Positions 1-64,000 of a DNA stretch of 64,000 bases are shown here, piece by piece. The notes under the pieces are model-generated. The model was not told the DNA's origin and ran no database searches. It saw only the letters and a program-made list of their open reading frames with translations. Both the position numbers and the translations under genes were made by a program. Origin of the DNA: Rosistilla oblonga (lineage in GTDB: Bacteria; Planctomycetota; Planctomycetia; Pirellulales; Pirellulaceae); assembly GCF_007751715.1 (NCBI RefSeq), contig NZ_CP036292.1, forward strand, positions 5,835,339 to 5,899,338. Direction: 5' to 3'. Every line of letters starts with the position of its first letter. Within the stretch, counting starts at the first letter, position 1.

Positions 1-1715
1 AAGTACCCGATCATCATCTCGTCCCAAGTCTGATCGCCCCAGCGAACTGTTGCTGTCGGATCGGGATTATTCAGGTTCTTGGAACTGTTATCAAACGCGG
101 CGGTGCACAACATCTGCGATCCCGCGTCGATCGACATCGGATTGTCGAACAGATAAAACGTCTGCCAATTGAAGTCGTACGCGGGAATGTCCAACAACGT
201 GCTGCGATCCCCGCTGGGGTCGATCAATTCGTAACGGAACGCCTTGCCGCGCAGATGCATGTGGGGACTGAAGCCCAGCAGTTGGCTGTCGGGCAGATCG
301 CGTTGGACCGCCGTGACGGTGTAGTTATCGTCGCCGGGCGGAATGTTCAAACGAGGCTGCACCGCGCTGGTGGTGACGATCTCGTGAGTCACCTCTGCAT
401 CGTCGGCAAAGATCATCCCCAGTCGGCTGTGATCGATCTGCGGCGACCCGATCGGCGTGTAGTGGACCTGGAATATCAGCTCGCTGCCGGCGGGAATCTT
501 TTTAGCCCAGCCCTTGGGAATCGGTTCGATCCGTGTGCCGGGAACATATCCGACCAAGTAGCCTCGCTCTGCATTGAGCCGCTTCGTCCCGTCTTTGTCG
601 CGAGCGAAAGCCAAGATGTGATGGACCACTTCGCGATTGCCGGGCTGTAGTTCGGCATAACGCAGCCATTTGTCTTCGGTGAAACCTGGATCGACTCGGA
701 AATATTGATACTTCACAGCCCCATCGGCTGGAACCTCGAAAGGCTCGGGGCTGACGTTCACGACCATGTCGGGCTCTTTGGGCAGCAGCCAGCCGGGAGT
801 GTATTGAATCGGCTCGGGAAGATTCGCCAGATCGCCCGCCGGAGCCCCCGCGTCGGCCCAATCGTACAGCGTCTGTTTGTCCTCGTCGGACATCGAGCGA
901 TCGTTTGCAAACGAACCGTGCGCGGGATCGGCGTGCCATGGAGGCATCCGTCCGCCGCGAACGGTTTCAGCGATCATGTCGGCCCAGCCGGAGACCTCAT
1001 CGTAATCGGTCAACGCAAACGGCGCGATCTCTCCCTCGCGATGGCACTCGACGCAGTGCTTCTGCAGGATCCGCGAAACCTGATTGCCAAAAGTGACCTT
1101 CGAATCGCTGTCGGCTTTCTTTTGACGGCCGATGATACATCCAATCGATCGCGTCACCGGCGTCTTGATCGGCCGATCGGCCAGTCGATCGTCGATCGCA
1201 TTTTTGAGATCGAAGCTGCGAGGGAAATCGCGGGCGTAACCGATCCCGTATTGGTCGTCGACGCGTCCCCAATAGATGACCTTTCGCTCGCGGTCCAACA
1301 GGAAGACTTCCGGCGTCCGCTCGGCAGCCAGTCGATCGGCGATCCGATTCCCGGCGTCTTTGAGCACGGGAAACGTCAACTTGTGATCGCGAGCAAAGGC
1401 GGCGATCTCAGCGATCGAATCCTGCGTGTTGCTCATCACCGCGACAAAGCCGACACCGCGGGAAGCGTATTCTTTTTCGAGCTCGACCAACCGCGTCGCA
1501 TACAGTTTTGCCAGCGGACACTGCGTCCCCAGGAACGCGACGACTAACAGTTGCGGCTGGTCAAAGTCTTCGAGTTGCCAACGCCGGCCACGAAAATCGT
1601 CGGCATCGATCTGAGACAGCTGCGTCCCTAGATGCCCAGCCAACGAATCGGCAGCGGAGAGTGGAGAGGCGATTGAAGCAACGACCAATACAGTAGCAAC
1701 GAGCGAGCGAAGCAC
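1..1715 (-). CDS. Secreted redoxin / cytochrome c / copper monooxygenase-like protein (3' end cut by window)
   Basis: The protein is read from the reverse complement and continues past the window's left edge. It opens with a signal peptide ending near SPLSAADS. A thioredoxin-fold AhpC/TSA-like domain follows, with GTQCPLAKLY where the active-site cysteine would lie. Next is a haem-binding stretch (HCVECHREGEIAPFAL, a CxxCH site) typical of planctomycete cytochromes. The last visible part has VVHHILAF and PHMHLRGKAF, the paired-His and HxH features of copper type II ascorbate-dependent monooxygenase folds. I chose the GTG at 1715 because GGAAGGG lies about 9 nt upstream; a TTG at 1724 is in frame. 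Family knowledge suggests an exported oxidoreductase; the substrate is unknown. Confidence 0.85.
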   Translation of the reverse strand, partial: MLRSLVATVLVVASIASPLSAADSLAGHLGTQLSQIDADDFRGRRWQLEDFDQPQLLVVAFLGTQCPLAKLYATRLVELEKEYASRGVGFVAVMSNTQDSIAEIAAFARDHKLTFPVLKDAGNRIADRLAAERTPEVFLLDRERKVIYWGRVDDQYGIGYARDFPRSFDLKNAIDDRLADRPIKTPVTRSIGCIIGRQKKADSDSKVTFGNQVSRILQKHCVECHREGEIAPFALTDYDEVSGWADMIAETVRGGRMPPWHADPAHGSFANDRSMSDEDKQTLYDWADAGAPAGDLANLPEPIQYTPGWLLPKEPDMVVNVSPEPFEVPADGAVKYQYFRVDPGFTEDKWLRYAELQPGNREVVHHILAFARDKDGTKRLNAERGYLVGYVPGTRIEPIPKGWAKKIPAGSELIFQVHYTPIGSPQIDHSRLGMIFADDAEVTHEIVTTSAVQPRLNIPPGDDNYTVTAVQRDLPDSQLLGFSPHMHLRGKAFRYELIDPSGDRSTLLDIPAYDFNWQTFYLFDNPMSIDAGSQMLCTAAFDNSSKNLNNPDPTATVRWGDQTWDEMMIGY

Positions 1716-1861
1716 GACGAGCAACCCTTCCGTTTGAGGAAACCTATCCCTGGTCTACCGCCGAGCGAACCGGCGGTCACAGTCACGCATCCAATGATAC
1801 GCAATTTGAGGGGAAACATCTCGCCTTCACGACGCAGATTTCAAGAATTGCCTCCCCAACG

Positions 1862-2140
1862 CTCCCACCAGCCGCAGAGCGGCGATCGCATAAAGCCTGG
1901 CGCGCAAGCCCCAGGCCCCCGCAAAACACACGACACAAACCATCCAATCACGCCCACCACAAAATCACACTCCCACCAGCCGCAGAGCGGCGATCGCATA
2001 AAGCCTGGCGGCGCAAGCCCCAGGCCCCCGCAAAACACACGACACAAACCATCCAATCACGCCCACCACCAATCACACTCCTACCAGCTGCGGAGCGGCG
2101 ATCGCATATAGCCTGGCGGCGCAAGGCCCCAGGCCTGCTT
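1862..2140. repeat. Tandem repeat, 108-bp period, about 2.5 copies
   Basis: The motif CTCCCACCAGCCGCAGAGCG begins at 1862 and again at 1970, and a diverged copy (CTCCTACCAGCTGCGGAGCG) begins at 2078, so the spacing is exactly 108 bp twice. Each unit continues through a GCATAAAGCCTGG / CCCCAGGC stretch to a run of AAAACACACGACACAAACC. The third unit loses the tail and runs into the dispersed repeat that follows. Short open frames across it repeat the same peptide and are not genes. Confidence 0.9.
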
Positions 2141-2480
2141 GATTGGCAGAATGATCGGGGCAGAATGATGCCATCCCTGCCCAACACGGGTGACTCACAC
2201 CGTTGGCAGATAGATCTGTCGAGCTTCGTCCATCGGGCTCGTCCGATGACGATGTCAACGAGCCCGCGACTCTGTGAACTCGGTGGCCTCTGTGGCTTCA
2301 AACGCCGCGGCGAACCGGGCGGTTGGGTGCGCTCGGTCGGCTGAAGCCTTCACTCCAGCGCGGCCCGATGGGCACGCGGTTAAACGATGACGCGATCGTC
2401 GGGTTTTGTTTAACCGCGTAGCCAACGCCCCGCGTGTCGGGATGCAACTTCGAGAGATGCGCTAGGTCGGCTGAAGACTG
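2108..2480. repeat. Composite dispersed repeat, copy A
   Basis: This stretch recurs at 3399-3690 and in part at 5070-5290. It runs from AGCCTGGCGGCGCAAG through GGCAGAATGAT, CAGATAGATCTGTCGAGC and CGAGCCCGCGACTCTGTGAA to GCTGAAGCCTTCACTCCAGC. It ends in a palindrome with arms CACGCGGTTAAAC (2373-2385) and GTTTAACCGCG (2408-2418). It has no convincing reading frame and looks like a non-coding mobile or structured intergenic family. Confidence 0.85.
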
Positions 2481-2525
2481 TCTCGGTTTGAAGCCCAACC
2501 GCCGCTACGTCGGTTTCCGCAACAG

Positions 2526-2840
2526 CTAGTCGTTTCCTGGCCCTGAGCGGCCGCGAATGATTGATCGTTGAACGCCAGTGCTCTGCCGGCAACTAAGGAT
2601 CGCATAGACGACAGCGGTGCCACCCTCTGCCCGGTAATATATCGCGAAGGGAAACTTACGGCTGAACGCACAGCCTAACCCAAAACGCGTTCCGTGGCTT
2701 CCGGCGGTAGTTCTCAAACCAACAAGATCTTCCTGAATCCGAGCGACAAAATGATCGCCCCAACCGTCACTTTTGTTGTTGAGAAACTGCGCCGCGCGAT
2801 AGATGTCATCAACCGCTTCAGGTCGAAGGTGGACGTCCAT
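2526..2840 (-). CDS. ParE/RelE-type toxin
   Basis: This 104-residue protein has the ParE/RelE toxin pattern: an N-terminal LRPEAVDDIYRAAQFL helix, a central FVARIQEDLVGL helix, then a beta-rich core with FPFAIYYRAE and VVYAILSCRQ. Family members act as mRNA interferases or gyrase poisons and are neutralised by the antitoxin encoded beside them. The ATG at 2840 lies inside the upstream antitoxin gene (23-nt overlap), so the pair is translationally coupled. The last 15-20 residues, after the usual CRQ-helix end, are less typical. Which of the two activities it has cannot be told by eye. Confidence 0.82.
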   Translation of the reverse strand: MDVHLRPEAVDDIYRAAQFLNNKSDGWGDHFVARIQEDLVGLRTTAGSHGTRFGLGCAFSRKFPFAIYYRAEGGTAVVYAILSCRQSTGVQRSIIRGRSGPGND

Positions 2841-3045
2841 CGAGCCTCCGCCTGACTTCTTCGATGGCGTCGTCGAGCGGCAGTGAAGGCCCCGTCGACG
2901 GATTCGTTAGTCGCTGCGACAGAACCTCGCCGTGCCAGGCTGGTACTTCTAGTAAATCTTCGCCGAGCAAAGCCTGCCACAGCACTTCGAATGCCTCTCG
3001 ACGCTCCTCCCCAGAAAGTCCGTCAATCAGTGTTCGTACTGTCAT
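2818..3045 (-). CDS. Addiction-module antitoxin
   Basis: This 75-residue acidic protein (MTVRTLIDGLSGEERREAFE...) resembles the short helical 'putative addiction module component' antitoxins paired with ParE/RelE toxins, including the LPLDDAIEEVRRRL helix near the C-terminus. The ATG at 3045 follows AGGGAGGA by about 8 nt; an upstream in-frame start at 3105 would add 20 residues without a ribosome site. It is first in the two-gene operon and overlaps the toxin start. Antitoxins of this kind usually repress their own promoter. No palindromic operator was obvious upstream. Confidence 0.8.
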   Translation of the reverse strand: MTVRTLIDGLSGEERREAFEVLWQALLGEDLLEVPAWHGEVLSQRLTNPSTGPSLPLDDAIEEVRRRLDGRPPST

Positions 3046-3174
3046 CTGCAAGGTCCTCCCTAGCCCAGAATAGCGTTCAAGGCAGCGCGTCGCAAGCTTC
3101 GGCAACGACAGCTATGCACCACGGATACGGCATATCCATCAGCGGGCGTCAGCAACAATCTCGCTGTCAATAAA

Positions 3175-3218
3175 GAAGAGCATTGGGGACAGAGCAGAAG
3201 AGCATTGGGGACAGAGCA
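3175..3218. repeat. Perfect 22-bp tandem duplication
   Basis: GAAGAGCATTGGGGACAGAG plus CA occurs twice back to back (3175-3196, 3197-3218). It is followed by a hairpin with arms ATCGGGTT (3223-3230) and AACCCGAT (3236-3243). The GGGGACAG core also marks each unit of the large array at 26530-30030. Confidence 0.9.
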
Positions 3219-3366
3219 TGTTATCGGGTTGGCACAACCCGATGGCTTTCTGTGCGGGGCGGTGGGTAGCGACTTCCCTCGAAAATGAAGACTGTCTCGA
3301 TTTTGGCCCGACCAGGAATAGCCGACTTCGACAACAGAACTTTCCAATGTCCTCGCATTCGGGGCT

Positions 3367-3690
3367 CTCCCACCAGCCGCGGAGCGGCGGTCGCATATAG
3401 CCTGGCGGCGCAAGCCCCAGGCCTGCTTGGTTGGCAGAATGATTGGGGCAGAATGATGCCATCTCCTCGCCAATGAACCTGGCTGTCCTACACGGGTGAC
3501 TCACACCGGTGGCAGATAGATCTGTCGAGCTTCGTCCATCGGGCTCGTCCGATGACGATGTCAACGAGCCCGCGACTCTGTGAACTCGGTGGCCTCTGTG
3601 GCTTCAAACGCCGCGGCGAACCGGGCGGTTGGGTGCGCTCGGTCGGTTGAAGCCTCGACTCCAGCGCGCGGCCCGCAGCTCCGTGTTCAA
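3367..3690. repeat. Composite dispersed repeat, copy B
   Basis: It opens with a single CTCCCACCAGCCGCGGAGCG unit of the type tandemly repeated at 1862. It then follows copy A closely (AGCCTGGCGGCGCAAG, GGCAGAATGAT, CAGATAGATCTGTCGAGC, the CGAGCCCGCGACTCTGTGAA segment) and stops after CTCCAGCGCGCGGCCCG. It has a short insertion relative to copy A around 3465-3490. It lies between the antitoxin and the DUF4917 gene. The rest of 3046-3709 holds no gene I can support. Confidence 0.85.
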
Positions 3691-3709
3691 TCCATTGTTA
3701 TGTCGTGGA

Positions 3710-4744
3710 CTAGGGGCCCCAAACATTGGCACTCGCGGCATCAAAAAAATCGACCTTCAGAGTTCTCTTGCCCTGACGGTTATCCCGGAGCAGATTCGCT
3801 CTACGTACGATCTGTTTGTTTGTAGCAGAGTCAGGATCACCGTAGATTCCTACGTAAACTTGCTCAAGTTTACCACGCTCAATCAGCTTGAGGTAATGTT
3901 CATCGTTCGCAGCTAGAGAATGCCCGTATATGAACAAGCATTTTTGAATGGACTGAAAACTACGGTATGCCTTAGCGAGGTAATCACTATGCCTAATCCG
4001 CAGAAGTTTTTCATCAGAAGTACCTTCTGCGACAAAGAGTGGAAAGAAATCGTTGTGGAGTGCCTTGCGAGTTTGCTCGATCAAACGTACGCCTGTACGA
4101 CGCCAAGTGTATTTTTGAATTTCTAATCCAGAATCAAAAACGTGCAATGCACCATGCAGGAACCAGGTGTTCTGGCCATGTGACTGTCCGGGTTCCCAAA
4201 TCACGTAGCCTGATTCCGTGTCAAAGTCGATGTCGTCCTGTGACGTCCGAAATCCGTCGTCAGAATTTACGCTGTCTGGATTTTCATGATGCATTTGCGC
4301 CCAATAAAGCAGCAGGTCGTAGTTGAAAGTGTATATGGTCGTGAAATGGCTTAAGAACTGCTGGCATGCTTGGTATTCTGATGCTGAAAGATCGGATGGC
4401 CGTTCTGGGTGACTCTTCGCAATGGTTTGGACTAGTAGTTCCTTAAGCGCATTCGCATCCTCACGCATTTGAACAGCAGCATCAGGCCCGATCCCGTATA
4501 CATCTGCGACTGCTGCTGTATCGTTGAGTGCACGAATAACTTTTTCGAAGTCAGAAGTTGAAAGCGAGTCAAACGCATCACGTGCCGATTGCGAAACTAG
4601 CGCAAAGTCCGCCTGTGTGAACAGCTTGCCATAGACAAAGATGTCTGGGCGACAGGCAATACTAAAGCCGTTGCCCAGCAAGAGGTGTCGTTTGGAAAAG
4701 TGATCAGTCGCGGCAATAGCTTTAGCGAAGGTGATTGGTTGCAT
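3710..4744 (-). CDS. DUF4917 family protein, SIR2-like
   Basis: This 344-residue soluble protein matches my recollection of the DUF4917 family. LLLGNGFSIACR (residues 21-32) looks like the glycine-rich nucleotide loop of SIR2-like proteins. TTIYTFNYDLLLYW (about 135-148) resembles their 'TxNYD' motif, and TWFLHGALHVF (193-203) carries a His-Gly as in the catalytic HG of sirtuin folds. NAD binding or cleavage is therefore an inference, not an established activity. The ATG at 4744 has GAGG 5 nt upstream; a TTG at 4756 is in frame. Its base composition is visibly lower in GC than its neighbours and it sits between repeat copies, which suggests horizontal transfer. An antiphage role is possible but unproven. 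Confidence 0.72.
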   Translation of the reverse strand: MQPITFAKAIAATDHFSKRHLLLGNGFSIACRPDIFVYGKLFTQADFALVSQSARDAFDSLSTSDFEKVIRALNDTAAVADVYGIGPDAAVQMREDANALKELLVQTIAKSHPERPSDLSASEYQACQQFLSHFTTIYTFNYDLLLYWAQMHHENPDSVNSDDGFRTSQDDIDFDTESGYVIWEPGQSHGQNTWFLHGALHVFDSGLEIQKYTWRRTGVRLIEQTRKALHNDFFPLFVAEGTSDEKLLRIRHSDYLAKAYRSFQSIQKCLFIYGHSLAANDEHYLKLIERGKLEQVYVGIYGDPDSATNKQIVRRANLLRDNRQGKRTLKVDFFDAASANVWGP

Positions 4745-5069
4745 ATTACCTCGCAAAATTATTGAGGAGTGACATGAGCATGTTTCTCAGCAAAACGATC
4801 GTGCGATAACAGGTGGCGTGCTTACAGATCGTTTATACGTCAGCGACTGATCGCCTCACCAGCAGAACACGCTTCACTCGCAACTTGCCGACCACCACCG
4901 TTGTGACCGGGATCGTTTTATCACATCGGGGAGCGGTGTCAACTTTGGTTCCTTCCCGGACAGTGCATGGCTTGAGCTGACGGCAGGGCTTGTTGAGACC
5001 GCCGCCTTGCCGCATCCCAAACCGTTGTGCTGTACTCAAATCGTGTTGCTGAAGAAGGCCCGACGAAAC

Positions 5070-5290
5070 CGTGACTCTGTGAACTCGATGGCTTCAAACG
5101 CCGCCGCGAACCGGGCGGTTGGGTGCGCTCGGTCGGCTGAAGCCTTGACTCCAGCGCGGCCCGTTGGGCACGCGGTTAAACGATGGCGTGATCGTTGGGT
5201 TTCGTTTAACCGCGTGGGCAACGCCCCGCGCGTTGGTATGCAGCGTCGAGAGATGCGCTCGGTCGGCTGAAGCCTTGACTCCAGCGCGGG
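5070..5290. repeat. Composite dispersed repeat, copy C
   Basis: It matches the 3' half of copy A from GTGACTCTGTGAACTCG through GGTCGGCTGAAGCC. Its inner palindrome is perfect: arms of 15 bp, CACGCGGTTAAACGA (5169-5183) and TCGTTTAACCGCGTG (5202-5216), around an 18-nt loop. The GCGCTCGGTCGGCTGAAGCC segment occurs twice, before and after the palindrome. It ends at the 3' end of lutC. The stretch 4745-5070 before it holds no gene I can support. Confidence 0.85.
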
Positions 5291-5923
5291 TTAGGCTGGC
5301 TCGTCGACTAAGAAGACGGTGAGTGTTCGGCAGCCGTGGGCGCCTAGGACCAGCGACTGTTCGATGTCGGCGGTCTTCGATGGGCCGGCGATGAAGACGC
5401 CAAAGGGTGTCTCGGGTTGGCCGATCCGTTCGTACGCTTGGTGCATGTTGCTGATGATCGAATGCCGCGATACGACCAGCGCCAAGTGCTGAGTGATGAA
5501 CAGCGAAGCGCGATGCCGGATGTCGCGGTCGGTGATCCACATCGCCCCGTTTTCGGCGACGCCAAACTCGGCTCGAGCGATCAGGAAATCGAGACTGCTC
5601 AAATCGTGCGGGTCTTCGATCTCTTGCAAGTTGACGTTGCCGGGGATCTCGTCGCCGACCAGCGAACAACGGCGTGCCGCGTCGCGGTAGACCTCGTCCT
5701 GTTCCAGCTTGTTCAGCGCCTCCTGCATCGAACCAACCTGCAGACACAATCCTCCGACCGCTTCAACAGTTCCAGCGAACTGCGTCGGCGGATCGTCGAA
5801 GCCGATCGCAACTTGGCTGATCGAATCGTCGCCAAAGATCGCGGGCAATTCGACTGGCGTCACCTCGCGGCTGCGCAATCGGTCGAGGATCGCTTGTCGG
5901 CTGTCGCGTGCTTTACTTCCCAT
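5291..5923 (-). CDS. lutC: LUD-domain lactate utilisation protein LutC
   Basis: This 210-residue protein is a stand-alone LUD (LutC/YkgG) domain. The family motifs are a VAENGAMWITD segment, an LALVVSRHSIISNMHQAYERIG segment (split here only by my reading) and the C-terminal GPSKTADIEQSLVLGAHG, the 'GPSRTADIE' signature. LutC works with LutA and LutB in the iron-sulfur pathway that oxidises L-lactate to pyruvate in the cytoplasm. It is the last gene of the operon; its ATG overlaps the 3' end of lutB by 11 nt. A composite repeat begins directly after its stop. Confidence 0.93.
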   Translation of the reverse strand: MGSKARDSRQAILDRLRSREVTPVELPAIFGDDSISQVAIGFDDPPTQFAGTVEAVGGLCLQVGSMQEALNKLEQDEVYRDAARRCSLVGDEIPGNVNLQEIEDPHDLSSLDFLIARAEFGVAENGAMWITDRDIRHRASLFITQHLALVVSRHSIISNMHQAYERIGQPETPFGVFIAGPSKTADIEQSLVLGAHGCRTLTVFLVDEPA

Positions 5924-7337
5924 TTTTCGCTTCCTTTGATTTCATCCCCTCGTCGACCGAAGTCCCTTGGCGATTGGTCTGCCACCACGAACGGAAACTC
6001 TCCACCGGCGGCTCGGGGAGATCGCGATCCAGTCCCCACGGGTTGGCGCGATTGTAGATCCAACTCTTCGGCAACCAACGCAACGCGCGGCGGCCAAGCG
6101 CTCCGGCCAAAGCGTAGATTCGCGGATGCTGGAACAACATGCTGCCAGCTCGCATCGCCGCGGTCTTGCTGACCGGCAACAGTCCCTGGGATGCGATCTG
6201 TTGACGCCAGGTGAGCAGTTGATGGTGCAGCGGAATTTTGACGGGACAAACATCGGTGCAGGACCCACACAAACTGCACGCATACGGCAGACTGCGATGC
6301 TGTTTCGTATCGGCGGCCGGCGACAGAACCGAACCGATCGGGCCCGGCACGACCGCGTCGTAGCTGTGCCCGCCGCTGCGACGAAAAACGGGGCAGGTGT
6401 TCATGCACGCGCCGCAGCGGATACATCCGAGCGCCGATCGGAATTCATCGCTGTCGCGGATCCGGCTGCGGCCGTTGTCGACCAGCACGATATGCAGTTC
6501 GCAGCCAGGCCGCGGACCGTGGAAGTGAGAGGTGTAGGTGGTGATCGGTTGCCCGGTCGCCGAACGGGCCAACAGCCGCACGAAGACGCTGAGATCGACC
6601 AGCCGTGGGATCAGTTTTTCGATTCCCATGCAGGCGATGTGGACGCGCGGCAGCGAAGCGCCCAGATCGGCGTTCCCTTCGTTGGTGCAGACGACAAAGC
6701 CGCCGGTTTCGGCGATCGCAAAATTGACGCCGGTGATGCCAACTTCGGCTTCCAAGAACTTGCTGCGCAGATGCTGGCGAGCCGCTTCGGTCAGGTACTG
6801 CGGATCGCTCGCCCCCGGTTCGGTCCCCAAATATTTAGCGAACGTCTCGCCGACCTCTTCCTTCTTAATATGGATCGCCGGCAGGACGATGTGGCTGGGG
6901 CGTTCGCCGCGCATCTGCACGATCCGTTCGCCCAGATCGGTATCGATCACCTCGATCCCGTTGACCTCCAAGTGCGGATTCAAATGGCACTCTTCGGTCA
7001 GCATCGACTTGCTTTTGACGACGCGGGTCGCGTTCTGTTTGCGAATGATCTCCAGCACGATCTCGTTGTGCTCTTGCGCGTCGGCGGCCCAGTGGACATG
7101 CACGCCGCGCGCCTTGGCGTTCGCTTCGAACTGCTGCAAGATCTCGGGGAGATTGGCGATCGTGTGAGCTTTGATCTGCGAAGCCGTACTCCGCAGCCGC
7201 TCCCACTCGGGCAGCGAATGAGCCATCCGATCGCGCTTGCTGCGGACAAACCACAGCGCCCCGTCGTGCCAGCGCGAACGAGAGCGATCGGCGATATAAG
7301 CCGCTGCTTTTTCAGGATGCTCGGAAACCGTAGCCAT
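5913..7337 (-). CDS. lutB: Lactate utilisation iron-sulfur protein LutB
   Basis: This 474-residue protein has an N-terminal LUD domain (about 60-290; TGGFVVCTNEGN at 211-222). A ferredoxin-type pair of 4Fe-4S sites follows: C305-C308-C311-C315 (CIRCGACMNTCP) and C354-C357-C360-C364 (CSLCGSCTDVCP). It ends in a C-terminal LutB region. The arrangement is that of LutB, the electron-transfer subunit of L-lactate oxidation. I chose the ATG at 7337 (MATVSEHPEK), which has GGA about 6 nt upstream, over an in-frame TTG at 7358. It lies 81 nt after lutA and overlaps lutC by 11 nt. Confidence 0.94.
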   Translation of the reverse strand: MATVSEHPEKAAAYIADRSRSRWHDGALWFVRSKRDRMAHSLPEWERLRSTASQIKAHTIANLPEILQQFEANAKARGVHVHWAADAQEHNEIVLEIIRKQNATRVVKSKSMLTEECHLNPHLEVNGIEVIDTDLGERIVQMRGERPSHIVLPAIHIKKEEVGETFAKYLGTEPGASDPQYLTEAARQHLRSKFLEAEVGITGVNFAIAETGGFVVCTNEGNADLGASLPRVHIACMGIEKLIPRLVDLSVFVRLLARSATGQPITTYTSHFHGPRPGCELHIVLVDNGRSRIRDSDEFRSALGCIRCGACMNTCPVFRRSGGHSYDAVVPGPIGSVLSPAADTKQHRSLPYACSLCGSCTDVCPVKIPLHHQLLTWRQQIASQGLLPVSKTAAMRAGSMLFQHPRIYALAGALGRRALRWLPKSWIYNRANPWGLDRDLPEPPVESFRSWWQTNRQGTSVDEGMKSKEAKNGK

Positions 7338-7418
7338 GGTGGATTCCAGGGTTTTCAAAAATGGAAGTTGGATCGGGATGCTGTCGTCGGTAACGCGGAT
7401 CGCTCGTCGCAGAGCGTG

Positions 7419-8210
7419 TTACAACACGTTGCCAGCTTTCGGTTTGATCGAGTTTTTAACCGAGACCGAAGGGGATCGCCCGGCGAGGACTTGCGCGACG
7501 TGCATCACAGCCAGCGGAGAACCTTGACGACTGATCAGGCCCCACAGATGCATCAGGCAGGACATATCCGATGCGACCATCACCTCGGCTCCCGCCTCCA
7601 GATGATCCTGCACGCGGTCTTCGCCCATCGCCACCGAGACGGCTCGTTCATTAACCGCAAACGTTCCGCCGAAGCCACAACATTCGTCGACGCGTTGCAA
7701 TTCGACGAAGCTCAATCCCTGAACCTGAGCCAACAGCGAACGGACTTTGTCGGGGCGTTCGATCATCTGTTCGCTGTCGCCGCCGAGTCGCAGTTCGCGC
7801 AGACCGTGGCACGATTGGTGCAAACCGACGCGGAATGGAAACCGGTTGCCGCTGAAATCGACCGGATGGACATCGTGCAAAAATTCGCACAACTCAAAGG
7901 TTCGCGACTGGATCGATGCCAGCCGCGGATCGTTGCCGACGAGGTCGCTGAAGTGATTGCGAACCATCGACGTGCAGCTGCCCGAGGGACAGACGATGTA
8001 ATCGAAGGGATCGAACAGATCCAAGAACCTCGCCGCCAGCGGCCGCGCCGCATCGTTGCATCCGGTGTTGGCCATCGGTTGGCCACAGCAGGTTTGGGCG
8101 GCGGGGAACTCGACCTTCAAACCCGCCCCTTCGAGCAGTTCCAGGGTCGCGACCGCAACATCGGGATACATTTGGTCGATGTAGCAGGGAACAAACAGGC
8201 CGACTCTCAT
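7419..8210 (-). CDS. lutA: Lactate utilisation Fe-S oxidoreductase LutA
   Basis: It encodes about 263 residues beginning MRVGLFVPCYIDQ. Two CCG domains are visible: one with LFVPCY...AQTCCGQPMANTGC and one with HQSCHGL...DECCGFGGTFAV, the cysteine-rich repeats that bind an iron-sulfur cofactor in LutA/GlpC/HdrB proteins. It is the first gene of the lutABC operon. An ATG at 8222 is in frame 12 nt upstream, but the ATG at 8210 has a GGA spaced 7 nt away and matches the usual family start. No regulator of the FadR/LutR type is adjacent. Confidence 0.92.
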   Translation of the reverse strand: MRVGLFVPCYIDQMYPDVAVATLELLEGAGLKVEFPAAQTCCGQPMANTGCNDAARPLAARFLDLFDPFDYIVCPSGSCTSMVRNHFSDLVGNDPRLASIQSRTFELCEFLHDVHPVDFSGNRFPFRVGLHQSCHGLRELRLGGDSEQMIERPDKVRSLLAQVQGLSFVELQRVDECCGFGGTFAVNERAVSVAMGEDRVQDHLEAGAEVMVASDMSCLMHLWGLISRQGSPLAVMHVAQVLAGRSPSVSVKNSIKPKAGNVL

Positions 8211-8653
8211 GGAGTTTTCCATCACTGCGAATGAACGAAAAGGACCAGGGCAATTGAGTGTTTGTGCTTTGGCGAGTTCGCCGGCACGCGGTAGCACGGC
8301 GATGTCCAAGGGAACCGGTCGCAAGCGCGTACCGGTGTGATACCGCAAATCGAAACACTGCTTAACACTGCGAAAAGAACGATACGTCTGGCCGAAGTAT
8401 ACTTGCCAATGCCAGTTTGTAGCACCCATGGAGGCAATTCAGGGTGCAAACGCTTCCATCTACAACGACGCACCCGAACGCTGGCTGCCGCCGATCGCCC
8501 CACTGCTGAACCGCCACGGTTTTGCTAAAACGTGCAATTCGGCGAGGGTCTGGTGTTGGGCTGCCCAAACCTTCCAACGCCCGGCGGCTGCCAGCGGCAG
8601 TCCCGAACCGTTTTTTGTGACACGCTACCTATTATATAGATGAGAAGCTTGCG
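8211..8653. other. Divergent intergenic region between lutA and ppnP
   Basis: This 443-bp stretch separates divergent genes and should hold both promoters. I see no gene in it. An AT-rich TATTATATAG lies at 8630-8639, just before ppnP, and could be a -10 element, but no matching -35 box is clear. Confidence 0.5.
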
Positions 8654-8944
8654 ATGAAGGTAAATGAATATTTCGACGGCAACGTCACGTCGATCGCTTT
8701 TGAAAACAGCGAAGGCCGGGCGACCGCGGGCGTAATGGCGGCGGGAGAATACGAGTTCGGCACTTCGGAAAACGAGTGGATGAAAGTCGTTTCGGGCGAA
8801 TTGCAAGTCAAACTGCCCGGCGCCGAAAGCTTCAAGTCGTTTCCGGCGGGAACCGATTTCCGCGTCGGTGCCAACGTGAAGTTCCAGTTGATCGTCCCCG
8901 AACCGACGGTCTACCTCTGCTTCTACGGCGAATCGGCAGTTTAA
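8654..8944 (+). CDS. ppnP: Pyrimidine/purine nucleoside phosphorylase PpnP
   Basis: This 96-residue single-cupin protein has the full PpnP (YaiE, DUF1255) pattern: [36 protein letters not shown], then [10 protein letters not shown] and [17 protein letters not shown]. The family cleaves nucleosides with phosphate to bases and ribose-1-phosphate. It is monocistronic: lutA diverges upstream, and a strong palindrome lies 57 nt downstream before a convergent gene. Confidence 0.95.
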
Positions 8945-9001
8945 TTGGCTCTGGCCTTGGCGATAGAAAAACGCCCCAATGCAGCGTCAAAACTAAAATT
9001 C

Positions 9002-9073
9002 ATGGTAGTGGACGAGGTCACGAGTCCTTCCGCGCCAGAAATTATGGGGACTCGTGACCTCGTTCACTACCAT
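9002..9073. repeat. Long near-perfect palindrome (26-bp arms)
   Basis: The arms 9002-9027 (ATGGTAGTGGACGAGGTCAC then GAGTCC) and 9048-9073 (its reverse complement) match at 25 of 26 positions around a 20-nt loop. It lies between convergent ppnP and a lipoprotein gene, so it could end both transcripts. However, it has no T-tract and reads like a dispersed REP/MITE-type element. Confidence 0.9.
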
Positions 9074-9102
9074 CAGTCCTCAAATCAAAGTTTGACAAAC
9101 CA

Positions 9103-10239
9103 CTAGCGATCCTCTTCTTGCGGCGACGCTTCGTCGCCGCGCGGCGTCCAGAGTTCGGCGCGGGAGCGATGCCGTGTGAGATCGATCGTCCATTCGGCGG
9201 TGATCAGATCGCCAGCTTCCGTTTGGACGCGGCAATAGACATCGACGGTATCGCCCAAGGGATACTTCACATCCCATTTGATCGGCAGGTGCACGCCATC
9301 GGTGGCAGCTGTCGTTCGCCAGGCCTCGCGGACCTTTTCCAAATCGAAGTCCCAGCGGCCGAGCCGAGCCTGAGAACCGCTGCGTTTGGGATCCATGATC
9401 GCCACCTGTATCGGAGCGTCGACTTTCAGCTCGCGCCCCTCGGCATCCAAGCCTTTGACGACCAAGTAGACTCCCGTCTGTTCGCCATCGGCGCTGAAGT
9501 CGTGGCCGCGCGAATAGATCGGATCGATCACCAACGCGGCAAGCTCTCGAGGCGTCTCGTCGACAGGACTCTCCGCCACAGCCAATTCGACCTGCGATTC
9601 CGGTTCCAATTCTTCGGTCACCGACGCGGGCAGGATCACCTGACCGGGACGCGGCGGCGCGGGGTTGCTGGCATCGCCCGGAGGCAAGATCTGCCCCGGA
9701 TCGATCTCCGGTGGAATCAGCATCGAATCCGAAGGCGGCCTGAGATCGCCTGGAATAATATCGGGCAATTGGATATCGGGAACGTCGTCGTTGCCGGGGC
9801 GATTGCGATCCGGCGGCGTCACGTTGGGCTGCCCCAAGTCGACGCGCGGCGTCTTGATCGGACCAAGCGTATCCTGGACGTCGTCGTCACGCTTCTTCGT
9901 CGCCGCGTCGTCGCGGTCGCTCGGCCGGCTCGAACCAACGGCATCGCTGGTCGACCGATCCGATGGCTTGGGCCGACGGATCAAGCTCTTCGGCGGCGTC
10001 GGCTTCGAACGCGCTTCGGCTCGCTTCGCACGCTGCAACTTTTCTCGCAGGACTTTGTTTTCGTAATCGATCTGGTACAGCTGGTCCTCGAGGAACCGCA
10101 CCTCGGCCGCAAGCTTATCGACGTAAACATCGTTGTGAGCCGCGCTGCGACATCCACCGAGAAACAGCAGCAACGCCACGCAACATGCCATCGGCACGCA
10201 GGTCGTTGAGAGTCGCAGGGAGGTGGAAATCGGTTTCAT
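9103..10239 (-). CDS. Hypothetical lipoprotein with coiled coil
   Basis: This 378-residue protein has a lipoprotein signal peptide ending LLLFLGGC (Cys 30). A short coiled coil follows (about 39-70: VDKLAAEVRFLEDQLYQIDYENKVLREKL, read as heptads). Then comes a long Pro/Asp/Arg-rich low-complexity linker (about 75-215). The C-terminal domain of about 160 residues starts near LAALVIDPIYSRG and looks like an all-beta fold with YPLGDTVDVYCRVQT. I do not recognise a named family. It is probably anchored to a membrane and faces the periplasm. Nothing downstream suggests a role. Confidence 0.75.
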   Translation of the reverse strand: MKPISTSLRLSTTCVPMACCVALLLFLGGCRSAAHNDVYVDKLAAEVRFLEDQLYQIDYENKVLREKLQRAKRAEARSKPTPPKSLIRRPKPSDRSTSDAVGSSRPSDRDDAATKKRDDDVQDTLGPIKTPRVDLGQPNVTPPDRNRPGNDDVPDIQLPDIIPGDLRPPSDSMLIPPEIDPGQILPPGDASNPAPPRPGQVILPASVTEELEPESQVELAVAESPVDETPRELAALVIDPIYSRGHDFSADGEQTGVYLVVKGLDAEGRELKVDAPIQVAIMDPKRSGSQARLGRWDFDLEKVREAWRTTAATDGVHLPIKWDVKYPLGDTVDVYCRVQTEAGDLITAEWTIDLTRHRSRAELWTPRGDEASPQEEDR

Positions 10240-10477
10240 CGGCGGGCGTTTGCTAGCTGTTGGCGCAGAGATTTACTCAGCAATAGATTGTCGATTACCA
10301 GAGAATCGCCATCACGGTCAAGCCAACCCTGGGAAAGTTGACAAATTCGTTCAAGTTCAGCGGCCGATCTGCCGCCGCGGCACAGGGGGCAGGAGGGCGG
10401 GTCGGCGAAAAACGTTCCATCGGCTAATCTTGAGGGCGTCACGTCGACGCAAACGTCCGTTATTCACTAGGTTCTTC

Positions 10478-12286
10478 ATGGCTCTTATTTCACTGCAAAA
10501 CATCACCATCGGATTTCGCGGCCCCAGTCTGCTGGACGACGTCAATTGCCAGATCGAAGCCGGCGGGCGGATCGGTCTGCTGGGACGCAATGGCGCGGGG
10601 AAGTCGACGCTGCTGAAGATGCTCCGCGGCGGAGTCCTCCCCGACCACGGATCGATCATCCTTTCGCCGGGCACGCGGGTCGCGTACCTGCAGCAAGATG
10701 TCCCCTCGGGAACCAGCGAAACCGTCGCCGAAGTAACCGCGAAGGGACTCGGCGAAGAGTTCCATCTGCAGGAGAACGCCTGGGAGGCGGAGCACCTGGT
10801 CGAACAGACCCTGTCGCGGATGGAGCTGGATGGCGAGGCGTTGTTCGAAACGCTGTCGTCGGGAATGAAGCGCCGCGTCCTGTTGGCTCAAGCGATCGTT
10901 TCGAAGCCTCAGTTGCTGCTGTTGGACGAACCGACAAACCACTTGGACATCGAAGCGATCGGTTGGTTGGAAGGCTTTCTCGCCAAATGGCCCGGGACGC
11001 TGATCTTCGTAACGCACGATCGGATGTTTTTGCGGAAAGTGGCGACGCGGATCCTGGAGATCGATCGCGGCCAGTTGTTCGATTGGTCGTGCGATTACGA
11101 CACGTTCCTGCGGCGTAAAGAAGAGGCCTTGGCGGCGCAAGAGAAACAGGACGCGCTGTTCGACAAAAAACTGGCTCAAGAGGAAGTCTGGATTCGCCAG
11201 GGAATCAAGGCTCGGCGGACCCGCAACGAAGGACGCGTGCGAGCGTTGGAAAAGCTGCGTGAAACGCGATCGCAGCGCCGCGGCGCGACCGGCACCGTGC
11301 AGATGCAGGTGCAAGCCGCCGAGCGGAGCGGCAACCTGGTGACCGAAGTCAAAGATGTCAGCTTCGAATATCCCGATCGCCCGATCTTGAAGAACTTCTC
11401 GACAAGCATCATGCGTGGCGACAAGATCGGAATCATCGGCCCCAACGGCGTCGGCAAGACGACGATGCTGAAGATCCTGCTGGGACAACTGGAACCTCAA
11501 TCGGGAACAGTTCGGACGGGAACCAATCTACAGATCGCCTACTTCGACCAACTGCGGGATCAATTGGACGAAGAGGAAACGATTCAGGAGAACGTTGGTC
11601 TGGGGCACACGCAGATCGTGATCAACGGTCGCGAGAAACATATCATCGGCTACCTGCAGGACTTTTTGTTCAGCCCCGAACGGGCCCGCACGCAGGTGAA
11701 ATTCCTGTCCGGCGGCGAACGCAATCGCGTCCTGTTGGCGCGGCTGTTCGCCAACCCGGCCAACGTGATCGTGTTGGATGAACCGACAAACGATCTCGAT
11801 GCGGAGACGCTGGAGATGCTCGAAGACAAGTTGGTCGGATACGACGGCACGCTGCTGTTGGTCAGCCACGACCGGGCGTTCTTGAACAATGTCGTCACCA
11901 GCACGATCGTCTACGAACCCGATGGCGTGAAGGAATACGTCGGCGGATACGACGATTGGCTGGCTCAACGCGGGCCGCTGCCAACGGCGACGACCGAGAG
12001 CAGTTCGGCTGGCGGCAGCAAATCGAAATCGAAGGGGAAGGCGAAAGCCGATCCCGAACCGGCGAAGAAGCGGCTGAGCTACAAGCAACAGCGCGAACTC
12101 GACGGCTTGCCAGCAAAGATCGAGACCTTGGAAGGTCAAATCGCCGAGATCCATCAGACGATCGCCGACCCCAGCTTTTATCAGGGGCCGGGAGAGCGGA
12201 TCGCCGAGGAGCAACGGAAGCTGAAAGACCTGGAACAGAAGCTGGCCGATACCTACGCGCGGTGGGAAGAGCTGGAGGGGACTTGA
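10478..12286 (+). CDS. uup: ABC-F family ATPase Uup
   Basis: This 602-residue protein carries two ABC cassettes and no membrane segment. Cassette 1 has GLLGRNGAGKSTLL, LSSGMKRRVLLAQA and LLLLDEPTNHLD. Cassette 2 has GIIGPNGVGKTTML, LSGGERNRVLLARL and VIVLDEPTNDLD. A charged linker joins them, and the C-terminus is a Lys/Glu-rich coiled coil of the Uup type. ABC-F proteins of this group act on ribosomes or branched DNA. The ATG at 10478 starts at MALISLQNITIGF, directly before the first cassette; the frame is open 255 nt further upstream without a family match. Confidence 0.93.
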   Translation: MALISLQNITIGFRGPSLLDDVNCQIEAGGRIGLLGRNGAGKSTLLKMLRGGVLPDHGSIILSPGTRVAYLQQDVPSGTSETVAEVTAKGLGEEFHLQENAWEAEHLVEQTLSRMELDGEALFETLSSGMKRRVLLAQAIVSKPQLLLLDEPTNHLDIEAIGWLEGFLAKWPGTLIFVTHDRMFLRKVATRILEIDRGQLFDWSCDYDTFLRRKEEALAAQEKQDALFDKKLAQEEVWIRQGIKARRTRNEGRVRALEKLRETRSQRRGATGTVQMQVQAAERSGNLVTEVKDVSFEYPDRPILKNFSTSIMRGDKIGIIGPNGVGKTTMLKILLGQLEPQSGTVRTGTNLQIAYFDQLRDQLDEEETIQENVGLGHTQIVINGREKHIIGYLQDFLFSPERARTQVKFLSGGERNRVLLARLFANPANVIVLDEPTNDLDAETLEMLEDKLVGYDGTLLLVSHDRAFLNNVVTSTIVYEPDGVKEYVGGYDDWLAQRGPLPTATTESSSAGGSKSKSKGKAKADPEPAKKRLSYKQQRELDGLPAKIETLEGQIAEIHQTIADPSFYQGPGERIAEEQRKLKDLEQKLADTYARWEELEGT

Positions 12287-12333
12287 TCGCGGCGGGCGTC
12301 CGCAATAGCGGAGGGCAAATCACGGTTTCAAAC

Positions 12334-12403
12334 CGGCGTGTCAGAGGCATTGGCAACCCGACGCGGCAGCGAGGGATTCTCTCGGCGTCTCGCTGACGCG
12401 CCG
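12334..12403. repeat. Nested palindromic intergenic repeat
   Basis: Outer arms CGGCGTGTCAG (12334-12344) and CTGACGCGCCG (12393-12403) pair at 10 of 11 positions. An inner AGCGAG / CTCGCT stem is nested inside. The GGCAACCCGACGCGGCAGCG core is one I associate from memory with dispersed planctomycete intergenic repeats. It lies between uup and the transferase gene. Confidence 0.75.
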
Positions 12404-12518
12404 GATTACCGATAATCCCCCGACTCAGACCGCGATTTGCCGCGTGCAAAACCAACAATCCGCGTGAGCCCAAACGCAGAATCCAGTACACTGGAACTGG
12501 TCTCTTTTTAATGCCCGC

Positions 12519-13265
12519 ATGGCGTCCGCGATGTTCCAGCCCGCACGAGCTCAAAGCGAATCGAGCAATCCATTGATCGTCGTTCACGACGAACCTCAGC
12601 CATGCCCTTATATCCCCGGCCGCGAGGCGCGGATGCCGCTGCAGTGGCCGATGGGAACGATGACGCCCGAGATGCACGACCGCTGTCTGGCCGAAGGGTA
12701 TCGCCGCAGCGGGCCGTTTTTGTATCGCACGAAATGCGAACGATGTCAGGCTTGCGAATCGACGCGGGTCGACATGCAAGACTTCCGCTGGTCGCAATCG
12801 TTTCGGCGGATCTTGAACCGCGGCAACCGCGATCTGCAGGTTCGCATCGCCCCGCCGACAGTCGACGCGGCGCGAGTGGAGCTGTTCAATCAACATCGCA
12901 ACGCCCGCCAATTGGGGCTGTCCGAGCGGGAACTCGACGCGCAAGAGTATTCGGGTTTCCTTGTCGAAACCGTCTGCGACACCAAAGAGATCAGCTTCTG
13001 GAAAGACGATCAATTGGTCGCGATCGCAACGACCGACTTCGGCCGCGACAGCCTGTCGCTGGTCTACTGCTTCTTCGATCCGCAGTTCAGCCGCTACAGC
13101 CCAGGGACTTATTCGATCCTGAAGAACTTCGAACTGGCGATGCAATCCGACCGCCGCTGGGTCTATTTGGGGATGTACGTCGCCAGCAATTCGCACCTGA
13201 ATTACAAAGCTCGCTTCGTGCCACAGCAGCGTTTACACCAAAAGGACTGGACGACTTTCCGCTAA
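12519..13265 (+). CDS. bpt: Leucyl/arginyl-tRNA--protein transferase (Bpt/Ate1-like)
   Basis: This 248-residue protein has the N-terminal and C-terminal ATE domains. The N-terminal part has CPYIPGREARMPL and YRTKCERCQACESTRVDM, the paired cysteines typical of the family. The C-terminal GNAT-like part has SLVYCFFDPQFS and LGMYVASNSHLNYKARF. The enzyme adds leucine (or arginine) from its tRNA to proteins with N-terminal Asp/Glu, marking them for ClpAP-type degradation. An in-frame ATG at 12531 could also be the start. The gene stands alone. Confidence 0.9.
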   Translation: MASAMFQPARAQSESSNPLIVVHDEPQPCPYIPGREARMPLQWPMGTMTPEMHDRCLAEGYRRSGPFLYRTKCERCQACESTRVDMQDFRWSQSFRRILNRGNRDLQVRIAPPTVDAARVELFNQHRNARQLGLSERELDAQEYSGFLVETVCDTKEISFWKDDQLVAIATTDFGRDSLSLVYCFFDPQFSRYSPGTYSILKNFELAMQSDRRWVYLGMYVASNSHLNYKARFVPQQRLHQKDWTTFR

Positions 13266-13435
13266 CTTGGCGGGCAAAAGCTTGCTATTCGGCAATTTCC
13301 ACCCACAGTGTGTCGTAGTTCACCGAACTGAATCCGTGAACAAACGATGATTTGGTTATCGAGTCGCACAGATCGCGATCGAAGGGAACCAAGTTGTCGC
13401 ATCAAACACATCGAAAGAATCGAGGAGTGGTGGAA

Positions 13436-13870
13436 ATGCGTAAACCGCAAATTGGCAGTGTGTTGATTGGAGCCGTGATTGGATGCAGCCTGATGCTAGC
13501 CCAAAGCGAAGCGAGTGGCGAAATCCGCTGGATCAATTCGGTCCGCCAAGCACAGCAGAAATGGAGCGCGTCGCGTAAACCGTTGTTGGTCTACGTCACG
13601 TCGGAGAGCTGTTTCTTCTGCAAGAAATTGGACCAAGCAACCTGGATGGACCCGTCGGTAGGCGATCTGGTAAAGGAACGCTTTGTCAAATTGAAAGTCA
13701 ACGGACAACGCAATCATGCGATCGCACAGCAGTTGAACGTGACGGCCTTCCCGACAGTCATCGTTCTGTCGGCCGACGGCCAAGTGCTCGGACGCCGCGA
13801 TGGTTTTGTCGAACCGACCGAGATGTCGGCATTCCTGCAAACCGTCGCCCCTGCGACGACGCTGCATTAA
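13436..13870 (+). CDS. Secreted thioredoxin-like protein
   Basis: This 144-residue protein has a signal peptide (MRKPQIGSVLIGAVIGCSLM, cleavage near EASG) and one thioredoxin domain with a CxxC site, SESCFFCKKL. It also has LNVTAFPTVIVLSADG with the cis-proline after FPT's Phe, and a GFVEPTEM end. It belongs to the thioredoxin_7/DUF255-like exported disulfide group. GAGGAG lies 8 nt upstream of the ATG, which decides this start over an in-frame one at 13352. Its partner is unknown; the zinc-finger membrane protein follows 73 nt later. Confidence 0.88.
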   Translation: MRKPQIGSVLIGAVIGCSLMLAQSEASGEIRWINSVRQAQQKWSASRKPLLVYVTSESCFFCKKLDQATWMDPSVGDLVKERFVKLKVNGQRNHAIAQQLNVTAFPTVIVLSADGQVLGRRDGFVEPTEMSAFLQTVAPATTLH

Positions 13871-13943
13871 TAATATTCATCGCTGCCGTAGGTGAAGCCG
13901 CGACGGTGTGAGATAGAAATTTCATTTCGAAGGAAAACCTTCC

Positions 13944-14387
13944 GTGAACCGACCGCAAACCTCTTCGGACGACTGGCAGCCTTGCGAGCCGGGGACCTTG
14001 CAACGTTTGGCCGATCGACAACGCCGCGGCCGGCGGATCGCAGCGACCAAGCGGATCGCAGTGCCAGTCGCTGCGGTGGCGTTGTTGTTTGTCGTCGGAC
14101 TCAGTTTCACCCGCCGCGACCAACCGGCCCACCAGCCGCACGGCGGCCTGTCGTGCGCTGAATTCGCTCGCCACATCCACGCCTATGCCGAGAACCAAGT
14201 CGATGCGACGTTGGCGGGGCAGATGCACCAACACGCGTTGGATTGCCCTCGCTGTCAGCAGAAGCTCGATGCGCTGCGCGACGCGGCGGCGACCCGTTTC
14301 CCCGCCGCTGCCCCAGGCTTACCGTTGCCACTAGGCCCCATTACCGATGGCGGCCGCGACCTACTGGCGCTCACAGAGTCTCGCTAA
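13944..14387 (+). CDS. Small membrane protein with zinc-finger (anti-sigma-like) end
   Basis: This 147-residue protein starts at GTG 13944 after GAAGGA. A basic N-terminus leads to one membrane segment (about 39-56: VPVAAVALLFVVGLSF). The outer part has LSCAEFARHIHAYAEN then HQHALDCPRC, which resembles the H-x3-C-x2-C arrangement of putative zinc-finger anti-sigma factors. Usually that domain is N-terminal and cytoplasmic; here it lies after the membrane helix, so topology or function may differ. No sigma factor gene is adjacent. The anti-sigma reading is only a resemblance. Confidence 0.6.
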   Translation: MNRPQTSSDDWQPCEPGTLQRLADRQRRGRRIAATKRIAVPVAAVALLFVVGLSFTRRDQPAHQPHGGLSCAEFARHIHAYAENQVDATLAGQMHQHALDCPRCQQKLDALRDAAATRFPAAAPGLPLPLGPITDGGRDLLALTESR

Positions 14388-15160
14388 ACGCTGGTCCCAA
14401 ACGGCGCCGACGCCCCCCTCAGAAAACGGGTCTCTTTCCATCGCGACGCGGCGGCTGTGGCTTGCGCGCCGCGGAGAAATCTTCAGCCCCCGACGCGGCA
14501 CTCGACCACCGCTCGATTCGGGCATGCAGCGTTTGACTCGGTCGCTGCCAAATGACGAACTCTTTGCGTCCCAAGCCTTCCGACGCGCGCCGTTCCGCTC
14601 GCTTTCGCAAAACTGCAACCGGTCAACGATTGCCGCAACAAGGCTTCGCTAACGTCAAAGTTTGACTAGGCGTCAGTTGCGGTCGCAGGAATTTCAATAT
14701 TTCACGAAATCTAAGCAGTTTTTTCAGGTGTCTAATATCGGTTTCGTTGTAATTCTCTAAATCTTAAAGCAGCCTGAATTTACGTTGCTCAACGGCGACA
14801 AACCGGGCGACTGATCTTGGCTTTGCTATCGCCGCTAGCAAAGCAGTTTCCTGCATTTTCCGTACTTTGTGGTGTTCGTTGACAGCGAACAGCCGAACGG
14901 TAGGATAAGTGGAGATCAACATGTAGTGCCAATCACAACCGAAAGCCACTACAGGTAGTGTCCTGCGATTGCTAGCGATTCTTACGACTGACGTGGATAT
15001 GAGATCATACACGCAGCGAGCACGCTCTGGCAGGCACGAAGATTGATCGACAGCTTTACGACTATTTCTACATAACGGACTCACGCCAGACGCTGGGAAG
15101 CGTGCATCGCAAGGTGCTTGGAGTGAGTCACACGGATGAAAACAAGGGAGTTTCTGACTT
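14388..15160. other. 773-bp region upstream of nrdJ without a supported gene
   Basis: No reading frame here has a family match or ribosome site. From 14680 the sequence becomes AT-richer (runs such as TTTTTTCAGG and TTGTAATTCTC). A GTCAAAGTTTGAC palindrome lies near 14655. I looked for a cobalamin riboswitch, which would suit nrdJ, and found no B12-box-like element. Confidence 0.5.
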
Positions 15161-18100
15161 ATGGCAATTGCGCCGACATGTCCCCAAAATGACCTGCAAC
15201 ATGGTATCGATCACGCCCGCGCCAAGTTTTCCTCCGCTGGACGCAGTAGCGTCGTTGGACTGAAAATTGATTCGGAGTTCTGCCCAACCGATGTCGACAG
15301 CCCGTTCGACACCAGCGAGTGGGTGCTCCGTAGCGCGGCGATCAAAGACGAAACGGGCACCGCTTTGTTCGAGCAACACGCCTGCGAAGTCCCCGCGAAG
15401 TGGAGCCAACTGGCGACCAACGTCGTCGTCAGCAAGTACTTCTATGGCGACCCCAAGAAGGCCGAACGCGAAACCAGCGTTCGCCAATTGATCCACCGCG
15501 TCACCCGCACGATCTCCGACTGGGGATTGGCCGACGGTTACTTCGACACCGCCGAAGATGGTGAAAATTTCTATCGCGATCTGACTTGGTTGTGCCTGCA
15601 CCAACACGGTGCTTTCAACAGCCCAGTTTGGTTTAATGTCGGTCTATACGACCAGTACGGCGTGACCGGCGCGAAGTGCAACTGGCACTACGACAAGACA
15701 CAAGGCCGCGTCGACCAACCCGAGAACCCCTACGAATTTCCTCAGGGCTCGGCTTGCTTCATCCAGAAGGTTGAAGACAACATGGAAGACATCATGCGTC
15801 TTGCGACAAGCGAGGCGATGTTGTTCAAGTTTGGCAGCGGCACCGGCACCGACCTATCGAGCATCCGCAGCGAGCGAGAGAACCTGTCGGGCGGCGGCAA
15901 CCCATCGGGCCCGCTGTCGTTCATGCGTGTCTACGATCAGATCGCGGCGGTTGTTAAGAGCGGCGGCAAGACCCGTCGCGCTGCGAAGATGCAGTCCTTA
16001 AAGGTATGGCATCCCGATATCTTGGAATTCATCGAGTGCAAGTGGAGCGAAGAGCGAAAGGCTCACGCGCTGATCCAACAAGGTTACGACAGCAACTTCA
16101 ACGGCGAAGCCTATTCGTCGGTGATGTTCCAAAACGCGAACCTGTCGGTCCGCGTGACCGATGATTACATGAAAGCGGTCCGCGACGGCAAGCGTTGGCA
16201 AACGCAATGGATCAGCGAAAAAGCGACCGGCACGCCGCCGGAATACGACGCTCGCGAACTGTTGAACAAGATGGCCGAATGCGCATGGCACTGCGGCGAT
16301 CCCGGCGTTCAATACGACTCGACGATCAACACCTGGCACACCTGCCCTAACAGCGGCCGGATCAACGCCAGCAACCCTTGCTCGGAATACATGTTCCTGG
16401 ACGACACGGCTTGCAACCTGGCGTCGATCAATCTGATGAAGTTCCGCCGCGCCGACGGCAGCTTCGACGTCGATCGTTTCCACGCCGCCTGCCGCGTCTT
16501 CTTCATCGCTCAAGAAATCCTTGTCGATCACGCCAGCTATCCAACCGCCGACATCGCGCTGAACAGCCACAACTATCGCCCGTTGGGTCTGGGGTATTCG
16601 AACCTCGGTTCGTTGGTGATGACCAGCGGCCTGCCTTACGATTCCGACGGAGCTCGCGGATTGTGCGGCAGCCTGACCGCGCTGATGCACGGATCGGCTA
16701 ACCTGACAAGCGCCGAGATGGCGGGTGTTGTCGGACCGTTTGAAGGCTTCGCCAACAATCGCGAACCGATGCTGAAGGTGATGGGCATGCACCGCGATGC
16801 CGTCGAAGACATCAACGACGAGGGCCCTGAATACCTTAAGGATGCAGCTCGCAACCTGTGGGACAAGGTCATCGAACTTGGCAACCGCTACGGATTCCGC
16901 AACGCTCAAGCGACCGTGCTGGCACCAACCGGAACGATCAGCTTCTTGATGGACTGCGATACCACGGGCGTCGAGCCCGATATCGCGCTTGTCAAATACA
17001 AGCAACTGGCTGGCGGCGGAATGCTGAAGATCGTCAACCGCGGCGTCGAAGGTGCTCTGGAATCGCTCGGTTACGACACGACGCAAGCCAAAGAAATCGT
17101 CGCCTACATCGACGAACACGATACGATCGAAGGTGCACCACATCTTGCCGACGAGCATCTGCCCGTCTTCGATTGTGCGTTTACGCCCGCCGGTGGAACG
17201 CGCAGCATCGCTTGGCAAGCTCACGTGACGATGATGGCCGCCGCTCAACCGTTCCTGTCGGGTGCGATCAGCAAGACGGTCAACATGCCGACCGATTCGA
17301 CTCCTCAAGATATCGCCGACGCTTATTTCTGGGGTTGGGAACTGGGCCTTAAAGCGATCGCGATCTATCGCGATGGTTCGAAGCAGAGCCAACCGCTGAA
17401 CACCAAGAGCGGTGAGAAGACCGCGGCGGATGCGGAAGTCAAGGTTGTCGAGAAGGTTGTCTATCGACCACGCCGCGAACGCTTGGAAGATACCCGCCAC
17501 AGCTTGACCCACAAGTTCAACATCGCGGGGCACGAAGGCTACATCAACGTCGGCCTGTATCCCGACGGTCGCCCTGGCGAAGTCTTCATCACGATGGCGA
17601 AAGAGGGATCGACGATCGGCGGTCTGATGGACAGCTTCGGCACCTCGACTTCGATCGCGCTGCAATACGGCGTTCCGATCGAGGTCTTGGTCAACAAGTT
17701 CACTCACACCCGCTTCGAACCGATGGGGCATACCAGCAACCCTGACATTCGAATCGCCAAGAGTATCGTCGATTACATCTTCCGTTGGATGGGAATTACC
17801 TTCCTGGCGGGATACCGCGAAGCGACAGTACCGGGTGCGGCGGAGAAGAGCGACAGCGGAACTTCGACCGAAACGAAGTCGCCCGCAAGCGAAGCTGCTT
17901 CGAAAGAATCCGGCGACGGCGAAGAGATGAAGCTCGGCGGCAACGGCCCAACAACCGAAACCCACGACACCGCAGCGAGATTCACCGTTGGCAATCTGCC
18001 CACCGTGAACATCGACGCTCTGGAACGAGCTGGCGTTTCGATGCAGATCTCGGCTGACGGAGCGAACGACATCGACAAGCCTGGTTCGCGCAGCGATCAA

Positions 18101-18214
18101 TTCGCTCGCTTCCAAAGCGATGCACCGGCCTGCGATAACTGCGGCAGCATCACCGTTCGCAACGGTAACTGTTACCTGTGCCACAACTGTGGTGCCAGCA
18201 TGGGCTGCAGCTAA
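15161..18214 (+). CDS. nrdJ: Vitamin B12-dependent ribonucleotide reductase (class II)
   Basis: At 1017 residues this is a full-length NrdJ, which reduces ribonucleotides to deoxyribonucleotides using adenosylcobalamin. The radical-site loop NPCSEYM has Cys407 and Glu409. The reducible pair is Cys199 (GSACFIQ) and Cys418 (DTACNLA). LAPTGTISFLMDCD marks the core barrel. A TSCPD domain (about 790-900) follows, then an Ala/Ser/Glu-rich linker and a C-terminal zinc-ribbon with CDNCGS and CYLCHNCG. It has no activator or small subunit, as expected for class II. A strong terminator follows, and folA comes next. Confidence 0.97.
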   Translation: MAIAPTCPQNDLQHGIDHARAKFSSAGRSSVVGLKIDSEFCPTDVDSPFDTSEWVLRSAAIKDETGTALFEQHACEVPAKWSQLATNVVVSKYFYGDPKKAERETSVRQLIHRVTRTISDWGLADGYFDTAEDGENFYRDLTWLCLHQHGAFNSPVWFNVGLYDQYGVTGAKCNWHYDKTQGRVDQPENPYEFPQGSACFIQKVEDNMEDIMRLATSEAMLFKFGSGTGTDLSSIRSERENLSGGGNPSGPLSFMRVYDQIAAVVKSGGKTRRAAKMQSLKVWHPDILEFIECKWSEERKAHALIQQGYDSNFNGEAYSSVMFQNANLSVRVTDDYMKAVRDGKRWQTQWISEKATGTPPEYDARELLNKMAECAWHCGDPGVQYDSTINTWHTCPNSGRINASNPCSEYMFLDDTACNLASINLMKFRRADGSFDVDRFHAACRVFFIAQEILVDHASYPTADIALNSHNYRPLGLGYSNLGSLVMTSGLPYDSDGARGLCGSLTALMHGSANLTSAEMAGVVGPFEGFANNREPMLKVMGMHRDAVEDINDEGPEYLKDAARNLWDKVIELGNRYGFRNAQATVLAPTGTISFLMDCDTTGVEPDIALVKYKQLAGGGMLKIVNRGVEGALESLGYDTTQAKEIVAYIDEHDTIEGAPHLADEHLPVFDCAFTPAGGTRSIAWQAHVTMMAAAQPFLSGAISKTVNMPTDSTPQDIADAYFWGWELGLKAIAIYRDGSKQSQPLNTKSGEKTAADAEVKVVEKVVYRPRRERLEDTRHSLTHKFNIAGHEGYINVGLYPDGRPGEVFITMAKEGSTIGGLMDSFGTSTSIALQYGVPIEVLVNKFTHTRFEPMGHTSNPDIRIAKSIVDYIFRWMGITFLAGYREATVPGAAEKSDSGTSTETKSPASEAASKESGDGEEMKLGGNGPTTETHDTAARFTVGNLPTVNIDALERAGVSMQISADGANDIDKPGSRSDQFARFQSDAPACDNCGSITVRNGNCYLCHNCGASMGCS

Positions 18215-18293
18215 CGCTTCGGCAGAACCCTGCCTGAAAGAAGAAACACCCTGCGTGGGCTTCGCCGCTCACGCAAGGTGCTGATAATGAAAC

Positions 18294-18320
18294 GGCCACC
18301 CTCGCGGTGGCCTTTTTTTT
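18294..18320 (+). terminator. Intrinsic terminator of nrdJ
   Basis: GGCCACC and GGTGGCC pair perfectly around CTCGC and are followed by eight T's. A second, weaker hairpin (CCTGCGTGGGC with its imperfect complement) lies just upstream at about 18249-18280. Confidence 0.93.
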
Positions 18321-18356
18321 GACCACCGCTTTCCCCTTCTGCTCGAGACCGATCGC

Positions 18357-18836
18357 GTGTCATTGACTGCTGTTGTTGCTGCCACTCCCACCGGAACGAT
18401 CGGTCTGGATAACGATATGCCGTGGCAACTGAGTCACGATCTGCGGCGTTTCAAGCGATTGACGATGGGCAGCATTCTGATCATGGGGCGGAAGACGTTT
18501 GATTCGATCGGACGCCCGCTGCCCGGGCGAACGACGTTTGTCTTGACCCGCGACCAATCGTGGGCGCATCCCGGCGTCGAGGCTTTCACCGATCCCGACG
18601 CGATGCTTGTGGCGGTTGGCGATCGCTCGGCCTACGTCGTCGGCGGTGCTCAAATCTACACGGCGATGATGCCGGCCTGCGATCATCTGTACCTGACGCG
18701 CGTCTGGAGCCAGGTCGTCGGAGACACCGCGGTCGAGATCGATCTCCAAGATTGGCGATGCCGCTTTGTCGAACGGATCCCCGCCGGTTCGCGCGACAGC
18801 ATCCCCAGCGAATTCAGCGTCTGGGATCGAGCCTAA
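18357..18836 (+). CDS. folA: Dihydrofolate reductase
   Basis: This 159-residue protein has the DHFR motifs in order: LTAVVAATPTGTIGLDNDMPW, here split at the residues GLDNDMPWQL, then HDLRRFKRLTMG, ILIMGRKTFDSIGRPLPGR and YVVGGAQIYTAMMPACDHLYLT. It makes tetrahydrofolate with NADPH in the cytosol. The start is GTG at 18357. It follows nrdJ after a terminator, so the two genes of deoxynucleotide supply are adjacent but probably transcribed separately. No thymidylate synthase is nearby. Confidence 0.95.
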   Translation: MSLTAVVAATPTGTIGLDNDMPWQLSHDLRRFKRLTMGSILIMGRKTFDSIGRPLPGRTTFVLTRDQSWAHPGVEAFTDPDAMLVAVGDRSAYVVGGAQIYTAMMPACDHLYLTRVWSQVVGDTAVEIDLQDWRCRFVERIPAGSRDSIPSEFSVWDRA

Positions 18837-19232
18837 ATTGAAGGCCGACAGCGCCTCGCCATTGAGATCGGCAGCCGCAACGCTGCTTGCTTTCATTGCC
18901 TTGGTGCCCCCATTCTAGGCACGATGCGTGGTGCACGACGATCGACCGATGGCCACGACCAGTTGACTCTGCGCGCTTGCTCCGGCGCCGTATCCGACTT
19001 GCGATCGATTTGTAAGACAAGGTGTTGATCCATCGAATTGCAAGTCGAGGCGAACCGATCGAAGGACCGGAGCGGGGCGGGTCCGTATCGGTGGCCACTT
19101 TGCAGGCCTGCCCACAGCGGAAAATTCATTTCTTACCCTCCATGAATTGCGTGATTGGTACACTTCGTGCTCCTAAGGCGTGATTAACTATTTTCACTTC
19201 ATTCGCGTTTGAACACGGCGGGCTTTTTCAAA
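18837..19232. other. Intergenic region upstream of the 475-residue protein
   Basis: These 396 bp hold no supported gene. The last 100 bp are AT-richer (GATTAACTATTTTCACTTC) and probably hold the promoter of the next gene, but no clear -35/-10 pair is visible. Confidence 0.45.
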
Positions 19233-20657
19233 ATGCATTTGTCACCACGAATTCCCACATCCGAACCAATCGACACGCACCAAAAGGCGCTGCAGGTTAA
19301 TCTCGATCCACGACGCTACGGCACGTTTGCAGAGATTGGTGCCGGCCAAGAAGTGGTTCGGTGGTTCTTTCGTGTCGGTGGCGGTGCGGGGACGATCGCC
19401 AAGAGCATGTCGGCATATGACATGAAAGTCAGCGACGCGATTTACGGTCGAGCCAGCCGATACGTCTGCCGCGAACGTTTGCAGGCGATGCTCGATTACG
19501 AACACAAACTGAACCTCGACCGCTTGAAAGATGTTCGCGGCGACACGACTGCATTTTTTGCATTCGCCGACACCGTTTCGGCGCGAAACTTCCAAGGGAC
19601 CAACGACTGCCACGGTTGGATCGGAGTCAAATTCCAGGCGCACCCGCGCGACGACGACAGCCAGATCATCATCCACGTGCGGATGTTGGACAACGAAGCG
19701 GCGCTGCAACAAGAAGCGTTGGGCATCGTCGGCGTGAATCTTGTTCACGGCGCGTTCGCTCTCAATCATGAACCCGAACTTTTAGTCGATTCGCTGCTGG
19801 ACGGACTTTCGACGTCGCGGATCGAGATCGACATGATCGAGTTTTCGGGGATCGCTTTTCGCCACGTCGACAATCGGTTGATGAGTCTCAAACTAGTCGA
19901 ACTGGGACTCACCGGCGCCGCGATGTTCGCCGCCAACGGCGATGTTTTGCAGCCATCGGAATTCTTTCACCGCAAACCGATCCTGGTCGAACGCGGCAGC
20001 TTCCGTCCCGTCTGCAATGTCAACTTGGACATGCTGCACTGCGCCCACGAAAAGTTCACGCAACTGCCAAGCGTCCAAGGAAAAGAAGTTGCTCAGGTGA
20101 TGGAGATCACCATGCGGAACTTAAAAGCCGAAGGGGAGATCGATCTCCGCGACTTCCTGGCTCGCGCCGACGTGATGTCCGCCTGCGGCATGACCGTGCT
20201 GATCTCCGACTACTTTCAGTACTATCGCCTGGCGTCGTACCTGTCGCGATACACCAAAGAGAGCATCGCGATCACGATGGGAGCCGCCAGCCTGTTGGAT
20301 CTATTCGACGAGAAATATTACGCCGGACTCGAAGGCGGAATCCTCGAATCGTTTGGCCGATTGTTCAAGAACGACCTGAAAATCTATTGCTATCCGCTGC
20401 GCGACCAGACGACAGGCGAGATGACGACGTGTGAGAATCTGGAGATCAAACCCGAACTGCAGAAACTGTACGGCTACCTGAAAGACCGCGGCGGGATCAA
20501 CGACTTGGATAACTTCAATTCCGACTGCCTGAACATCTTCTCGCGCGACGTGCTGTGCAAGATCAAGCAGGGAGACATGAGTTGGGAATCGATGGTTCCC
20601 CCACCCGTCGCCGACGTCATCAAATCGCGCAGTTATTTCGAATACCAGGCGACATGA
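19233..20657 (+). CDS. Conserved protein of unknown function (475 residues)
   Basis: The protein begins MHLSPRIPTSEPIDTHQKAL and has no signal peptide or membrane segment. It carries strongly patterned motifs: LDPRRYGTFAEIGAGQEVVR, FFRVGGGAGTIAKSMSAYDM and IYGRASRYVCRERLQAML, then LNHEPELLVDSLLDGLS and a His-containing GIAFRHVDNRLMSLKLV. I recall such proteins as widespread in planctomycetes and cyanobacteria without a proven role; database names for them vary and I do not adopt one. A TTG at 19209 would add eight residues; the ATG at 19233 is chosen. The potassium-channel gene follows 40 nt later on the same strand. Confidence 0.8.
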   Translation: MHLSPRIPTSEPIDTHQKALQVNLDPRRYGTFAEIGAGQEVVRWFFRVGGGAGTIAKSMSAYDMKVSDAIYGRASRYVCRERLQAMLDYEHKLNLDRLKDVRGDTTAFFAFADTVSARNFQGTNDCHGWIGVKFQAHPRDDDSQIIIHVRMLDNEAALQQEALGIVGVNLVHGAFALNHEPELLVDSLLDGLSTSRIEIDMIEFSGIAFRHVDNRLMSLKLVELGLTGAAMFAANGDVLQPSEFFHRKPILVERGSFRPVCNVNLDMLHCAHEKFTQLPSVQGKEVAQVMEITMRNLKAEGEIDLRDFLARADVMSACGMTVLISDYFQYYRLASYLSRYTKESIAITMGAASLLDLFDEKYYAGLEGGILESFGRLFKNDLKIYCYPLRDQTTGEMTTCENLEIKPELQKLYGYLKDRGGINDLDNFNSDCLNIFSRDVLCKIKQGDMSWESMVPPPVADVIKSRSYFEYQAT

Positions 20658-20697
20658 GCAGTCGTCGACCGAAGCTTCGCCCGCGGAAACGCTGGTA

Positions 20698-21765
20698 ATG
20701 GGCGACAGCACTTCGATGCGGAAGATGCTGGTCGGGTTGACGTTCCTGTCGATCACTTGCGTCGCGGCGGTACTTGGCTTCATCGCGGCGGGATGGTCGG
20801 TCGTCGATTCGATCTACATGGTCGTGATCACAATTTTTGGTGTCGGTTACGGCGAAGTCCACCCGATCGACAGCACCGGGATGAAAGTCTTTACGGCTTT
20901 TATCATCATCGCCGGCTGTTCGTCGGGGATCTATGTGGTCGGCGGATTTGTACAAATGGTTGCCGAGGGCGAATTCTATCGAGCGTTGGGAGCGAGGCGG
21001 ATGAGCCAAGGGATCGAACAAACATCCAACCATGTGATCATCTGCGGATTCGGCCGAGTCGGACGCAATTTGGCCGAGGAGCTCAGATCGCTGGACCAAC
21101 CGTTCGTCTGCATCGATGAAAAGCCCGACCGTATCGTGCAAGCCGAGGAATTGGGCTATCTCGTAGTGACCGGCAACGCAGGCGAAGAGGAGACGTTGAT
21201 CAAGGCTGGCATCCATCGTGCCGCGTACCTGGCCACGGTCTTGCCCGAGGATGCCGCCAATGTCTTCATCACGTTGACGGCTCGAGAGCTGACGCAAGAA
21301 TTGCAGATCATTGCCCGTGGCGAATCGGAATCGACTCAGCGGAAGCTTGTCCGCAGCGGGGCCAATCATGTGGTGATGCCCGAAGCGATTGGCGCCGCAC
21401 GGATCGCTAACATGCTCTCATGCCCGACCGCCGATTCACTGATCTCCGACGCGAGCCAAAGGAATCGCTGGAACAACGACCTGAAGGCGCTACGGCTTGC
21501 GATTCGCGAGGTCCGCGCCGAGGGGGCTTCGGCGGTCGCCGGCGGCAAGATCGCTGATCTGAATCTTCACGATGGCAGGCCCCTGATCGTGGCGATCCTA
21601 TCAACCGATGGTCGGATCCGCCGCAACCCCGATACGAACGAACCGATACTCCCGGGCGACATCCTGTATGTCATGTCAAGCCAAGAGAAGACGCTGGCCG
21701 TGATTCGTCAAGTCCAGGCGCAACGCGCCGAGCTCACCTATCGTGGCTCGCGCGTTCAATCCTAA
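20698..21765 (+). CDS. Potassium channel with RCK (TrkA-N/TrkA-C) domain
   Basis: This 355-residue membrane protein has two transmembrane helices (about 10-33 and 64-88). Between them is a pore loop with the selectivity filter TIFGVGYGE. A cytoplasmic RCK domain follows, with the Rossmann motif VIICGFGRVGRNLAEEL (about 113-129) and an acidic EKPD where the ribose-binding residue falls. A TrkA-C domain (about 265-345) closes it. This is the MthK/Kch-like layout, a ligand-gated K+ channel of the inner membrane. It lies 40 nt after the unknown gene, so the two may be co-transcribed. Confidence 0.92.
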   Translation: MGDSTSMRKMLVGLTFLSITCVAAVLGFIAAGWSVVDSIYMVVITIFGVGYGEVHPIDSTGMKVFTAFIIIAGCSSGIYVVGGFVQMVAEGEFYRALGARRMSQGIEQTSNHVIICGFGRVGRNLAEELRSLDQPFVCIDEKPDRIVQAEELGYLVVTGNAGEEETLIKAGIHRAAYLATVLPEDAANVFITLTARELTQELQIIARGESESTQRKLVRSGANHVVMPEAIGAARIANMLSCPTADSLISDASQRNRWNNDLKALRLAIREVRAEGASAVAGGKIADLNLHDGRPLIVAILSTDGRIRRNPDTNEPILPGDILYVMSSQEKTLAVIRQVQAQRAELTYRGSRVQS

Positions 21766-21783
21766 GCTGGTGGCCAATCTACG

Positions 21784-22293
21784 TTAGCGGCGAGCTGCGC
21801 GGGTGTGAACGACACGCGTTCCCGATAGTGAATCATGCCAGCCGGTGGTTTTGTCACCGAACAGAAACGATAAGGGCTCAAACGGAATCAAACGGGCGAA
21901 GGTGCGGCCGACGATTTTTCCGAAGCTCGCTTTCCCGCCGCCCGCGTCGACAACCCGTGTGCCGGTCAGCAGTTTGCCGATCGTCACCCCCAACGTCGCC
22001 TCCAGAAGAACGAAATAAAACACAACGACGCCCAACCCAACTACCATCCCCATCAACTGCAGTGTCGCGACTTCGTCTTGTGTGATCTGCCCACTGCTGG
22101 TCTCCACAAAAGCCTCACCGATCACACCCGCGACGCCCCCCGCTACAATCTGTACCATCACGTTGTCTACCAAGAAGTTCACGAGCCGTCTATTTTGCGA
22201 GGCAAACGGTACCCCATCGATACTCGCTCCGTCGTCGGCAGTCGGAATTGCTGCGGGCGTGGCGACGGGACTGGCATACGGATTGTCGGACAT
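21784..22293 (-). CDS. RDD family membrane protein
   Basis: This 169-residue protein has an N-terminal MSDNPYASPVATP stretch of the type seen on many small planctomycete membrane proteins. The RDD domain follows with RRLVNFLVDNVMVQIVAGG, two or three hydrophobic helices, and the ATLGVTIGKLLTGTRVVDAGG motif. RDD proteins have been linked to small-molecule or ion transport, but the role here is unknown. AGGAG lies 9 nt upstream of the ATG at 22293, which decides the start over one at 22317. It converges with the channel gene, 18 nt apart. Confidence 0.85.
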   Translation of the reverse strand: MSDNPYASPVATPAAIPTADDGASIDGVPFASQNRRLVNFLVDNVMVQIVAGGVAGVIGEAFVETSSGQITQDEVATLQLMGMVVGLGVVVFYFVLLEATLGVTIGKLLTGTRVVDAGGGKASFGKIVGRTFARLIPFEPLSFLFGDKTTGWHDSLSGTRVVHTRAARR

Positions 22294-22480
22294 CGTTCTA
22301 ACTCCTGGATCAATCATTCCAAAACAACTACCTAATCTGGTGGTCCAGCGGTGCAGGATGGATTATAGCGTTCACCAACACCGCCAGTTTGAAATAAGTA
22401 TCTGTTGTTTGTCGCCGTCGCGAACTCACAGGACAGCCAGTCGAGTTTTCGAAGCCACTCCATCCACTGCGATCCGACAT

Positions 22481-23257
22481 TCAAGGCTTAACAGCTCGGG
22501 TGGCAATGAAGGTATCGAGGAAGCTCGATAGCGGGTCGTCGTCGCTTTCACCAAAACGATCTTCGTAGAAGCCCGTTAACATGAAGCCGGCATTCAGCTG
22601 ACCACCGATCTGATCCTCAAGGGTATGCCCAAATTCGAGCGGATTCCCTAGCTCGATCTCCTTGCGGATGTGCGGTTCATTGCGATGGTCCAGATCGGAA
22701 TACGGGAGCGAATACCGGACCTCCAAATTGCCATTCAATCTGCGTTCATCATCGAAGATGTATCTGACCGCGTTGGTAAATCCAGCCAGCAACACTCCAC
22801 CGGACCGCAACACGCGGAAGCATTCACGCCACACGGGAATCACATTTGGAATGAAGCCGTTCGAACAGGGGTGAAAGATCAAATCGAACGATTCATCGGA
22901 GAAGCGAGAGAGGTCAGCCATATCGCCTTCTTCAAAGCTCATATCGAGCCCATCGCGCTCGGCAACCAAACGATCTTGGTCGAGTTGCCGCGGTGAATTA
23001 TCAAACACAGTTACCCGGGCTCCTGCAGCGCCGAGCACCGGAGCCTGTTGACCGCCGGCCGAAGCAAGACACAGCGTCTGCGTGGCATGAAGCGGCGGGA
23101 ACCACGCCATCGGAACAGGCTTTGTCGGCGTCAAAACGATGCGAAAATCACCGCCTCGCGCGGCGTCGATGACTTCCGAACCGGCGGGCTGCGTCCAACG
23201 ATCGGCCTGTTCGACTTTCCGGTTCCACGCAGTGCGGTTATACGATCGAACGTCCAT
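22481..23257 (-). CDS. Class I SAM-dependent methyltransferase
   Basis: This 258-residue protein has the Rossmann methyltransferase core. LCLASAGGQQAPVLGAAGA is motif I and VTVFDNSPRQLDQDR carries the acidic ribose-binding residue. FEEGDMADLSRF and SFDLIFHPC follow, then FRVLRSGGVLLAGF (Methyltransf_11 type). The N-terminal MDVRSYNRTAWNRKVEQ is shared with a family of small-molecule methyltransferases. The substrate cannot be told. It is downstream of the rplQ terminator and so probably separately transcribed. Confidence 0.85.
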   Translation of the reverse strand: MDVRSYNRTAWNRKVEQADRWTQPAGSEVIDAARGGDFRIVLTPTKPVPMAWFPPLHATQTLCLASAGGQQAPVLGAAGARVTVFDNSPRQLDQDRLVAERDGLDMSFEEGDMADLSRFSDESFDLIFHPCSNGFIPNVIPVWRECFRVLRSGGVLLAGFTNAVRYIFDDERRLNGNLEVRYSLPYSDLDHRNEPHIRKEIELGNPLEFGHTLEDQIGGQLNAGFMLTGFYEDRFGESDDDPLSSFLDTFIATRAVKP

Positions 23258-23316
23258 ATTGCTCTCCCATCTTCAGAAACACGACCGCCGCGATCTTCCG
23301 GCTTCGATCGGCGCAC

Positions 23317-23347
23317 AAAAAAAGAACAAGCCGTAAAAGCCTGTTCT
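23317..23347 (-). terminator. Intrinsic terminator of the ribosomal alpha-operon
   Basis: On the minus strand AGAACAGGC and GCTTGTTCT pair around TTTTACG, followed by seven T's. It lies about 70 nt after the rplQ stop. Confidence 0.9.
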
Positions 23348-23415
23348 CTTCGTTGTTTTACTTTCCACAACGCCGACCTTTTGATCCGCGTGATGGGGAA
23401 GGGACTTGCGATCGA

Positions 23416-24039
23416 CTACTCTTTCGCTGCGGTCTCTTCTTCGGTTGCGACTTCATCGTCAGCTGCCGAATCGCTGTCGTCATCGAACGATGGGCGTTCC
23501 GCCTTTTGGCTCACGCGATCGTTGACACCAACAAATTCCAAGATCGCACGAGTACCGGCATCGCCTAGACGCGGAGTCGCCAGACGCATGATGCGCGTGT
23601 ATCCGCCTGGACGATCGCGGAAGCGGTCAGCCATTTCGTCGAATACGATCCGCATCGCTTGCTTGTCGCCGAGCAATTGCAAAACGCGACGTCGAGCGGC
23701 GATGGCTGGAGCACGAGCGTCGCTCCACTTCCGCCAGTTTTCACTCTTACGCCAAGTCTTCCAAGCTTCGGATCCGCGTTCGGCGTCGGTCGCGTACTTC
23801 TGCGACTCTTCCTCCGCTGCCAGCGATCGTTTTGCGATCGTGATGCAGCGTTCCACTAGCGGGCGAATTTCCTTGGCCTTTTCCAAAGTAGTGACAACGC
23901 GGCCTTTAACCTTTGGCGCGTTATCATCAAACTCTGCATCTCGTTCGGTGAGGAACAAGCTGCTAGCCAGGTTCTTGTACATTGCCTTGCGGTGGCTCGG
24001 ACTGCGGCCGAGAACACGCCCTTTTCGTCGATGTCGCAT
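23416..24039 (-). CDS. rplQ: 50S ribosomal protein L17
   Basis: MRHRRKGRVLGRSPSHRKAM and the later DRPGGYTRIMRLATPRLGDAG and AILEFVG are the L17 signature. At 207 residues it is far longer than the usual 116-130. About 38 extra residues (roughly 75-112, charged and Trp-rich, with AWKTWRKSENWRKW) sit between ITIAKRS and AARRRVLQLLGDKQA. A C-terminal Asp/Glu-rich tail of about 28 residues is also added. It is the last gene of the cluster, 93 nt after rpoA, and ends at a strong terminator. Confidence 0.96.
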   Translation of the reverse strand: MRHRRKGRVLGRSPSHRKAMYKNLASSLFLTERDAEFDDNAPKVKGRVVTTLEKAKEIRPLVERCITIAKRSLAAEEESQKYATDAERGSEAWKTWRKSENWRKWSDARAPAIAARRRVLQLLGDKQAMRIVFDEMADRFRDRPGGYTRIMRLATPRLGDAGTRAILEFVGVNDRVSQKAERPSFDDDSDSAADDEVATEEETAAKE

Positions 24040-24132
24040 GATTGAACTGCTTGGATGAGACAGGCGTTAGGCCCGTCGATAAACAAAATGTGTTAGTGCT
24101 GGATTACAACGCGATGCTGATATCAGCAACGA

Positions 24133-25122
24133 TTACATCAACCCGCCAGTTGGAACCCGCATCCCCAGATGCAATCCCAACGCATTGAGCTTGTCGCGAA
24201 CTTCGTTCAATGTAGTATCGCCAAAGTTGCGGACTTCGATCAGTTGATCTTCGGTGCGAACGACCAAATCGCGAACTGTGCGGATCTGTTCGGATTCCAA
24301 GCAGTTGCCTGCACGGACCGAAAGACGCAGGTCGCTGATCGGCATGTTCAGCTTGGCTTCCAATTGAGCTTCCGCCGAGTTCGCTCCGCCACGAGCGACG
24401 GTGTGGATTCCTGGTCCCAGTTCGGTGTATTGAACGAATGGGTTCAGGTGCTTTCGCATGATCTTGGCCGATTCGGTCAGCGCCAATTCGGGGCCAACGG
24501 TTCCGTCGGTCCAGATTTCCATGATCAAGCGATCGTAGTTAGTCTTTTGACCAACGCGAGTCTCTTCGACTTCGTAACGAACGCGAGTCACGGGGCTGAA
24601 AACCGCGTCGATCGGAATGATGCCGATCTCGTGTTCGCCGGTGCTGTGTTCGGTCGACGGGACATAACCGCGGCCGTTCTCAACAACCATTTCCATCATG
24701 AACGGCACGTCTTCGGTCAAAGTCGCCAAGACGTGGTTGTTGTTGATGATTTCGACATCTTGGTCGGTTTGAACGTCGTTACCGGTGACATCGCCAGCGG
24801 TATTGCGTTGCACGGTGATCACGCGAGTCGATTCGCTGTGGTTGCGAACGATCAAGCTTTTGACGTTCAGAACGATCTCGGTGACGTCTTCCATCACGCC
24901 GGCGATCGAGCTGAACTCGTGCTGTGCCCCATGCACTTTGATCTGAGTGACGGCGCTACCTTCGAGGCTCGACAGCAACACGCGACGCAGGCTGTTGCCG
25001 ACGCTGTTGCCAAATCCACGCTCGAACGGTTCGGCCACAAATTTGCCGTAGGTGGGAGACAATGATTCACGATCGACTTCGACCGTGCTGGGCAATTCCA
25101 TTCCACGCCAACGAATGTGCAT
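24133..25122 (-). CDS. rpoA: RNA polymerase alpha subunit
   Basis: This 329-residue protein has the alpha N-terminal dimerisation domain ([20 protein letters not shown]) and the middle [19 protein letters not shown]. The C-terminal DNA/activator-binding domain has [19 protein letters not shown] and [13 protein letters not shown]. It follows rpsK after 100 nt and precedes rplQ, the standard alpha-operon order. rpsD, which usually lies between rpsK and rpoA, is absent here. Confidence 0.98.
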
Positions 25123-25222
25123 GGCTGATGTTCCTTGTTACGGAAAACTAATATTAGTGGGAGGCTTCACGGGGCCGGGGGCCCAGTGCTTGCAATACGG
25201 TGACCTAGCGGACCAGCAGACG

Positions 25223-25606
25223 CTAGACGCGTCGCTTCTTGCGAGGTCGGCAGCCATTGTGCGGGATCGGCGTGACGTCTTCGATCAACTTGACCTTCAG
25301 GCCGGCGGACTGCAGCGAAGTGATCGCGTTTTCGCGGCCACTGCCCGGGCCTTTGACGCGAACTTCAACTTCGCGAACGCCGAACTTCTGCGCCTTCTCA
25401 GCACATTGTTGAGCTGCCATTTGACCGGCGAAAGGAGTGCTCTTGCGACTGCCCTTGAACCCGCACGTGCCAGCGCTGGCCCAGCACAAGGTCTCACCCT
25501 TGGGATCTGTGATGGTGACCGTGGTGTTATTGAAGGTCGCGTGGATGTGGGCAACGCCCGAAACCACGTTGCGGCGTTGCTTTTTTTTGGTTTTAACTTT
25601 TGACAC
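25223..25606 (-). CDS. rpsK: 30S ribosomal protein S11
   Basis: This 127-residue protein has the S11 signature throughout: [51 protein letters not shown] and the basic end [17 protein letters not shown]11 lines the platform of the small ribosomal subunit. The gap of 185 nt from rpsM is unusually long for this operon and holds a hairpin. Confidence 0.98.
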
Positions 25607-25755
25607 GTTTTTTAATCTTCTCAGTCTGGTTTGCTGGGCTTCCCTGGCACTTTATTGCACTAGCGAAGGGCATACCCCATGTGGTGAAAAGGACAACTTG
25701 GAATTCGGAGCGTCTTGGCGGGAGCTGGCGGGTCGCCTGCTCAACACAGGCCAGA

Positions 25756-25774
25756 GCAGGAGCGAGGCTCCTGC
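25756..25774. repeat. Hairpin between rpsM and rpsK
   Basis: GCAGGAGC and GCTCCTGC pair perfectly around a 3-nt loop, with no T-tract. It lies in the 185-nt gap inside the ribosomal operon. It could be an inserted short repeat or a regulatory or processing site. Confidence 0.6.
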
Positions 25775-25791
25775 CACTGCGAAACATCGGA

Positions 25792-26175
25792 TTACCGCAA
25801 GTCCTTAACGCCCTTCTTACCGGCGACAGTCTTCTTGGGGCCCTTGCGTGTTCGGGCATTGGTCTTGGTCCGCTGTCCGCGAACAGGCAACCCCAAGCGG
25901 TGCCGGATGCCGCGATAAGACTTAACTTCGCGCAGACGGCTGATATTGGAGCTCAACTGACGTCGCAAAGGGCCTTCGACGGTGTATTCGCTTTCCAAAA
26001 AGGCAGCCAGTTTACTGACTTCTTCTTCGGACAAGTCGAACGCTTTGCGTTTCGGATCGATTTGCAATCGCTCACACGCTTCACGTGCGGTATGCAAACC
26101 GACGCCGTAAAGGTAAGTCAGCGAATACTGAATTTGTTTGTCGTTAGGGACATCAACGCCCAAAATACGGGGCAT
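25792..26175 (-). CDS. rpsM: 30S ribosomal protein S13
   Basis: This 127-residue S13 begins MPRILGVDVPNDKQIQYSLT. It has YLYGVGLHTAREACERL, SYRGIRHRLGLPVRGQRTKT and the basic NARTRKGPKKTVAGKKG tail. It is the first gene of the visible cluster. rpmJ (L36), often just upstream, is not present in the preceding sequence. Confidence 0.98.
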   Translation of the reverse strand: MPRILGVDVPNDKQIQYSLTYLYGVGLHTAREACERLQIDPKRKAFDLSEEEVSKLAAFLESEYTVEGPLRRQLSSNISRLREVKSYRGIRHRLGLPVRGQRTKTNARTRKGPKKTVAGKKGVKDLR

Positions 26176-26318
26176 AACGGCATTCTCCTGTCACAGTTGC
26201 CGTGCTATCAATGCAGACGTTCGCCCACAGCGAACCATCGAGCTGGCTAAGAACCACGAAATATAGCGTCTGGCCCCCAAATTGCTCAATGGGTTAAACG
26301 CACGATTTTCCACAAAGA

Positions 26319-26350
26319 ATTATATATCGACCACAATAAACCGCGAGACA
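26319..26350 (-). promoter_or_regulatory. Possible promoter of the rpsM-rplQ cluster
   Basis: On the minus strand a TATAAT hexamer (26319-26324) lies in an AT-rich stretch about 145 nt before rpsM. No good -35 hexamer is found at 16-18 nt, so this is a weak call. Confidence 0.3.
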
Positions 26351-26529
26351 GCGGAAAATTGGAGCAATTAACAAGAATGCATCTGGGACTGCCCGCTAAA
26401 TAGAACTTTTGGAAGTCGGAGTCTTTGTACCACAAGATCTGCGGCGTCGGAATACAGTCGAATCCCCAAACCAGCGGCGAACGACGAGACAAGCCGCCAC
26501 GTTCCGGCAGGCCGCAGATGGCCGGAAGA

Positions 26530-28022
26530 GCTAATCAGAAGAGAAGCCGGAAGAGGACAGGCACAGTCCTGGAACGTCTAACTCGCCGACGAAAGAGGAC
26601 AGACACAGTCCGAGAACGCCCAATCCGGGCCGTAGGTCCGACAATTTACATAGCCCAGCCAGCAGGGCTGGGTAGCGGCCAACCACACCTTCAAATTTCC
26701 ATCGGGCGAAGGGCCAACGGCCCGTGATGGGGGGAACCAAAAGGGGACAGGCACATTCCGGGAACGCCCAATGCGGGCCGCAGGCCCAGCAATTTGCATA
26801 GCCCAGCCAGCAGGGCTGGGTAGCGGCCGACCACACTCCAAAACCAAAAGGGGACAGGCACATTCCGAGACCGCCCGACGCGGGCCGTAGGTCCAGCAAT
26901 TTGCATAGCCCAGTCCGCAGGGCTGGGTAGCGGCCAACCACACTCCACTACATTTCCATCGGGTGAAGGGCCAACGGCCCGGGATGGGGCCGTCGCATGC
27001 GGGGCCTTCAGCCCAACCGGGGCGAAGTCGTGCAACGTTCACCCAGGCCGATGGCTGGGCTAGGCAAATAGTCGAGCCTTCAGCCCTGACTCGGACAGAA
27101 CCGGGACAGGCAGAATCAAAAGGGGACAGGTAAACCAAAAGGGGACAGGCACATTCCGAGAACGCCCGACGCGGGCCGTAGGTCCGACAATTTACATAGC
27201 CGAGCCTGCAGGGCTGGGTAGCGGCCAACCACACCTTCAAATTTCCATCGGGTGAAGGGCCAACGGCCCGTGATGGGGCCGTCGCATGCGGGGCCTTCAG
27301 CCCAACCGTGGCAAAACCAAAAGGGGACAGGCACATTTCGAGACCGCCCGACGCGGGCCGCAGGTCCGACAATTTGCATAGCCCAGCCTGCAGGGCTGGG
27401 TAGCGGCCGACCACACTCCACGTTTCCATCGGGTGAAGGGCCAACGGCACGGGATGGGGCCGTCGCGTGCGGGGCCTTCAGCCCAACCGGGGCGAATGCG
27501 TGCAACGTTCACCCAGGCCGATGGCTGGGCTAGGCAAATAGTCGAGCCTTCAGCCCTGACTCGGACAGAACCGGGACAGGCAGAATCAAAAGGGGACAGG
27601 TAAACCAAAAGGGGACAGGCACATTCCCAGACCGCCCGACACTGGCCGCAGGTCCGACAATTTAAACCAAAAAGGGGACAGGCACATTCCGAGAACGCCC
27701 GACGCGGGCCGTAGGTCCGACAATTTACATAGCCGAGCCTGCAGGGCTGGGTAGCGGCCAACCACACCTTCAAATTTCCATCGGGTGAAGGGCCAACGGC
27801 CCGTGATGGGGCCGTCGCATGCGGGGCCTTCAGCCCAACCGTGGCAAAACCAAAAGGGGACAGTCACATTTCGAGACCGCCCGACGCGGGCCGCAGGTCC
27901 GACAATTTGCATAGCCCAGCCTGCAGGGCTGGGTAGCGGCCGACCACACTCCACGTTTCCATCGGGTGAAGGGCCAACGGCCCGGGAGAGGGCCGTCACG
28001 TTCGGGGCCTTCAGCCCAACCG
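26530..28022. repeat. Compound hairpin-rich repeat array, left part
   Basis: At least eight units start with an AAAAGGGGACAGGCACATTC-like tag (for example 26737, 26847, 27137, 27323, 27611, 27669, 27852). Each then runs through CGCCCGACGCGGGCCGTAGG, a CCCAGCC..GGCTGGG hairpin, CCATCGGGTGAAGGGCCAAC and a GGGCC..GGCCC hairpin. Some carry a CGTGCAACGTTCACCCAGGC end. About 355 bp from 27133 recur from 27666 at a constant 533-bp offset with few changes. Open frames on both strands are repeats of one peptide and are not genes. The stretch 26360-26530 before it shows nothing recognisable. Confidence 0.9.
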
Positions 28023-28087
28023 TGGTGCGATAGACCACGACTGGCGGACACTCCAAGGATTACTCAGAATCTTCCCAGGAGAAAATA

Positions 28088-28393
28088 ATGCCAGAGAACC
28101 CTAGACAGCCGCGACGTGTGCATTCGGACGAGTTTAAACGCAGTGCCGTGGAGCTCGTTACGAAGAAGGGCTACACGATCAAACAGGCCGCCGATGCAGT
28201 TGCAGTGGCTCCGAGGAGCATCCGCGATTGGATCAAGAAATTTGACGCCAGTGCGATCCCCGCTTCAGTCGGCTCAAGCAACGATGCGCTGATTGCCGAG
28301 AACCGTCGCCTGAAGAAGGCGCTGCTGCAGGCCGAAATGGAACGAGACATATTAAAAAAAGCCACGGCGTATTTTGCGAAGGAGTCGAAATGA
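28088..28393 (+). CDS. IS3-family transposase OrfA
   Basis: This 101-residue protein has a helix-turn-helix (FKRSAVELVTKKGYTIKQAA, then SIRDWIKKFD) and a C-terminal leucine-zipper-like helix (ENRRLKKALLQAEMERDILK). This is the usual DNA-binding OrfA. Near its end A7G at 28354-28361 is a typical -1 slippery site. The -1 frame is the frame of orfB and is open from there to the orfB start, so an OrfAB fusion transposase can form. Confidence 0.95.
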   Translation: MPENPRQPRRVHSDEFKRSAVELVTKKGYTIKQAADAVAVAPRSIRDWIKKFDASAIPASVGSSNDALIAENRRLKKALLQAEMERDILKKATAYFAKESK

Positions 28394-29274
28394 AGTACGC
28401 CTGGATCAAACAACATCGCGACTCGTTTCCAATTCAGACCATGTGCCGAGTGATGCGTGTCAGCAGGAGCGGCTATTACGCCTGGTGCGTGCGCGAGCCA
28501 AGTGCACGCAAGCAAAGAACGAATAAGATTCGCGCGGATGTTCAGCGGGTGCACGCCAGTTCGAAGCAGATCTACGGAAGCTACAAGGTCGCTGAACTGA
28601 TGCAGGCCGACGCGCAGCTCGAGTCGGCAAGTCGCAATACGGTTGCCAAGGCGATGCGTGAAATGGGCCTAAAAAGCAAGGTCCACAAGCGTTTCACTCC
28701 AACGACCACGGTCGCCGATCCAACCAAAGTCCCCGCACCGAATCTACTCGACCAGGTCTTCGAGGCGGAAGGACCAAACCGCAAATGGGTAACCGATATC
28801 ACCTATTTGCCATCGGCCAACGGCTGGATCTATCTTGCTGTTGTGCTCGATCTGTTTAGCCGCAAAGTGGTTGGATGGTCGATTTCCGAAAGCCTCGCAA
28901 CGCCTCTGGTTGAAGATGCGTTGAGGCAAGCGATCGCAAATCGACGGCCCGACACAGCGAACCTGCTGCACCACAGCGATCGTGGATGCCAGTACACCAG
29001 CAGCGAGTATCAACGTACGCTGAAGACTCTCGGCATCACCTGCTCGATGAGCCGCACTGGATGTTGTTATGACAACGCCGTGATGGAACGATTCTTTTGG
29101 TCCCTGAAACATGAGTGGACCAAATTTGAATCGTTTGCCGATATCAACGATGCCCGAAGCAGCGTATTTGAATACATCGAAGCGTTTTACAACTCCACGC
29201 GAATTCATCAAACCCTTGGCTACCGAACTCCCAACCAGTTCGAAGTCGACCACGAGCAATCCTTAGCCCTTTGA
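28390..29274 (+). CDS. IS3-family transposase OrfB (rve integrase core)
   Basis: This 294-residue protein has an HTH_21-like N-terminus (SRSGYYAW, QIYGSYKVAELM) and an rve integrase core. The DDE residues lie in WVTDITYLP, LLHHSDRGCQYTS and CYDNAVMERFFWSLK. The end is YNSTRIHQTLGYRTPNQFE. It starts at the ATGA overlap with orfA (4 nt), so it can also be made on its own. All catalytic residues are present. Confidence 0.96.
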   Translation: MKYAWIKQHRDSFPIQTMCRVMRVSRSGYYAWCVREPSARKQRTNKIRADVQRVHASSKQIYGSYKVAELMQADAQLESASRNTVAKAMREMGLKSKVHKRFTPTTTVADPTKVPAPNLLDQVFEAEGPNRKWVTDITYLPSANGWIYLAVVLDLFSRKVVGWSISESLATPLVEDALRQAIANRRPDTANLLHHSDRGCQYTSSEYQRTLKTLGITCSMSRTGCCYDNAVMERFFWSLKHEWTKFESFADINDARSSVFEYIEAFYNSTRIHQTLGYRTPNQFEVDHEQSLAL

Positions 29275-29311
29275 CGCCCCTTGGAGTGTCCGTCAGTCGT
29301 GGTCTATCGCA

Positions 29312-30030
29312 TGGCGAATGCGTGCAACGTTCCCCCAGGCCGATGGCCTGGGTTAGGCAAACGGTCGAGCCTTCGGCCCTGACTCGGACGGAATCAAAAA
29401 GGGGACAGGCACATTCCGTGAACGCCCAACGCGTGCCGCAGGCCCAGCAATTTGCATAGCCCAGCCAGCAGGGCTGGGTAGCGGTCGACCACACTCCACT
29501 ACATTTCCATCGGGTGAAGGGCCAACGGCCCGTGATGGGGCCGTCGCATGCGGGGCCTTCAGCCCAACCGTGGCGAATTCGTGCAACGTTCACCCAGGCC
29601 GATGGCCTGGGCTAGGCAAACGGCCGAGCCTTCGGCCCTGACTCGGACGGAACCGGGTAGCCAAAAAAGCGAAATGGGGACAGGCACATTCCGAGACCGC
29701 CCGACGCGGGCCGCAGGTCCGGCAATTTACATCGCCCAGTCCGCAGGGCTGGGTAAACCAAAAGGGGACAGGCACACTTCGAGAACGCCCAATGCGGGCC
29801 GTAGGTCCGGCAATTTGCATAGCCCAGCCAGCAGGGCTGGGTAGCGGCCGACCACACTCCACTACATTTCCATCGGGTGAAGGGCCAACGGCACGGGATG
29901 GGGCCGTCGCGCTCGGGGCCTTCAGCCCAACCGTGGCGAATTCGTGCAACGTTCACCCAGGCCGATGGCCTGGGCTAGGCAAACGGCCGAGCCTTCGGCC
30001 CTGACTCGTAGCGAAAAGGGGACAGGCTGA
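29312..30030. repeat. Compound hairpin-rich repeat array, right part
   Basis: It continues the unit broken by the IS3 element. It has units tagged GGGGACAGGCAC at about 29400, 29676 and 29765. Each contains CCCAGGCC..GGCCTGGG and CCCAGCC..GGCTGGG hairpins, and the segment CGTGGCGAATTCGTGCAACG recurs at a 363-bp offset. A lone tag (AAAAGGGGACAGGC) at 30014 closes the array just before the next gene's 3' end. Confidence 0.9.
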
Positions 30031-30050
30031 TCCCAACAGCCGGCTGCCAC

Positions 30051-31574
30051 CTACTGGCGCTGCAGGATCGCGATCGATCGATCGGCGGCGGCGGGACCGG
30101 CTTGGGCGAACAGTCGCCGCAGGCACGACAGCGCCGGTTCGGGACCGTTGACCAATTCGTGGCGGATCGAATCGGTTAACGTTTGTTGCGTCAGCCGCCC
30201 CGATTCGGGAGCTCCATTGCTGGCGATCGCCCCTTGGCTGACCAAGACCAACGCCTCGCCGGGCAGCAGTCGCATCGTGTGCACCAGCGGGCGGACGTCG
30301 GGGTCGCGGCCCAACGGTTCAGTCGGCGACGCGAGCATTCGATATCCGTAGCGATTGACGATCAGTCCCTGACAAGTCCCCGCGGAAGAGAACTGCCCCT
30401 CCCCCGTCTCGGGATCGACGGTAACGTACAGCAGGCTTGTCGATTGGTCGCCGGTCGATGTCTGCCACAGCGTGTCGTTGACTCGGCTGAGCACTTGATT
30501 CGTCTTGTGCCGGTACCCGGTGTGCGATTGCCAAGCCGAACGCGCGGTTGCAGCCGTCAACGCCGACTCGATCCCGCTGGCTCCAACCGAAGCGATGGCG
30601 ATCGCGATCTTGCCGTCGGGCAGGATGTCCCAGGCAAACCAATCGCCCCCGACCGCTTCAGCCGCTTCGTTCCAACCGGCCACATCCCAATCTTTGTCCA
30701 ACGGAACCGCTGGCGGCAACTGACGCGATTGCCAAGCCGCGGCGGCACGCAATTCGTCGCGGACCTCTGCCTGTTCAGCCGCCTTGGTGCCGATCACCTC
30801 GCGTTCCAACTCCGCCGCAATTCGCCCGGCGGCGAGAGTTGCCGACGCCTGTTGCGCCGACGTGATGTCGCGGGGCTGATCGTCCCACAGCCACAGGGTT
30901 CCCAACGGCAGATCGCCGCCGCGAATCGCAACCACGATCGCAGCGCCACGCTCCTCGGGACTCTCCCAGTGCGGCATCCGCGGAATATCTTCGATCGTAA
31001 CAACCGGCGAGACCAACGCCTCGAGATCGCCCAATGCGCCACGCAGCGCCCGCGGCGGTTGAGCCAACCGCGACTTGGGCAGCCCAAAGCAGGAACGCAA
31101 TTTCAAATGACTGGTATCGGCATCCAGCAAATAGAGTCCCGCGGCGTCACAACCGGTGGCGGCACTCGCCTCTTTCAAAACAGCTTCCAAACGATCGGCG
31201 ATATGTCCGGCCGCGGGGAGGCAACCGGCGTTGGCATCTTCAACGGCGTGGGTCGCTTCCTGGTTCCTTAGCAAACCTTCGAATTCACGCAAACGGTCGG
31301 CGATTCGCGACGCGGCCTGTGCAAGCGTTTCCGCTGCACTTTTTGAAACCGCCGGCTGCGCGTCGGCAGAATCAACATCCATCATCGCCTCGGTGCAGGC
31401 GGGCAACAACATCAGCCGGTGCGCCGTGGTGCCAGTGGAAGGTTTGATTCGCCAACCCGTCGCATCAACATAAGCCTGCCAAAAAGCGGACATCTCGTCG
31501 CTTGCAGCAAACTTCCGTGGGGAGGTGTTGTCGTCTGCGTGAATTCGAAGGTAGTCAGGTATTTGCAAGGTCAC
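30051..31574 (-). CDS. GAF / SpoIIE-type phosphatase-like protein, probably inactive
   Basis: This 507-residue protein has an N-terminal region of unknown fold and a GAF-like sensor (about 125-255, GCDAAGLYLLDAD, GTLWLWDDQ). A PP2C/SpoIIE (RsbU-type) domain follows (about 290-505). The first metal motif VGGDW keeps Asp311. The usual 'GDVSGKG' is ASVGASG (328-334) and the usual 'TDG' is SQG (446-448), so two metal-binding aspartates are missing. It may therefore be a sensor or binding protein rather than a phosphatase. The start is GTG at 31574. No partner-switch genes (STAS, kinase) are adjacent. Confidence 0.82.
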   Translation of the reverse strand: MTLQIPDYLRIHADDNTSPRKFAASDEMSAFWQAYVDATGWRIKPSTGTTAHRLMLLPACTEAMMDVDSADAQPAVSKSAAETLAQAASRIADRLREFEGLLRNQEATHAVEDANAGCLPAAGHIADRLEAVLKEASAATGCDAAGLYLLDADTSHLKLRSCFGLPKSRLAQPPRALRGALGDLEALVSPVVTIEDIPRMPHWESPEERGAAIVVAIRGGDLPLGTLWLWDDQPRDITSAQQASATLAAGRIAAELEREVIGTKAAEQAEVRDELRAAAAWQSRQLPPAVPLDKDWDVAGWNEAAEAVGGDWFAWDILPDGKIAIAIASVGASGIESALTAATARSAWQSHTGYRHKTNQVLSRVNDTLWQTSTGDQSTSLLYVTVDPETGEGQFSSAGTCQGLIVNRYGYRMLASPTEPLGRDPDVRPLVHTMRLLPGEALVLVSQGAIASNGAPESGRLTQQTLTDSIRHELVNGPEPALSCLRRLFAQAGPAAADRSIAILQRQ

Positions 31575-31970
31575 GTCGTCGATCCAGGCTCAGGTGACGC
31601 CGCTCTGTCATCATTGACGGCGGCTTGACATTGGGCACCAGCGAGTCCTTGCCGGAAGCTATCCCTCACGCGGCTCTGAAGCGATCGCACCGCAAACAGC
31701 AGTGCATTGGATCGATCCGGTCGCATGAAGACTTAACAGTTTTGATTCCCTTCATGGGTCACACTGCTAGCATCGGCAGACCGGAGAAGCTTTCGTGACC
31801 GCAGAAGTCGACGCAGCCGATAAAGTTCACGAACTCGATCGCGCCGCCGTCACAAGCGACACGACCGGACCACCGCCGATGCGGTCATCCCCACATCCGC
31901 TTCAACCTGTCCCGACGGGCGTCGCGAACGCCCCGAGAAAATGCCCTGCGAGCTCACCTCGACCGCGAGA
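31575..31970. other. 396-bp gap between two minus-strand genes
   Basis: I see no supported gene. A plus-strand frame starting GTG at 31795 after GGAGAAG runs into the antisense of the next gene and matches nothing I know. The AT-poor sequence shows no terminator for the LOG-family gene. Confidence 0.4.
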
Positions 31971-32972
31971 TCACTCGTCTTCGTTGATAAAGTCGATCAG
32001 CATTCGCAATCGCCCCATCGCGCGGCGATTGAACAAAAAGACTAGCCGTGGCAATTCGGCGATCTCCGCTTCGGAGTGCTCCTCCGGCAGCGCAGCCATC
32101 TGCTCGAAACCGCCTTTGACGACGATATCGGAGAACCGATCGTTGACCGCTGCCAACTTCGCCGCTCCCAACGGTCGCTGCAACCGCAACACCAGCTTGC
32201 CGTTGACATACCGCATGCTGTGATAGACACGATAGAAGCGATCGAGTTCGGCGACCGCTTCGTCGACCGATTCGGTAATTTTGTACAACCGCAGATCCTC
32301 GGGCGAGATCATCCCGCCGTCGAGCAGTTGCGAATCGACGAACTTGCCAAACTCCTTCCAATACGTTCCACCGGGGGCGTCCAACAGCACGACGGGAATC
32401 ATCGGGTGCTTGCCCGTTTGCAGCAGTGTCAGTACTTCGGCGGTTTCGTCGAGCGTTCCAAAGCCGCCGGGCAGGCTGACCACCGCGTGACACTCTTTCA
32501 CAAACATCAACTTGCGAGTGAAAAAGTACTTCATCGTGACCAGCTTGCGATCGCCTTCGATCACCGGGTTGGCTCCCTGTTCGAAGGGCAACATGATGTT
32601 CAGCCCCATCGAATGCTCGCGCCCCGCGCCGCGGTGCCCCGCCTCCATGATCCCGCTACCCGCACCGGTGACGACCATCCAGTCCTCGGCCGCCATCCGC
32701 CGACCAAACTCCTCGGCCGCTTTAAACGTTGGATGCGACGGCGCGGTCCGAGCCGACCCGAAGACGGTCACTTTGCGATGTCGCCGATAAGGCCGGAAGA
32801 CACTGAACGCATATCGCAATTCGATCAACGTGCGGCTGAGGATCTTCAGATCGCCGCGAGCGGTCCGGTCGCGGACCAGCCGATCGATCGTCTTCCGCAT
32901 CACTTCGATCAAGTCGGGGCTGCGCAACCGTGTCTCTTTGTTGCTTCCCGAATCGTCCGGTTTCTCGGTCAT
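31971..32972 (-). CDS. LOG family protein (TIGR00730-like Rossmann fold)
   Basis: This 333-residue protein has VTVFGSARTAPSHP, VVTGAGSGIMEAGHRGA and the LOG signature SLPGGFGTLDETAEVLTLLQ. These mark the nucleotide-monophosphate phosphoribohydrolase family, which includes cytokinin-activating LOG enzymes. It is longer than typical LOGs (about 190): about 60 residues at the N-terminus and 80 at the C-terminus are extra, as in the large bacterial subgroup. Starting at the ATG at 32972 (MTEKPDDSGS) leaves a 104-nt divergent gap to the next gene; the frame stays open further upstream without any match. Confidence 0.88.
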   Translation of the reverse strand: MTEKPDDSGSNKETRLRSPDLIEVMRKTIDRLVRDRTARGDLKILSRTLIELRYAFSVFRPYRRHRKVTVFGSARTAPSHPTFKAAEEFGRRMAAEDWMVVTGAGSGIMEAGHRGAGREHSMGLNIMLPFEQGANPVIEGDRKLVTMKYFFTRKLMFVKECHAVVSLPGGFGTLDETAEVLTLLQTGKHPMIPVVLLDAPGGTYWKEFGKFVDSQLLDGGMISPEDLRLYKITESVDEAVAELDRFYRVYHSMRYVNGKLVLRLQRPLGAAKLAAVNDRFSDIVVKGGFEQMAALPEEHSEAEIAELPRLVFLFNRRAMGRLRMLIDFINEDE

Positions 32973-33076
32973 TCTCGTTCTCTTCAGGGGCGTGTAGCAG
33001 GATATCAAGCCATGCGGGTTGACAATACAATGCAACCAGTCATTCACATCCCCGTTATAGTCAAAGGTTTGAAGCA

Positions 33077-33709
33077 TTGGATATCGCAGTTTTAGGTACG
33101 GGCAACGTCGGTGCAACCCTGGGCCGCCGTCTGGCCGGACTCGGTCACAACATCGTCTTTGGCTCGCGACTGCCACAAAGTGAGCGTGTGCAACAGTTGA
33201 TCGAAGAGAATCCGCACGCCCATGCTGCCGAAACGATCGCCGAAGCGGCGCGGCAATGCGATACGATCCTGTTCGCCGCCCCATGGACCGCCGCCCGCGA
33301 AACGCTGACCAACGCAGGCGATTTGACCGGCAAAACCTTGATCGATTGCACCAACCCGCTAAACGAAACCTTCGACGGGATCACGCTCGGCCACACCGAA
33401 TCGGCAGCCGAAAAGATCGCGCACTGGGCCGCCGGAGCACACGTTGTCAAAGCCTTCAACACCGCCAGCTTGGCGACGATGGAAAACCCCGATTTCGATG
33501 GCCAACGCGCCACGATGTTCTACTGTGGCGACGACATCACAGCCAAAGCGACCGCAGGAACGCTGATCGACGAGCTTGGTTTTGAGGCGATCGATGCGGG
33601 CGACCTGCAATCGGCACGCTACTTGGAACCGATGGCGATGCTCTACATCCAACTCGCCATCCATCAGAAGATGGGCAGCCAGTTCGCCCTGAAAATGCTC
33701 CGTCGCTAA
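33077..33709 (+). CDS. F420-dependent NADP reductase-like oxidoreductase
   Basis: This 210-residue protein starts at TTG 33077, directly before MDIAVLGTGNVGATLGRRLA, the dinucleotide-binding motif that opens the F420_oxidored/NADPH-dependent family. Later motifs are DTILFAAPWTA, KTLIDCTNPL, AHVVKAFNTAS and MFYCGDD. An NAD(P)-linked reduction is likely, but the cofactor partner is not determined by sequence. It is divergent from the LOG gene and 79 nt before the DUF6807 gene. Confidence 0.85.
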   Translation: MDIAVLGTGNVGATLGRRLAGLGHNIVFGSRLPQSERVQQLIEENPHAHAAETIAEAARQCDTILFAAPWTAARETLTNAGDLTGKTLIDCTNPLNETFDGITLGHTESAAEKIAHWAAGAHVVKAFNTASLATMENPDFDGQRATMFYCGDDITAKATAGTLIDELGFEAIDAGDLQSARYLEPMAMLYIQLAIHQKMGSQFALKMLRR

Positions 33710-33788
33710 ACCGCGGCGCCGCCAACCGCGAGGCCGCCGCACCGTCCACAACCGAACCTTCCCTGGGCACCGCATAAAGGACGAACCG

Positions 33789-34802
33789 ATGACATTGACG
33801 ACACGATCGCTACTTTCAAGCCTGCTTGCGGCCTGGTGTTTACTGGCATCCCCAATCGCCGCCGCCGACCTGCAAGTGAAGGAGACCAACGCGGCGATCG
33901 AGATCGCCAGCGACGGCAAGTCGGTGTTGGTCTATAACAAGCAATCGCCGCCGGTCCCCGACGGAATCGATCCGATCTATCACCGCAGCGGATTCCTGCA
34001 TCCTGTCGCTTCGCCGGCCGGAAACGTCGTCACGGCAGCGTTTCCAGCGGACCATCCGCACCAACAGGGAGTCTTCAGCGCGTGGGTGAGGACCAACTAC
34101 GACGGACGCGAGATCGACTTCTGGAATCTTGCCGGAGGCGTCGGACGCGTGTCGCATGAACGCGTCGTCAAGACGTTTACCGAAAACGAATCGGCAGGGT
34201 TCGAGGTCGATCTGATTCACCATACGGTCGCCGAACCGAAGGTCGATATACTGCGTGAGCGCTGGCGAATCACGGTCCAACCGACCGACGGATCCTACCG
34301 CTGCTTCGATCTACAAACGACTCAGGAAGCACTAACCGACAAGCCGTTGACAGTCGAAAAGTATCATTACGGCGGCGTTGCGACGCGCGGCCCCGCTCGC
34401 TGGAGCCTGCCGTCGGGAAAGAAAGCTGCGGCAAAAGCAAGCGACGCCGACAACAATAAACCAAGCGAACCGATCAGCGAGATCGTCGACGAGCACGGCC
34501 ACGACCGGATCGCCGGGAACCATCATCCGACGCGATGGGTGACGCTTTCGGGAACCGAAGGGGACGATTTGGTCTGCATCACGATGCTTGGACACGCCGA
34601 TAACTTCCGAGCCCCGCAGCCGGCGCGGCTCCATCCCAGCATGCCCTACTTCTGCTTTGCACCTTGCGTGACGGGGGAGTTTCAGATCGCCAAAGACCAG
34701 CCCTACGAAGCGAGCTTTCGATTCCTGGTCACCGATGGAAAGCCCGATCCGGCGTGGATTGAACAGCAATGGCAAGCGTGGTGCGGCGACAAAGCCCAAT
34801 AG
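33789..34802 (+). CDS. Secreted DUF6807 (PmoA-like) protein
   Basis: This 337-residue protein has a signal peptide (LLAAWCLLASPIAAAD) and the family's conserved core: HRSGFLHPVASPAGNVV, FPADHPHQQGVFSAWV, FWNLAGGVGRVSHE, ARWVTL-like HPTRWVTLSGTEGD and MPYFCFAP. The family is abundant in planctomycetes and acts in the periplasm, probably on carbohydrates, but its chemistry is not established. The label PmoA is historical and does not mean methane monooxygenase. It is transcribed with or after the oxidoreductase upstream. Confidence 0.88.
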   Translation: MTLTTRSLLSSLLAAWCLLASPIAAADLQVKETNAAIEIASDGKSVLVYNKQSPPVPDGIDPIYHRSGFLHPVASPAGNVVTAAFPADHPHQQGVFSAWVRTNYDGREIDFWNLAGGVGRVSHERVVKTFTENESAGFEVDLIHHTVAEPKVDILRERWRITVQPTDGSYRCFDLQTTQEALTDKPLTVEKYHYGGVATRGPARWSLPSGKKAAAKASDADNNKPSEPISEIVDEHGHDRIAGNHHPTRWVTLSGTEGDDLVCITMLGHADNFRAPQPARLHPSMPYFCFAPCVTGEFQIAKDQPYEASFRFLVTDGKPDPAWIEQQWQAWCGDKAQ

Positions 34803-34842
34803 TTCGCAAGAGCAACGAAGTCGATCGCCGCTCGTGCGGCCG

Positions 34843-35883
34843 CTATCCCAAGAACGGGAACGACGGATCGATCACGTGCATCTCTTTCAGATGCGACCAG
34901 AAGCTTGGTGGCGCCGCGCCGTCGACCGCCGCAACGGTTCGTGCAATGTTGTGCGGACTGGAACTGCTGATCGCGACAGCTTGGATTCCTGGCACGCTGC
35001 GAGCAAACTCCAGGCAGGCAGCCGCCGGCGCGACGTCGAACCGCTGGCACGCAGTCTGGAATCGCTGCCGCCAATCGAGTAGCTCGCGATCCTCGGCCGA
35101 TTCGCCGGTGACGACGCGGTAGTCGTAGAACTTGCCGCCGAGCGCGAAGCCGGCGTTAAAGACCGCGGCGTTTAAGATCCCGACTCCGGCTTCATCCAAC
35201 TGTTCGATAAACGCCAGCAGCTCCGGCGGATGTTTCATGATCGTCAGCGAATTGGCCAACATCACCCAGTCGAGATCGACGCGATCGCAGACGTCGCGGA
35301 TCGAAGTCCAATCCTTGGCTCCCACGCCAACGCCCAAGACCTTCCCTTCGCTGCGCAGCTCGCCCAGCGCTCGATAAGCCTCTTCGATGTCGTGCCAACG
35401 CTGCTTGTGATCGGCGGGATCGGTTGCCGCAGCCAGGTACTCATCGGGATCGTGGACCGAAACCAGACCGGCTTGGTAATCGCCAAGCAGTTCGTTCCCT
35501 TGGTGATAACAGCGAAGGATCCCCTCGTAACTGATCTCCTGACGCGCGTCGTGCGTCAGCCCAAACCAAGCACCCGGTTCAAACGTAGGCTCATCGCCAA
35601 CCAATGGCTGGCGAGTCCAAGCAAGCTTGTTGCTGATCACCACGTCGGCGGGATCGATGTTCAGCCGCGACAGCTCGCGACCGATGATCTCCAACGACAT
35701 CCCAGCGCCGTACTTGCCGGCGGAGTCGATAAAGACAGGGGCTTCGACGCGGCGAAACCACTCCGCAACCACCTGCTGCTTCGCTTCGTCGGGAACCTCG
35801 GCAAACAGATTCCCCAAGCTGGTCGAACCGAATACGACCGGCGGAATTCGCAAGCCGGTTTTGCCAAACAGCTGTCGTTGCAT
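34843..35883 (-). CDS. Aldo/keto reductase
   Basis: This 346-residue TIM-barrel protein has the aldo/keto reductase tetrad pattern: FIDSAGKYG (Asp and Tyr), VVISNKLAW (Lys) and LVSVHDPDEYL (His). It also has SEGKVLGVGVG and a C-terminal VPGIQAVAISSSSPHNI. The whole resembles the D-threo-aldose/L-fucose 1-dehydrogenase subgroup that oxidises sugars with NAD(P). It follows sdhB by 21 nt on the same strand and is probably the last gene of that transcript, an unusual partner for succinate dehydrogenase. Confidence 0.88.
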   Translation of the reverse strand: MQRQLFGKTGLRIPPVVFGSTSLGNLFAEVPDEAKQQVVAEWFRRVEAPVFIDSAGKYGAGMSLEIIGRELSRLNIDPADVVISNKLAWTRQPLVGDEPTFEPGAWFGLTHDARQEISYEGILRCYHQGNELLGDYQAGLVSVHDPDEYLAAATDPADHKQRWHDIEEAYRALGELRSEGKVLGVGVGAKDWTSIRDVCDRVDLDWVMLANSLTIMKHPPELLAFIEQLDEAGVGILNAAVFNAGFALGGKFYDYRVVTGESAEDRELLDWRQRFQTACQRFDVAPAAACLEFARSVPGIQAVAISSSSPHNIARTVAAVDGAAPPSFWSHLKEMHVIDPSFPFLG

Positions 35884-35904
35884 CGAGGTTTACCGATTCA
35901 GAAA

Positions 35905-36750
35905 TTACCGGTCGAAGAACTGCTTGATCGCGTGAACCGTCGCGGCGCGACCGGCGCGAGCAATCGAGGTCGTCAACGGAATCTCTTTCGGGCAGACCGC
36001 GACACAGTTCTGAGCGTTACCGCAGACCTGGATTCCACCTGGCTCGGTCAGCGCTTCCATCCGTTCGTCAGCCATCATCTTGCCGACAGGATGATCGTTG
36101 AACAGCATCACTTGGCTGATCGCATTGGCACCGATAAACGCGTTGTCATATTCGGCGTTGCAGCGGGCTTGGTAATCCTCTTCCGACTCGCCAGTGATCC
36201 GATCGACTTCGATCTTCTTGTACTGAGGGCAAGCGTCCAGACAGCAACCACAGCTCATGCATTGGCTCAACGGATAAGCCTGCTCTTGCTGTTCGCGACT
36301 CTGCCGTTCGCCCGGTCCCATGTCGTAATAGCCATCGACAGGCACCCAGGCTTTGATCTTCTTCAGCCCACGGAACAGACGCGATCGATCGACCAACAGA
36401 TCGCGAAGCACGGGGAACTTGGTCATCGGAGCCAGTTCGATGTGCGACGGTTGGTCAGCCAACAACTTGTCGACCAACGCCGAGCAACTCTGACGCACAC
36501 GGCCGTTGATGACCATCGTGCACGATCCGCACACCTCTTCCAAGCAGCCGCAATCCCAGGCGACGGGAGCAACGTCCTTGCCTTCGACGGTCTTCGCTTG
36601 CGCGGCGACCTTCTGCAGCACGCTGATCACGTTCATCTCGCGCTCGTACTGGATACGATGACGTTCCCAGTAAGGCTTTTTACCGGGTCCCTCTTGGCGC
36701 AAGATCCGGACATCGATCGTATCGGGCATAGATTTTTCAGGTGCAATCAT
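35905..36750 (-). CDS. sdhB: Succinate dehydrogenase/fumarate reductase iron-sulfur subunit
   Basis: This 281-residue protein has the three cluster motifs: CGCLEEVCGSCTMVING for [2Fe-2S], CMSCGCCLDACP for [4Fe-4S] and CGNAQNCVAVCPKEIPL for [3Fe-4S]. It passes electrons from SdhA to the membrane haem subunit. An internal ATG (MPDTIDVRIL) 21 nt further in could be the true start. It lies 39 nt after sdhA. Confidence 0.96.
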   Translation of the reverse strand: MIAPEKSMPDTIDVRILRQEGPGKKPYWERHRIQYEREMNVISVLQKVAAQAKTVEGKDVAPVAWDCGCLEEVCGSCTMVINGRVRQSCSALVDKLLADQPSHIELAPMTKFPVLRDLLVDRSRLFRGLKKIKAWVPVDGYYDMGPGERQSREQQEQAYPLSQCMSCGCCLDACPQYKKIEVDRITGESEEDYQARCNAEYDNAFIGANAISQVMLFNDHPVGKMMADERMEALTEPGGIQVCGNAQNCVAVCPKEIPLTTSIARAGRAATVHAIKQFFDR

Positions 36751-36789
36751 TGGTATGAAACCGGTAGGCGTGGATCGATTTGATTGTTG

Positions 36790-38763
36790 TTAGTTGGCTG
36801 CGTCTTGAGAGGCTGTCGCGGCGGCGGCTTTCGCCTTGGCAGCCCGTTCGTTCCAGACCTCGCTGATCACTTCAGCACCCTTGAGGCCATACAGCCGTGG
36901 ACGCGGAGGAATCAGCGACGTGTCGACATCTTCGTATGCGATCGACACATCGTTCCCTTCCCAAGTGGCAACGGAACTCTTCAAGAATTTCTTGTTGTTC
37001 TCTTCGAAGCGATCGCACCACGCTTCGGCTTCGCGGCGACGATCGGCATCGTTGTCGCTTGTCAATTCGGGCATCGAGAAGGCTGGCTTGAAGTGAGCAC
37101 CGCGGCACTCATCCCGCTGCAACGCACCCTTCAACAACGCCTTGGCCAACGGGAACATGTCCTGAACCGCTTTGGCAAAGATCACGTTTTGGTTGGTCCA
37201 GGTGCCGGTATCGGACAGCGAAACCTTCTGCACGCGTTGATGCAGATCGTCGACCGTCTTGATCGCTTCTTCGAGCTGTTCGTTTTTGCGAACCACGGTC
37301 GCCGCGCGAGTCAGCACGTCGCCCAGTTCTTGATGGATCAAGTAAGGGTTCTCGCCGCCGGCACTCTGGTTCAACAGAGCATCGTGACGTTCCTGTTGCT
37401 TGCGGACCGCAGCTTCTACATCGCTGGTCGTTGCTTCGCTGCGACCTTGGATGAAGTTGGCGATGCCAGGACCGCTGAAGAGGCCCGTGAAGATGCAGCT
37501 GAGCAGCGAGTTGGCACCCAAACGGTTCGCACCGTGGTAATGGTAATCGCATTCGCCCATCGCGTACAAACCGTTGATGGTCGTCATCTGGTTGCGAGGG
37601 TTGCCCGCTTCCATGCCGCCATCGGCCGAACGGACATAATCAGCCCACAGGCCGCCCATGCTGTAGTGAACCGCGGGGAAGATCTTCATCGGTTCGTCGC
37701 GAGGATCGACGCCTTGGAACTTCTCGTAGATCTCCAAGATGCCGCCCAGCTTGCGGTCCAGTTCGGATCGCTCGATATGGGTCAGATCCAAGTAGACGCA
37801 CATCCGTCCCGCTTCGACGCTCAATCCGTCGTTGACGCAGACGTCGAAGATCTCGCGGGTCGCGATATCGCGTGGCACCAAGTTGCCGTATTCGGGATAA
37901 CGCTCTTCCAAGAAGTAGTAGCGTTCGTTTTCGGGGATCTGGCGAGGCGAGCGAGGATCTTGCGGCTTCTTCGGAACCCACACGCGTCCACCTTCGCCAC
38001 GCGCCGATTCGCTCATCAGTCGCAACTTGTCGGCGCCTGGAATCGCGGTCGGGTGAACCTGAATGAACTCCGCGTTGCCGTACTTGGCACCGGCTTGGAA
38101 ACAGCGACTGGCGGCACTGCCGTTGCAGAAGACGCTCATCGTGCTGCGACCGTACAGCAAACCGCAACCACCACTGGCGACGACAACTGCCGACGCAGGG
38201 AAGCCGCGAATTTCCATCGAGACCATGTCTTGAGCGACGACGCCGCGGCATTCGCCATTGCTGTCTTGGATCGGTCCCAAGAAGTCCCAGAATTCAAACT
38301 TGCGAACCAGTCCTTCGCTCTCGCGGCGACGCACCTGTTCGTCCAACGCATACAACAACTGTTGGCCGGTGGTTGCGCCCGAGAAGGCAGTCCGCTTGTA
38401 CAGCGTTCCGCCGAAGCGGCGGCGGTCGATAAAGCCTTCGCCGGTGCGGTTGAACGGAACGCCCAAGCGATCCATCAACTCGATCACCTTTGGCGCCCAC
38501 AACGTCATCTCTTTGACGGGCGGTTGGTGCTGCAGGAAGTCACCACCGTAGACGGTATCGTCGAAGTGCTTCCATTCGCTGTCGCCCAACTGACGCGTCT
38601 GGTCGTTACAAGCGTTGATGCCACCCTGGGCACACACGCTGTGCGAACGCTTGACCGGCGTCAGACTGATCAGATCGACCGGAATGCCCAGCTCTGCCAG
38701 CTTCATCGTGGCAGACAGACCGGCCAGGCCACCGCCGATAACTACGACCCGTTGCTGGGACAT
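36790..38763 (-). CDS. sdhA: Succinate dehydrogenase/fumarate reductase flavoprotein subunit
   Basis: This 657-residue protein opens MSQQRVVVIGGGLAGLSATM, the FAD-binding motif. KRSHSVCAQGGINAC carries the histidine that links FAD covalently. VHPTAIPG and SESARGEGG form the substrate site and NRLGANSLLSC the second FAD motif. It oxidises succinate to fumarate (or the reverse). Its length and order match the B-type enzyme of Bacteroidetes/epsilon-proteobacteria. GGAG lies 7 nt before the ATG at 38763, preferred to a TTG at 38775. Confidence 0.97.
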   Translation of the reverse strand: MSQQRVVVIGGGLAGLSATMKLAELGIPVDLISLTPVKRSHSVCAQGGINACNDQTRQLGDSEWKHFDDTVYGGDFLQHQPPVKEMTLWAPKVIELMDRLGVPFNRTGEGFIDRRRFGGTLYKRTAFSGATTGQQLLYALDEQVRRRESEGLVRKFEFWDFLGPIQDSNGECRGVVAQDMVSMEIRGFPASAVVVASGGCGLLYGRSTMSVFCNGSAASRCFQAGAKYGNAEFIQVHPTAIPGADKLRLMSESARGEGGRVWVPKKPQDPRSPRQIPENERYYFLEERYPEYGNLVPRDIATREIFDVCVNDGLSVEAGRMCVYLDLTHIERSELDRKLGGILEIYEKFQGVDPRDEPMKIFPAVHYSMGGLWADYVRSADGGMEAGNPRNQMTTINGLYAMGECDYHYHGANRLGANSLLSCIFTGLFSGPGIANFIQGRSEATTSDVEAAVRKQQERHDALLNQSAGGENPYLIHQELGDVLTRAATVVRKNEQLEEAIKTVDDLHQRVQKVSLSDTGTWTNQNVIFAKAVQDMFPLAKALLKGALQRDECRGAHFKPAFSMPELTSDNDADRRREAEAWCDRFEENNKKFLKSSVATWEGNDVSIAYEDVDTSLIPPRPRLYGLKGAEVISEVWNERAAKAKAAAATASQDAAN

Positions 38764-38832
38764 TGATGACTCCAAATGATATAAATCGGTGTGTGTTTGA
38801 TGATTCGTTAGGTAGGATGCGACGCGGTGAGA

Positions 38833-39732
38833 CTACTCTGCCGCGGAGGTCTCGGGTTCGGCAGTCTTTTCGTCACTGGCGGCGGCTTCGTCAGCCGTGC
38901 TCGCGTCGGCGTCGACTTCCGCTTCCGATTCCTCGGACTCAACCGCTTCGGGAGCCGAGCGTTTGTGCGGGTCGTCGAAGACGGCGCCCGATTCCAAGCC
39001 CGCTTCGTACATCCGATCCTCGACGATCCGAGCTTCCTTGGGATCGACAGTCAACGCGCCAACCCAAGCGGTGATCGAGATGATGCCGACCAACAGGCCG
39101 ATCCCGCCACACAACATCGATGCACGTTTCTGAGCTGCAGGCGAAACCCACAATCCCCAGGTGATCCCGGCGGTCCACAGACCGTTAGCAAAGTGATAGA
39201 CGCACGACAGGACACCGACCAGGTAAAACGCGGGCCAGAAAACGCCGTCCATCGCGTGAGCCAAGCTGGATGCCGCGTTGTAAGGCTTGAACTGAGCCAT
39301 CCCGAGCGGCGTGGCGATGTAGTCCAACCAAGGACCGAAGTGGAACCAACCATGCAGATGGAAGACATGCATCGTGATGTAGACAAACGCGATGTAGCCG
39401 GTGATGCGTTGGAACCGGTAGCGGCGATTCGCCGTGTATTTGTAGCGATCGGTGTTCGATTCGCCGGTCATTCCAATCCAAATGCCAATGATGGCGTGGA
39501 ACAGCAGCGGCAAAAAGATGAAGCCCCATTCGACGACAGGCAGCGCCGGCCCCAGACTGTGGATCTGATTCACCATCCGCTGGAAGGCCCCAGGCCCCGC
39601 CATCAGGCTAGCATTGGTTGTCAGGTGAACGCACATGTAGAGCCCGATCGGCACGACACCCAACAAAGAATGGATGCGGCGAATGGCAAATTCGTGCTTC
39701 AGAAAAAATGAAGGTTCAGTTTGCGTTGACAC
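38833..39732 (-). CDS. sdhC: Succinate dehydrogenase cytochrome b558 subunit
   Basis: This 299-residue protein starts at GTG 39732 after GAGGGG. It has five predicted membrane helices between about 20 and 230, with histidines in HEFAIRRIHSLLG, LFHAIIGIW, YITMHVFHLHG and YHFANGLW suited to two haem b. This is the single-subunit diheme anchor of B-type SdhCAB. After the last helix about 70 residues form an acidic Ala/Glu/Asp tail (SEESEAEVDADAS...). It is the first gene of the operon. Confidence 0.93.
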   Translation of the reverse strand: MSTQTEPSFFLKHEFAIRRIHSLLGVVPIGLYMCVHLTTNASLMAGPGAFQRMVNQIHSLGPALPVVEWGFIFLPLLFHAIIGIWIGMTGESNTDRYKYTANRRYRFQRITGYIAFVYITMHVFHLHGWFHFGPWLDYIATPLGMAQFKPYNAASSLAHAMDGVFWPAFYLVGVLSCVYHFANGLWTAGITWGLWVSPAAQKRASMLCGGIGLLVGIISITAWVGALTVDPKEARIVEDRMYEAGLESGAVFDDPHKRSAPEAVESEESEAEVDADASTADEAAASDEKTAEPETSAAE

Positions 39733-40136
39733 AGAACATACCTACCCCTCGTCTGAGGGTGCTGATGGTGAGGTAAAGTCTCGGTGGGTCTAACCGAAAA
39801 GTCGCGGTGATGCGTAACTTTTGCGTTAGTTTAAGGTTGCTACGGCGGGCCGCAAGCATAGTTGAGCGATTCCGACCTGGATCGAAAGACCCATTTTCGC
39901 ATATTCTCGGTTTGCAGGAAACCACAAGATTGTGGCTGCGACGAATTGGCAAACTGTGTAAGTTACCAAAGGCACGGTAGCAATTTATCAGTCATAATAA
40001 CCAAGACGACTCGAGTTGCGAGCGCTTCGTCCTCCTTGGCCTCGAATTTGCTCGACACCTTGGATGCCATCGCGCCACGTGACAAATTGGCAGAATCATT
40101 TCCGCTGCATGTGGCAATATGCCCTAGAGGCCTCTG
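39733..40136. other. Divergent region between sdhC and a receiver-domain gene
   Basis: These 404 bp separate divergent genes and should hold both promoters. The middle is AT-rich (TTATCAGTCATAATAACC near 39985). TTGGCAGAATCATTTCC near 40085 only weakly resembles a sigma-54 site. I see no gene. Confidence 0.45.
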
Positions 40137-40553
40137 ATGAAGCTGACGAAGCCCAACCTATTGATCACCGACGACGATCGCGCGTTTCGAGAGACGCTGC
40201 GAAGCGTGTTGGATCGGTTCGACTTTGAGATGTATCTAGCCGAAGATGGCGAAGAGGCACTGGAGATTATCAGCCGGCACCAGGTCCATCTAGCGCTCTT
40301 CGACGTCCACATGCCCCGCTTGAGTGGTCTCGAAGCCCTCACGCGAATGCGTGCCTCGGGGCTCTCCCTCCCCTGCATTCTGATGTCGGCTGCTCTGGAC
40401 GAAGCGATCTGCGACGCAGCCAGCAAGCTGGAAGATGTCTCGGTGATCCCCAAACCGCTGAAAATCCGTGAGATCTCCAGCGTCGTCACTCACCTGCTCG
40501 CCAAACGCTACGGCTGGCAAGCCGAATCGCCCGCCGTCGATCGCCCCGAATGA
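40137..40553 (+). CDS. Single-domain response regulator
   Basis: This 138-residue protein is a CheY-like receiver domain and little else. It has LITDDDRAFRETL (acidic pocket), LALFDVHMPRLSG (phosphorylated Asp), LMSAALDE (the Ser/Thr position) and IPKPLK (the conserved Lys). There is no output domain, so it must act through a partner protein. No histidine kinase gene is within the window. Confidence 0.9.
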   Translation: MKLTKPNLLITDDDRAFRETLRSVLDRFDFEMYLAEDGEEALEIISRHQVHLALFDVHMPRLSGLEALTRMRASGLSLPCILMSAALDEAICDAASKLEDVSVIPKPLKIREISSVVTHLLAKRYGWQAESPAVDRPE

Positions 40554-40841
40554 CGTCACTCTGACGACAGCGATATCAAATCGACGACACTCTGGCGTCC
40601 TGGCCAGCTCTTCGTTTCCCTGCCTGTCATCGATCGCAACCTATTGTTGCACAGCGACTTAGCAACCCCCGAGCGATCTCTTCCCGCGGTTTGGCACACT
40701 GCATGCGATAGCAATAAACCAGGTCGCTTTGATGGCGACCCGCTGTCGCCAAGTACAGGCACCGCAACGATTGCGGCGACAGCCAACCGATCGACGACCC
40801 TGGGAGCTAGAACGGCTCCTCCCTCCCCAAGGAACACGAAG

Positions 40842-41603
40842 ATGCGTTACCTAACTGCAACCCTCGCTATCGCCCTGCTGTCCACCGCCGCCACCACCGC
40901 ACGGGCCGACCACCGGCTGGAAGCGGTCGCCCGCGACTATCACCGTTCCGTTCATGTTCTGGCCGATTACATCACGCATGATCGCCACAGTTCGCCTTAC
41001 TTGAGCCGCTATGTCAGCCGATTGGACGACGTTTCGCACGACTTCTACGAAGCCCTCGTTCACGATCCGTATCGCTCGAGAACCCGCGGCCTGTTCGACG
41101 ACGTGCGTTCGCTGCACTACCGCGTTCGCAGTCTGCTGGGGCACAGCTGCCGAGCGTTGCCCGGTGCTGCCGCAGTCTGGCACGACGCCGACCGCCTGTA
41201 TTCGCGACTGTCGCACGCCTTCTCCGACAACCATCACGGTCACCACCACCATCCCCACCGTGTCGGACGTGTGATCCTGCCGCCAACAACGGTCCCCTAC
41301 CCTCAAAAACGGGTGGAGATCCGCGTGGAAGTGCCACGTAGCCAAGGGAAGCCCAACCACCGCGACCGATTTGATTCGCGTGGTCCCTCCAACAATCGCG
41401 ATCGAGGCGATGCACGAGGTCCATCGAACGACCGAGACCGCAACCGAGGCGACGCGGGCAAACCGCGATATAATCTGGACCGCGAACGATCTGAACGCAC
41501 AGAGAACGAATCGCGCAAGCCCAACCAACGCCCCTCAACCTCGCTCCGTTCGGATGTTTCCAACGAAGCGGTCGGCCGATTGCTGACGTCGCTGTTCAAC
41601 TGA
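40842..41603 (+). CDS. Secreted His- and Arg/Asp-rich protein of unknown function
   Basis: This 253-residue protein has a signal peptide (MRYLTATLAIALLSTAATTA, cleavage near ARADH). A helical His-rich domain follows (about 22-130, HHGHHHHPH near 125). The C-terminal half is low in complexity and rich in Arg, Asp, Gly and Asn (RGPSNNRDRGDARGPSNDRD). AAGGA sits 8 nt before the ATG, which fixes the start. It resembles planctomycete exported proteins with charged repeats; metal or nucleic-acid binding is a guess from composition only. A terminator follows. Confidence 0.75.
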   Translation: MRYLTATLAIALLSTAATTARADHRLEAVARDYHRSVHVLADYITHDRHSSPYLSRYVSRLDDVSHDFYEALVHDPYRSRTRGLFDDVRSLHYRVRSLLGHSCRALPGAAAVWHDADRLYSRLSHAFSDNHHGHHHHPHRVGRVILPPTTVPYPQKRVEIRVEVPRSQGKPNHRDRFDSRGPSNNRDRGDARGPSNDRDRNRGDAGKPRYNLDRERSERTENESRKPNQRPSTSLRSDVSNEAVGRLLTSLFN

Positions 41604-41631
41604 ACCGCGCCGGACGCCTCAACACCCAACA

Positions 41632-41668
41632 AAAAAACCGCGAGTCGGATTCGACCCGCGGTTTTTTA
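41632..41668. terminator. Bidirectional intrinsic terminator
   Basis: AACCGCG..GTCG pairs with CGAC..CGCGGTT around GATT, flanked by seven A's on one side and six T's on the other. It serves both the secreted-protein gene and the convergent peroxiredoxin gene. Confidence 0.93.
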
Positions 41669-41706
41669 TTGGATTGGCTGAACGAAAGGCTTTCGTTCCG
41701 CTGGCG

Positions 41707-42300
41707 TTACGCCGAGTATTCCGCTCCGAAGAACTCTTTGCTCGCGTCGACATCTGGCTTGATGGTGCGAGCGCCTTCGGTCCAGTTCGCTGGGCAAACT
41801 TCGCCGTTAGCTTCGAAGTATTGCAGTGCTTTGCACATCCGCAACGCTTCGTCGACGCTACGTCCCAGTGGCAGATCGTTGACGACTTGGTGACGGACAA
41901 CGCCGTCCTTGTCGATCAAGAACAGACCACGCAAAGCGATGCCGCCGTCCAACAGGACGTCGTAATCGCGAGCGATCTGCTTGTTCAGGTCGGCAACCAA
42001 TGGGTATTGGATGTCGCCCAAACCGCCTTGAGCGCGGGGGGTGTTACGCCACGCCAAGTGCGAGAAGTGGCTGTCGACCGAAACGCCCAACAGTTGCACG
42101 TTGAGAGCTTCGAACTCTTTGGCCGCTTCGCTCATCGCGATGATTTCAGTCGGGCAGACAAAGGTGAAGTCCAATGGGTAGAAGAAAAGCACGACATATT
42201 TGCCGCGATAATCGGTCAGGCTGATCGATTTGAACGATCCGTCGGCCATCACGGCCTGCGCGGTGAAATTTGGCGCTTCGTGGGTTACGAGCTGTGTCAT
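41707..42300 (-). CDS. 2-Cys peroxiredoxin (AhpC/Prx1 type)
   Basis: This 197-residue protein has the peroxidatic site [15 protein letters not shown] and the resolving cysteine in NGEVCPANW, with [13 protein letters not shown] and a [15 protein letters not shown] loop. It reduces peroxides in the cytosol, recycled by a thioredoxin or AhpF. GGAGA lies about 11 nt before the ATG at 42300, preferred to an in-frame start 150 nt upstream that adds sequence foreign to the family. The C-terminal FFGAEYSA resembles the YF-motif region of hyperoxidation-sensitive Prx, but is not a clear match. Confidence 0.95.
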
Positions 42301-42726
42301 ATTCGGTCGGTCTCCAGATTGGGATGCCCATGAATTGTCAAAGCACCGCCTGCTGCGGGGCCCGTTGCGACGACACCTTGTGTAGCCAGGGATGACATAA
42401 ATACCCTCGTGAGACGACACAATGGTGTCAATCCGAGCCACAAATGGCATCGAGCCGCGAGCGGTATTGTAGGTCCGATGGCAAGGATCCGAAACTAGGC
42501 CATCGCAGCAAATCGCCCCCCCACCCGACCGGTTTCAGCAGAAAGCGTTGTGTGGGAATGGCCGCCGGTTTGTGCTAATCTAGTGAGACCGTGAGTGGCT
42601 TCGAATAGGACACTCCGACGCTTCCTCGGCACCGCCCGCTCCTGGGCCTCCCCCAACCGAGCGTCCGAAGTACGGCAACATCCCCCTATGCCCCACCTGT
42701 CAATATAAATGGAGATCCCGAATCCC
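42301..42726. other. Divergent region between peroxiredoxin and fusion-protein genes
   Basis: These 426 bp hold no supported gene and should contain both promoters. TTTGTGCTAATCTAGTG near 42571 is the most promoter-like stretch toward the right-hand gene. No operator palindrome was seen. Confidence 0.45.
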
Positions 42727-44463
42727 ATGAGAGCTTTGATCCGTTGCATGTTCCCCGTGAACTGCCTGTTTGTATTTGCATTGCTTTCGGTCGCGGGTTC
42801 GAACTGCAGCGCCCAGCCGGCGGCGACAGCTGAATTTGCGATCCCGGCGACCGATGAGGGACTGCCCGGCGACGGACCGCTGCGACGCGCAGACTGGTTT
42901 AAGAAGCTGTGGGAATCCCGCCGCAGCCTGTGGGCGACTCAGGTTCAACAAGATCAAGGCGCTGTCGTCTTCTTGGGCGATTCGATCACTCAGGGCTGGG
43001 GCTCAAAGCTGAACGAATATTTCGCCGGAATGAAAGTTGCCAACCGCGGCATCAGCGGCGACACGACTCGCGGCGTTCTGATCCGTCTGGAGGAAGATGT
43101 GCTGTCGCTCAATCCGGCGGCGGTGGTGATCCTGATCGGAACCAACGATCTCGAAGATCAAGCGGCCCCCGAGGTGATCGCCAGCAATCTGGAACTGATC
43201 ATCGCGGCGTTGAAGCAGCACAATCCGAAGATGCCGATCGTGCTGTGCGAAACCTTCCCGAGCTCGGCTACCAAGTCGCGGCCAGCCGACAAGATCCGCA
43301 AGGTAAACGACCTCTACAAGGCGGCCGTCAAAGGGGACAAACAAATCACAGTCGTCGACACATGGACATTGTTCGCCGACGAAAATGGGGACGCTCCCAA
43401 ATCGGAATTCCCCGATCTGCTGCATCCCAACTCCAAGGGCTACCAGAAATGGGCCGACGCGATCCGGCCGATCTTCGCAACGCTCGGCTTCCTAGAAACC
43501 GAAGCGGACGACTTCAAGGTCGAACCCGGTTTTGTCAGCTTGTTCAACGGCAACGACCTTTCGGGCTGGGGATATCGCCAACGGAAAACACTCAAGCCGT
43601 TGGCTAGCTTCGAAGGCCCCGCCAGCACGGACGGACGTTACGTTGCGATCAACGGACGCTTGGTCGTGACGACACCCGCCGAAGGCCGCAAGGGACAACA
43701 GCTGTGGACCACCCAAGAGTTCGGCAACGACTTCACGTTGAAGCTGCAATTCCGAGCGACGCCCAACGCCGATTCGGGCGTCTTCATTCGGGGGCCACAA
43801 TTGCAATGCCGCGATTATCCGCTGGCTGGCCCTTACAAGAACCTGAAAAACTACAAGCCACAACAATGGAACGATCTTGTCGTAACGGTTCGCGGCAACG
43901 TGGCCCACTGCACCTGTAATGGCGAAGTCCTCGAAGCCGAAATGAAGGTTCCCGACTCGGGGCCGATCGGGCTCGAGGGAGACCGCGGTCAGATGGAATA
44001 TCGTCGCATCCGAATCAGCGATCCCAAAGCCAACCAATTCAAAGGAGCCACGTTGATGAGCTTTAACAAACTGACCCCCGAAGAAGAATATGTGATCGTT
44101 CGCAAGGGGACCGAGCGTCCAGGGACCGGGGCGCTGTTAAACAACAAGAAGAAAGGGACCTACATCTGCCGTCGCTGCAACGCAGCGTTGTACAAGAGCG
44201 ACAGCAAGTTCGAGAGTCACTGTGGCTGGCCCAGCTTCGACGATGAAATCGAAGGGGCTGTCCGTCGCAGCGTCGATGCCGACGGACGCCGCACCGAGAT
44301 CCTCTGCAAGAACTGCGACGGCCACTTGGGACACGTCTTCTTAGGCGAAGGCTTTACCAAGAAGAACACACGACACTGCGTCAATTCGCTGTCGATGGCG
44401 TTTGTCGAAGAGGATGAAGAGCTGCCGCCAGTGGTCAAGCCACCGGCCGACGCCAAGCCCTAG
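42727..44463 (+). CDS. Secreted SGNH hydrolase - DUF1080 - MsrB fusion
   Basis: This 578-residue protein has a signal peptide ([18 protein letters not shown]). Domain 1 (about 50-260) is an SGNH/GDSL esterase with GDSIT (Ser86), GTND (138-141) and [10 protein letters not shown] (Asp230, His233). Domain 2 (about 268-432) is a DUF1080 (3-keto-disaccharide hydrolase) jelly roll with [11 protein letters not shown] and SGVFIRG. Domain 3 (about 447-563) is a complete MsrB with zinc cysteines 481/484 and 527/530, HCGWPSF, GHLGHVF and the catalytic RHCVNS (Cys551). All three catalytic sets look intact. Likely periplasmic; MsrB would repair oxidised methionines. GGAG stands 12 nt upstream of the chosen ATG; an ATG at 42709 is in frame. 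Confidence 0.9.
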
Positions 44464-44521
44464 TCTCGATCGTTGCCACGATATCGCTGCCGTCTGTCGC
44501 TCTTGGGGCCGGACGCAGCGA

Positions 44522-44611
44522 TCAGGCGTCACCGACGAGAATCTGGCCGATGAGGACCCAAATACCGGTGAAAACAATGCCAAGGCATGCATGAAAGAAG
44601 TCGGGTGTCAT
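44522..44611 (-). CDS. Putative 29-residue single-pass membrane protein
   Basis: The frame reads MTPDFFHACLGIVFTGIWVL then IGQILVGDA and a TGA stop. About 20 central residues are strongly hydrophobic and would make one membrane helix, with an acidic end. AGGA lies about 11 nt upstream of the ATG. The gene lies alone between the convergent MsrB fusion and the next plus-strand gene. The codon pattern (many C/T-rich hydrophobic codons) and a ribosome site argue for translation, but at this length chance cannot be excluded. Confidence 0.5.
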   Translation of the reverse strand: MTPDFFHACLGIVFTGIWVLIGQILVGDA

Positions 44612-44824
44612 GATTGTGGGGATCCTAATGCGTAGCGCGGACAGTTCGATTGCCAGCTCGGCTAAAATCCATAGCCTGTCCAAATTGAGATCCCTCTCAT
44701 GGCATCAGTGACCTAGATCGGAACTCCACCGAAAAACCTTCACCCTTTTTTTGAATGCCGGCACGGTTTACTCAATCGGCCCCGTTTACCAACCACCCCG
44801 CGACGCGGATCCCAACAGAAATAT

Positions 44825-46072
44825 ATGCCCTCCAGCCACGACCTCCCCGCGTCCGCGGATCCCAATCCGCAGGTCATCCCGTGGCTTTCTTCCCCCGAGG
44901 CGCTCGAAGCGATCGACCGCGCCGAGGCAGCCGGGCAAGCGACCGTCGCCCGGACCGCAGCGCTGCGAAGAAAGATCGGCCCCGACCGCGCCGCAGCAGT
45001 TCTCTCCGCAGCAGCAGCGCGAGGCAAGGCGATCGACAAATGGGGCGCTGGGCCGTGGCTGGTCACCGATCGCGGGATCCAACAAGCGACCGATCGGGCG
45101 ATCGCCAGCTACAAGTCGCGGCGCGTTCCCGCCGGGCTGGAGATCTTCGACTGGTGCTGTGGCGTCGGCGGCGAAGCGATGCAATTGAGCGACCGCGGCC
45201 CGCTGACAGCGATCGACCGCGATCCCAAGATCGCTGAAATGGCAAGACACAATCTGGGCGTGCATCGCGAGCAGCAAGCGGCCAGCGACGTCGCTGGCTG
45301 GGAGTTTCGGTCGACGGTGATCTGCGACGACGTCTTTGCTCACCATCCACCAGCCGCGGCCTGGTTGAACCTCGATCCCGATCGCCGCAGTGAATCCAAC
45401 ACTGCCGGGACCAGCCGCGCGACGCATTGCGATTACCTGCAGCCGCCGCTGAGCGATTGGTTGCCGGTCGCAAAACAAGTCGCCGGCGCGTCGATCAAAC
45501 TGGCTCCAGCGACCCAGTTGCCCGAGGAGTGCCACGAGCTGGGAGAGCGCGAATGGATCAGCCATCGCGGCAGCTGTCGCCAGCAAGTGCTGTGGCTCGG
45601 CGAGGCGAGTCCCCGTGGAACGATCCGAGCGACCGTTGTCACCGGAGACGATTCGGCGACCAGTTTCGCTGTCGACCAACTGCAGCAGGGCGATGAAACC
45701 GACACCTGCGAAGCGTTTGCCTTCGACCTCGATCCGGCGGTTCGCGCGGCGGGATTGAGCGAATCGTATGCGGCGGCCAAAGGCTTGCGGGCGCTCGGTG
45801 GACCGGCTGGCTTTTTCACCGCACAACAAAACGATGTCGACGCGTTGGCTCAACCGTTCGAAGTCCTTTGGCACGGCGTGGCCGATATGAAAAAGCTCCG
45901 CCAAGCCGTCGCTGCGATCGACGGTTGCGTGAGCGAAGTGAAAATCCGCGGGCTCGATTGGAAGCCGCCAACGATCATCAAGAAGCTGGGGCGGCGAGAG
46001 GGAAAAAAGCTGACGCTGCTGGCCAGCCGAATCGGTTCGTATTGCGGAGCGATCCTGGCGGTCCGGCCATAA
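44825..46072 (+). CDS. THUMP-like class I methyltransferase
   Basis: This 415-residue protein has a helical N-terminus (PWLSSPEALEAIDRAEAAGQ), then a SAM-binding core: IFDWCCGVGGEAMQLSDRG (motif I), LTAIDRDPKIAEMARHN (motif II) and AAWLNLDPDRR (the motif IV position). A C-terminal THUMP-like domain ends KIRGLDWKPPTIIKKLG and GKKLTLLASRIG. These are features of a bacterial family of probable RNA methyltransferases. The target base is not known. Its stop codon lies only 3 nt before the 3' end of the antisense group II intron. Confidence 0.85.
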   Translation: MPSSHDLPASADPNPQVIPWLSSPEALEAIDRAEAAGQATVARTAALRRKIGPDRAAAVLSAAAARGKAIDKWGAGPWLVTDRGIQQATDRAIASYKSRRVPAGLEIFDWCCGVGGEAMQLSDRGPLTAIDRDPKIAEMARHNLGVHREQQAASDVAGWEFRSTVICDDVFAHHPPAAAWLNLDPDRRSESNTAGTSRATHCDYLQPPLSDWLPVAKQVAGASIKLAPATQLPEECHELGEREWISHRGSCRQQVLWLGEASPRGTIRATVVTGDDSATSFAVDQLQQGDETDTCEAFAFDLDPAVRAAGLSESYAAAKGLRALGGPAGFFTAQQNDVDALAQPFEVLWHGVADMKKLRQAVAAIDGCVSEVKIRGLDWKPPTIIKKLGRREGKKLTLLASRIGSYCGAILAVRP

Positions 46073-46075
46073 AAA

Positions 46076-46153
46076 TCGAGTAGGGTGAGCCAGCGGAGCG
46101 ACCGCTGACTCAGCCCTCTCACAGAACCGTACGTACGGGTCCGTATACGGCTC
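46076..46153 (-). ncRNA. Group II intron domains V and VI
   Basis: Domain V (46153 down to 46124) reads GAGCCGTATACGG then ACCCGTACGTACGGTTC. It has the AGC triad and the GAGCCGT/ACGGTTC lower helix, but only 30 nt where 34 is usual; the distal tip is shortened and no GNRA loop is visible. Domain VI follows with GGGCTGAGTCAGCGG pairing to CCGCTGGCTCACCC. An unpaired A lies in CCCTACTCGA, the expected branch-point position near the 3' splice site. Confidence 0.85.
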
Positions 46154-46177
46154 CTGTTTTATTTGCCTAGTGCTTTG

Positions 46178-46873
46178 TCAGGCTTTGATTTTGGGGTAGA
46201 GGGATTTTAGTTTTGTTCTCGCATCTTTGACTTGGAATTGCCAGTCAACGCCACGCTGTCTTCTGTTTGAGTGTGAGGACCACGCCTGTGTTTCCTTTCT
46301 CAGCGGCGCAATCGTCGCGAATCGACGACCGTTGATACACTGCCGCGTCATTGAACTGAGTTCGTTCTCAGCCGCGTTGAGCCAACTTCCATGCTTGGGT
46401 GTGTAACGGAACTCGATGCGACGAACCAAGGCACGGGCTTTTTCTGGCTTAAAGGCCTCGTAGAAGGCGCCTTTGGTGTGGGTATTGAGATTGTCACATA
46501 CCAGGATGATCTTCTTCGCCTTTTTGTAGCGTGTCGTCAGCAGTGCCTCCATTTCGATGGCCCAATCGACCTTGGTTCGCTTTGGACGCACGGTGACTTC
46601 TCTCCATCCGGCCAGCGGCTCGGTGAACATGAACACGCTGGCGGTTCCGCACCGTTCATACTCGTAATCGACGCGTCGAGCATGATTGCGGGTCGCCGGG
46701 ATCGGCGTTCGCGTCTCTTTGTGAAGCTGGACCGGCTGTTCGTCCATGCACACCACGGGATAGTCCGAATCATACGGTTCTTCGTAGGTGTCTAGGACTT
46801 CTTCCATGCACGCTACAAATTCGGAGTCGGCGTCGGGTGGAATCACCCAATACTGGATCTTGCGATTGGTCAT
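46178..46873 (-). CDS. IS630 transposase, DDE catalytic part
   Basis: This 231-residue protein is a DDE_3 superfamily endonuclease. VVCMDEQPVQLHKE carries the first Asp, IILVCDNLNTHTKGAF the second, and HGSWLNAAENELSSMTRQ the final acidic residue, with the typical DNxNTH motif. It starts at an ATGA overlap with the upstream ORF (4 nt), so coupling or a -1 frameshift could join the two halves. All motifs are intact. Confidence 0.93.
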   Translation of the reverse strand: MTNRKIQYWVIPPDADSEFVACMEEVLDTYEEPYDSDYPVVCMDEQPVQLHKETRTPIPATRNHARRVDYEYERCGTASVFMFTEPLAGWREVTVRPKRTKVDWAIEMEALLTTRYKKAKKIILVCDNLNTHTKGAFYEAFKPEKARALVRRIEFRYTPKHGSWLNAAENELSSMTRQCINGRRFATIAPLRKETQAWSSHSNRRQRGVDWQFQVKDARTKLKSLYPKIKA

Positions 46874-47313
46874 GCCGTTTTTTTAAGCGTTTGGCGAACG
46901 GTTTCGTAGCTGATCGAGTCCACGATCCCCAGTTCTACCACGTGGTCTGCCAACAGACGCAGCGACCAACTCGCGAACCCTTTGGGAGGTTTCCCCAACC
47001 GCAAGGCGATCACTTTCGCTTCTTGCTTTCCGTCAAGCGTCTTCTCTCGCGGGGCGCTCAAACGCGGTTTCCCGTGCAGCGCCGTATCGAACCCTTCGGT
47101 CACCAAACGTTTGCGAAGATTCTCCACGGTCTGAATCCGACACGCCAAAGCTTCCGCGATTTTGGCGTCGGTCCAGCCAGGTCCTTCCGTGTCAGCTTTG
47201 AGAAGGATCAGCGCCCGCCGTACCTTCTGCGAGGAGCCTTTCAGCTTCTTTACAATCGCCTTCAGTTCTTCCCGTTCTGTATCCGAAAGCCGAACGATAT
47301 ACTTCTTAATCAT
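46870..47313 (-). CDS. IS630 transposase, helix-turn-helix part
   Basis: This 147-residue protein is the DNA-binding half: LKGSSQKVRRALILLKADTE, then WTDAKIAEALACRIQTVENL, a homeodomain-like HTH, and FASWSLRLLADHVVELG with ISYETVRQTLKK, a winged-helix region. In many IS630 elements both halves are one protein; here they are two overlapping frames. Confidence 0.92.
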   Translation of the reverse strand: MIKKYIVRLSDTEREELKAIVKKLKGSSQKVRRALILLKADTEGPGWTDAKIAEALACRIQTVENLRKRLVTEGFDTALHGKPRLSAPREKTLDGKQEAKVIALRLGKPPKGFASWSLRLLADHVVELGIVDSISYETVRQTLKKTA

Positions 47314-47403
47314 CGAATCCTCCGTGACTCGTGGGGCAATCGACCTACAAACTCCCGGATTCTTCCGATTCAGGAAACCCCAATTCCTAAGGCTGACAAA
47401 GCA

Positions 47404-48672
47404 CTAGGTTAAGCCAGGAAGGACTCCGGTCTCCAATTCGGTCAAGTCAAACAGGCCAAGTTCCGCCAGGAAGCCATTGCTGATGGCCATGCTGGCGTAA
47501 GAACTACGCGACGTACGCCACGCGGTCATTCGCATCTTCTGGAGGTCACCACGTACGCCGACCTGCCGCAAGCGGCGAATCAGACGCGTCGGTTTCTTCC
47601 ACAACGCGAGTTGCTTGGCCCGTAATCGTCGCCGAATCCATCTAGCCAACTCGCGATACAGACCTTTGCAGTTCGCCATCCGGAAGTAGCTGCCCCAGCC
47701 GCGAAGCACCGGATTCAGGTCAGCAATGACCTTCTCCAAGTTCACCGGGCTGTTCTTGCGAGTGATCACTTTGACCTTCGCCTTGAAGGCCGCGACTTTC
47801 TCGGCAGCAATGCGGGTGTGCATGCTGCCGATCACGACGCCCAAGAACTTCACACCCTCACAGGCTGAAGTCAGGTGCGTCTTATCGCGATTGACGGTCA
47901 ACTTCAAATCACCTTCCAGAATCTCCACTGCAACGCTCATCGCATGAGCCGCCGAGCGCTTGCTCCGACACAGGATCAGAATGTCGTCGGCGTACCGAAC
48001 GATTCGGTAACCACGACGCATCATCTCCTGGTCGAAAGCATCCAGGTAAATATTGGCGATCAGGGGACTGACAACACCGCCTTGCGGGCTGCCAAGCTCC
48101 GTCGCCTCCCAGACACCTTCGTTCATCACTCCGCTGGTCAAAAACATTTTGATCAGATTCAAAATGCTGCCATCGGTCACCCGACGACGGATCGACGAGA
48201 GAATCAAGCCGTGATCCAACCGGTCAAAGCATTTCGAGAGATCCATATCGACGACTTGGTCGAGACCATATCGCCGGATGAACATCGTTGCTTTGGCGAC
48301 TGCCTGTTGGCAACTGCGGCCCGGTCGGTAACCGTAGCTTGATGGATGAAAGTCAGGATCAAAGATCGGCTGCAGGATGTCCAGCAACGCTTGCTGGACG
48401 ACTCGGTCGCGAACTGTTGGGATGCCAAGATGCCGCTGGCCGCCTTCCGGTTTCGGAATCGAAACTCGGCGGACCGCACTGGGCCGGTAAGTCTTGCTCC
48501 GCAGCTCGCTCACCAACCGCGTCAGCTCCCCCAGCAAATCAGCTTCAAACGCATCGATCGCTTGCCCGTCGATGCCAGGTGCACCCTTGGCACGTCGGAC
48601 TTTCTCGAACGCGCGAGCCAAAGCTCGGCGATCAAGCAGTCGGTCGTAGAGGCTGTAGTAGGTTCGCTTCAT
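47404..48672 (-). CDS. ltrA: Group II intron reverse transcriptase/maturase
   Basis: This 422-residue protein has RT0-RT7: AKGAPGIDGQAI, SIPKPEGGQRHLGIPTVRDR, SYGYRPGRS, VVDMDLSKCFD, GSPQGGVVSPLIANIYLD and the catalytic YADD (IVRYADDILIL). The maturase (GIIM) domain has VIADLNPVLRGWGSYFRM and a WIRRRLRAKQLALWKKP helix. There is no C-terminal HNH endonuclease, so mobility would rely on other DNA entry routes. The TAG stop is shared with the target site of the IS630. The ORF is intact. Confidence 0.96.
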   Translation of the reverse strand: MKRTYYSLYDRLLDRRALARAFEKVRRAKGAPGIDGQAIDAFEADLLGELTRLVSELRSKTYRPSAVRRVSIPKPEGGQRHLGIPTVRDRVVQQALLDILQPIFDPDFHPSSYGYRPGRSCQQAVAKATMFIRRYGLDQVVDMDLSKCFDRLDHGLILSSIRRRVTDGSILNLIKMFLTSGVMNEGVWEATELGSPQGGVVSPLIANIYLDAFDQEMMRRGYRIVRYADDILILCRSKRSAAHAMSVAVEILEGDLKLTVNRDKTHLTSACEGVKFLGVVIGSMHTRIAAEKVAAFKAKVKVITRKNSPVNLEKVIADLNPVLRGWGSYFRMANCKGLYRELARWIRRRLRAKQLALWKKPTRLIRRLRQVGVRGDLQKMRMTAWRTSRSSYASMAISNGFLAELGLFDLTELETGVLPGLT

Positions 48673-49462
48673 GACTGTCGGTCGGTGGTCTTTCGTTGGG
48701 TCGATCGCTTTCTGTCGAATCGGTTGGCAGGGTGGCGGTTCACTCAGCGGGCGCCTCGTGTGCTATTCCAGTAGAGGACAATCGCGAGGCGTCGAGTTTG
48801 CTGAGTTACTTCCACGCCGACGGACGAATCGAGCAGCTTAGCAGTTCCCCGCATCGCCACTGTGGACCGGTCCCCGGAGTCTTCGATCTCTCCGGATCGT
48901 GTCGGCTGCCGGTTGTTCGTTTTCGGTGTTCTCTCCAATCACAAGTAAAACTTCACCCCTTCGCATCCAGTGATGACCTTTTGAGTCATCTCTGTCCGGC
49001 GTGACTCGCTTCGGTTACCGCCGATGCTTTGCACGTCGTCGCCACGGTTTTGTCCTCCAGACTGTTACCAGCTTTCACGGGCCGCGACTTATTCACTACT
49101 ACGGGTTCATCTGACTCCTGACACCACATCGATCGCTTCTTGTGTTTCCACTTGAAGCGACCTTACCGGCTTCTCACGCTTCGCCTTTGGGGGAGCTAAC
49201 GCGGCCACGGATAATGTCAGGTCTCCCCAGTTACTGCACTGGCTCCCTGACGATGATGACGTCCCCAAACACTTCCGGCGGCTGTTCATGTATCGGGCAT
49301 CGCGACTTTTTGCACGCTCGCCCCCGCCGGCAGCCGAATCGGGTTCGCTTTCGCTACGTTCCATCGTCCTCCTATCGCTTCCTTCAGACCCGCAGTCACC
49401 GGCGGAACCCTTGCGAATCGGATTCAATTCCCCATGAACAGGGCTTGGTCGGTGACAAGCAC
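48673..49462 (-). ncRNA. Group II intron 5' structured RNA (domains I-III, boundaries approximate)
   Basis: No gene is present in these 790 nt. On the minus strand it runs from the candidate 5' end through GGGGAATTGAATCCGATTCG, CCGGTGACTGCGGGTCTGAA and AAGTCGCGGCCCGTGAAAGC to GGAGGACAAAACCGTGGCGA. I recall segments like these from other group II introns of this type. Domain limits and exon-binding sites need folding to settle. Confidence 0.6.
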
Positions 49463-49493
49463 CGACTGGGTTTGCCAGCTTCGCTGGGCAAAC

Positions 49494-49519
49494 AAAAAAG
49501 CGGCCCGTTTTGGGACCGC
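49494..49519 (-). terminator. Intrinsic terminator of the YHS-like gene
   Basis: On the minus strand GCGGTCCC pairs with GGGCCGC (one bulge) around AAAAC, followed by TTTTTT. A second imperfect hairpin (GTTTGCCAGC and its complement, 49470-49493) lies between it and the intron. Confidence 0.85.
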
Positions 49520-49580
49520 GTGTCTGCAAATCTGGGCGTCGTCGCGGAACGATCGACGCCAATGGCAACGTCAGCTGGCG

Positions 49581-50042
49581 TTACTTCTTGACGACTTCGA
49601 AGCCGGTCTTGAACGCTTTTTCACCAAACAGCATTTCCAGCTGAGCGTCCCCTTCGGCTGCCGCTGCTTTGCCTTTGCAGCCGCCACAGCAGAACGCAAC
49701 TTTGTGGTTGTCGACGGTGACCGATTGATCGGGGTTCGCATCGCGGCCGGCGATCGGGCAATGGACCTGCTTGGCCTGGCCGGTGACGAACAACTGCAAG
49801 TTCGCTTTGGCTGCGTATTTCTTCTGATCGGCGACGAATCGCTTCATGCAGCCAGGGCAACAGAAGTAGACCTTCGCATCCTTGTACTGGGTCGATGCGG
49901 CGGCATCGCCGACGGTGAATTCGGTCCCGGCAACGGGGCACTTGCACTTCTTGGTCGCAAGCGTGTCGTCAGCCGCACTGGCAAAGCTGGTGAGTGTGGC
50001 AACGGCCAACAGAACGCAAATGACAGGATTGGAAGAGCGCAT
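49581..50042 (-). CDS. Periplasmic protein with two YHS/TRASH-like metal sites
   Basis: This 153-residue protein has a signal peptide (VICVLLAVATLTSFASA) and two similar cysteine modules. One is KCPVAGTEF..VYFCCPGCMKRF (read as CKCPVAG and CCPGC), the other is HCPIAGRDANPD..VAFCCGGCKG. The CP..CCxGC spacing recalls YHS and TRASH metal-binding domains, so binding of copper or a similar ion is likely but not shown. GAGGA lies 6 nt before the ATG at 50042. A terminator follows the stop. Confidence 0.82.
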   Translation of the reverse strand: MRSSNPVICVLLAVATLTSFASAADDTLATKKCKCPVAGTEFTVGDAAASTQYKDAKVYFCCPGCMKRFVADQKKYAAKANLQLFVTGQAKQVHCPIAGRDANPDQSVTVDNHKVAFCCGGCKGKAAAAEGDAQLEMLFGEKAFKTGFEVVKK

Positions 50043-50162
50043 GAATTTCCTCTTGGTGCGTGGAACGGAAGGATGGGAATCCAGAATCGAAAAATCGCGG
50101 CTCCCAACAGGAATGGTAACCAAGCCCGACCGAGATCGCAAACCTTCCCCAAGTCGACTGAA

Positions 50163-51023
50163 TTAAAACGTCTCGGGATATATCACGATTTCGACGCGGC
50201 GGTTGGCGGCGCGGCCGACGGCGGTTGTATTGTCGCCGCGGGGGTAATTGGATCCTTGCGCGAGCGTGAACAATTGCTGCGGTGGCAGATTGTTGCGTCG
50301 CGTCAGATGCTCGAAGACCGCTGATGCTTGGGCGGCGGAGAGTTGATGGTTGCTGCCATACATTCCGCCGTACAACTGCTGGTCGTCGGTGTAGCCTTCG
50401 ATGCCAATCTTTTGGCGGGGAAAGTTCTGCTGAATTGCGGCTGCGATGGGATCGAGCATCGCCGCGGCGCCTCCAACGATCTGAGCTGAATTCCGCTGGA
50501 ACAACTGGTCCGAAGGAATACGAATTCGGATCGCTTCGTTTTCGAACGAGACAGGCAACCCGCCCAGGCTCAATTGGCTGGCCGCTTGACGGAGATTGGT
50601 GTTGGGCGTGATCGTCGCGCCGCCACGAAAGCGGCTGGAAGCCTGCAGTCCCTGGAACTGCTGTTGAGCGTCGGCGGCGGCGAGGTGCGCCTCCTGCATC
50701 CGCCCGGTGACTTCGGCCAACTGAGTCCGCATCAGATTGACTTCATCTTTGTAGACCTGCGACTGCTGTTCGGCTTGGGCGAGTTGTGTATGCAGTTGGC
50801 GGTTGTTATCGTCCAAGTGCCGGACGCGGCGTTCGAGATCGGCCAACTGGGCTTGCGCCGCTTGCAGCGAATTCGGATCGGCGGCCATCGCAACTCCAGG
50901 CTGCCCGCCGGGCCATGCCGCGCCGGGGTTGCTGGCTAAGCGAGGGTTCTGCGTACAGCCAGCCAAACCTGTTGTAAGACAACAGACCCAAAGCAAGGCG
51001 ATCGTGTGATTGGTTGTACGCAT
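50163..51023 (-). CDS. OmpA-family lipoprotein
   Basis: This 286-residue protein has a lipoprotein signal (CCLTTGLAGC), a coiled coil (about 52-125: QAQLADLERRVRHLDDNNRQ onward) and a C-terminal OmpA domain (about 170-286). The OmpA domain has IGIEGYTDDQ, NHQLSAAQASAVFEHL and GRAANRRVEIVIYP, the peptidoglycan-binding pattern. It probably ties an outer or cytoplasmic membrane to the peptidoglycan, whose presence in planctomycetes is established. It stands alone. Confidence 0.9.
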   Translation of the reverse strand: MRTTNHTIALLWVCCLTTGLAGCTQNPRLASNPGAAWPGGQPGVAMAADPNSLQAAQAQLADLERRVRHLDDNNRQLHTQLAQAEQQSQVYKDEVNLMRTQLAEVTGRMQEAHLAAADAQQQFQGLQASSRFRGGATITPNTNLRQAASQLSLGGLPVSFENEAIRIRIPSDQLFQRNSAQIVGGAAAMLDPIAAAIQQNFPRQKIGIEGYTDDQQLYGGMYGSNHQLSAAQASAVFEHLTRRNNLPPQQLFTLAQGSNYPRGDNTTAVGRAANRRVEIVIYPETF

Positions 51024-51284
51024 GTCGGTTGATGTTGAAGTGACCTTCGCAGAAACATCCTTGGGGCCAAGCGTAGCAAGGCTGGCAAAACCACAGCAAG
51101 AGCAGTAATGGATGCGGGGGCAGTGATCACACCGCCAACAATTGCTAGCTCAGGCTGGACCGCATAGACAAGTGTCCTACACGATCTCGACCTGAAAGAA
51201 AAATAAATGCCAACGGCAGCGCGGCGTTCTGACAAACGAGAACGCGCGGCTCACGGAACCATCTCTGACCAGACGTCTTACAAC

Positions 51285-51884
51285 ATGATTGTGATAGGAA
51301 TCATCGGTCCGCCTGCGGGCGGTAAATCCACCGTTGCACGGGCTCTTGCGGAACAGGGAGCAGCGTGGATCAACGCCGACCGCTTGGCTCACGCTGCGCT
51401 GCGGATGGGTCGGGTAAAGAATAAGCTTCGCGAGCACTTTGGCGATTCTATTTTTAATACCGCCGGCGCGGTCCAACGCCCCGCATTGGCAGCGAAAGTT
51501 TTTGGGGATGACCCTACCAGTAGACGGCAGTTAGAATATATTGAGAGCGTGCTACATCCGGTCGTTGGGCAGTTGGCGGCCCGGAAATTGCAACGTCTAG
51601 CTGCTCAACAGCAGTCCGTGGTCGTAATCGATGCACCGCTGTTGATCGAAGCGAATTGGCATTTCCAATGCGACGAAATTTGGTATGTCGATTCTCCGTG
51701 GGAACAGCGGATCCAATGGATTGCTAAGCGATCTTGGACGCCTGAACAACTTCGCCAACGCGAAGCGCGTCAGCTATCGCTTGCGGAAAAACGAAGATAC
51801 GCAACGCGGATCCTCGACAACTCCCAGGGGCCTCCTCACACCAGGCGGCAGATACTTGCTCTCTGGAGGCAGCTAACCAAATAA
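51285..51884 (+). CDS. coaE: Dephospho-CoA kinase
   Basis: This 199-residue protein starts MIVIGIIGPPAGGKSTVARA, the P-loop of CoaE, with INADRLAH, LHPVVGQL, VVVIDAPLLIEANWHFQCDE and a C-terminal lid and helix. It performs the last step of coenzyme A synthesis. The frame is open for 26 more residues from an ATG at 51207; neither start has a clear ribosome site. The shorter one fits the family length. Confidence 0.93.
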   Translation: MIVIGIIGPPAGGKSTVARALAEQGAAWINADRLAHAALRMGRVKNKLREHFGDSIFNTAGAVQRPALAAKVFGDDPTSRRQLEYIESVLHPVVGQLAARKLQRLAAQQQSVVVIDAPLLIEANWHFQCDEIWYVDSPWEQRIQWIAKRSWTPEQLRQREARQLSLAEKRRYATRILDNSQGPPHTRRQILALWRQLTK

Positions 51885-52097
51885 CAACAAAATCCACCGC
51901 AGCGATGGCTGACTGTCCGCGCTATTGCTTTGCCGTGTAAGATAGTGACTGCAAAGCTCTTATCCCAAAGCGTTTGTCGATGCAGGATGCATCCTCACAC
52001 AACTCAACAATCCTGCCGACAACGATTACCCATCTCCTTCCTGATCGCCCGCTTGCTCGCAAGCTAGGTTAGCTCTCCTATTCGATTGATCCTAATC

Positions 52098-53594
52098 ATG
52101 GAACCTCGCAAACCCAATCGCCAAAATTCGTCTCGCCCTCTGCAACGCGGCCGCAATCAGAGCTTTGGTGGTGGTTCGCGACCGCGTCACCCCGACGCTG
52201 AGGTCGATCAACGCATCCGAGAACTCGACGCCGAGCGCGACCCGCTGTCGCTGCCCGAAGAGATCGTCGTCGAAGCGACCCGCGCCGGCGGTTCGGTCGG
52301 CGTGCCACAACAACGCAGCGACAACGCGCCGATGAACCTGGCGCAGTTGCAGTTGTTGTCGCGCGATGAACTTGTCGCCCTGGCCGAGGCCGAAGGGGTG
52401 ACCGACATCGAAAAGTGCAGCCGCTTGGATCTCAGCTTCAGCGTGCTCAAACGCCGGATGGCCAATAACGGTTTGATGTACGGGGAAGGGACGCTGGAGA
52501 TCCTGCCCGACGGGTTTGGGTTCTTGCGCAGCCCCGACGCTCATTACATCTCCTGCCCCGACGACATCTACGTCTCCCCCAGCCAAATCCGCCGCTTCGG
52601 TTTGCAGACCGGCAGCTCGGTCGCCGGCCAGATCCGACCTCCCAAAGAAAACGAACGCTACTTTGCGCTGCTCCGCGTCGAAGCGATCAACCGCCGCGAT
52701 CCGATGGACCGCCAACGGAACGTTCGCTTCGAAGACCTGACTCCGCTGCATCCCAACGCGCGGATTATCATGGAGACCGACGCGCACGAGATGTCGACTC
52801 GAGTCATCGATCTGCTGGCACCGATCGGTTTCGGCCAACGCGGCTTGATCGTCAGTCCACCGCGAGCCGGTAAGACCGTCTTGATGCAGAAGATGGCCCG
52901 CTCGGTTCTGGAAAACTATCCCGATGCCTACGTGATCGTGCTGCTTGTCGACGAGCGGCCCGAAGAGGTCACCGACATGGAGCGGGAGGTCAAAGGCCCG
53001 CACTGCGAAGTCATCAGCAGCACGTTCGACGAACCACCGGCGCGACACATCCAAGTCGCTCAGATGGTGATCGAGAAGGCCAAGCGAATGGTTGAATACG
53101 GCATCGACGTCGTGATCTTCCTCGATTCGATCACACGCCTGGGCCGCGCTTACAACTCCGAGGGCGGCGGTACTGGCAAACTGCTCTCGGGCGGTTTGGA
53201 CGCCGGGGCGTTGCAGAAACCCAAAGCCTTCTTCGGATCGGCTCGCAAGCTGGAAGAGGGTGGATCGCTGACGATCCTAGCAACCGCACTTGTCGACACC
53301 GGCAGCCGCATGGATGACGTGATCTTTGAAGAATTCAAAGGGACCGGCAACATGGAGATCGTGCTGGATCGCAATCTGGTCGATCGACGGATCTGGCCCT
53401 CGATCGATCCGGGCCGTAGCGGCACGCGACGCGAGGAGATGCTGATGGATGACGAAGAGCATCGTCGGATCAGCATCTTGCGGCGCGTGATGGCGGAATT
53501 GAATCCGCCCGAAGCGATGGACATGCTGATCAAACAACTCAAGAAGACCCAAAACAACGCTGAGTTTTTGCTCAGCCTCAAGGAAGTCGACTGA
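52098..53594 (+). CDS. rho: Transcription termination factor Rho
   Basis: This 498-residue protein has an Arg/Gln/Gly-rich N-terminal extension of about 75 residues. The Rho N-terminal helices ([20 protein letters not shown]) and the cold-shock-like RNA domain ([18 protein letters not shown]) follow. The RecA-like ATPase has [30 protein letters not shown] and [15 protein letters not shown]. It is a hexameric RNA helicase that ends transcription. A TTG start four codons upstream is possible. ribH follows after 2 nt, so the genes are co-transcribed. Confidence 0.97.
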
Positions 53595-53596
53595 TC

Positions 53597-54100
53597 ATGA
53601 AGACAGAGATTAACGGAACTCAAGGCCCTCTGCCCGAAGGCAAGGTCGCCATCGTGGTATCGCGGTACAACGAATCGATCACCGGTCAATTGCTGCAAGG
53701 AGCCCGCGAGACGCTGCAGGCAGCCGGGCTCGCCGAAGAAGACATCCAAGTGATCTGGGTCTCGGGAGCGTGGGAACTGCCGCTGCCGACCTCTTACGCC
53801 GCGCGTCGCAAGGAAACGCTGGCGGTGATCACTCTAGGCGCGGTGATCAAAGGGGAAACGACACACGACGAACACATCAACCGCAGCGTCTGCAACGCAT
53901 TGATGGACATCGGCCTGGGGACGGGCAAACCGGTCCTGTTAGGCCTGCTGACCTGTAACACCGTCGACCAAGCGATCCAACGCGCCGGTGGCAACATGGG
54001 GAACAAGGGATCCGAGTGTGCCGAAGCGGCGCTGGAGATGATCCGCGTCGTCGACCAGATGCAAGACCAAGGGACTCCACGAGTCGGCTTCCATCGCTAA
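53597..54100 (+). CDS. ribH: 6,7-dimethyl-8-ribityllumazine synthase
   Basis: This 167-residue protein has VAIVVSRYNESITGQLLQGA, VSGAWELPL, LGAVIKGETTHDEHINRSV with the catalytic His, and GLLTCNTVDQAIQRAGG with NKGSECAEAALEM. It catalyses the penultimate step of riboflavin synthesis and forms icosahedral or pentameric assemblies in the cytosol. It is 2 nt after rho, an unusual operon partner. Confidence 0.96.
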   Translation: MKTEINGTQGPLPEGKVAIVVSRYNESITGQLLQGARETLQAAGLAEEDIQVIWVSGAWELPLPTSYAARRKETLAVITLGAVIKGETTHDEHINRSVCNALMDIGLGTGKPVLLGLLTCNTVDQAIQRAGGNMGNKGSECAEAALEMIRVVDQMQDQGTPRVGFHR

Positions 54101-54151
54101 ACCGATCGGTTCCTCAAATCGAAGCGACTGCACCGTGGAGCGTCGCGGCGT

Positions 54152-56524
54152 TTAGCGCAGCAGCGTCCAGAAGCGTGGATCCAGGCGACCGATGATCCAT
54201 CGCGGCAATCCGCTAACCTGGCGGATGCGGCGCTTGGTTCGTCGCTGCACTTCCAAACAGGTCTGCCGGGCTAGTCGACTGCCGTGGCCGTAGCGTTGTC
54301 GAAGATGAAACTCGGTCAGCTTGGCAAACTCCGGATAGATTGACGTCACCCGCGCGGCAAACTCCATTTGCGTTTCGCCATACTCTCGCTGCACTCCCGT
54401 TTCAGCCAACTGCAAGATCGTTGCCCGCTGGGTGACGCGGATCAGTTCCTGATCGGCGGCGAAGCGAGGCGACAGCAGGATCCAAGCCTTGGCGGCGTAC
54501 AACAACGCGATCGCAGCCAACAACGCCCACGGCAGATGGACCATCCGCAACGGAAAGCCACGCGGCGGCTGGACCGCTTCTTGGACCTGCTTCTTATGCT
54601 GGTCCTTCTTCCTCGCCTTGTCGGCCAGGAATTGGCTGACCGTTTTATCTGGTTCTGGGGGTACCTGCGTCGACTCGTCGATCTTCTCGGGCATCGCATC
54701 GATGATCACCCAACCCGCGGCCTCCAGATAAATCTCTGCCCAAGCATGCGCATCGGTCGATTGAATCAAGATCGATGACGACTTGCCGCTACGTTCGGTG
54801 GGGACCATGTAACCAGTACCGATCCGCGCCGGAATGCCAAGCGAACGCATCAGGTAGACGCTAGCGTGGGCGATGTGAACGCAATAGCCATGGCGGGCAC
54901 CAAACAGAAACTGCTCAGCCGGATTGTTGTGAGGGTCTTCGAATTTGGGGTCGTGCGAATACGTTGTGTTCTTCTCCAGCCAACGCTGGATCGACAACGC
55001 CTTGATCATCGCGGAATTTTCCAGATCGTCTTCCAAGTCGGTTGTCGTCTGCTTGAGAACGATCTCATCGGCCAACGCTTTGTAGCGAGGATCGTCGGGA
55101 GCTTTGGTGTAGTGGGCCCACACGGCATCGTCCCAGTCGGCGTCGCCGGGATCGTGATAGAACAAGCTGGCGTATAAGTCGTAGACCTCCTCGTCGACGA
55201 CCGGATCGGTCAATACACAACTGGTCGCGCGATAGGACTGACGAAAGTACTGCGGGTCGGGGTTCGGCAGCGGAGCAAACGAAATCATGCTCGGCAGAGC
55301 AAACGGCCGCGGTTGGTCGGCGATCAGATTGACGACCATCGGCACGATCCGATGCATATCCTCGGGCAGCGGGATCCCGCCGATTAGCACCTCGTCGTTG
55401 GAAAAGCCGCTGGGAATGTCGGTGTCGAACCGATCGTCGGACGCCACCACCAACCGCTTGCCGTTGAAGTGACTGACGGCCGTCTGACGAAAGTACCAGA
55501 TCTTCTCGTAGGGCTGAATGTCTTCTTCCAGCAGGACCAAGGCGATCGGTTGCGGAGTGTGCTGCGGGGACGAGGCCGAGGGAAACGGATCGTCATCGGC
55601 CGCTCCTCGCGGCGCCGAAGCGGCTCCGCCCCCCGAAGCACCGCCTCCCTGTGAGCCTGCGTCACCCGAACCGGAACCTCCTCGACCGCCCGCCGCCCCC
55701 GAGCCGCCAGCTCCCGCGACACCACCTTCTGTTCCCGCGACACCGGAATCGGCCGCGTCTCCACTGCCATCGGATGCGGCGACGGGGCGCACGCCTCCCG
55801 GAGGCTCAATGAAATCGGGCGTTGGGTTTCGCAAGAACCGACCGCCGATCCACACCAGCAGAACGAACAGTGCCATCAGCGTCAGAACCGACGTCGCGGC
55901 ATGCCGTCCCGTCGTCCGTCGCATGTTGGCGATCAGCCCGGTCGTCAGCGCGGCCAGTCCAAGCAAGACGAATAGCGTCGGCAGTTCGTAACCCTCGATC
56001 CCTGCCCAGTCGGAGAGGAACCGCGGGTTCCCCCAGTGATAGTTCCGGTGAGCGGCGAACCGCAGACAGATCGCCGCGATCATGACCACTGGGTCGAGCA
56101 TCGAAAACGCGCGGCAACTCCGGCTGATCGATCGAACCAACAGCACGACGCCCATCGCCAACATCGCCAGCGTCATCCCTTGTATCGCGATCAACGTCGC
56201 CGGAATGCCAATCAGAGACGGCACCAACCACCAACGGCCCAGCAGTGCCGGCCCCACCAACCCGACTGCGATCAACGCCATGCCGATCGACGCCGGCACA
56301 ACATTGCGTAACGATTGGCCAACGTGCCAGCGGTACAGCCAGACTCCCGCAACGGCACCGATCCCAGCGGCGAGCACCGCGGCGGGACTGGCGACTGCGG
56401 AGCTGAGCAGCATCGCCGACAAGCCATACCCAGCGGTCAACAGGATCGCCTGCATGCGAGTTTCAGGCTGCCGTGCTTCGACGCCAGAGGCAACTTGGTT
56501 CGGCGGAGCGTTTGCGTGACTCAT
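54152..56524 (-). CDS. Membrane-anchored transglutaminase-domain protein
   Basis: This 790-residue protein has about seven N-terminal membrane helices (20-240) and a Gly/Ala/Ser-rich linker. A periplasmic part holds a transglutaminase-like core, with Cys near residue 547 in HGYCVHIAHA, His in DAHAWAEIY and Asp in WVIIDAMP. A final membrane helix (LPWALLAAIALLYAAKAWIL) and a basic tail follow. This TgpA-like layout goes with MoxR/DUF58 proteins. GAGGAG precedes the ATG, which overlaps the upstream DUF58 stop as ATGA. The longer frame to 56677 lies within the DUF58 gene. Confidence 0.9.
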   Translation of the reverse strand: MSHANAPPNQVASGVEARQPETRMQAILLTAGYGLSAMLLSSAVASPAAVLAAGIGAVAGVWLYRWHVGQSLRNVVPASIGMALIAVGLVGPALLGRWWLVPSLIGIPATLIAIQGMTLAMLAMGVVLLVRSISRSCRAFSMLDPVVMIAAICLRFAAHRNYHWGNPRFLSDWAGIEGYELPTLFVLLGLAALTTGLIANMRRTTGRHAATSVLTLMALFVLLVWIGGRFLRNPTPDFIEPPGGVRPVAASDGSGDAADSGVAGTEGGVAGAGGSGAAGGRGGSGSGDAGSQGGGASGGGAASAPRGAADDDPFPSASSPQHTPQPIALVLLEEDIQPYEKIWYFRQTAVSHFNGKRLVVASDDRFDTDIPSGFSNDEVLIGGIPLPEDMHRIVPMVVNLIADQPRPFALPSMISFAPLPNPDPQYFRQSYRATSCVLTDPVVDEEVYDLYASLFYHDPGDADWDDAVWAHYTKAPDDPRYKALADEIVLKQTTTDLEDDLENSAMIKALSIQRWLEKNTTYSHDPKFEDPHNNPAEQFLFGARHGYCVHIAHASVYLMRSLGIPARIGTGYMVPTERSGKSSSILIQSTDAHAWAEIYLEAAGWVIIDAMPEKIDESTQVPPEPDKTVSQFLADKARKKDQHKKQVQEAVQPPRGFPLRMVHLPWALLAAIALLYAAKAWILLSPRFAADQELIRVTQRATILQLAETGVQREYGETQMEFAARVTSIYPEFAKLTEFHLRQRYGHGSRLARQTCLEVQRRTKRRIRQVSGLPRWIIGRLDPRFWTLLR

Positions 56525-57786
56525 GCGACCTCTCCTCGATATCCGGCGGTCGACCACGCTTGCCCCGAGCGTCGATGGATGATCCGTGTCGAGATCCCAG
56601 CGGCCGACAACCGGTCGACCACGGTCTGCACTTGCTGCAATTGAATCATGTCGCCCGGATCGCGATGAAACGCCCACGAGGGAAAGAAGCGATGGCGTCG
56701 CGGCGGCGCCGGTTCATCGACGCCGATGATCGCATCGATCTGCAACTGCGACGCAGCCTGGCCGGCGACGACGCGATCGATCCAAGTTCCCGGTTGGCTC
56801 GGAACAAACGCGACGCAATGTTTGATCACATGGTCTTGGATCGTCGATCCGATCCCCGCGACGATCCCACCACCGCTCTGCCGCGCGTCGGCCGACAGAA
56901 TGATCTGCTCGATCGCTTCGGCTGAACTATCGGTTGCCGCCGCCGATCCATCCGCTTGGAACAAGATCTCTTCGCCCGCCTGCTTCAATTCGGTCACGAT
57001 CGTTCGGGCGACGCCAGCCGACGCTTGGTCGCCAGGCCCCGCAACAAAACACGCGATGGTTTGCGACATGCTGGCGATCGAATTCTCCGGTTGCCGAACC
57101 AACAATTGACGCGTTCGCGCATAGTGTTTCCAAAGCACCAATTTCAAGGGATCGCCCGGCCGATAATGTCGCATTTCGACCAGGTCGCCATGCGGTTTGC
57201 CATTGGGATGAACCAAGTCATCGCCCTGTTGGTCGCGACGAACCTGCGCGATGCTGCATCCGGCGGCAGGCAACGGTTCGACGCGGACGGCTTGCGCAAA
57301 GGTTCTGCAAAACTTCACGCTGCTCAATCCAAAAACGTCGCCGACTTCGAACTGCCGGACGATCTCGCTGCGCTGCATCCGCTGGCTGACACGGATGGTT
57401 TCGTGACAACCGTCGCGACCGCGCGACAAATCGACCTGCACGCCGTCGCAATTCAACCAACGCATATTAACGACGACACAAGGAATCGACGCGAGCAACG
57501 GCAGCGTCAATCCGGTCTCGCACTGGACCGACTCCATCGCGTCGATCCGATCGGGAACCGGCAGATTACGAAATCGCAACCACAGTCCGGTCGCCAACAC
57601 AGCTAACGCCATCACCGCGATCACAAACAACCCGCCCACACAAGCCGCTAACAGCAAACGATCATGCTCCTGAAGCGCCAGATACCGCAGCGCGACTCCG
57701 GCCACGACAATCGAGACTGCACCGCGCGCGGTCAGCGGGATCCAGTCGAAGCACGCCCGAAGAGAGCGTTTCACCGTATTGAACAT
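56521..57786 (-). CDS. DUF58 domain membrane protein
   Basis: This 421-residue protein has two N-terminal membrane helices (about 20-70) and the DUF58 signature MRHYRPGDPLKLVLWKHYAR with preceding GDLVEMR. A von Willebrand A-like fold follows (IACFVAGPGDQASAG...). DUF58 proteins work with MoxR ATPases, probably in assembling or activating partner proteins at the membrane. It overlaps the transglutaminase gene by 4 nt and is divergent from moxR, 261 nt away. No terminator was seen in that gap. Confidence 0.9.
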   Translation of the reverse strand: MFNTVKRSLRACFDWIPLTARGAVSIVVAGVALRYLALQEHDRLLLAACVGGLFVIAVMALAVLATGLWLRFRNLPVPDRIDAMESVQCETGLTLPLLASIPCVVVNMRWLNCDGVQVDLSRGRDGCHETIRVSQRMQRSEIVRQFEVGDVFGLSSVKFCRTFAQAVRVEPLPAAGCSIAQVRRDQQGDDLVHPNGKPHGDLVEMRHYRPGDPLKLVLWKHYARTRQLLVRQPENSIASMSQTIACFVAGPGDQASAGVARTIVTELKQAGEEILFQADGSAAATDSSAEAIEQIILSADARQSGGGIVAGIGSTIQDHVIKHCVAFVPSQPGTWIDRVVAGQAASQLQIDAIIGVDEPAPPRRHRFFPSWAFHRDPGDMIQLQQVQTVVDRLSAAGISTRIIHRRSGQAWSTAGYRGEVA

Positions 57787-58047
57787 ACGTATCCTCGCAG
57801 CGGACTTGGTGATAAATGGCGTTGGAGCGACCGCACGGCGAACCCAATATTTTTAGAACGATTCGATTAAGATACCGAAATAATGGTCGACTGCAGGGAT
57901 GCTTTCACTACTTCCTTCAGCTATTTTTTAGATTCCTGCAATGACTACACCGCCTTGTCTCGCTTGCCTTCCCCACGGTTCCGAGGCATCGCAATAGCAG
58001 TCGGCGAGTAGCAACCAGTCATTTAGTTCCAACGCGAGCCAGGCACA

Positions 58048-59064
58048 GTGCAAACGGTTACGACCCTTTCGGATGCCTCCCAAGTTTATCGATCGCTCAA
58101 GGCATCCTGCGAAGCGGAGGTGCAGGGGCGTTCCGATGTGATCGATCTGATTCTGATCGCATTGTTCGCCGATGGACACGTGCTGCTGGAAGACCATCCC
58201 GGATCGGGAAAGACGACGTTGGCCAAAGCGCTTGGCAATTGCATCCATCGTCCTTCCGATGCCGATCCACGCTTCGCGGCGTTCCGCCGGATTCAATTCA
58301 CCCCCGACCTGCTGCCATCGGATGTGACCGGCACGACGGTCTTCGATCCCAATCAAAATCAACTGACCTATCACCCCGGCCCCGTTTTTGCCAACGTCGT
58401 CTTGGCCGATGAAATCAACCGCACCAGCCCCAAGGTGCAGTCGTCGATGCTGGAAGCGATGGCTGAAAAACAGGTAACGGTCGACAACGTGACGCATCCG
58501 TTGGAAGAGACGTTCCTGGTGATCGCGACGCAAAATCCACTGGACCAAGCCGGCACCTACCCGCTTCCCAAAGCCCAGCTCGATCGCTTCTTATTCAAGG
58601 TTCGGATGACGTTCCTGTCGCGGGAGCACGAATTGGAAGTGCTGGCGATGAAGTACCCGCAGTGTCGCTTTGATTCATTTGTTGCGGCTGAATTGCTCGA
58701 TCCGCCGATGCGAGAGATCCGCCCCGAAACGATTGCCCAGGCGCGGCAGGTGATCCAACGGGAGGTCAAAATCGATCGCTCGATCACCGAAGCATTGGTC
58801 GAGATCGCCGGTCGCTTGCGCGACGAACCACGCGTCGCCCAAGGGATCTCGACTCGCGCTCTGGTCGTCACGATCCCGGCACTCCAGGCGCGGGCGATGA
58901 TGCAAGGCCGCGACTTCGTTTCCCCCGACGACATCAAATCGCTCGCGTTTCCGATCTTCAGCCATCGCTTGGAACTGCAACCGGGCATCTCCAGCGGCGA
59001 CCTGGTTGTCGAACAGGTGATGTTGCCGGTGATCGAATCGTTATGCCGCAAGTCGATCCGATGA
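58048..59064 (+). CDS. MoxR family AAA+ ATPase
   Basis: This 338-residue protein starts at GTG 58048. It has the MoxR pattern: LIALFADGHVLLEDHPGSGK with the Walker A TT, the sensor-adjacent FTPDLLPSDVTGTTVFDPNQ, VVLADEINRTSPKVQSSMLE (Walker B), FLVIATQNPLDQAGTYPLPK and LDRFLFKVRM. It is a chaperone-like ATPase expected to act with the DUF58 and transglutaminase proteins encoded divergently. The following lipoprotein gene overlaps its stop. Confidence 0.95.
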   Translation: MQTVTTLSDASQVYRSLKASCEAEVQGRSDVIDLILIALFADGHVLLEDHPGSGKTTLAKALGNCIHRPSDADPRFAAFRRIQFTPDLLPSDVTGTTVFDPNQNQLTYHPGPVFANVVLADEINRTSPKVQSSMLEAMAEKQVTVDNVTHPLEETFLVIATQNPLDQAGTYPLPKAQLDRFLFKVRMTFLSREHELEVLAMKYPQCRFDSFVAAELLDPPMREIRPETIAQARQVIQREVKIDRSITEALVEIAGRLRDEPRVAQGISTRALVVTIPALQARAMMQGRDFVSPDDIKSLAFPIFSHRLELQPGISSGDLVVEQVMLPVIESLCRKSIR

Positions 59065-61229
59065 ACTGCACCCACAAGACCATCACGACGTTCGCGCCGC
59101 GTCTGATTTTGGACGGGGTGCTTCTTTTGATCGTGTGTTTCGTTGTCGGCTGCGACAGCGAAATCGACATCTATCCGCCCGCTCCCTTCGAACACGTCGG
59201 AGAAGGATTCCCGGAGATCATTGCGCTGACTAGCGAACCGTTGGTGGACGACCAACCGGCATTCGACGAGTACTGGGAGCGAAGGACTGCGGTTTTCGAA
59301 AAGGCACGAAACGAGACGATCCTGGCGGAGGCACCAGAAATCGAAAAGGATCTCTTCGACGCAGCCCACGATGAGAACTTCGCGTTGGCTCGCAAGTTGG
59401 CCGATCAGGTTCTACAAGAGAATCCCGATTCGCTTGTCGGTCTGTACGCGATGGCTCACGTGGAAGCCTACGCCGAAAACGACTTCGCCTACGCGCTCAA
59501 TTCGATCCGCCGAGCGCGAGCTCAAGCCGAGGCGATGGGGCGACGCAACCCACGCGATCCAATCGGGCAGGAGTGGTACATCTGGATTCTCGCGACCGAG
59601 TGGCACATCCTGTTTTCGCTGGACCGGTCCGAAGAAGTCATCGCGGCGGCGGAGCGAATCGAACAAATCTATGCGCCGGTCCCTTGGATGAAAGATTTTT
59701 CGTTGATCAAGCTGGAACGCTTCGACGAGGCCCGCGCGGAGATCGCGAAGTATCGCGGATTGGGGACGTTCGACCTCGATGCCGACAATTCCGTGATGGT
59801 CATCGAAGACAAACTGAAGCGACGTGAGTCGAGCCTGGAGGCGGCGCGAGCGATGTGCCAACGGTTCCCCGAACGCCGCGTGCTGCAATACAACCTCGGC
59901 TTGGCCGCCATCTCCAACGCGAGTTTTGCTGAAGCGGAGCAAGCGTTTTTGGCGGCGGCCGCGGCGACCGATGACTCAGCCAGCACGACACCTTACGTCC
60001 CTTTGGCGGCATTGCTGGTTCAACAGGGACGTTTTCCCGAAGCGCTCGACGCCCTCAAGCAAGCCCAGATCGATCGCGGACAACGCGAGCCCTATACGCT
60101 CCATAACGACGAGGCGAATACCAACTTGGCGATCGCGTCGGTCCTGCTCGCGTACAACGAAGCGGACTTGGCATTACGGTTCGCGCGTCGCGCCACCGAA
60201 TCGCCCGATCGCGCCGGTTCGACCTCCATCAACGAACGCGAGCTACGGATTTCGGACGGCTTGGTCCTCTGGACGATTCAAAAATATGCGCGCGAGGAAT
60301 TGCAGGAGCAGCTGTCGATCGGCGCTGTGCCGTCGGCCGCCGCACTCGCTCAACTAGCCGGCTTGCAATCCGCGCTGTGGCAGACGAAGCAGAAGTTCAC
60401 AAGCGAACTGATCCACTCGCTGACCGTCGACCTGGTCCGTCCGCACCGGGCGGGCGGTATCGGGATCGAATCGCAGATCCTGTCGTGGCACCAATTCATG
60501 CTGTTGGATCTGATTCCGCTGGGCGTTTTGGAAGTCGCCCTCTCCGCCGCCGAAAAGGGAGAGACACCGGATTGGGTATCGCCCTATCAGCAAGCGATCC
60601 GAGCGGGCATCCGGCTGCGGAAGCACGACGATGCCGAGGCGCTGCGACTGGCAACCGCTGCGCTCGAAGAATTACCGCCGCGCGCCGAAAAGGTATTCCG
60701 TGGCTTCGTCGCTGCGATCGCGGGACAAGCCGCATGGCGGCTGGATCAACCCGACGAAGCGATCGGACACTGGAGCACCGCGATGCGCGATTTCCCGCAA
60801 GCGTTCCGATTGTTAGATATCCAGATCCCAATTCGGCTGAGCCACCAGGGTTCCGACTTGGAACAAAAGGTCGTCGCGACATTGGCGGCATCGAGTCGTT
60901 TTTTTGAAGACCCTCGCGGTTGCGAAATCATTGTTCGCCCGTTTCAGGACCAACAGCTATTGATCGAAATGTTCCGCAACGATCGTTCGAGGCATTTGGA
61001 AATATTGGTTCCGATCAGCAGCGAAGAGGGCTTTGTCGAAACGACGGTCGAGCTGTTTCATCAGCGATTTTTCCAGCCGCTTGTCGAATTGACACAAGCC
61101 GATCTGGGATCGTTGGATGGATCGCCTGTCGCAGCTCGGATGCGAAGAGAAGTCGATCAATTGCTCTCCGACTTTATCCAGGCGGAACAACCGAGCAATG
61201 ATCCGGAGCCGCAAAGCGACCCGATGTAA
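59061..61229 (+). CDS. TPR-repeat lipoprotein
   Basis: This 722-residue protein has a lipoprotein signal (LILDGVLLLIVCFVVGC) followed by repeated helical pairs of TPR character across about 80-640 (ARKLADQVLQENPDSLVGLY, LQYNLGLAAISNASFAEAEQ, FPEALDALKQAQ, AAWRLDQPDEAIGHWSTAMR). The ATG at 59061 overlaps the MoxR stop as ATGA; an in-frame ATG at 59043 would overlap it more. Coupling to MoxR suggests a scaffold role in the same system, but the function is unknown. Confidence 0.85.
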   Translation: MNCTHKTITTFAPRLILDGVLLLIVCFVVGCDSEIDIYPPAPFEHVGEGFPEIIALTSEPLVDDQPAFDEYWERRTAVFEKARNETILAEAPEIEKDLFDAAHDENFALARKLADQVLQENPDSLVGLYAMAHVEAYAENDFAYALNSIRRARAQAEAMGRRNPRDPIGQEWYIWILATEWHILFSLDRSEEVIAAAERIEQIYAPVPWMKDFSLIKLERFDEARAEIAKYRGLGTFDLDADNSVMVIEDKLKRRESSLEAARAMCQRFPERRVLQYNLGLAAISNASFAEAEQAFLAAAAATDDSASTTPYVPLAALLVQQGRFPEALDALKQAQIDRGQREPYTLHNDEANTNLAIASVLLAYNEADLALRFARRATESPDRAGSTSINERELRISDGLVLWTIQKYAREELQEQLSIGAVPSAAALAQLAGLQSALWQTKQKFTSELIHSLTVDLVRPHRAGGIGIESQILSWHQFMLLDLIPLGVLEVALSAAEKGETPDWVSPYQQAIRAGIRLRKHDDAEALRLATAALEELPPRAEKVFRGFVAAIAGQAAWRLDQPDEAIGHWSTAMRDFPQAFRLLDIQIPIRLSHQGSDLEQKVVATLAASSRFFEDPRGCEIIVRPFQDQQLLIEMFRNDRSRHLEILVPISSEEGFVETTVELFHQRFFQPLVELTQADLGSLDGSPVAARMRREVDQLLSDFIQAEQPSNDPEPQSDPM

Positions 61230-61438
61230 TCTCATCAGATGCCGCGTCTTCGCTGGCATACAGAAGCAGGACCGCAGCGCTGGCAGTTTGCAGAATGAGC
61301 TAGTGACGGCTCAGCGATCCAAGTGTGACGCCACAGCGGAGAGCGTGATCGAGACACGCTTCCTCCGCGAGATCCCACGACGCGGTGGCTTCATCGATTA
61401 CGAAGCCACTACGTCCGGTCGGTAGTAACCTCGGTGGG

Positions 61439-62779
61439 TTACGACGTCGTCAATTGATCGAGACGTCCGGTGCTGTCGCCGATCGATTCGACGGGAGCTC
61501 CGACGATATCGAGCATCGACATGAACAGATTCGCCATCGGTGTCTCTTCGCCCAGTTCGATATGGCGATTCGTCTTGATGCGACCGCGGGCACCGCCGGC
61601 AATCACGATCGGCAAGTCTTCGTGACGGTGACGATTTCCATCGCTCAATCCGCTGCCGTACAGGACCATCGAATGATCCAACAGCGTTCCGCCCGCCTCT
61701 TGAACCGAGTCGAGTTTTTGCAGGAAGTAAGCCAACCGTTCGGCCAAGTGAGCGTCGATCTTCTGCAGGTTGGCAACCTTCCCTTCGTGGTTGCTGTGAT
61801 GGCTGATCTGGTGATGGCCATCGTTCACGCCGATGTCGGGATAGCTACGGTTGCCGCCGGCATTATCCAACATGAACGTCGCCACGCGCGTCGCATCGGT
61901 CTGGAACGCGACGACCATCAGATCGGACATCAGGTCGGCGTGTTCGACAAATTGCTTCGGTCGCCCGTGCGGTAGTTCCAGATCGGGAACGCCCTTGCGG
62001 TCTTCCGCTTCGGTCATTTCGATCCGTCGCTCCAGCTCGCGAACGCCGGTGAAGTATTCGTCGATCTTGCGGCGGTCGGTCGTCCCCAGCTTCTTGTCCA
62101 GCTTGCGGGCATCCTGAGCAACGACGTCCAAGATACTCTTGCGATAGAAGTCGCGTTCTCGCGTTGCTGCGTTGTCGCCGGTTCCAAACAGTCGCTCGAA
62201 AGCCAACCGCGGCACGGTCTCTTTGGCAGCCGGTTGATTCTCGCTTCGCCAGCTGACGTTGGACGAATAGGCACAACTGTAACCGGAGTCGCAACTACCG
62301 GCGTTGCGGCTGCCTAGAACACCCAGTTCGATCGATGCCAAACGTGTCTCTTGACCGATCTGTTGTGCCGCCAATTGATCGACCGAGACGCCGACCTTGA
62401 TGTCGGTCGATGTCTTCACCGGGCGAGCGGCGGTCAGGAAGGTCGAACCGGCACGGGCATGATCCCCGGCACCGTCTTTCTTCGCGCGACCGTTGTCCAA
62501 TGCCAAGCCAGAAACCATCGTCAGCTTATGCTTCAGCGGTTGCAGCGCCTGCAACGATTCCCCGAGCACCAACTCCGGTCCCTTGGCGGGGCGCCATTTC
62601 GGAACGATTACACCGTTGGGAAAGAAGACGCAGGCCATTCGCGTCGGCATCGTTTTCGACGACGGTGCAGCCATCACCGAACGAGCCATCGGCGTCATCG
62701 CTTCGAGCAGCGGCAACCCCATCGCGACTCCCAGGCCACGCAACATGATTCGTCGGTTGATTTGTTGATTATGTATCAT
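61439..62779 (-). CDS. DUF1552 domain protein, exported
   Basis: This 446-residue protein begins MIHNQQINRRIMLRGLGVAM, with a twin-arginine-like signal (INRRIMLRG). It has the DUF1552 motifs FFPNGVIVPKWRP, TMVSGLALDNGRAK, GDHARAGSTFLTAARPVKT, VSVDQLAAQQIG, LDNAGGNRSYPDIGVNDGHH and VLYGSGLSDGNRHRHEDLP. The His-rich parts suggest a metal-dependent, alkaline-phosphatase-like fold. It is the regular partner of the cytochrome gene upstream, which it overlaps by 11 nt. GAGG lies 9 nt before the chosen ATG. Substrate unknown. Confidence 0.92.
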   Translation of the reverse strand: MIHNQQINRRIMLRGLGVAMGLPLLEAMTPMARSVMAAPSSKTMPTRMACVFFPNGVIVPKWRPAKGPELVLGESLQALQPLKHKLTMVSGLALDNGRAKKDGAGDHARAGSTFLTAARPVKTSTDIKVGVSVDQLAAQQIGQETRLASIELGVLGSRNAGSCDSGYSCAYSSNVSWRSENQPAAKETVPRLAFERLFGTGDNAATRERDFYRKSILDVVAQDARKLDKKLGTTDRRKIDEYFTGVRELERRIEMTEAEDRKGVPDLELPHGRPKQFVEHADLMSDLMVVAFQTDATRVATFMLDNAGGNRSYPDIGVNDGHHQISHHSNHEGKVANLQKIDAHLAERLAYFLQKLDSVQEAGGTLLDHSMVLYGSGLSDGNRHRHEDLPIVIAGGARGRIKTNRHIELGEETPMANLFMSMLDIVGAPVESIGDSTGRLDQLTTS

Positions 62780-64000
62780 CGTTTTCATCCTCGAGAACAG
62801 GGGCCGTTTGGTATCGGAAAGGTCTACTCAACACGATCGCCGTCGCGATGTCCCGGAATTTCCAGCCATCCGCTTCGGTCGCCGCGACGATATCTTCCAC
62901 CACACACTCGTCCTGCCGCGTCAATTCGCGGCCAAGTGCGTAGGTCATCAATCGCCGGGTGAGTTCGGTTACAAACATCGTGCCGCGAGTCTCTCGCAGC
63001 ATCGCAATCATCTGCTGTGCATCGTCGAACGATTCTCCGCTAGGGAGCGTTCCGGAGGCGTCGATCGGATGTTTCCCATCGCGATCTCGCCACTGCCCGG
63101 TGACATCAAAATGTTCGAAGCTGAAGCCGATCTGATCCATCACGCGGTGGCACGAGGCGCACATCGCATTGTCGCGATGGATCGCCAATTGCTCGCGTAG
63201 CGGAGCGTCGGGATTCGACTCGTTAGTCGCCTCCAATTCGGGAACGCCCGCGGGTGGATCCGGCGGCGGCGTACCAAGGATGTTCTCCATCACCCACTTG
63301 CCTCGCTTCACCGGCGAGGTGCGGGTGGGGTTACTGGTCAGCATCAGGATGCTGGCCTGAGTCAGGATTCCCTTGCGACCGGTTCCCTTCAGCGAGACGC
63401 GGCGGAATTCATCGCCCTCAACGCCTTCGATACCGTAGTGATCGGCCAAACGTTCGTTCAGGAAGGTGTCTTGCGAATCCAACAGGCTCAGCACGCTGCC
63501 ATCGCCTCGCATGCAATCCGTAAACGTCAGACGCGTCTCCTGGATCATCGCCTCGCGCAGCTTTTCGTCGAATTTGGGGAACTGCTTTGGATCGGGAGCC
63601 AAACCGCTGAGGTTTCGCAAGCCGAGCCATTGGTCGGCGAAGTTCTCCACCAACGCTTCCCCCTTGGGCTCTGCGAGCATCCGTTTGACTTCGCTTCGCA
63701 GCACCGCTTCGTCGGTCAATTTTCCCTGCTTGGCAAGATCGCGGAGCCGATTGTCGGGCATCGAAGCCCAAAACATGTAGGACAACCGACTGGCCAATTG
63801 ATACGGATCCAGTGCGACCAGTTCGCCCGGCTTCGCACCTTCGCTTGGCAATTCGCTGCGGAACAGGAAGCGAGGCGAAAGGAGCGACGCGGTGATCGCG
63901 ACTTGCATGCCCCGTTCAAAAGTCTCTTCGCGTTGGACAGCGACATCGACAAGCGCCGCATAACGAGCGACGGTTTCGTCGTCGACGGGCGAACGGAACG
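62769..64000 (-). CDS. DUF1592/DUF1588/DUF1585 planctomycete cytochrome-type protein (5' part cut)
   Basis: The frame is open to the window's right edge, so the N-terminus is missing. Visible in order are the end of DUF1595 (FRSPVDDETVARYAALVDVA), DUF1592 (LASRLSYMFWASMPDNRLRD, FADQWLGLRNL) and DUF1588 (RKGILTQASILMLTSNPTRT, MCASCHRVMDQIGFSFEHFD). DUF1585 (TRRLMTYALGRELTRQDECV) closes it. The CASCH is a haem c site. The missing part usually has a PSCyt1-type haem domain. Together with DUF1552 it forms the widespread planctomycete pair of unknown substrate. Confidence 0.95.
   Translation of the reverse strand, partial: FRSPVDDETVARYAALVDVAVQREETFERGMQVAITASLLSPRFLFRSELPSEGAKPGELVALDPYQLASRLSYMFWASMPDNRLRDLAKQGKLTDEAVLRSEVKRMLAEPKGEALVENFADQWLGLRNLSGLAPDPKQFPKFDEKLREAMIQETRLTFTDCMRGDGSVLSLLDSQDTFLNERLADHYGIEGVEGDEFRRVSLKGTGRKGILTQASILMLTSNPTRTSPVKRGKWVMENILGTPPPDPPAGVPELEATNESNPDAPLREQLAIHRDNAMCASCHRVMDQIGFSFEHFDVTGQWRDRDGKHPIDASGTLPSGESFDDAQQMIAMLRETRGTMFVTELTRRLMTYALGRELTRQDECVVEDIVAATEADGWKFRDIATAIVLSRPFRYQTAPVLEDENDDT

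Follow-up and report, generated by a model that had tools for sequence, protein, structure and literature searches.

A group IIC intron of Rosistilla oblonga interrupted in domain IV by an IS630-family element at the stop codon of its reverse transcriptase

The Rosistilla oblonga genome is a single 7.25-Mb contig, and the window analysed here is a 64,000-nucleotide stretch of it (bases 5835339-5899338). On the minus strand, behind a gene for a YHS-domain protein, the window contains an intron that we assign to group IIC and that is interrupted by an IS630-family insertion sequence. The features of the locus, in window coordinates and in the order in which the intron strand is read, are the following.

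49494..49519, minus strand: intrinsic terminator of the upstream YHS-domain gene, target of the intron (stem 49500-49519, T-tract 49494-49499); intron-free counterparts in G006 and G072
46075..49493, minus strand: group IIC intron, IS630-interrupted copy (eight aligned copies, GTTTGCCC to CTACTCGAT, flanks unrelated)
49242..49405, minus strand: part of ribozyme domains I-IV (RF02001, group-II-D1D4-3; 78.1 bits, E 3.7e-14)
48942..48951, minus strand: 5' strand of the domain IV basal helix, GUUUUACUUG (intron positions 543-552; from covariation)
47404..48672, minus strand: intron-encoded reverse transcriptase (RT)/maturase, 422 aa (TIGR04416, 400.8 bits; TAG stop at 47406-47404)
47405..47406, no strand: TA target copy on the RT side, within the RT stop codon
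46170..47404, minus strand: IS630-family insertion sequence, 1235 bp, transposase on the RT strand (NF033545, 143 bits; DDE_3)
47377..47404, no strand: IS terminal inverted repeat, transposase-upstream end
46870..47313, minus strand: transposase N-terminal ORF, 147 aa, HTH domains
46178..46873, minus strand: transposase C-terminal DDE ORF, 231 aa, -1 frame
46170..46197, no strand: IS terminal inverted repeat, other end
46168..46169, no strand: TA target copy on the domain V side
46156..46165, minus strand: 3' strand of the domain IV basal helix, CAAAUAAAAC (A at 46162 private to the window copy)
46121..46155, minus strand: domain V (RF00029)
46075..46120, minus strand: domain VI and 3' end CUACUCGAU (RF00029; 3' end common to the eight copies and relatives)

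The limits of the intron were determined from eight copies in the genome with diverging flanks. An earlier sequence-only reading of this stretch had placed the intron at 46076-49462; the copies move these limits to 46075 and 49493. All eight begin with GTTTGCCC, end with CTACTCGAT and lie in unrelated surroundings. Six are uninterrupted and two, the window copy and one at 1.917 Mb, carry an IS. With the IS left out the copies measure 2182-2186 nt, and the window copy, without the IS and one TA, measures 2182 nt. Joined across the IS, it aligns over these 2182 nt to the six uninterrupted copies with agreement throughout. In the uninterrupted copies the RT, CTAG, CAAGTAAAAC and domain V follow one another contiguously, and joining the flanks of the window IS again produces a TAG stop followed by GCAAATAAAACAGGAGCC and the start of domain V. 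Because the uninterrupted copies carry the whole stretch from RT to domain V, this comparison, which the sequence-only reading had proposed, assigns domain V to the interrupted intron. The host locus is empty in both same-genus genomes examined (G006 and G072), where the intron is missing and the 3' flank follows the terminator directly.

Each of the eight copies lies immediately 3' of a hairpin and T-tract, with a different hairpin each time. Bacterial class C introns are known to insert at intrinsic terminators (Robart 2007, as cited in PMC3898094 and PMC8919778). Among solved structures the RT matches GsI-IIC RT best (299 bits), ahead of 7uim, a group II RT/maturase (269 bits), and LtrA (127 bits), and the only domains found in it are RVT_1 and GIIM, with no endonuclease domain. 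A search with Rfam covariance models, also proposed earlier, placed RF02001 at 49242-49405 and RF00029, the domain V/VI model, at 46075-46155 on the minus strand (48.8 bits, E 8e-7), and both models scored above gathering in the window copy and in other copies. Since every copy lies behind a terminator hairpin and T-tract and the nearest RT is that of GsI-IIC, the intron, judged by its terminator sites, RT bit scores and ribozyme matches, is a member of group IIC. Within the domain I match, AAAAA at 49307-49311 could plausibly act as an EBS1 that pairs with the U-tract. A sub-threshold Rfam match to the Atu_C9 sRNA elsewhere in the window (41635-41733, minus strand; 27.3 bits, gathering 40) overlaps the 3' end of a peroxiredoxin-like gene and probably arose by chance.

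The usual 5' consensus of group II introns is GUGYG. All eight copies start with GUUUG, which deviates from this consensus and is not a known exclusion from group II introns. The first 24 nt of the intron (49470-49493), with this shared start, form a near-perfect hairpin, GUUUGCCCAGCGAAGCUGGCAAAC. The same genome also encodes a different group II-type RT (L035, G000:C1:5717000-5724000), with 45% identity over 277 residues.

Translation across the IS junction yields the full 422 residues of the RT. Its TAG stop is composite, in that the TA is one copy of the target duplication, while the G, at 47404, already belongs to the IS as its first base. The resulting protein is identical to the RTs of two uninterrupted copies, and also to that of the 1.917-Mb copy when its IS is left out. 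Among the eight copies, 19 of the 20 variable sites in the RT fall at third codon positions (p 1e-8). Variable columns number 3 in the first 480 nt of the intron and 1 in the last 92, against 36 in 341 nt of 5' domain IV. Third-position bias in the RT and little variation at the ribozyme ends thus indicate that the intron family was under selection until recently.

The inserted element has the organization of an IS630-family member. Its DDE part scores 143 bits with NF033545, above the cutoff of 100, whereas the N-terminal part scores 62 bits and alone falls below it; DDE_3 matches at 88 bits. Including flank, the inverted repeats of the window copy form 32-nt arms that are 84% complementary. 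The transposase is split into two ORFs with a -1 shift at CTTAAAAAAACGG (46870-46873, minus strand), and an A7 run lies just upstream, before the stop of the first ORF. Given this run, the transposase is likely made via frameshifting or transcriptional slippage. Four copies of the IS, 99.4-100% identical, are present in R. oblonga. The same IS occurs in G006 in six copies (L072, L092, L100-L103; 99.6-99.8% identical), all in CTAG, and G006 is without this intron family. This near-identity between species suggests recent transfer of the IS.

The target of the element accounts for its position. Tenzen and Ohtsubo 1991, a paper cited in PMC2170065, state in their title that IS630 prefers the TA in 5'-CTAG-3'. 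In all ten copies examined here (four in R. oblonga, six in G006) TA stands on both sides of the IS, and the sites read C-TA-[IS]-TA-G. CTAG occurs just twice in the intron, at positions 1849 and 2087; one intron copy has the IS at the first site and another has it at the second. Position 2087, occupied in the window copy, is the C-TAG of the RT stop (ACC TAG G), so the insertion falls exactly on the stop codon because the target spans it. Since element and target both supply G after TA, any insertion into a C-TAG stop restores TAG. Position 1849 is occupied in the 1.917-Mb copy, where it lies inside the RT gene and the RT is truncated to 356 residues, the last few IS-encoded. In that copy (L032, G000:C1:1914000-1922000, IS at 3965-5199) the same IS has the opposite orientation. 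A CTAG-type RT stop was not seen among the relatives listed, whose readable stops are TGA or TAA; from this the CTAG target at the RT stop seems particular to the present lineage.

In the RNA, the insertion site can be placed relative to a helix that encloses domain IV. Directly 5' of domain V, CAAGUAAAAC forms a helix with intron positions 543-552, GUUUUACUUG, and relatives whose sequences differ greatly keep the pairing. In a set of 10 distinct sequences 97.5% of cells are paired, 7 of 8 pairs show double changes, and the covariation score is 0.883 against 0.233 in shuffles, with 23 double-change cells against 6.7 when shuffled; because the strands were selected as able to pair and an artificial loop connects them, the alignment favours the helix somewhat. 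The position of the strands, one after GAAG and the other directly before domain V, is independent of that choice, and slid controls are 40-48% paired. On this comparative evidence the paired strands are the base of domain IV. CTAG (2087-2090) lies one nucleotide inside this helix, which places the IS in the ORF-bearing domain IV and outside the catalytic core. Of the private changes that the window copy carries near the IS, one falls in this helix, at 46162, which is A here and G in the other seven copies. Where those copies have a C-G or U-G pair, the window copy has C.A, and the helix taken alone is less stable, at -3.2 kcal/mol against -9.4 or -7.1.

The sequence-only reading had described the TA at 46168-46169 and 47405-47406 as that of the RT's TAG stop, and had the RT full length, domains V and VI surviving and the insertion in domain IV. 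The TA duplication and inverted repeats are present, the RT runs for 422 aa across the junction to TAG at 47406-47404, RF00029 covers 46075-46155 at 48.8 bits, and the site is one nucleotide inside a covarying basal helix. What that reading missed was the reason for the stop-codon position, the CTAG target. Its view of a nested silent insertion stands as regards structure and the unchanged RT, but the description as a clean case of insertion tolerance goes further than the evidence, given that no daughter copy was found and that a private change breaks a domain IV pair.

In our account, a terminator-targeting group IIC intron spread to eight sites in the genome, and an IS630-family element, inserting at the TA of CTAG, later hit the CTAG over the RT stop of this copy. 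With the G after TA coming from IS and target alike, the stop was restored and the RT keeps its 422 residues. The insertion lies in the domain IV loop, one nucleotide inside the basal helix, and leaves domains I-III, V and VI physically intact. It may have survived since domain IV is not catalytic core and since an intron that follows a terminator is nearly neutral for the host. We have high confidence in the structural and historical part of this account, namely intron first and IS second, the CTAG rule and an intact RT sequence. The chances of residual splicing by the IS-carrying copy appear roughly even, and its retromobility is probably much reduced.

Repeats are a known cause of misassembly, and an assembly artefact could in principle have joined an IS630 copy to the intron. 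This is extremely improbable, as the genome is a single contig, the TA duplication is precise, the remainder of the intron is continuous on both sides of the IS with private substitutions on both sides, and the interrupted copy at 1.917 Mb follows the same target rule. A different question is whether this IS favours group II introns as targets, since two of its four genome copies lie in these introns. Measured against all CTAG sites the corresponding P is about 3e-5, and it is 3e-4 if the non-coding ones alone are counted, as estimated from window density; these values are post hoc, concern four events and depend on rough gene calls and extrapolation from the window. Survival bias can explain two of four, as it works in favour of neutral DNA, for instance an intron that follows a terminator. 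Furthermore, Rfam detected no group II intron close to the six G006 copies or to the remaining two in R. oblonga, and beyond the two interrupted introns no IS630 copy was found in or beside a group II intron. We consider a landing preference unlikely, and the CTAG rule remains our explanation for the site.

Whether the interrupted copy is active divides the remaining readings. It may be fully dead and trapped, with the extra 1.2 kb, or a strong terminal-repeat hairpin near the base of domain IV, blocking splicing. Targetron mobility falls drastically with inserts of more than 1,000 nt (PMC3898094), and 600 bp was the practical insert limit in one host (PMC8524655); however, these limits concern the retromobility of engineered introns (for 600 bp, the group IIA intron Ll.LtrB) and not IIC splicing. 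The terminal repeats of the IS are predicted to pair, with probability ~1, beside the domain IV helix, and the private mismatch in that helix favours the same reading, whereas the pairing of domains V and VI is predicted to be the same with and without the IS. No amplified copy of the intron with an IS at site 2087 was found elsewhere in the genome, but with IS copies 99.4-100% identical the insertion appears to be of recent date, which makes missing daughters weak evidence. Taking both sides together, a dead copy has slightly less than an even chance. Between the intron start and domain V, no terminator-like site was found on the intron strand. Folding of the whole RNA, once with the IS and once without it, was rejected as a splicing test since it could not tell working copies from dead ones; among uninterrupted copies the base helix was predicted at ~0.95 in c748 and ~0.75 in c258 and was absent in c2900. 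At the other extreme, the intron could still work and move as a composite retroelement with the IS as cargo. The RT and ribozyme domains are intact and the insertion lies in the ORF-bearing domain, yet the arrangement occurs in one copy only. The four IS copies lie at unrelated CTAG sites, which argues that the IS spreads on its own, and such a composite is very unlikely. The related proposal, that a group IIC intron withstands a whole 1.2-kb DNA transposon in its domain IV and goes on splicing and retrotransposing, is also quite unlikely; if true, a natural intron would have another mobile element as its cargo.

Nested mobile elements are common, and the locus amounts to two known target rules, one atop the other. 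Both rules, CTAG for IS630 and terminators for group IIC, were already known, and this is an ordinary nested insertion in which each part is typical of its family. Its value lies not in a new kind of element but in a natural experiment: a single genome holds eight near-identical introns, of which six are uninterrupted, one has an IS in domain IV with an intact RT and one has an IS in the RT. These matched controls make it possible to measure how the size of domain IV affects splicing.

The literature searched, with partial coverage, yielded no direct precedent for an IS630 element in a group II intron and no account of one within the domain IV of a IIC member; related systems are available for each part. 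Like class C introns of the GsI-IIC RT type, which have the closest RT, the window intron inserts right after intrinsic terminators and has a short RT without an endonuclease domain; it differs in its GUUUG 5' end, its planctomycete-like host and the IS in domain IV. The IS resembles IS630 of Shigella sonnei and the IS630/Tc1/mariner family (ISY100) in its DDE transposase, TA duplication and use of the TA of CTAG as target, but has a different sequence and a transposase in two overlapping frames. A passage in PMC8919778 describes a group II intron of Methanosarcina mazei S-6 divided by a transposase gene, which is likewise a natural intron interrupted by another mobile element, although of CL1A type. 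Similarly, targetron cargo (PMC3898094) is foreign sequence placed in domain IV; targetrons are engineered IIA or IIB introns with the ORF removed, whereas the window intron is natural and retains its ORF.
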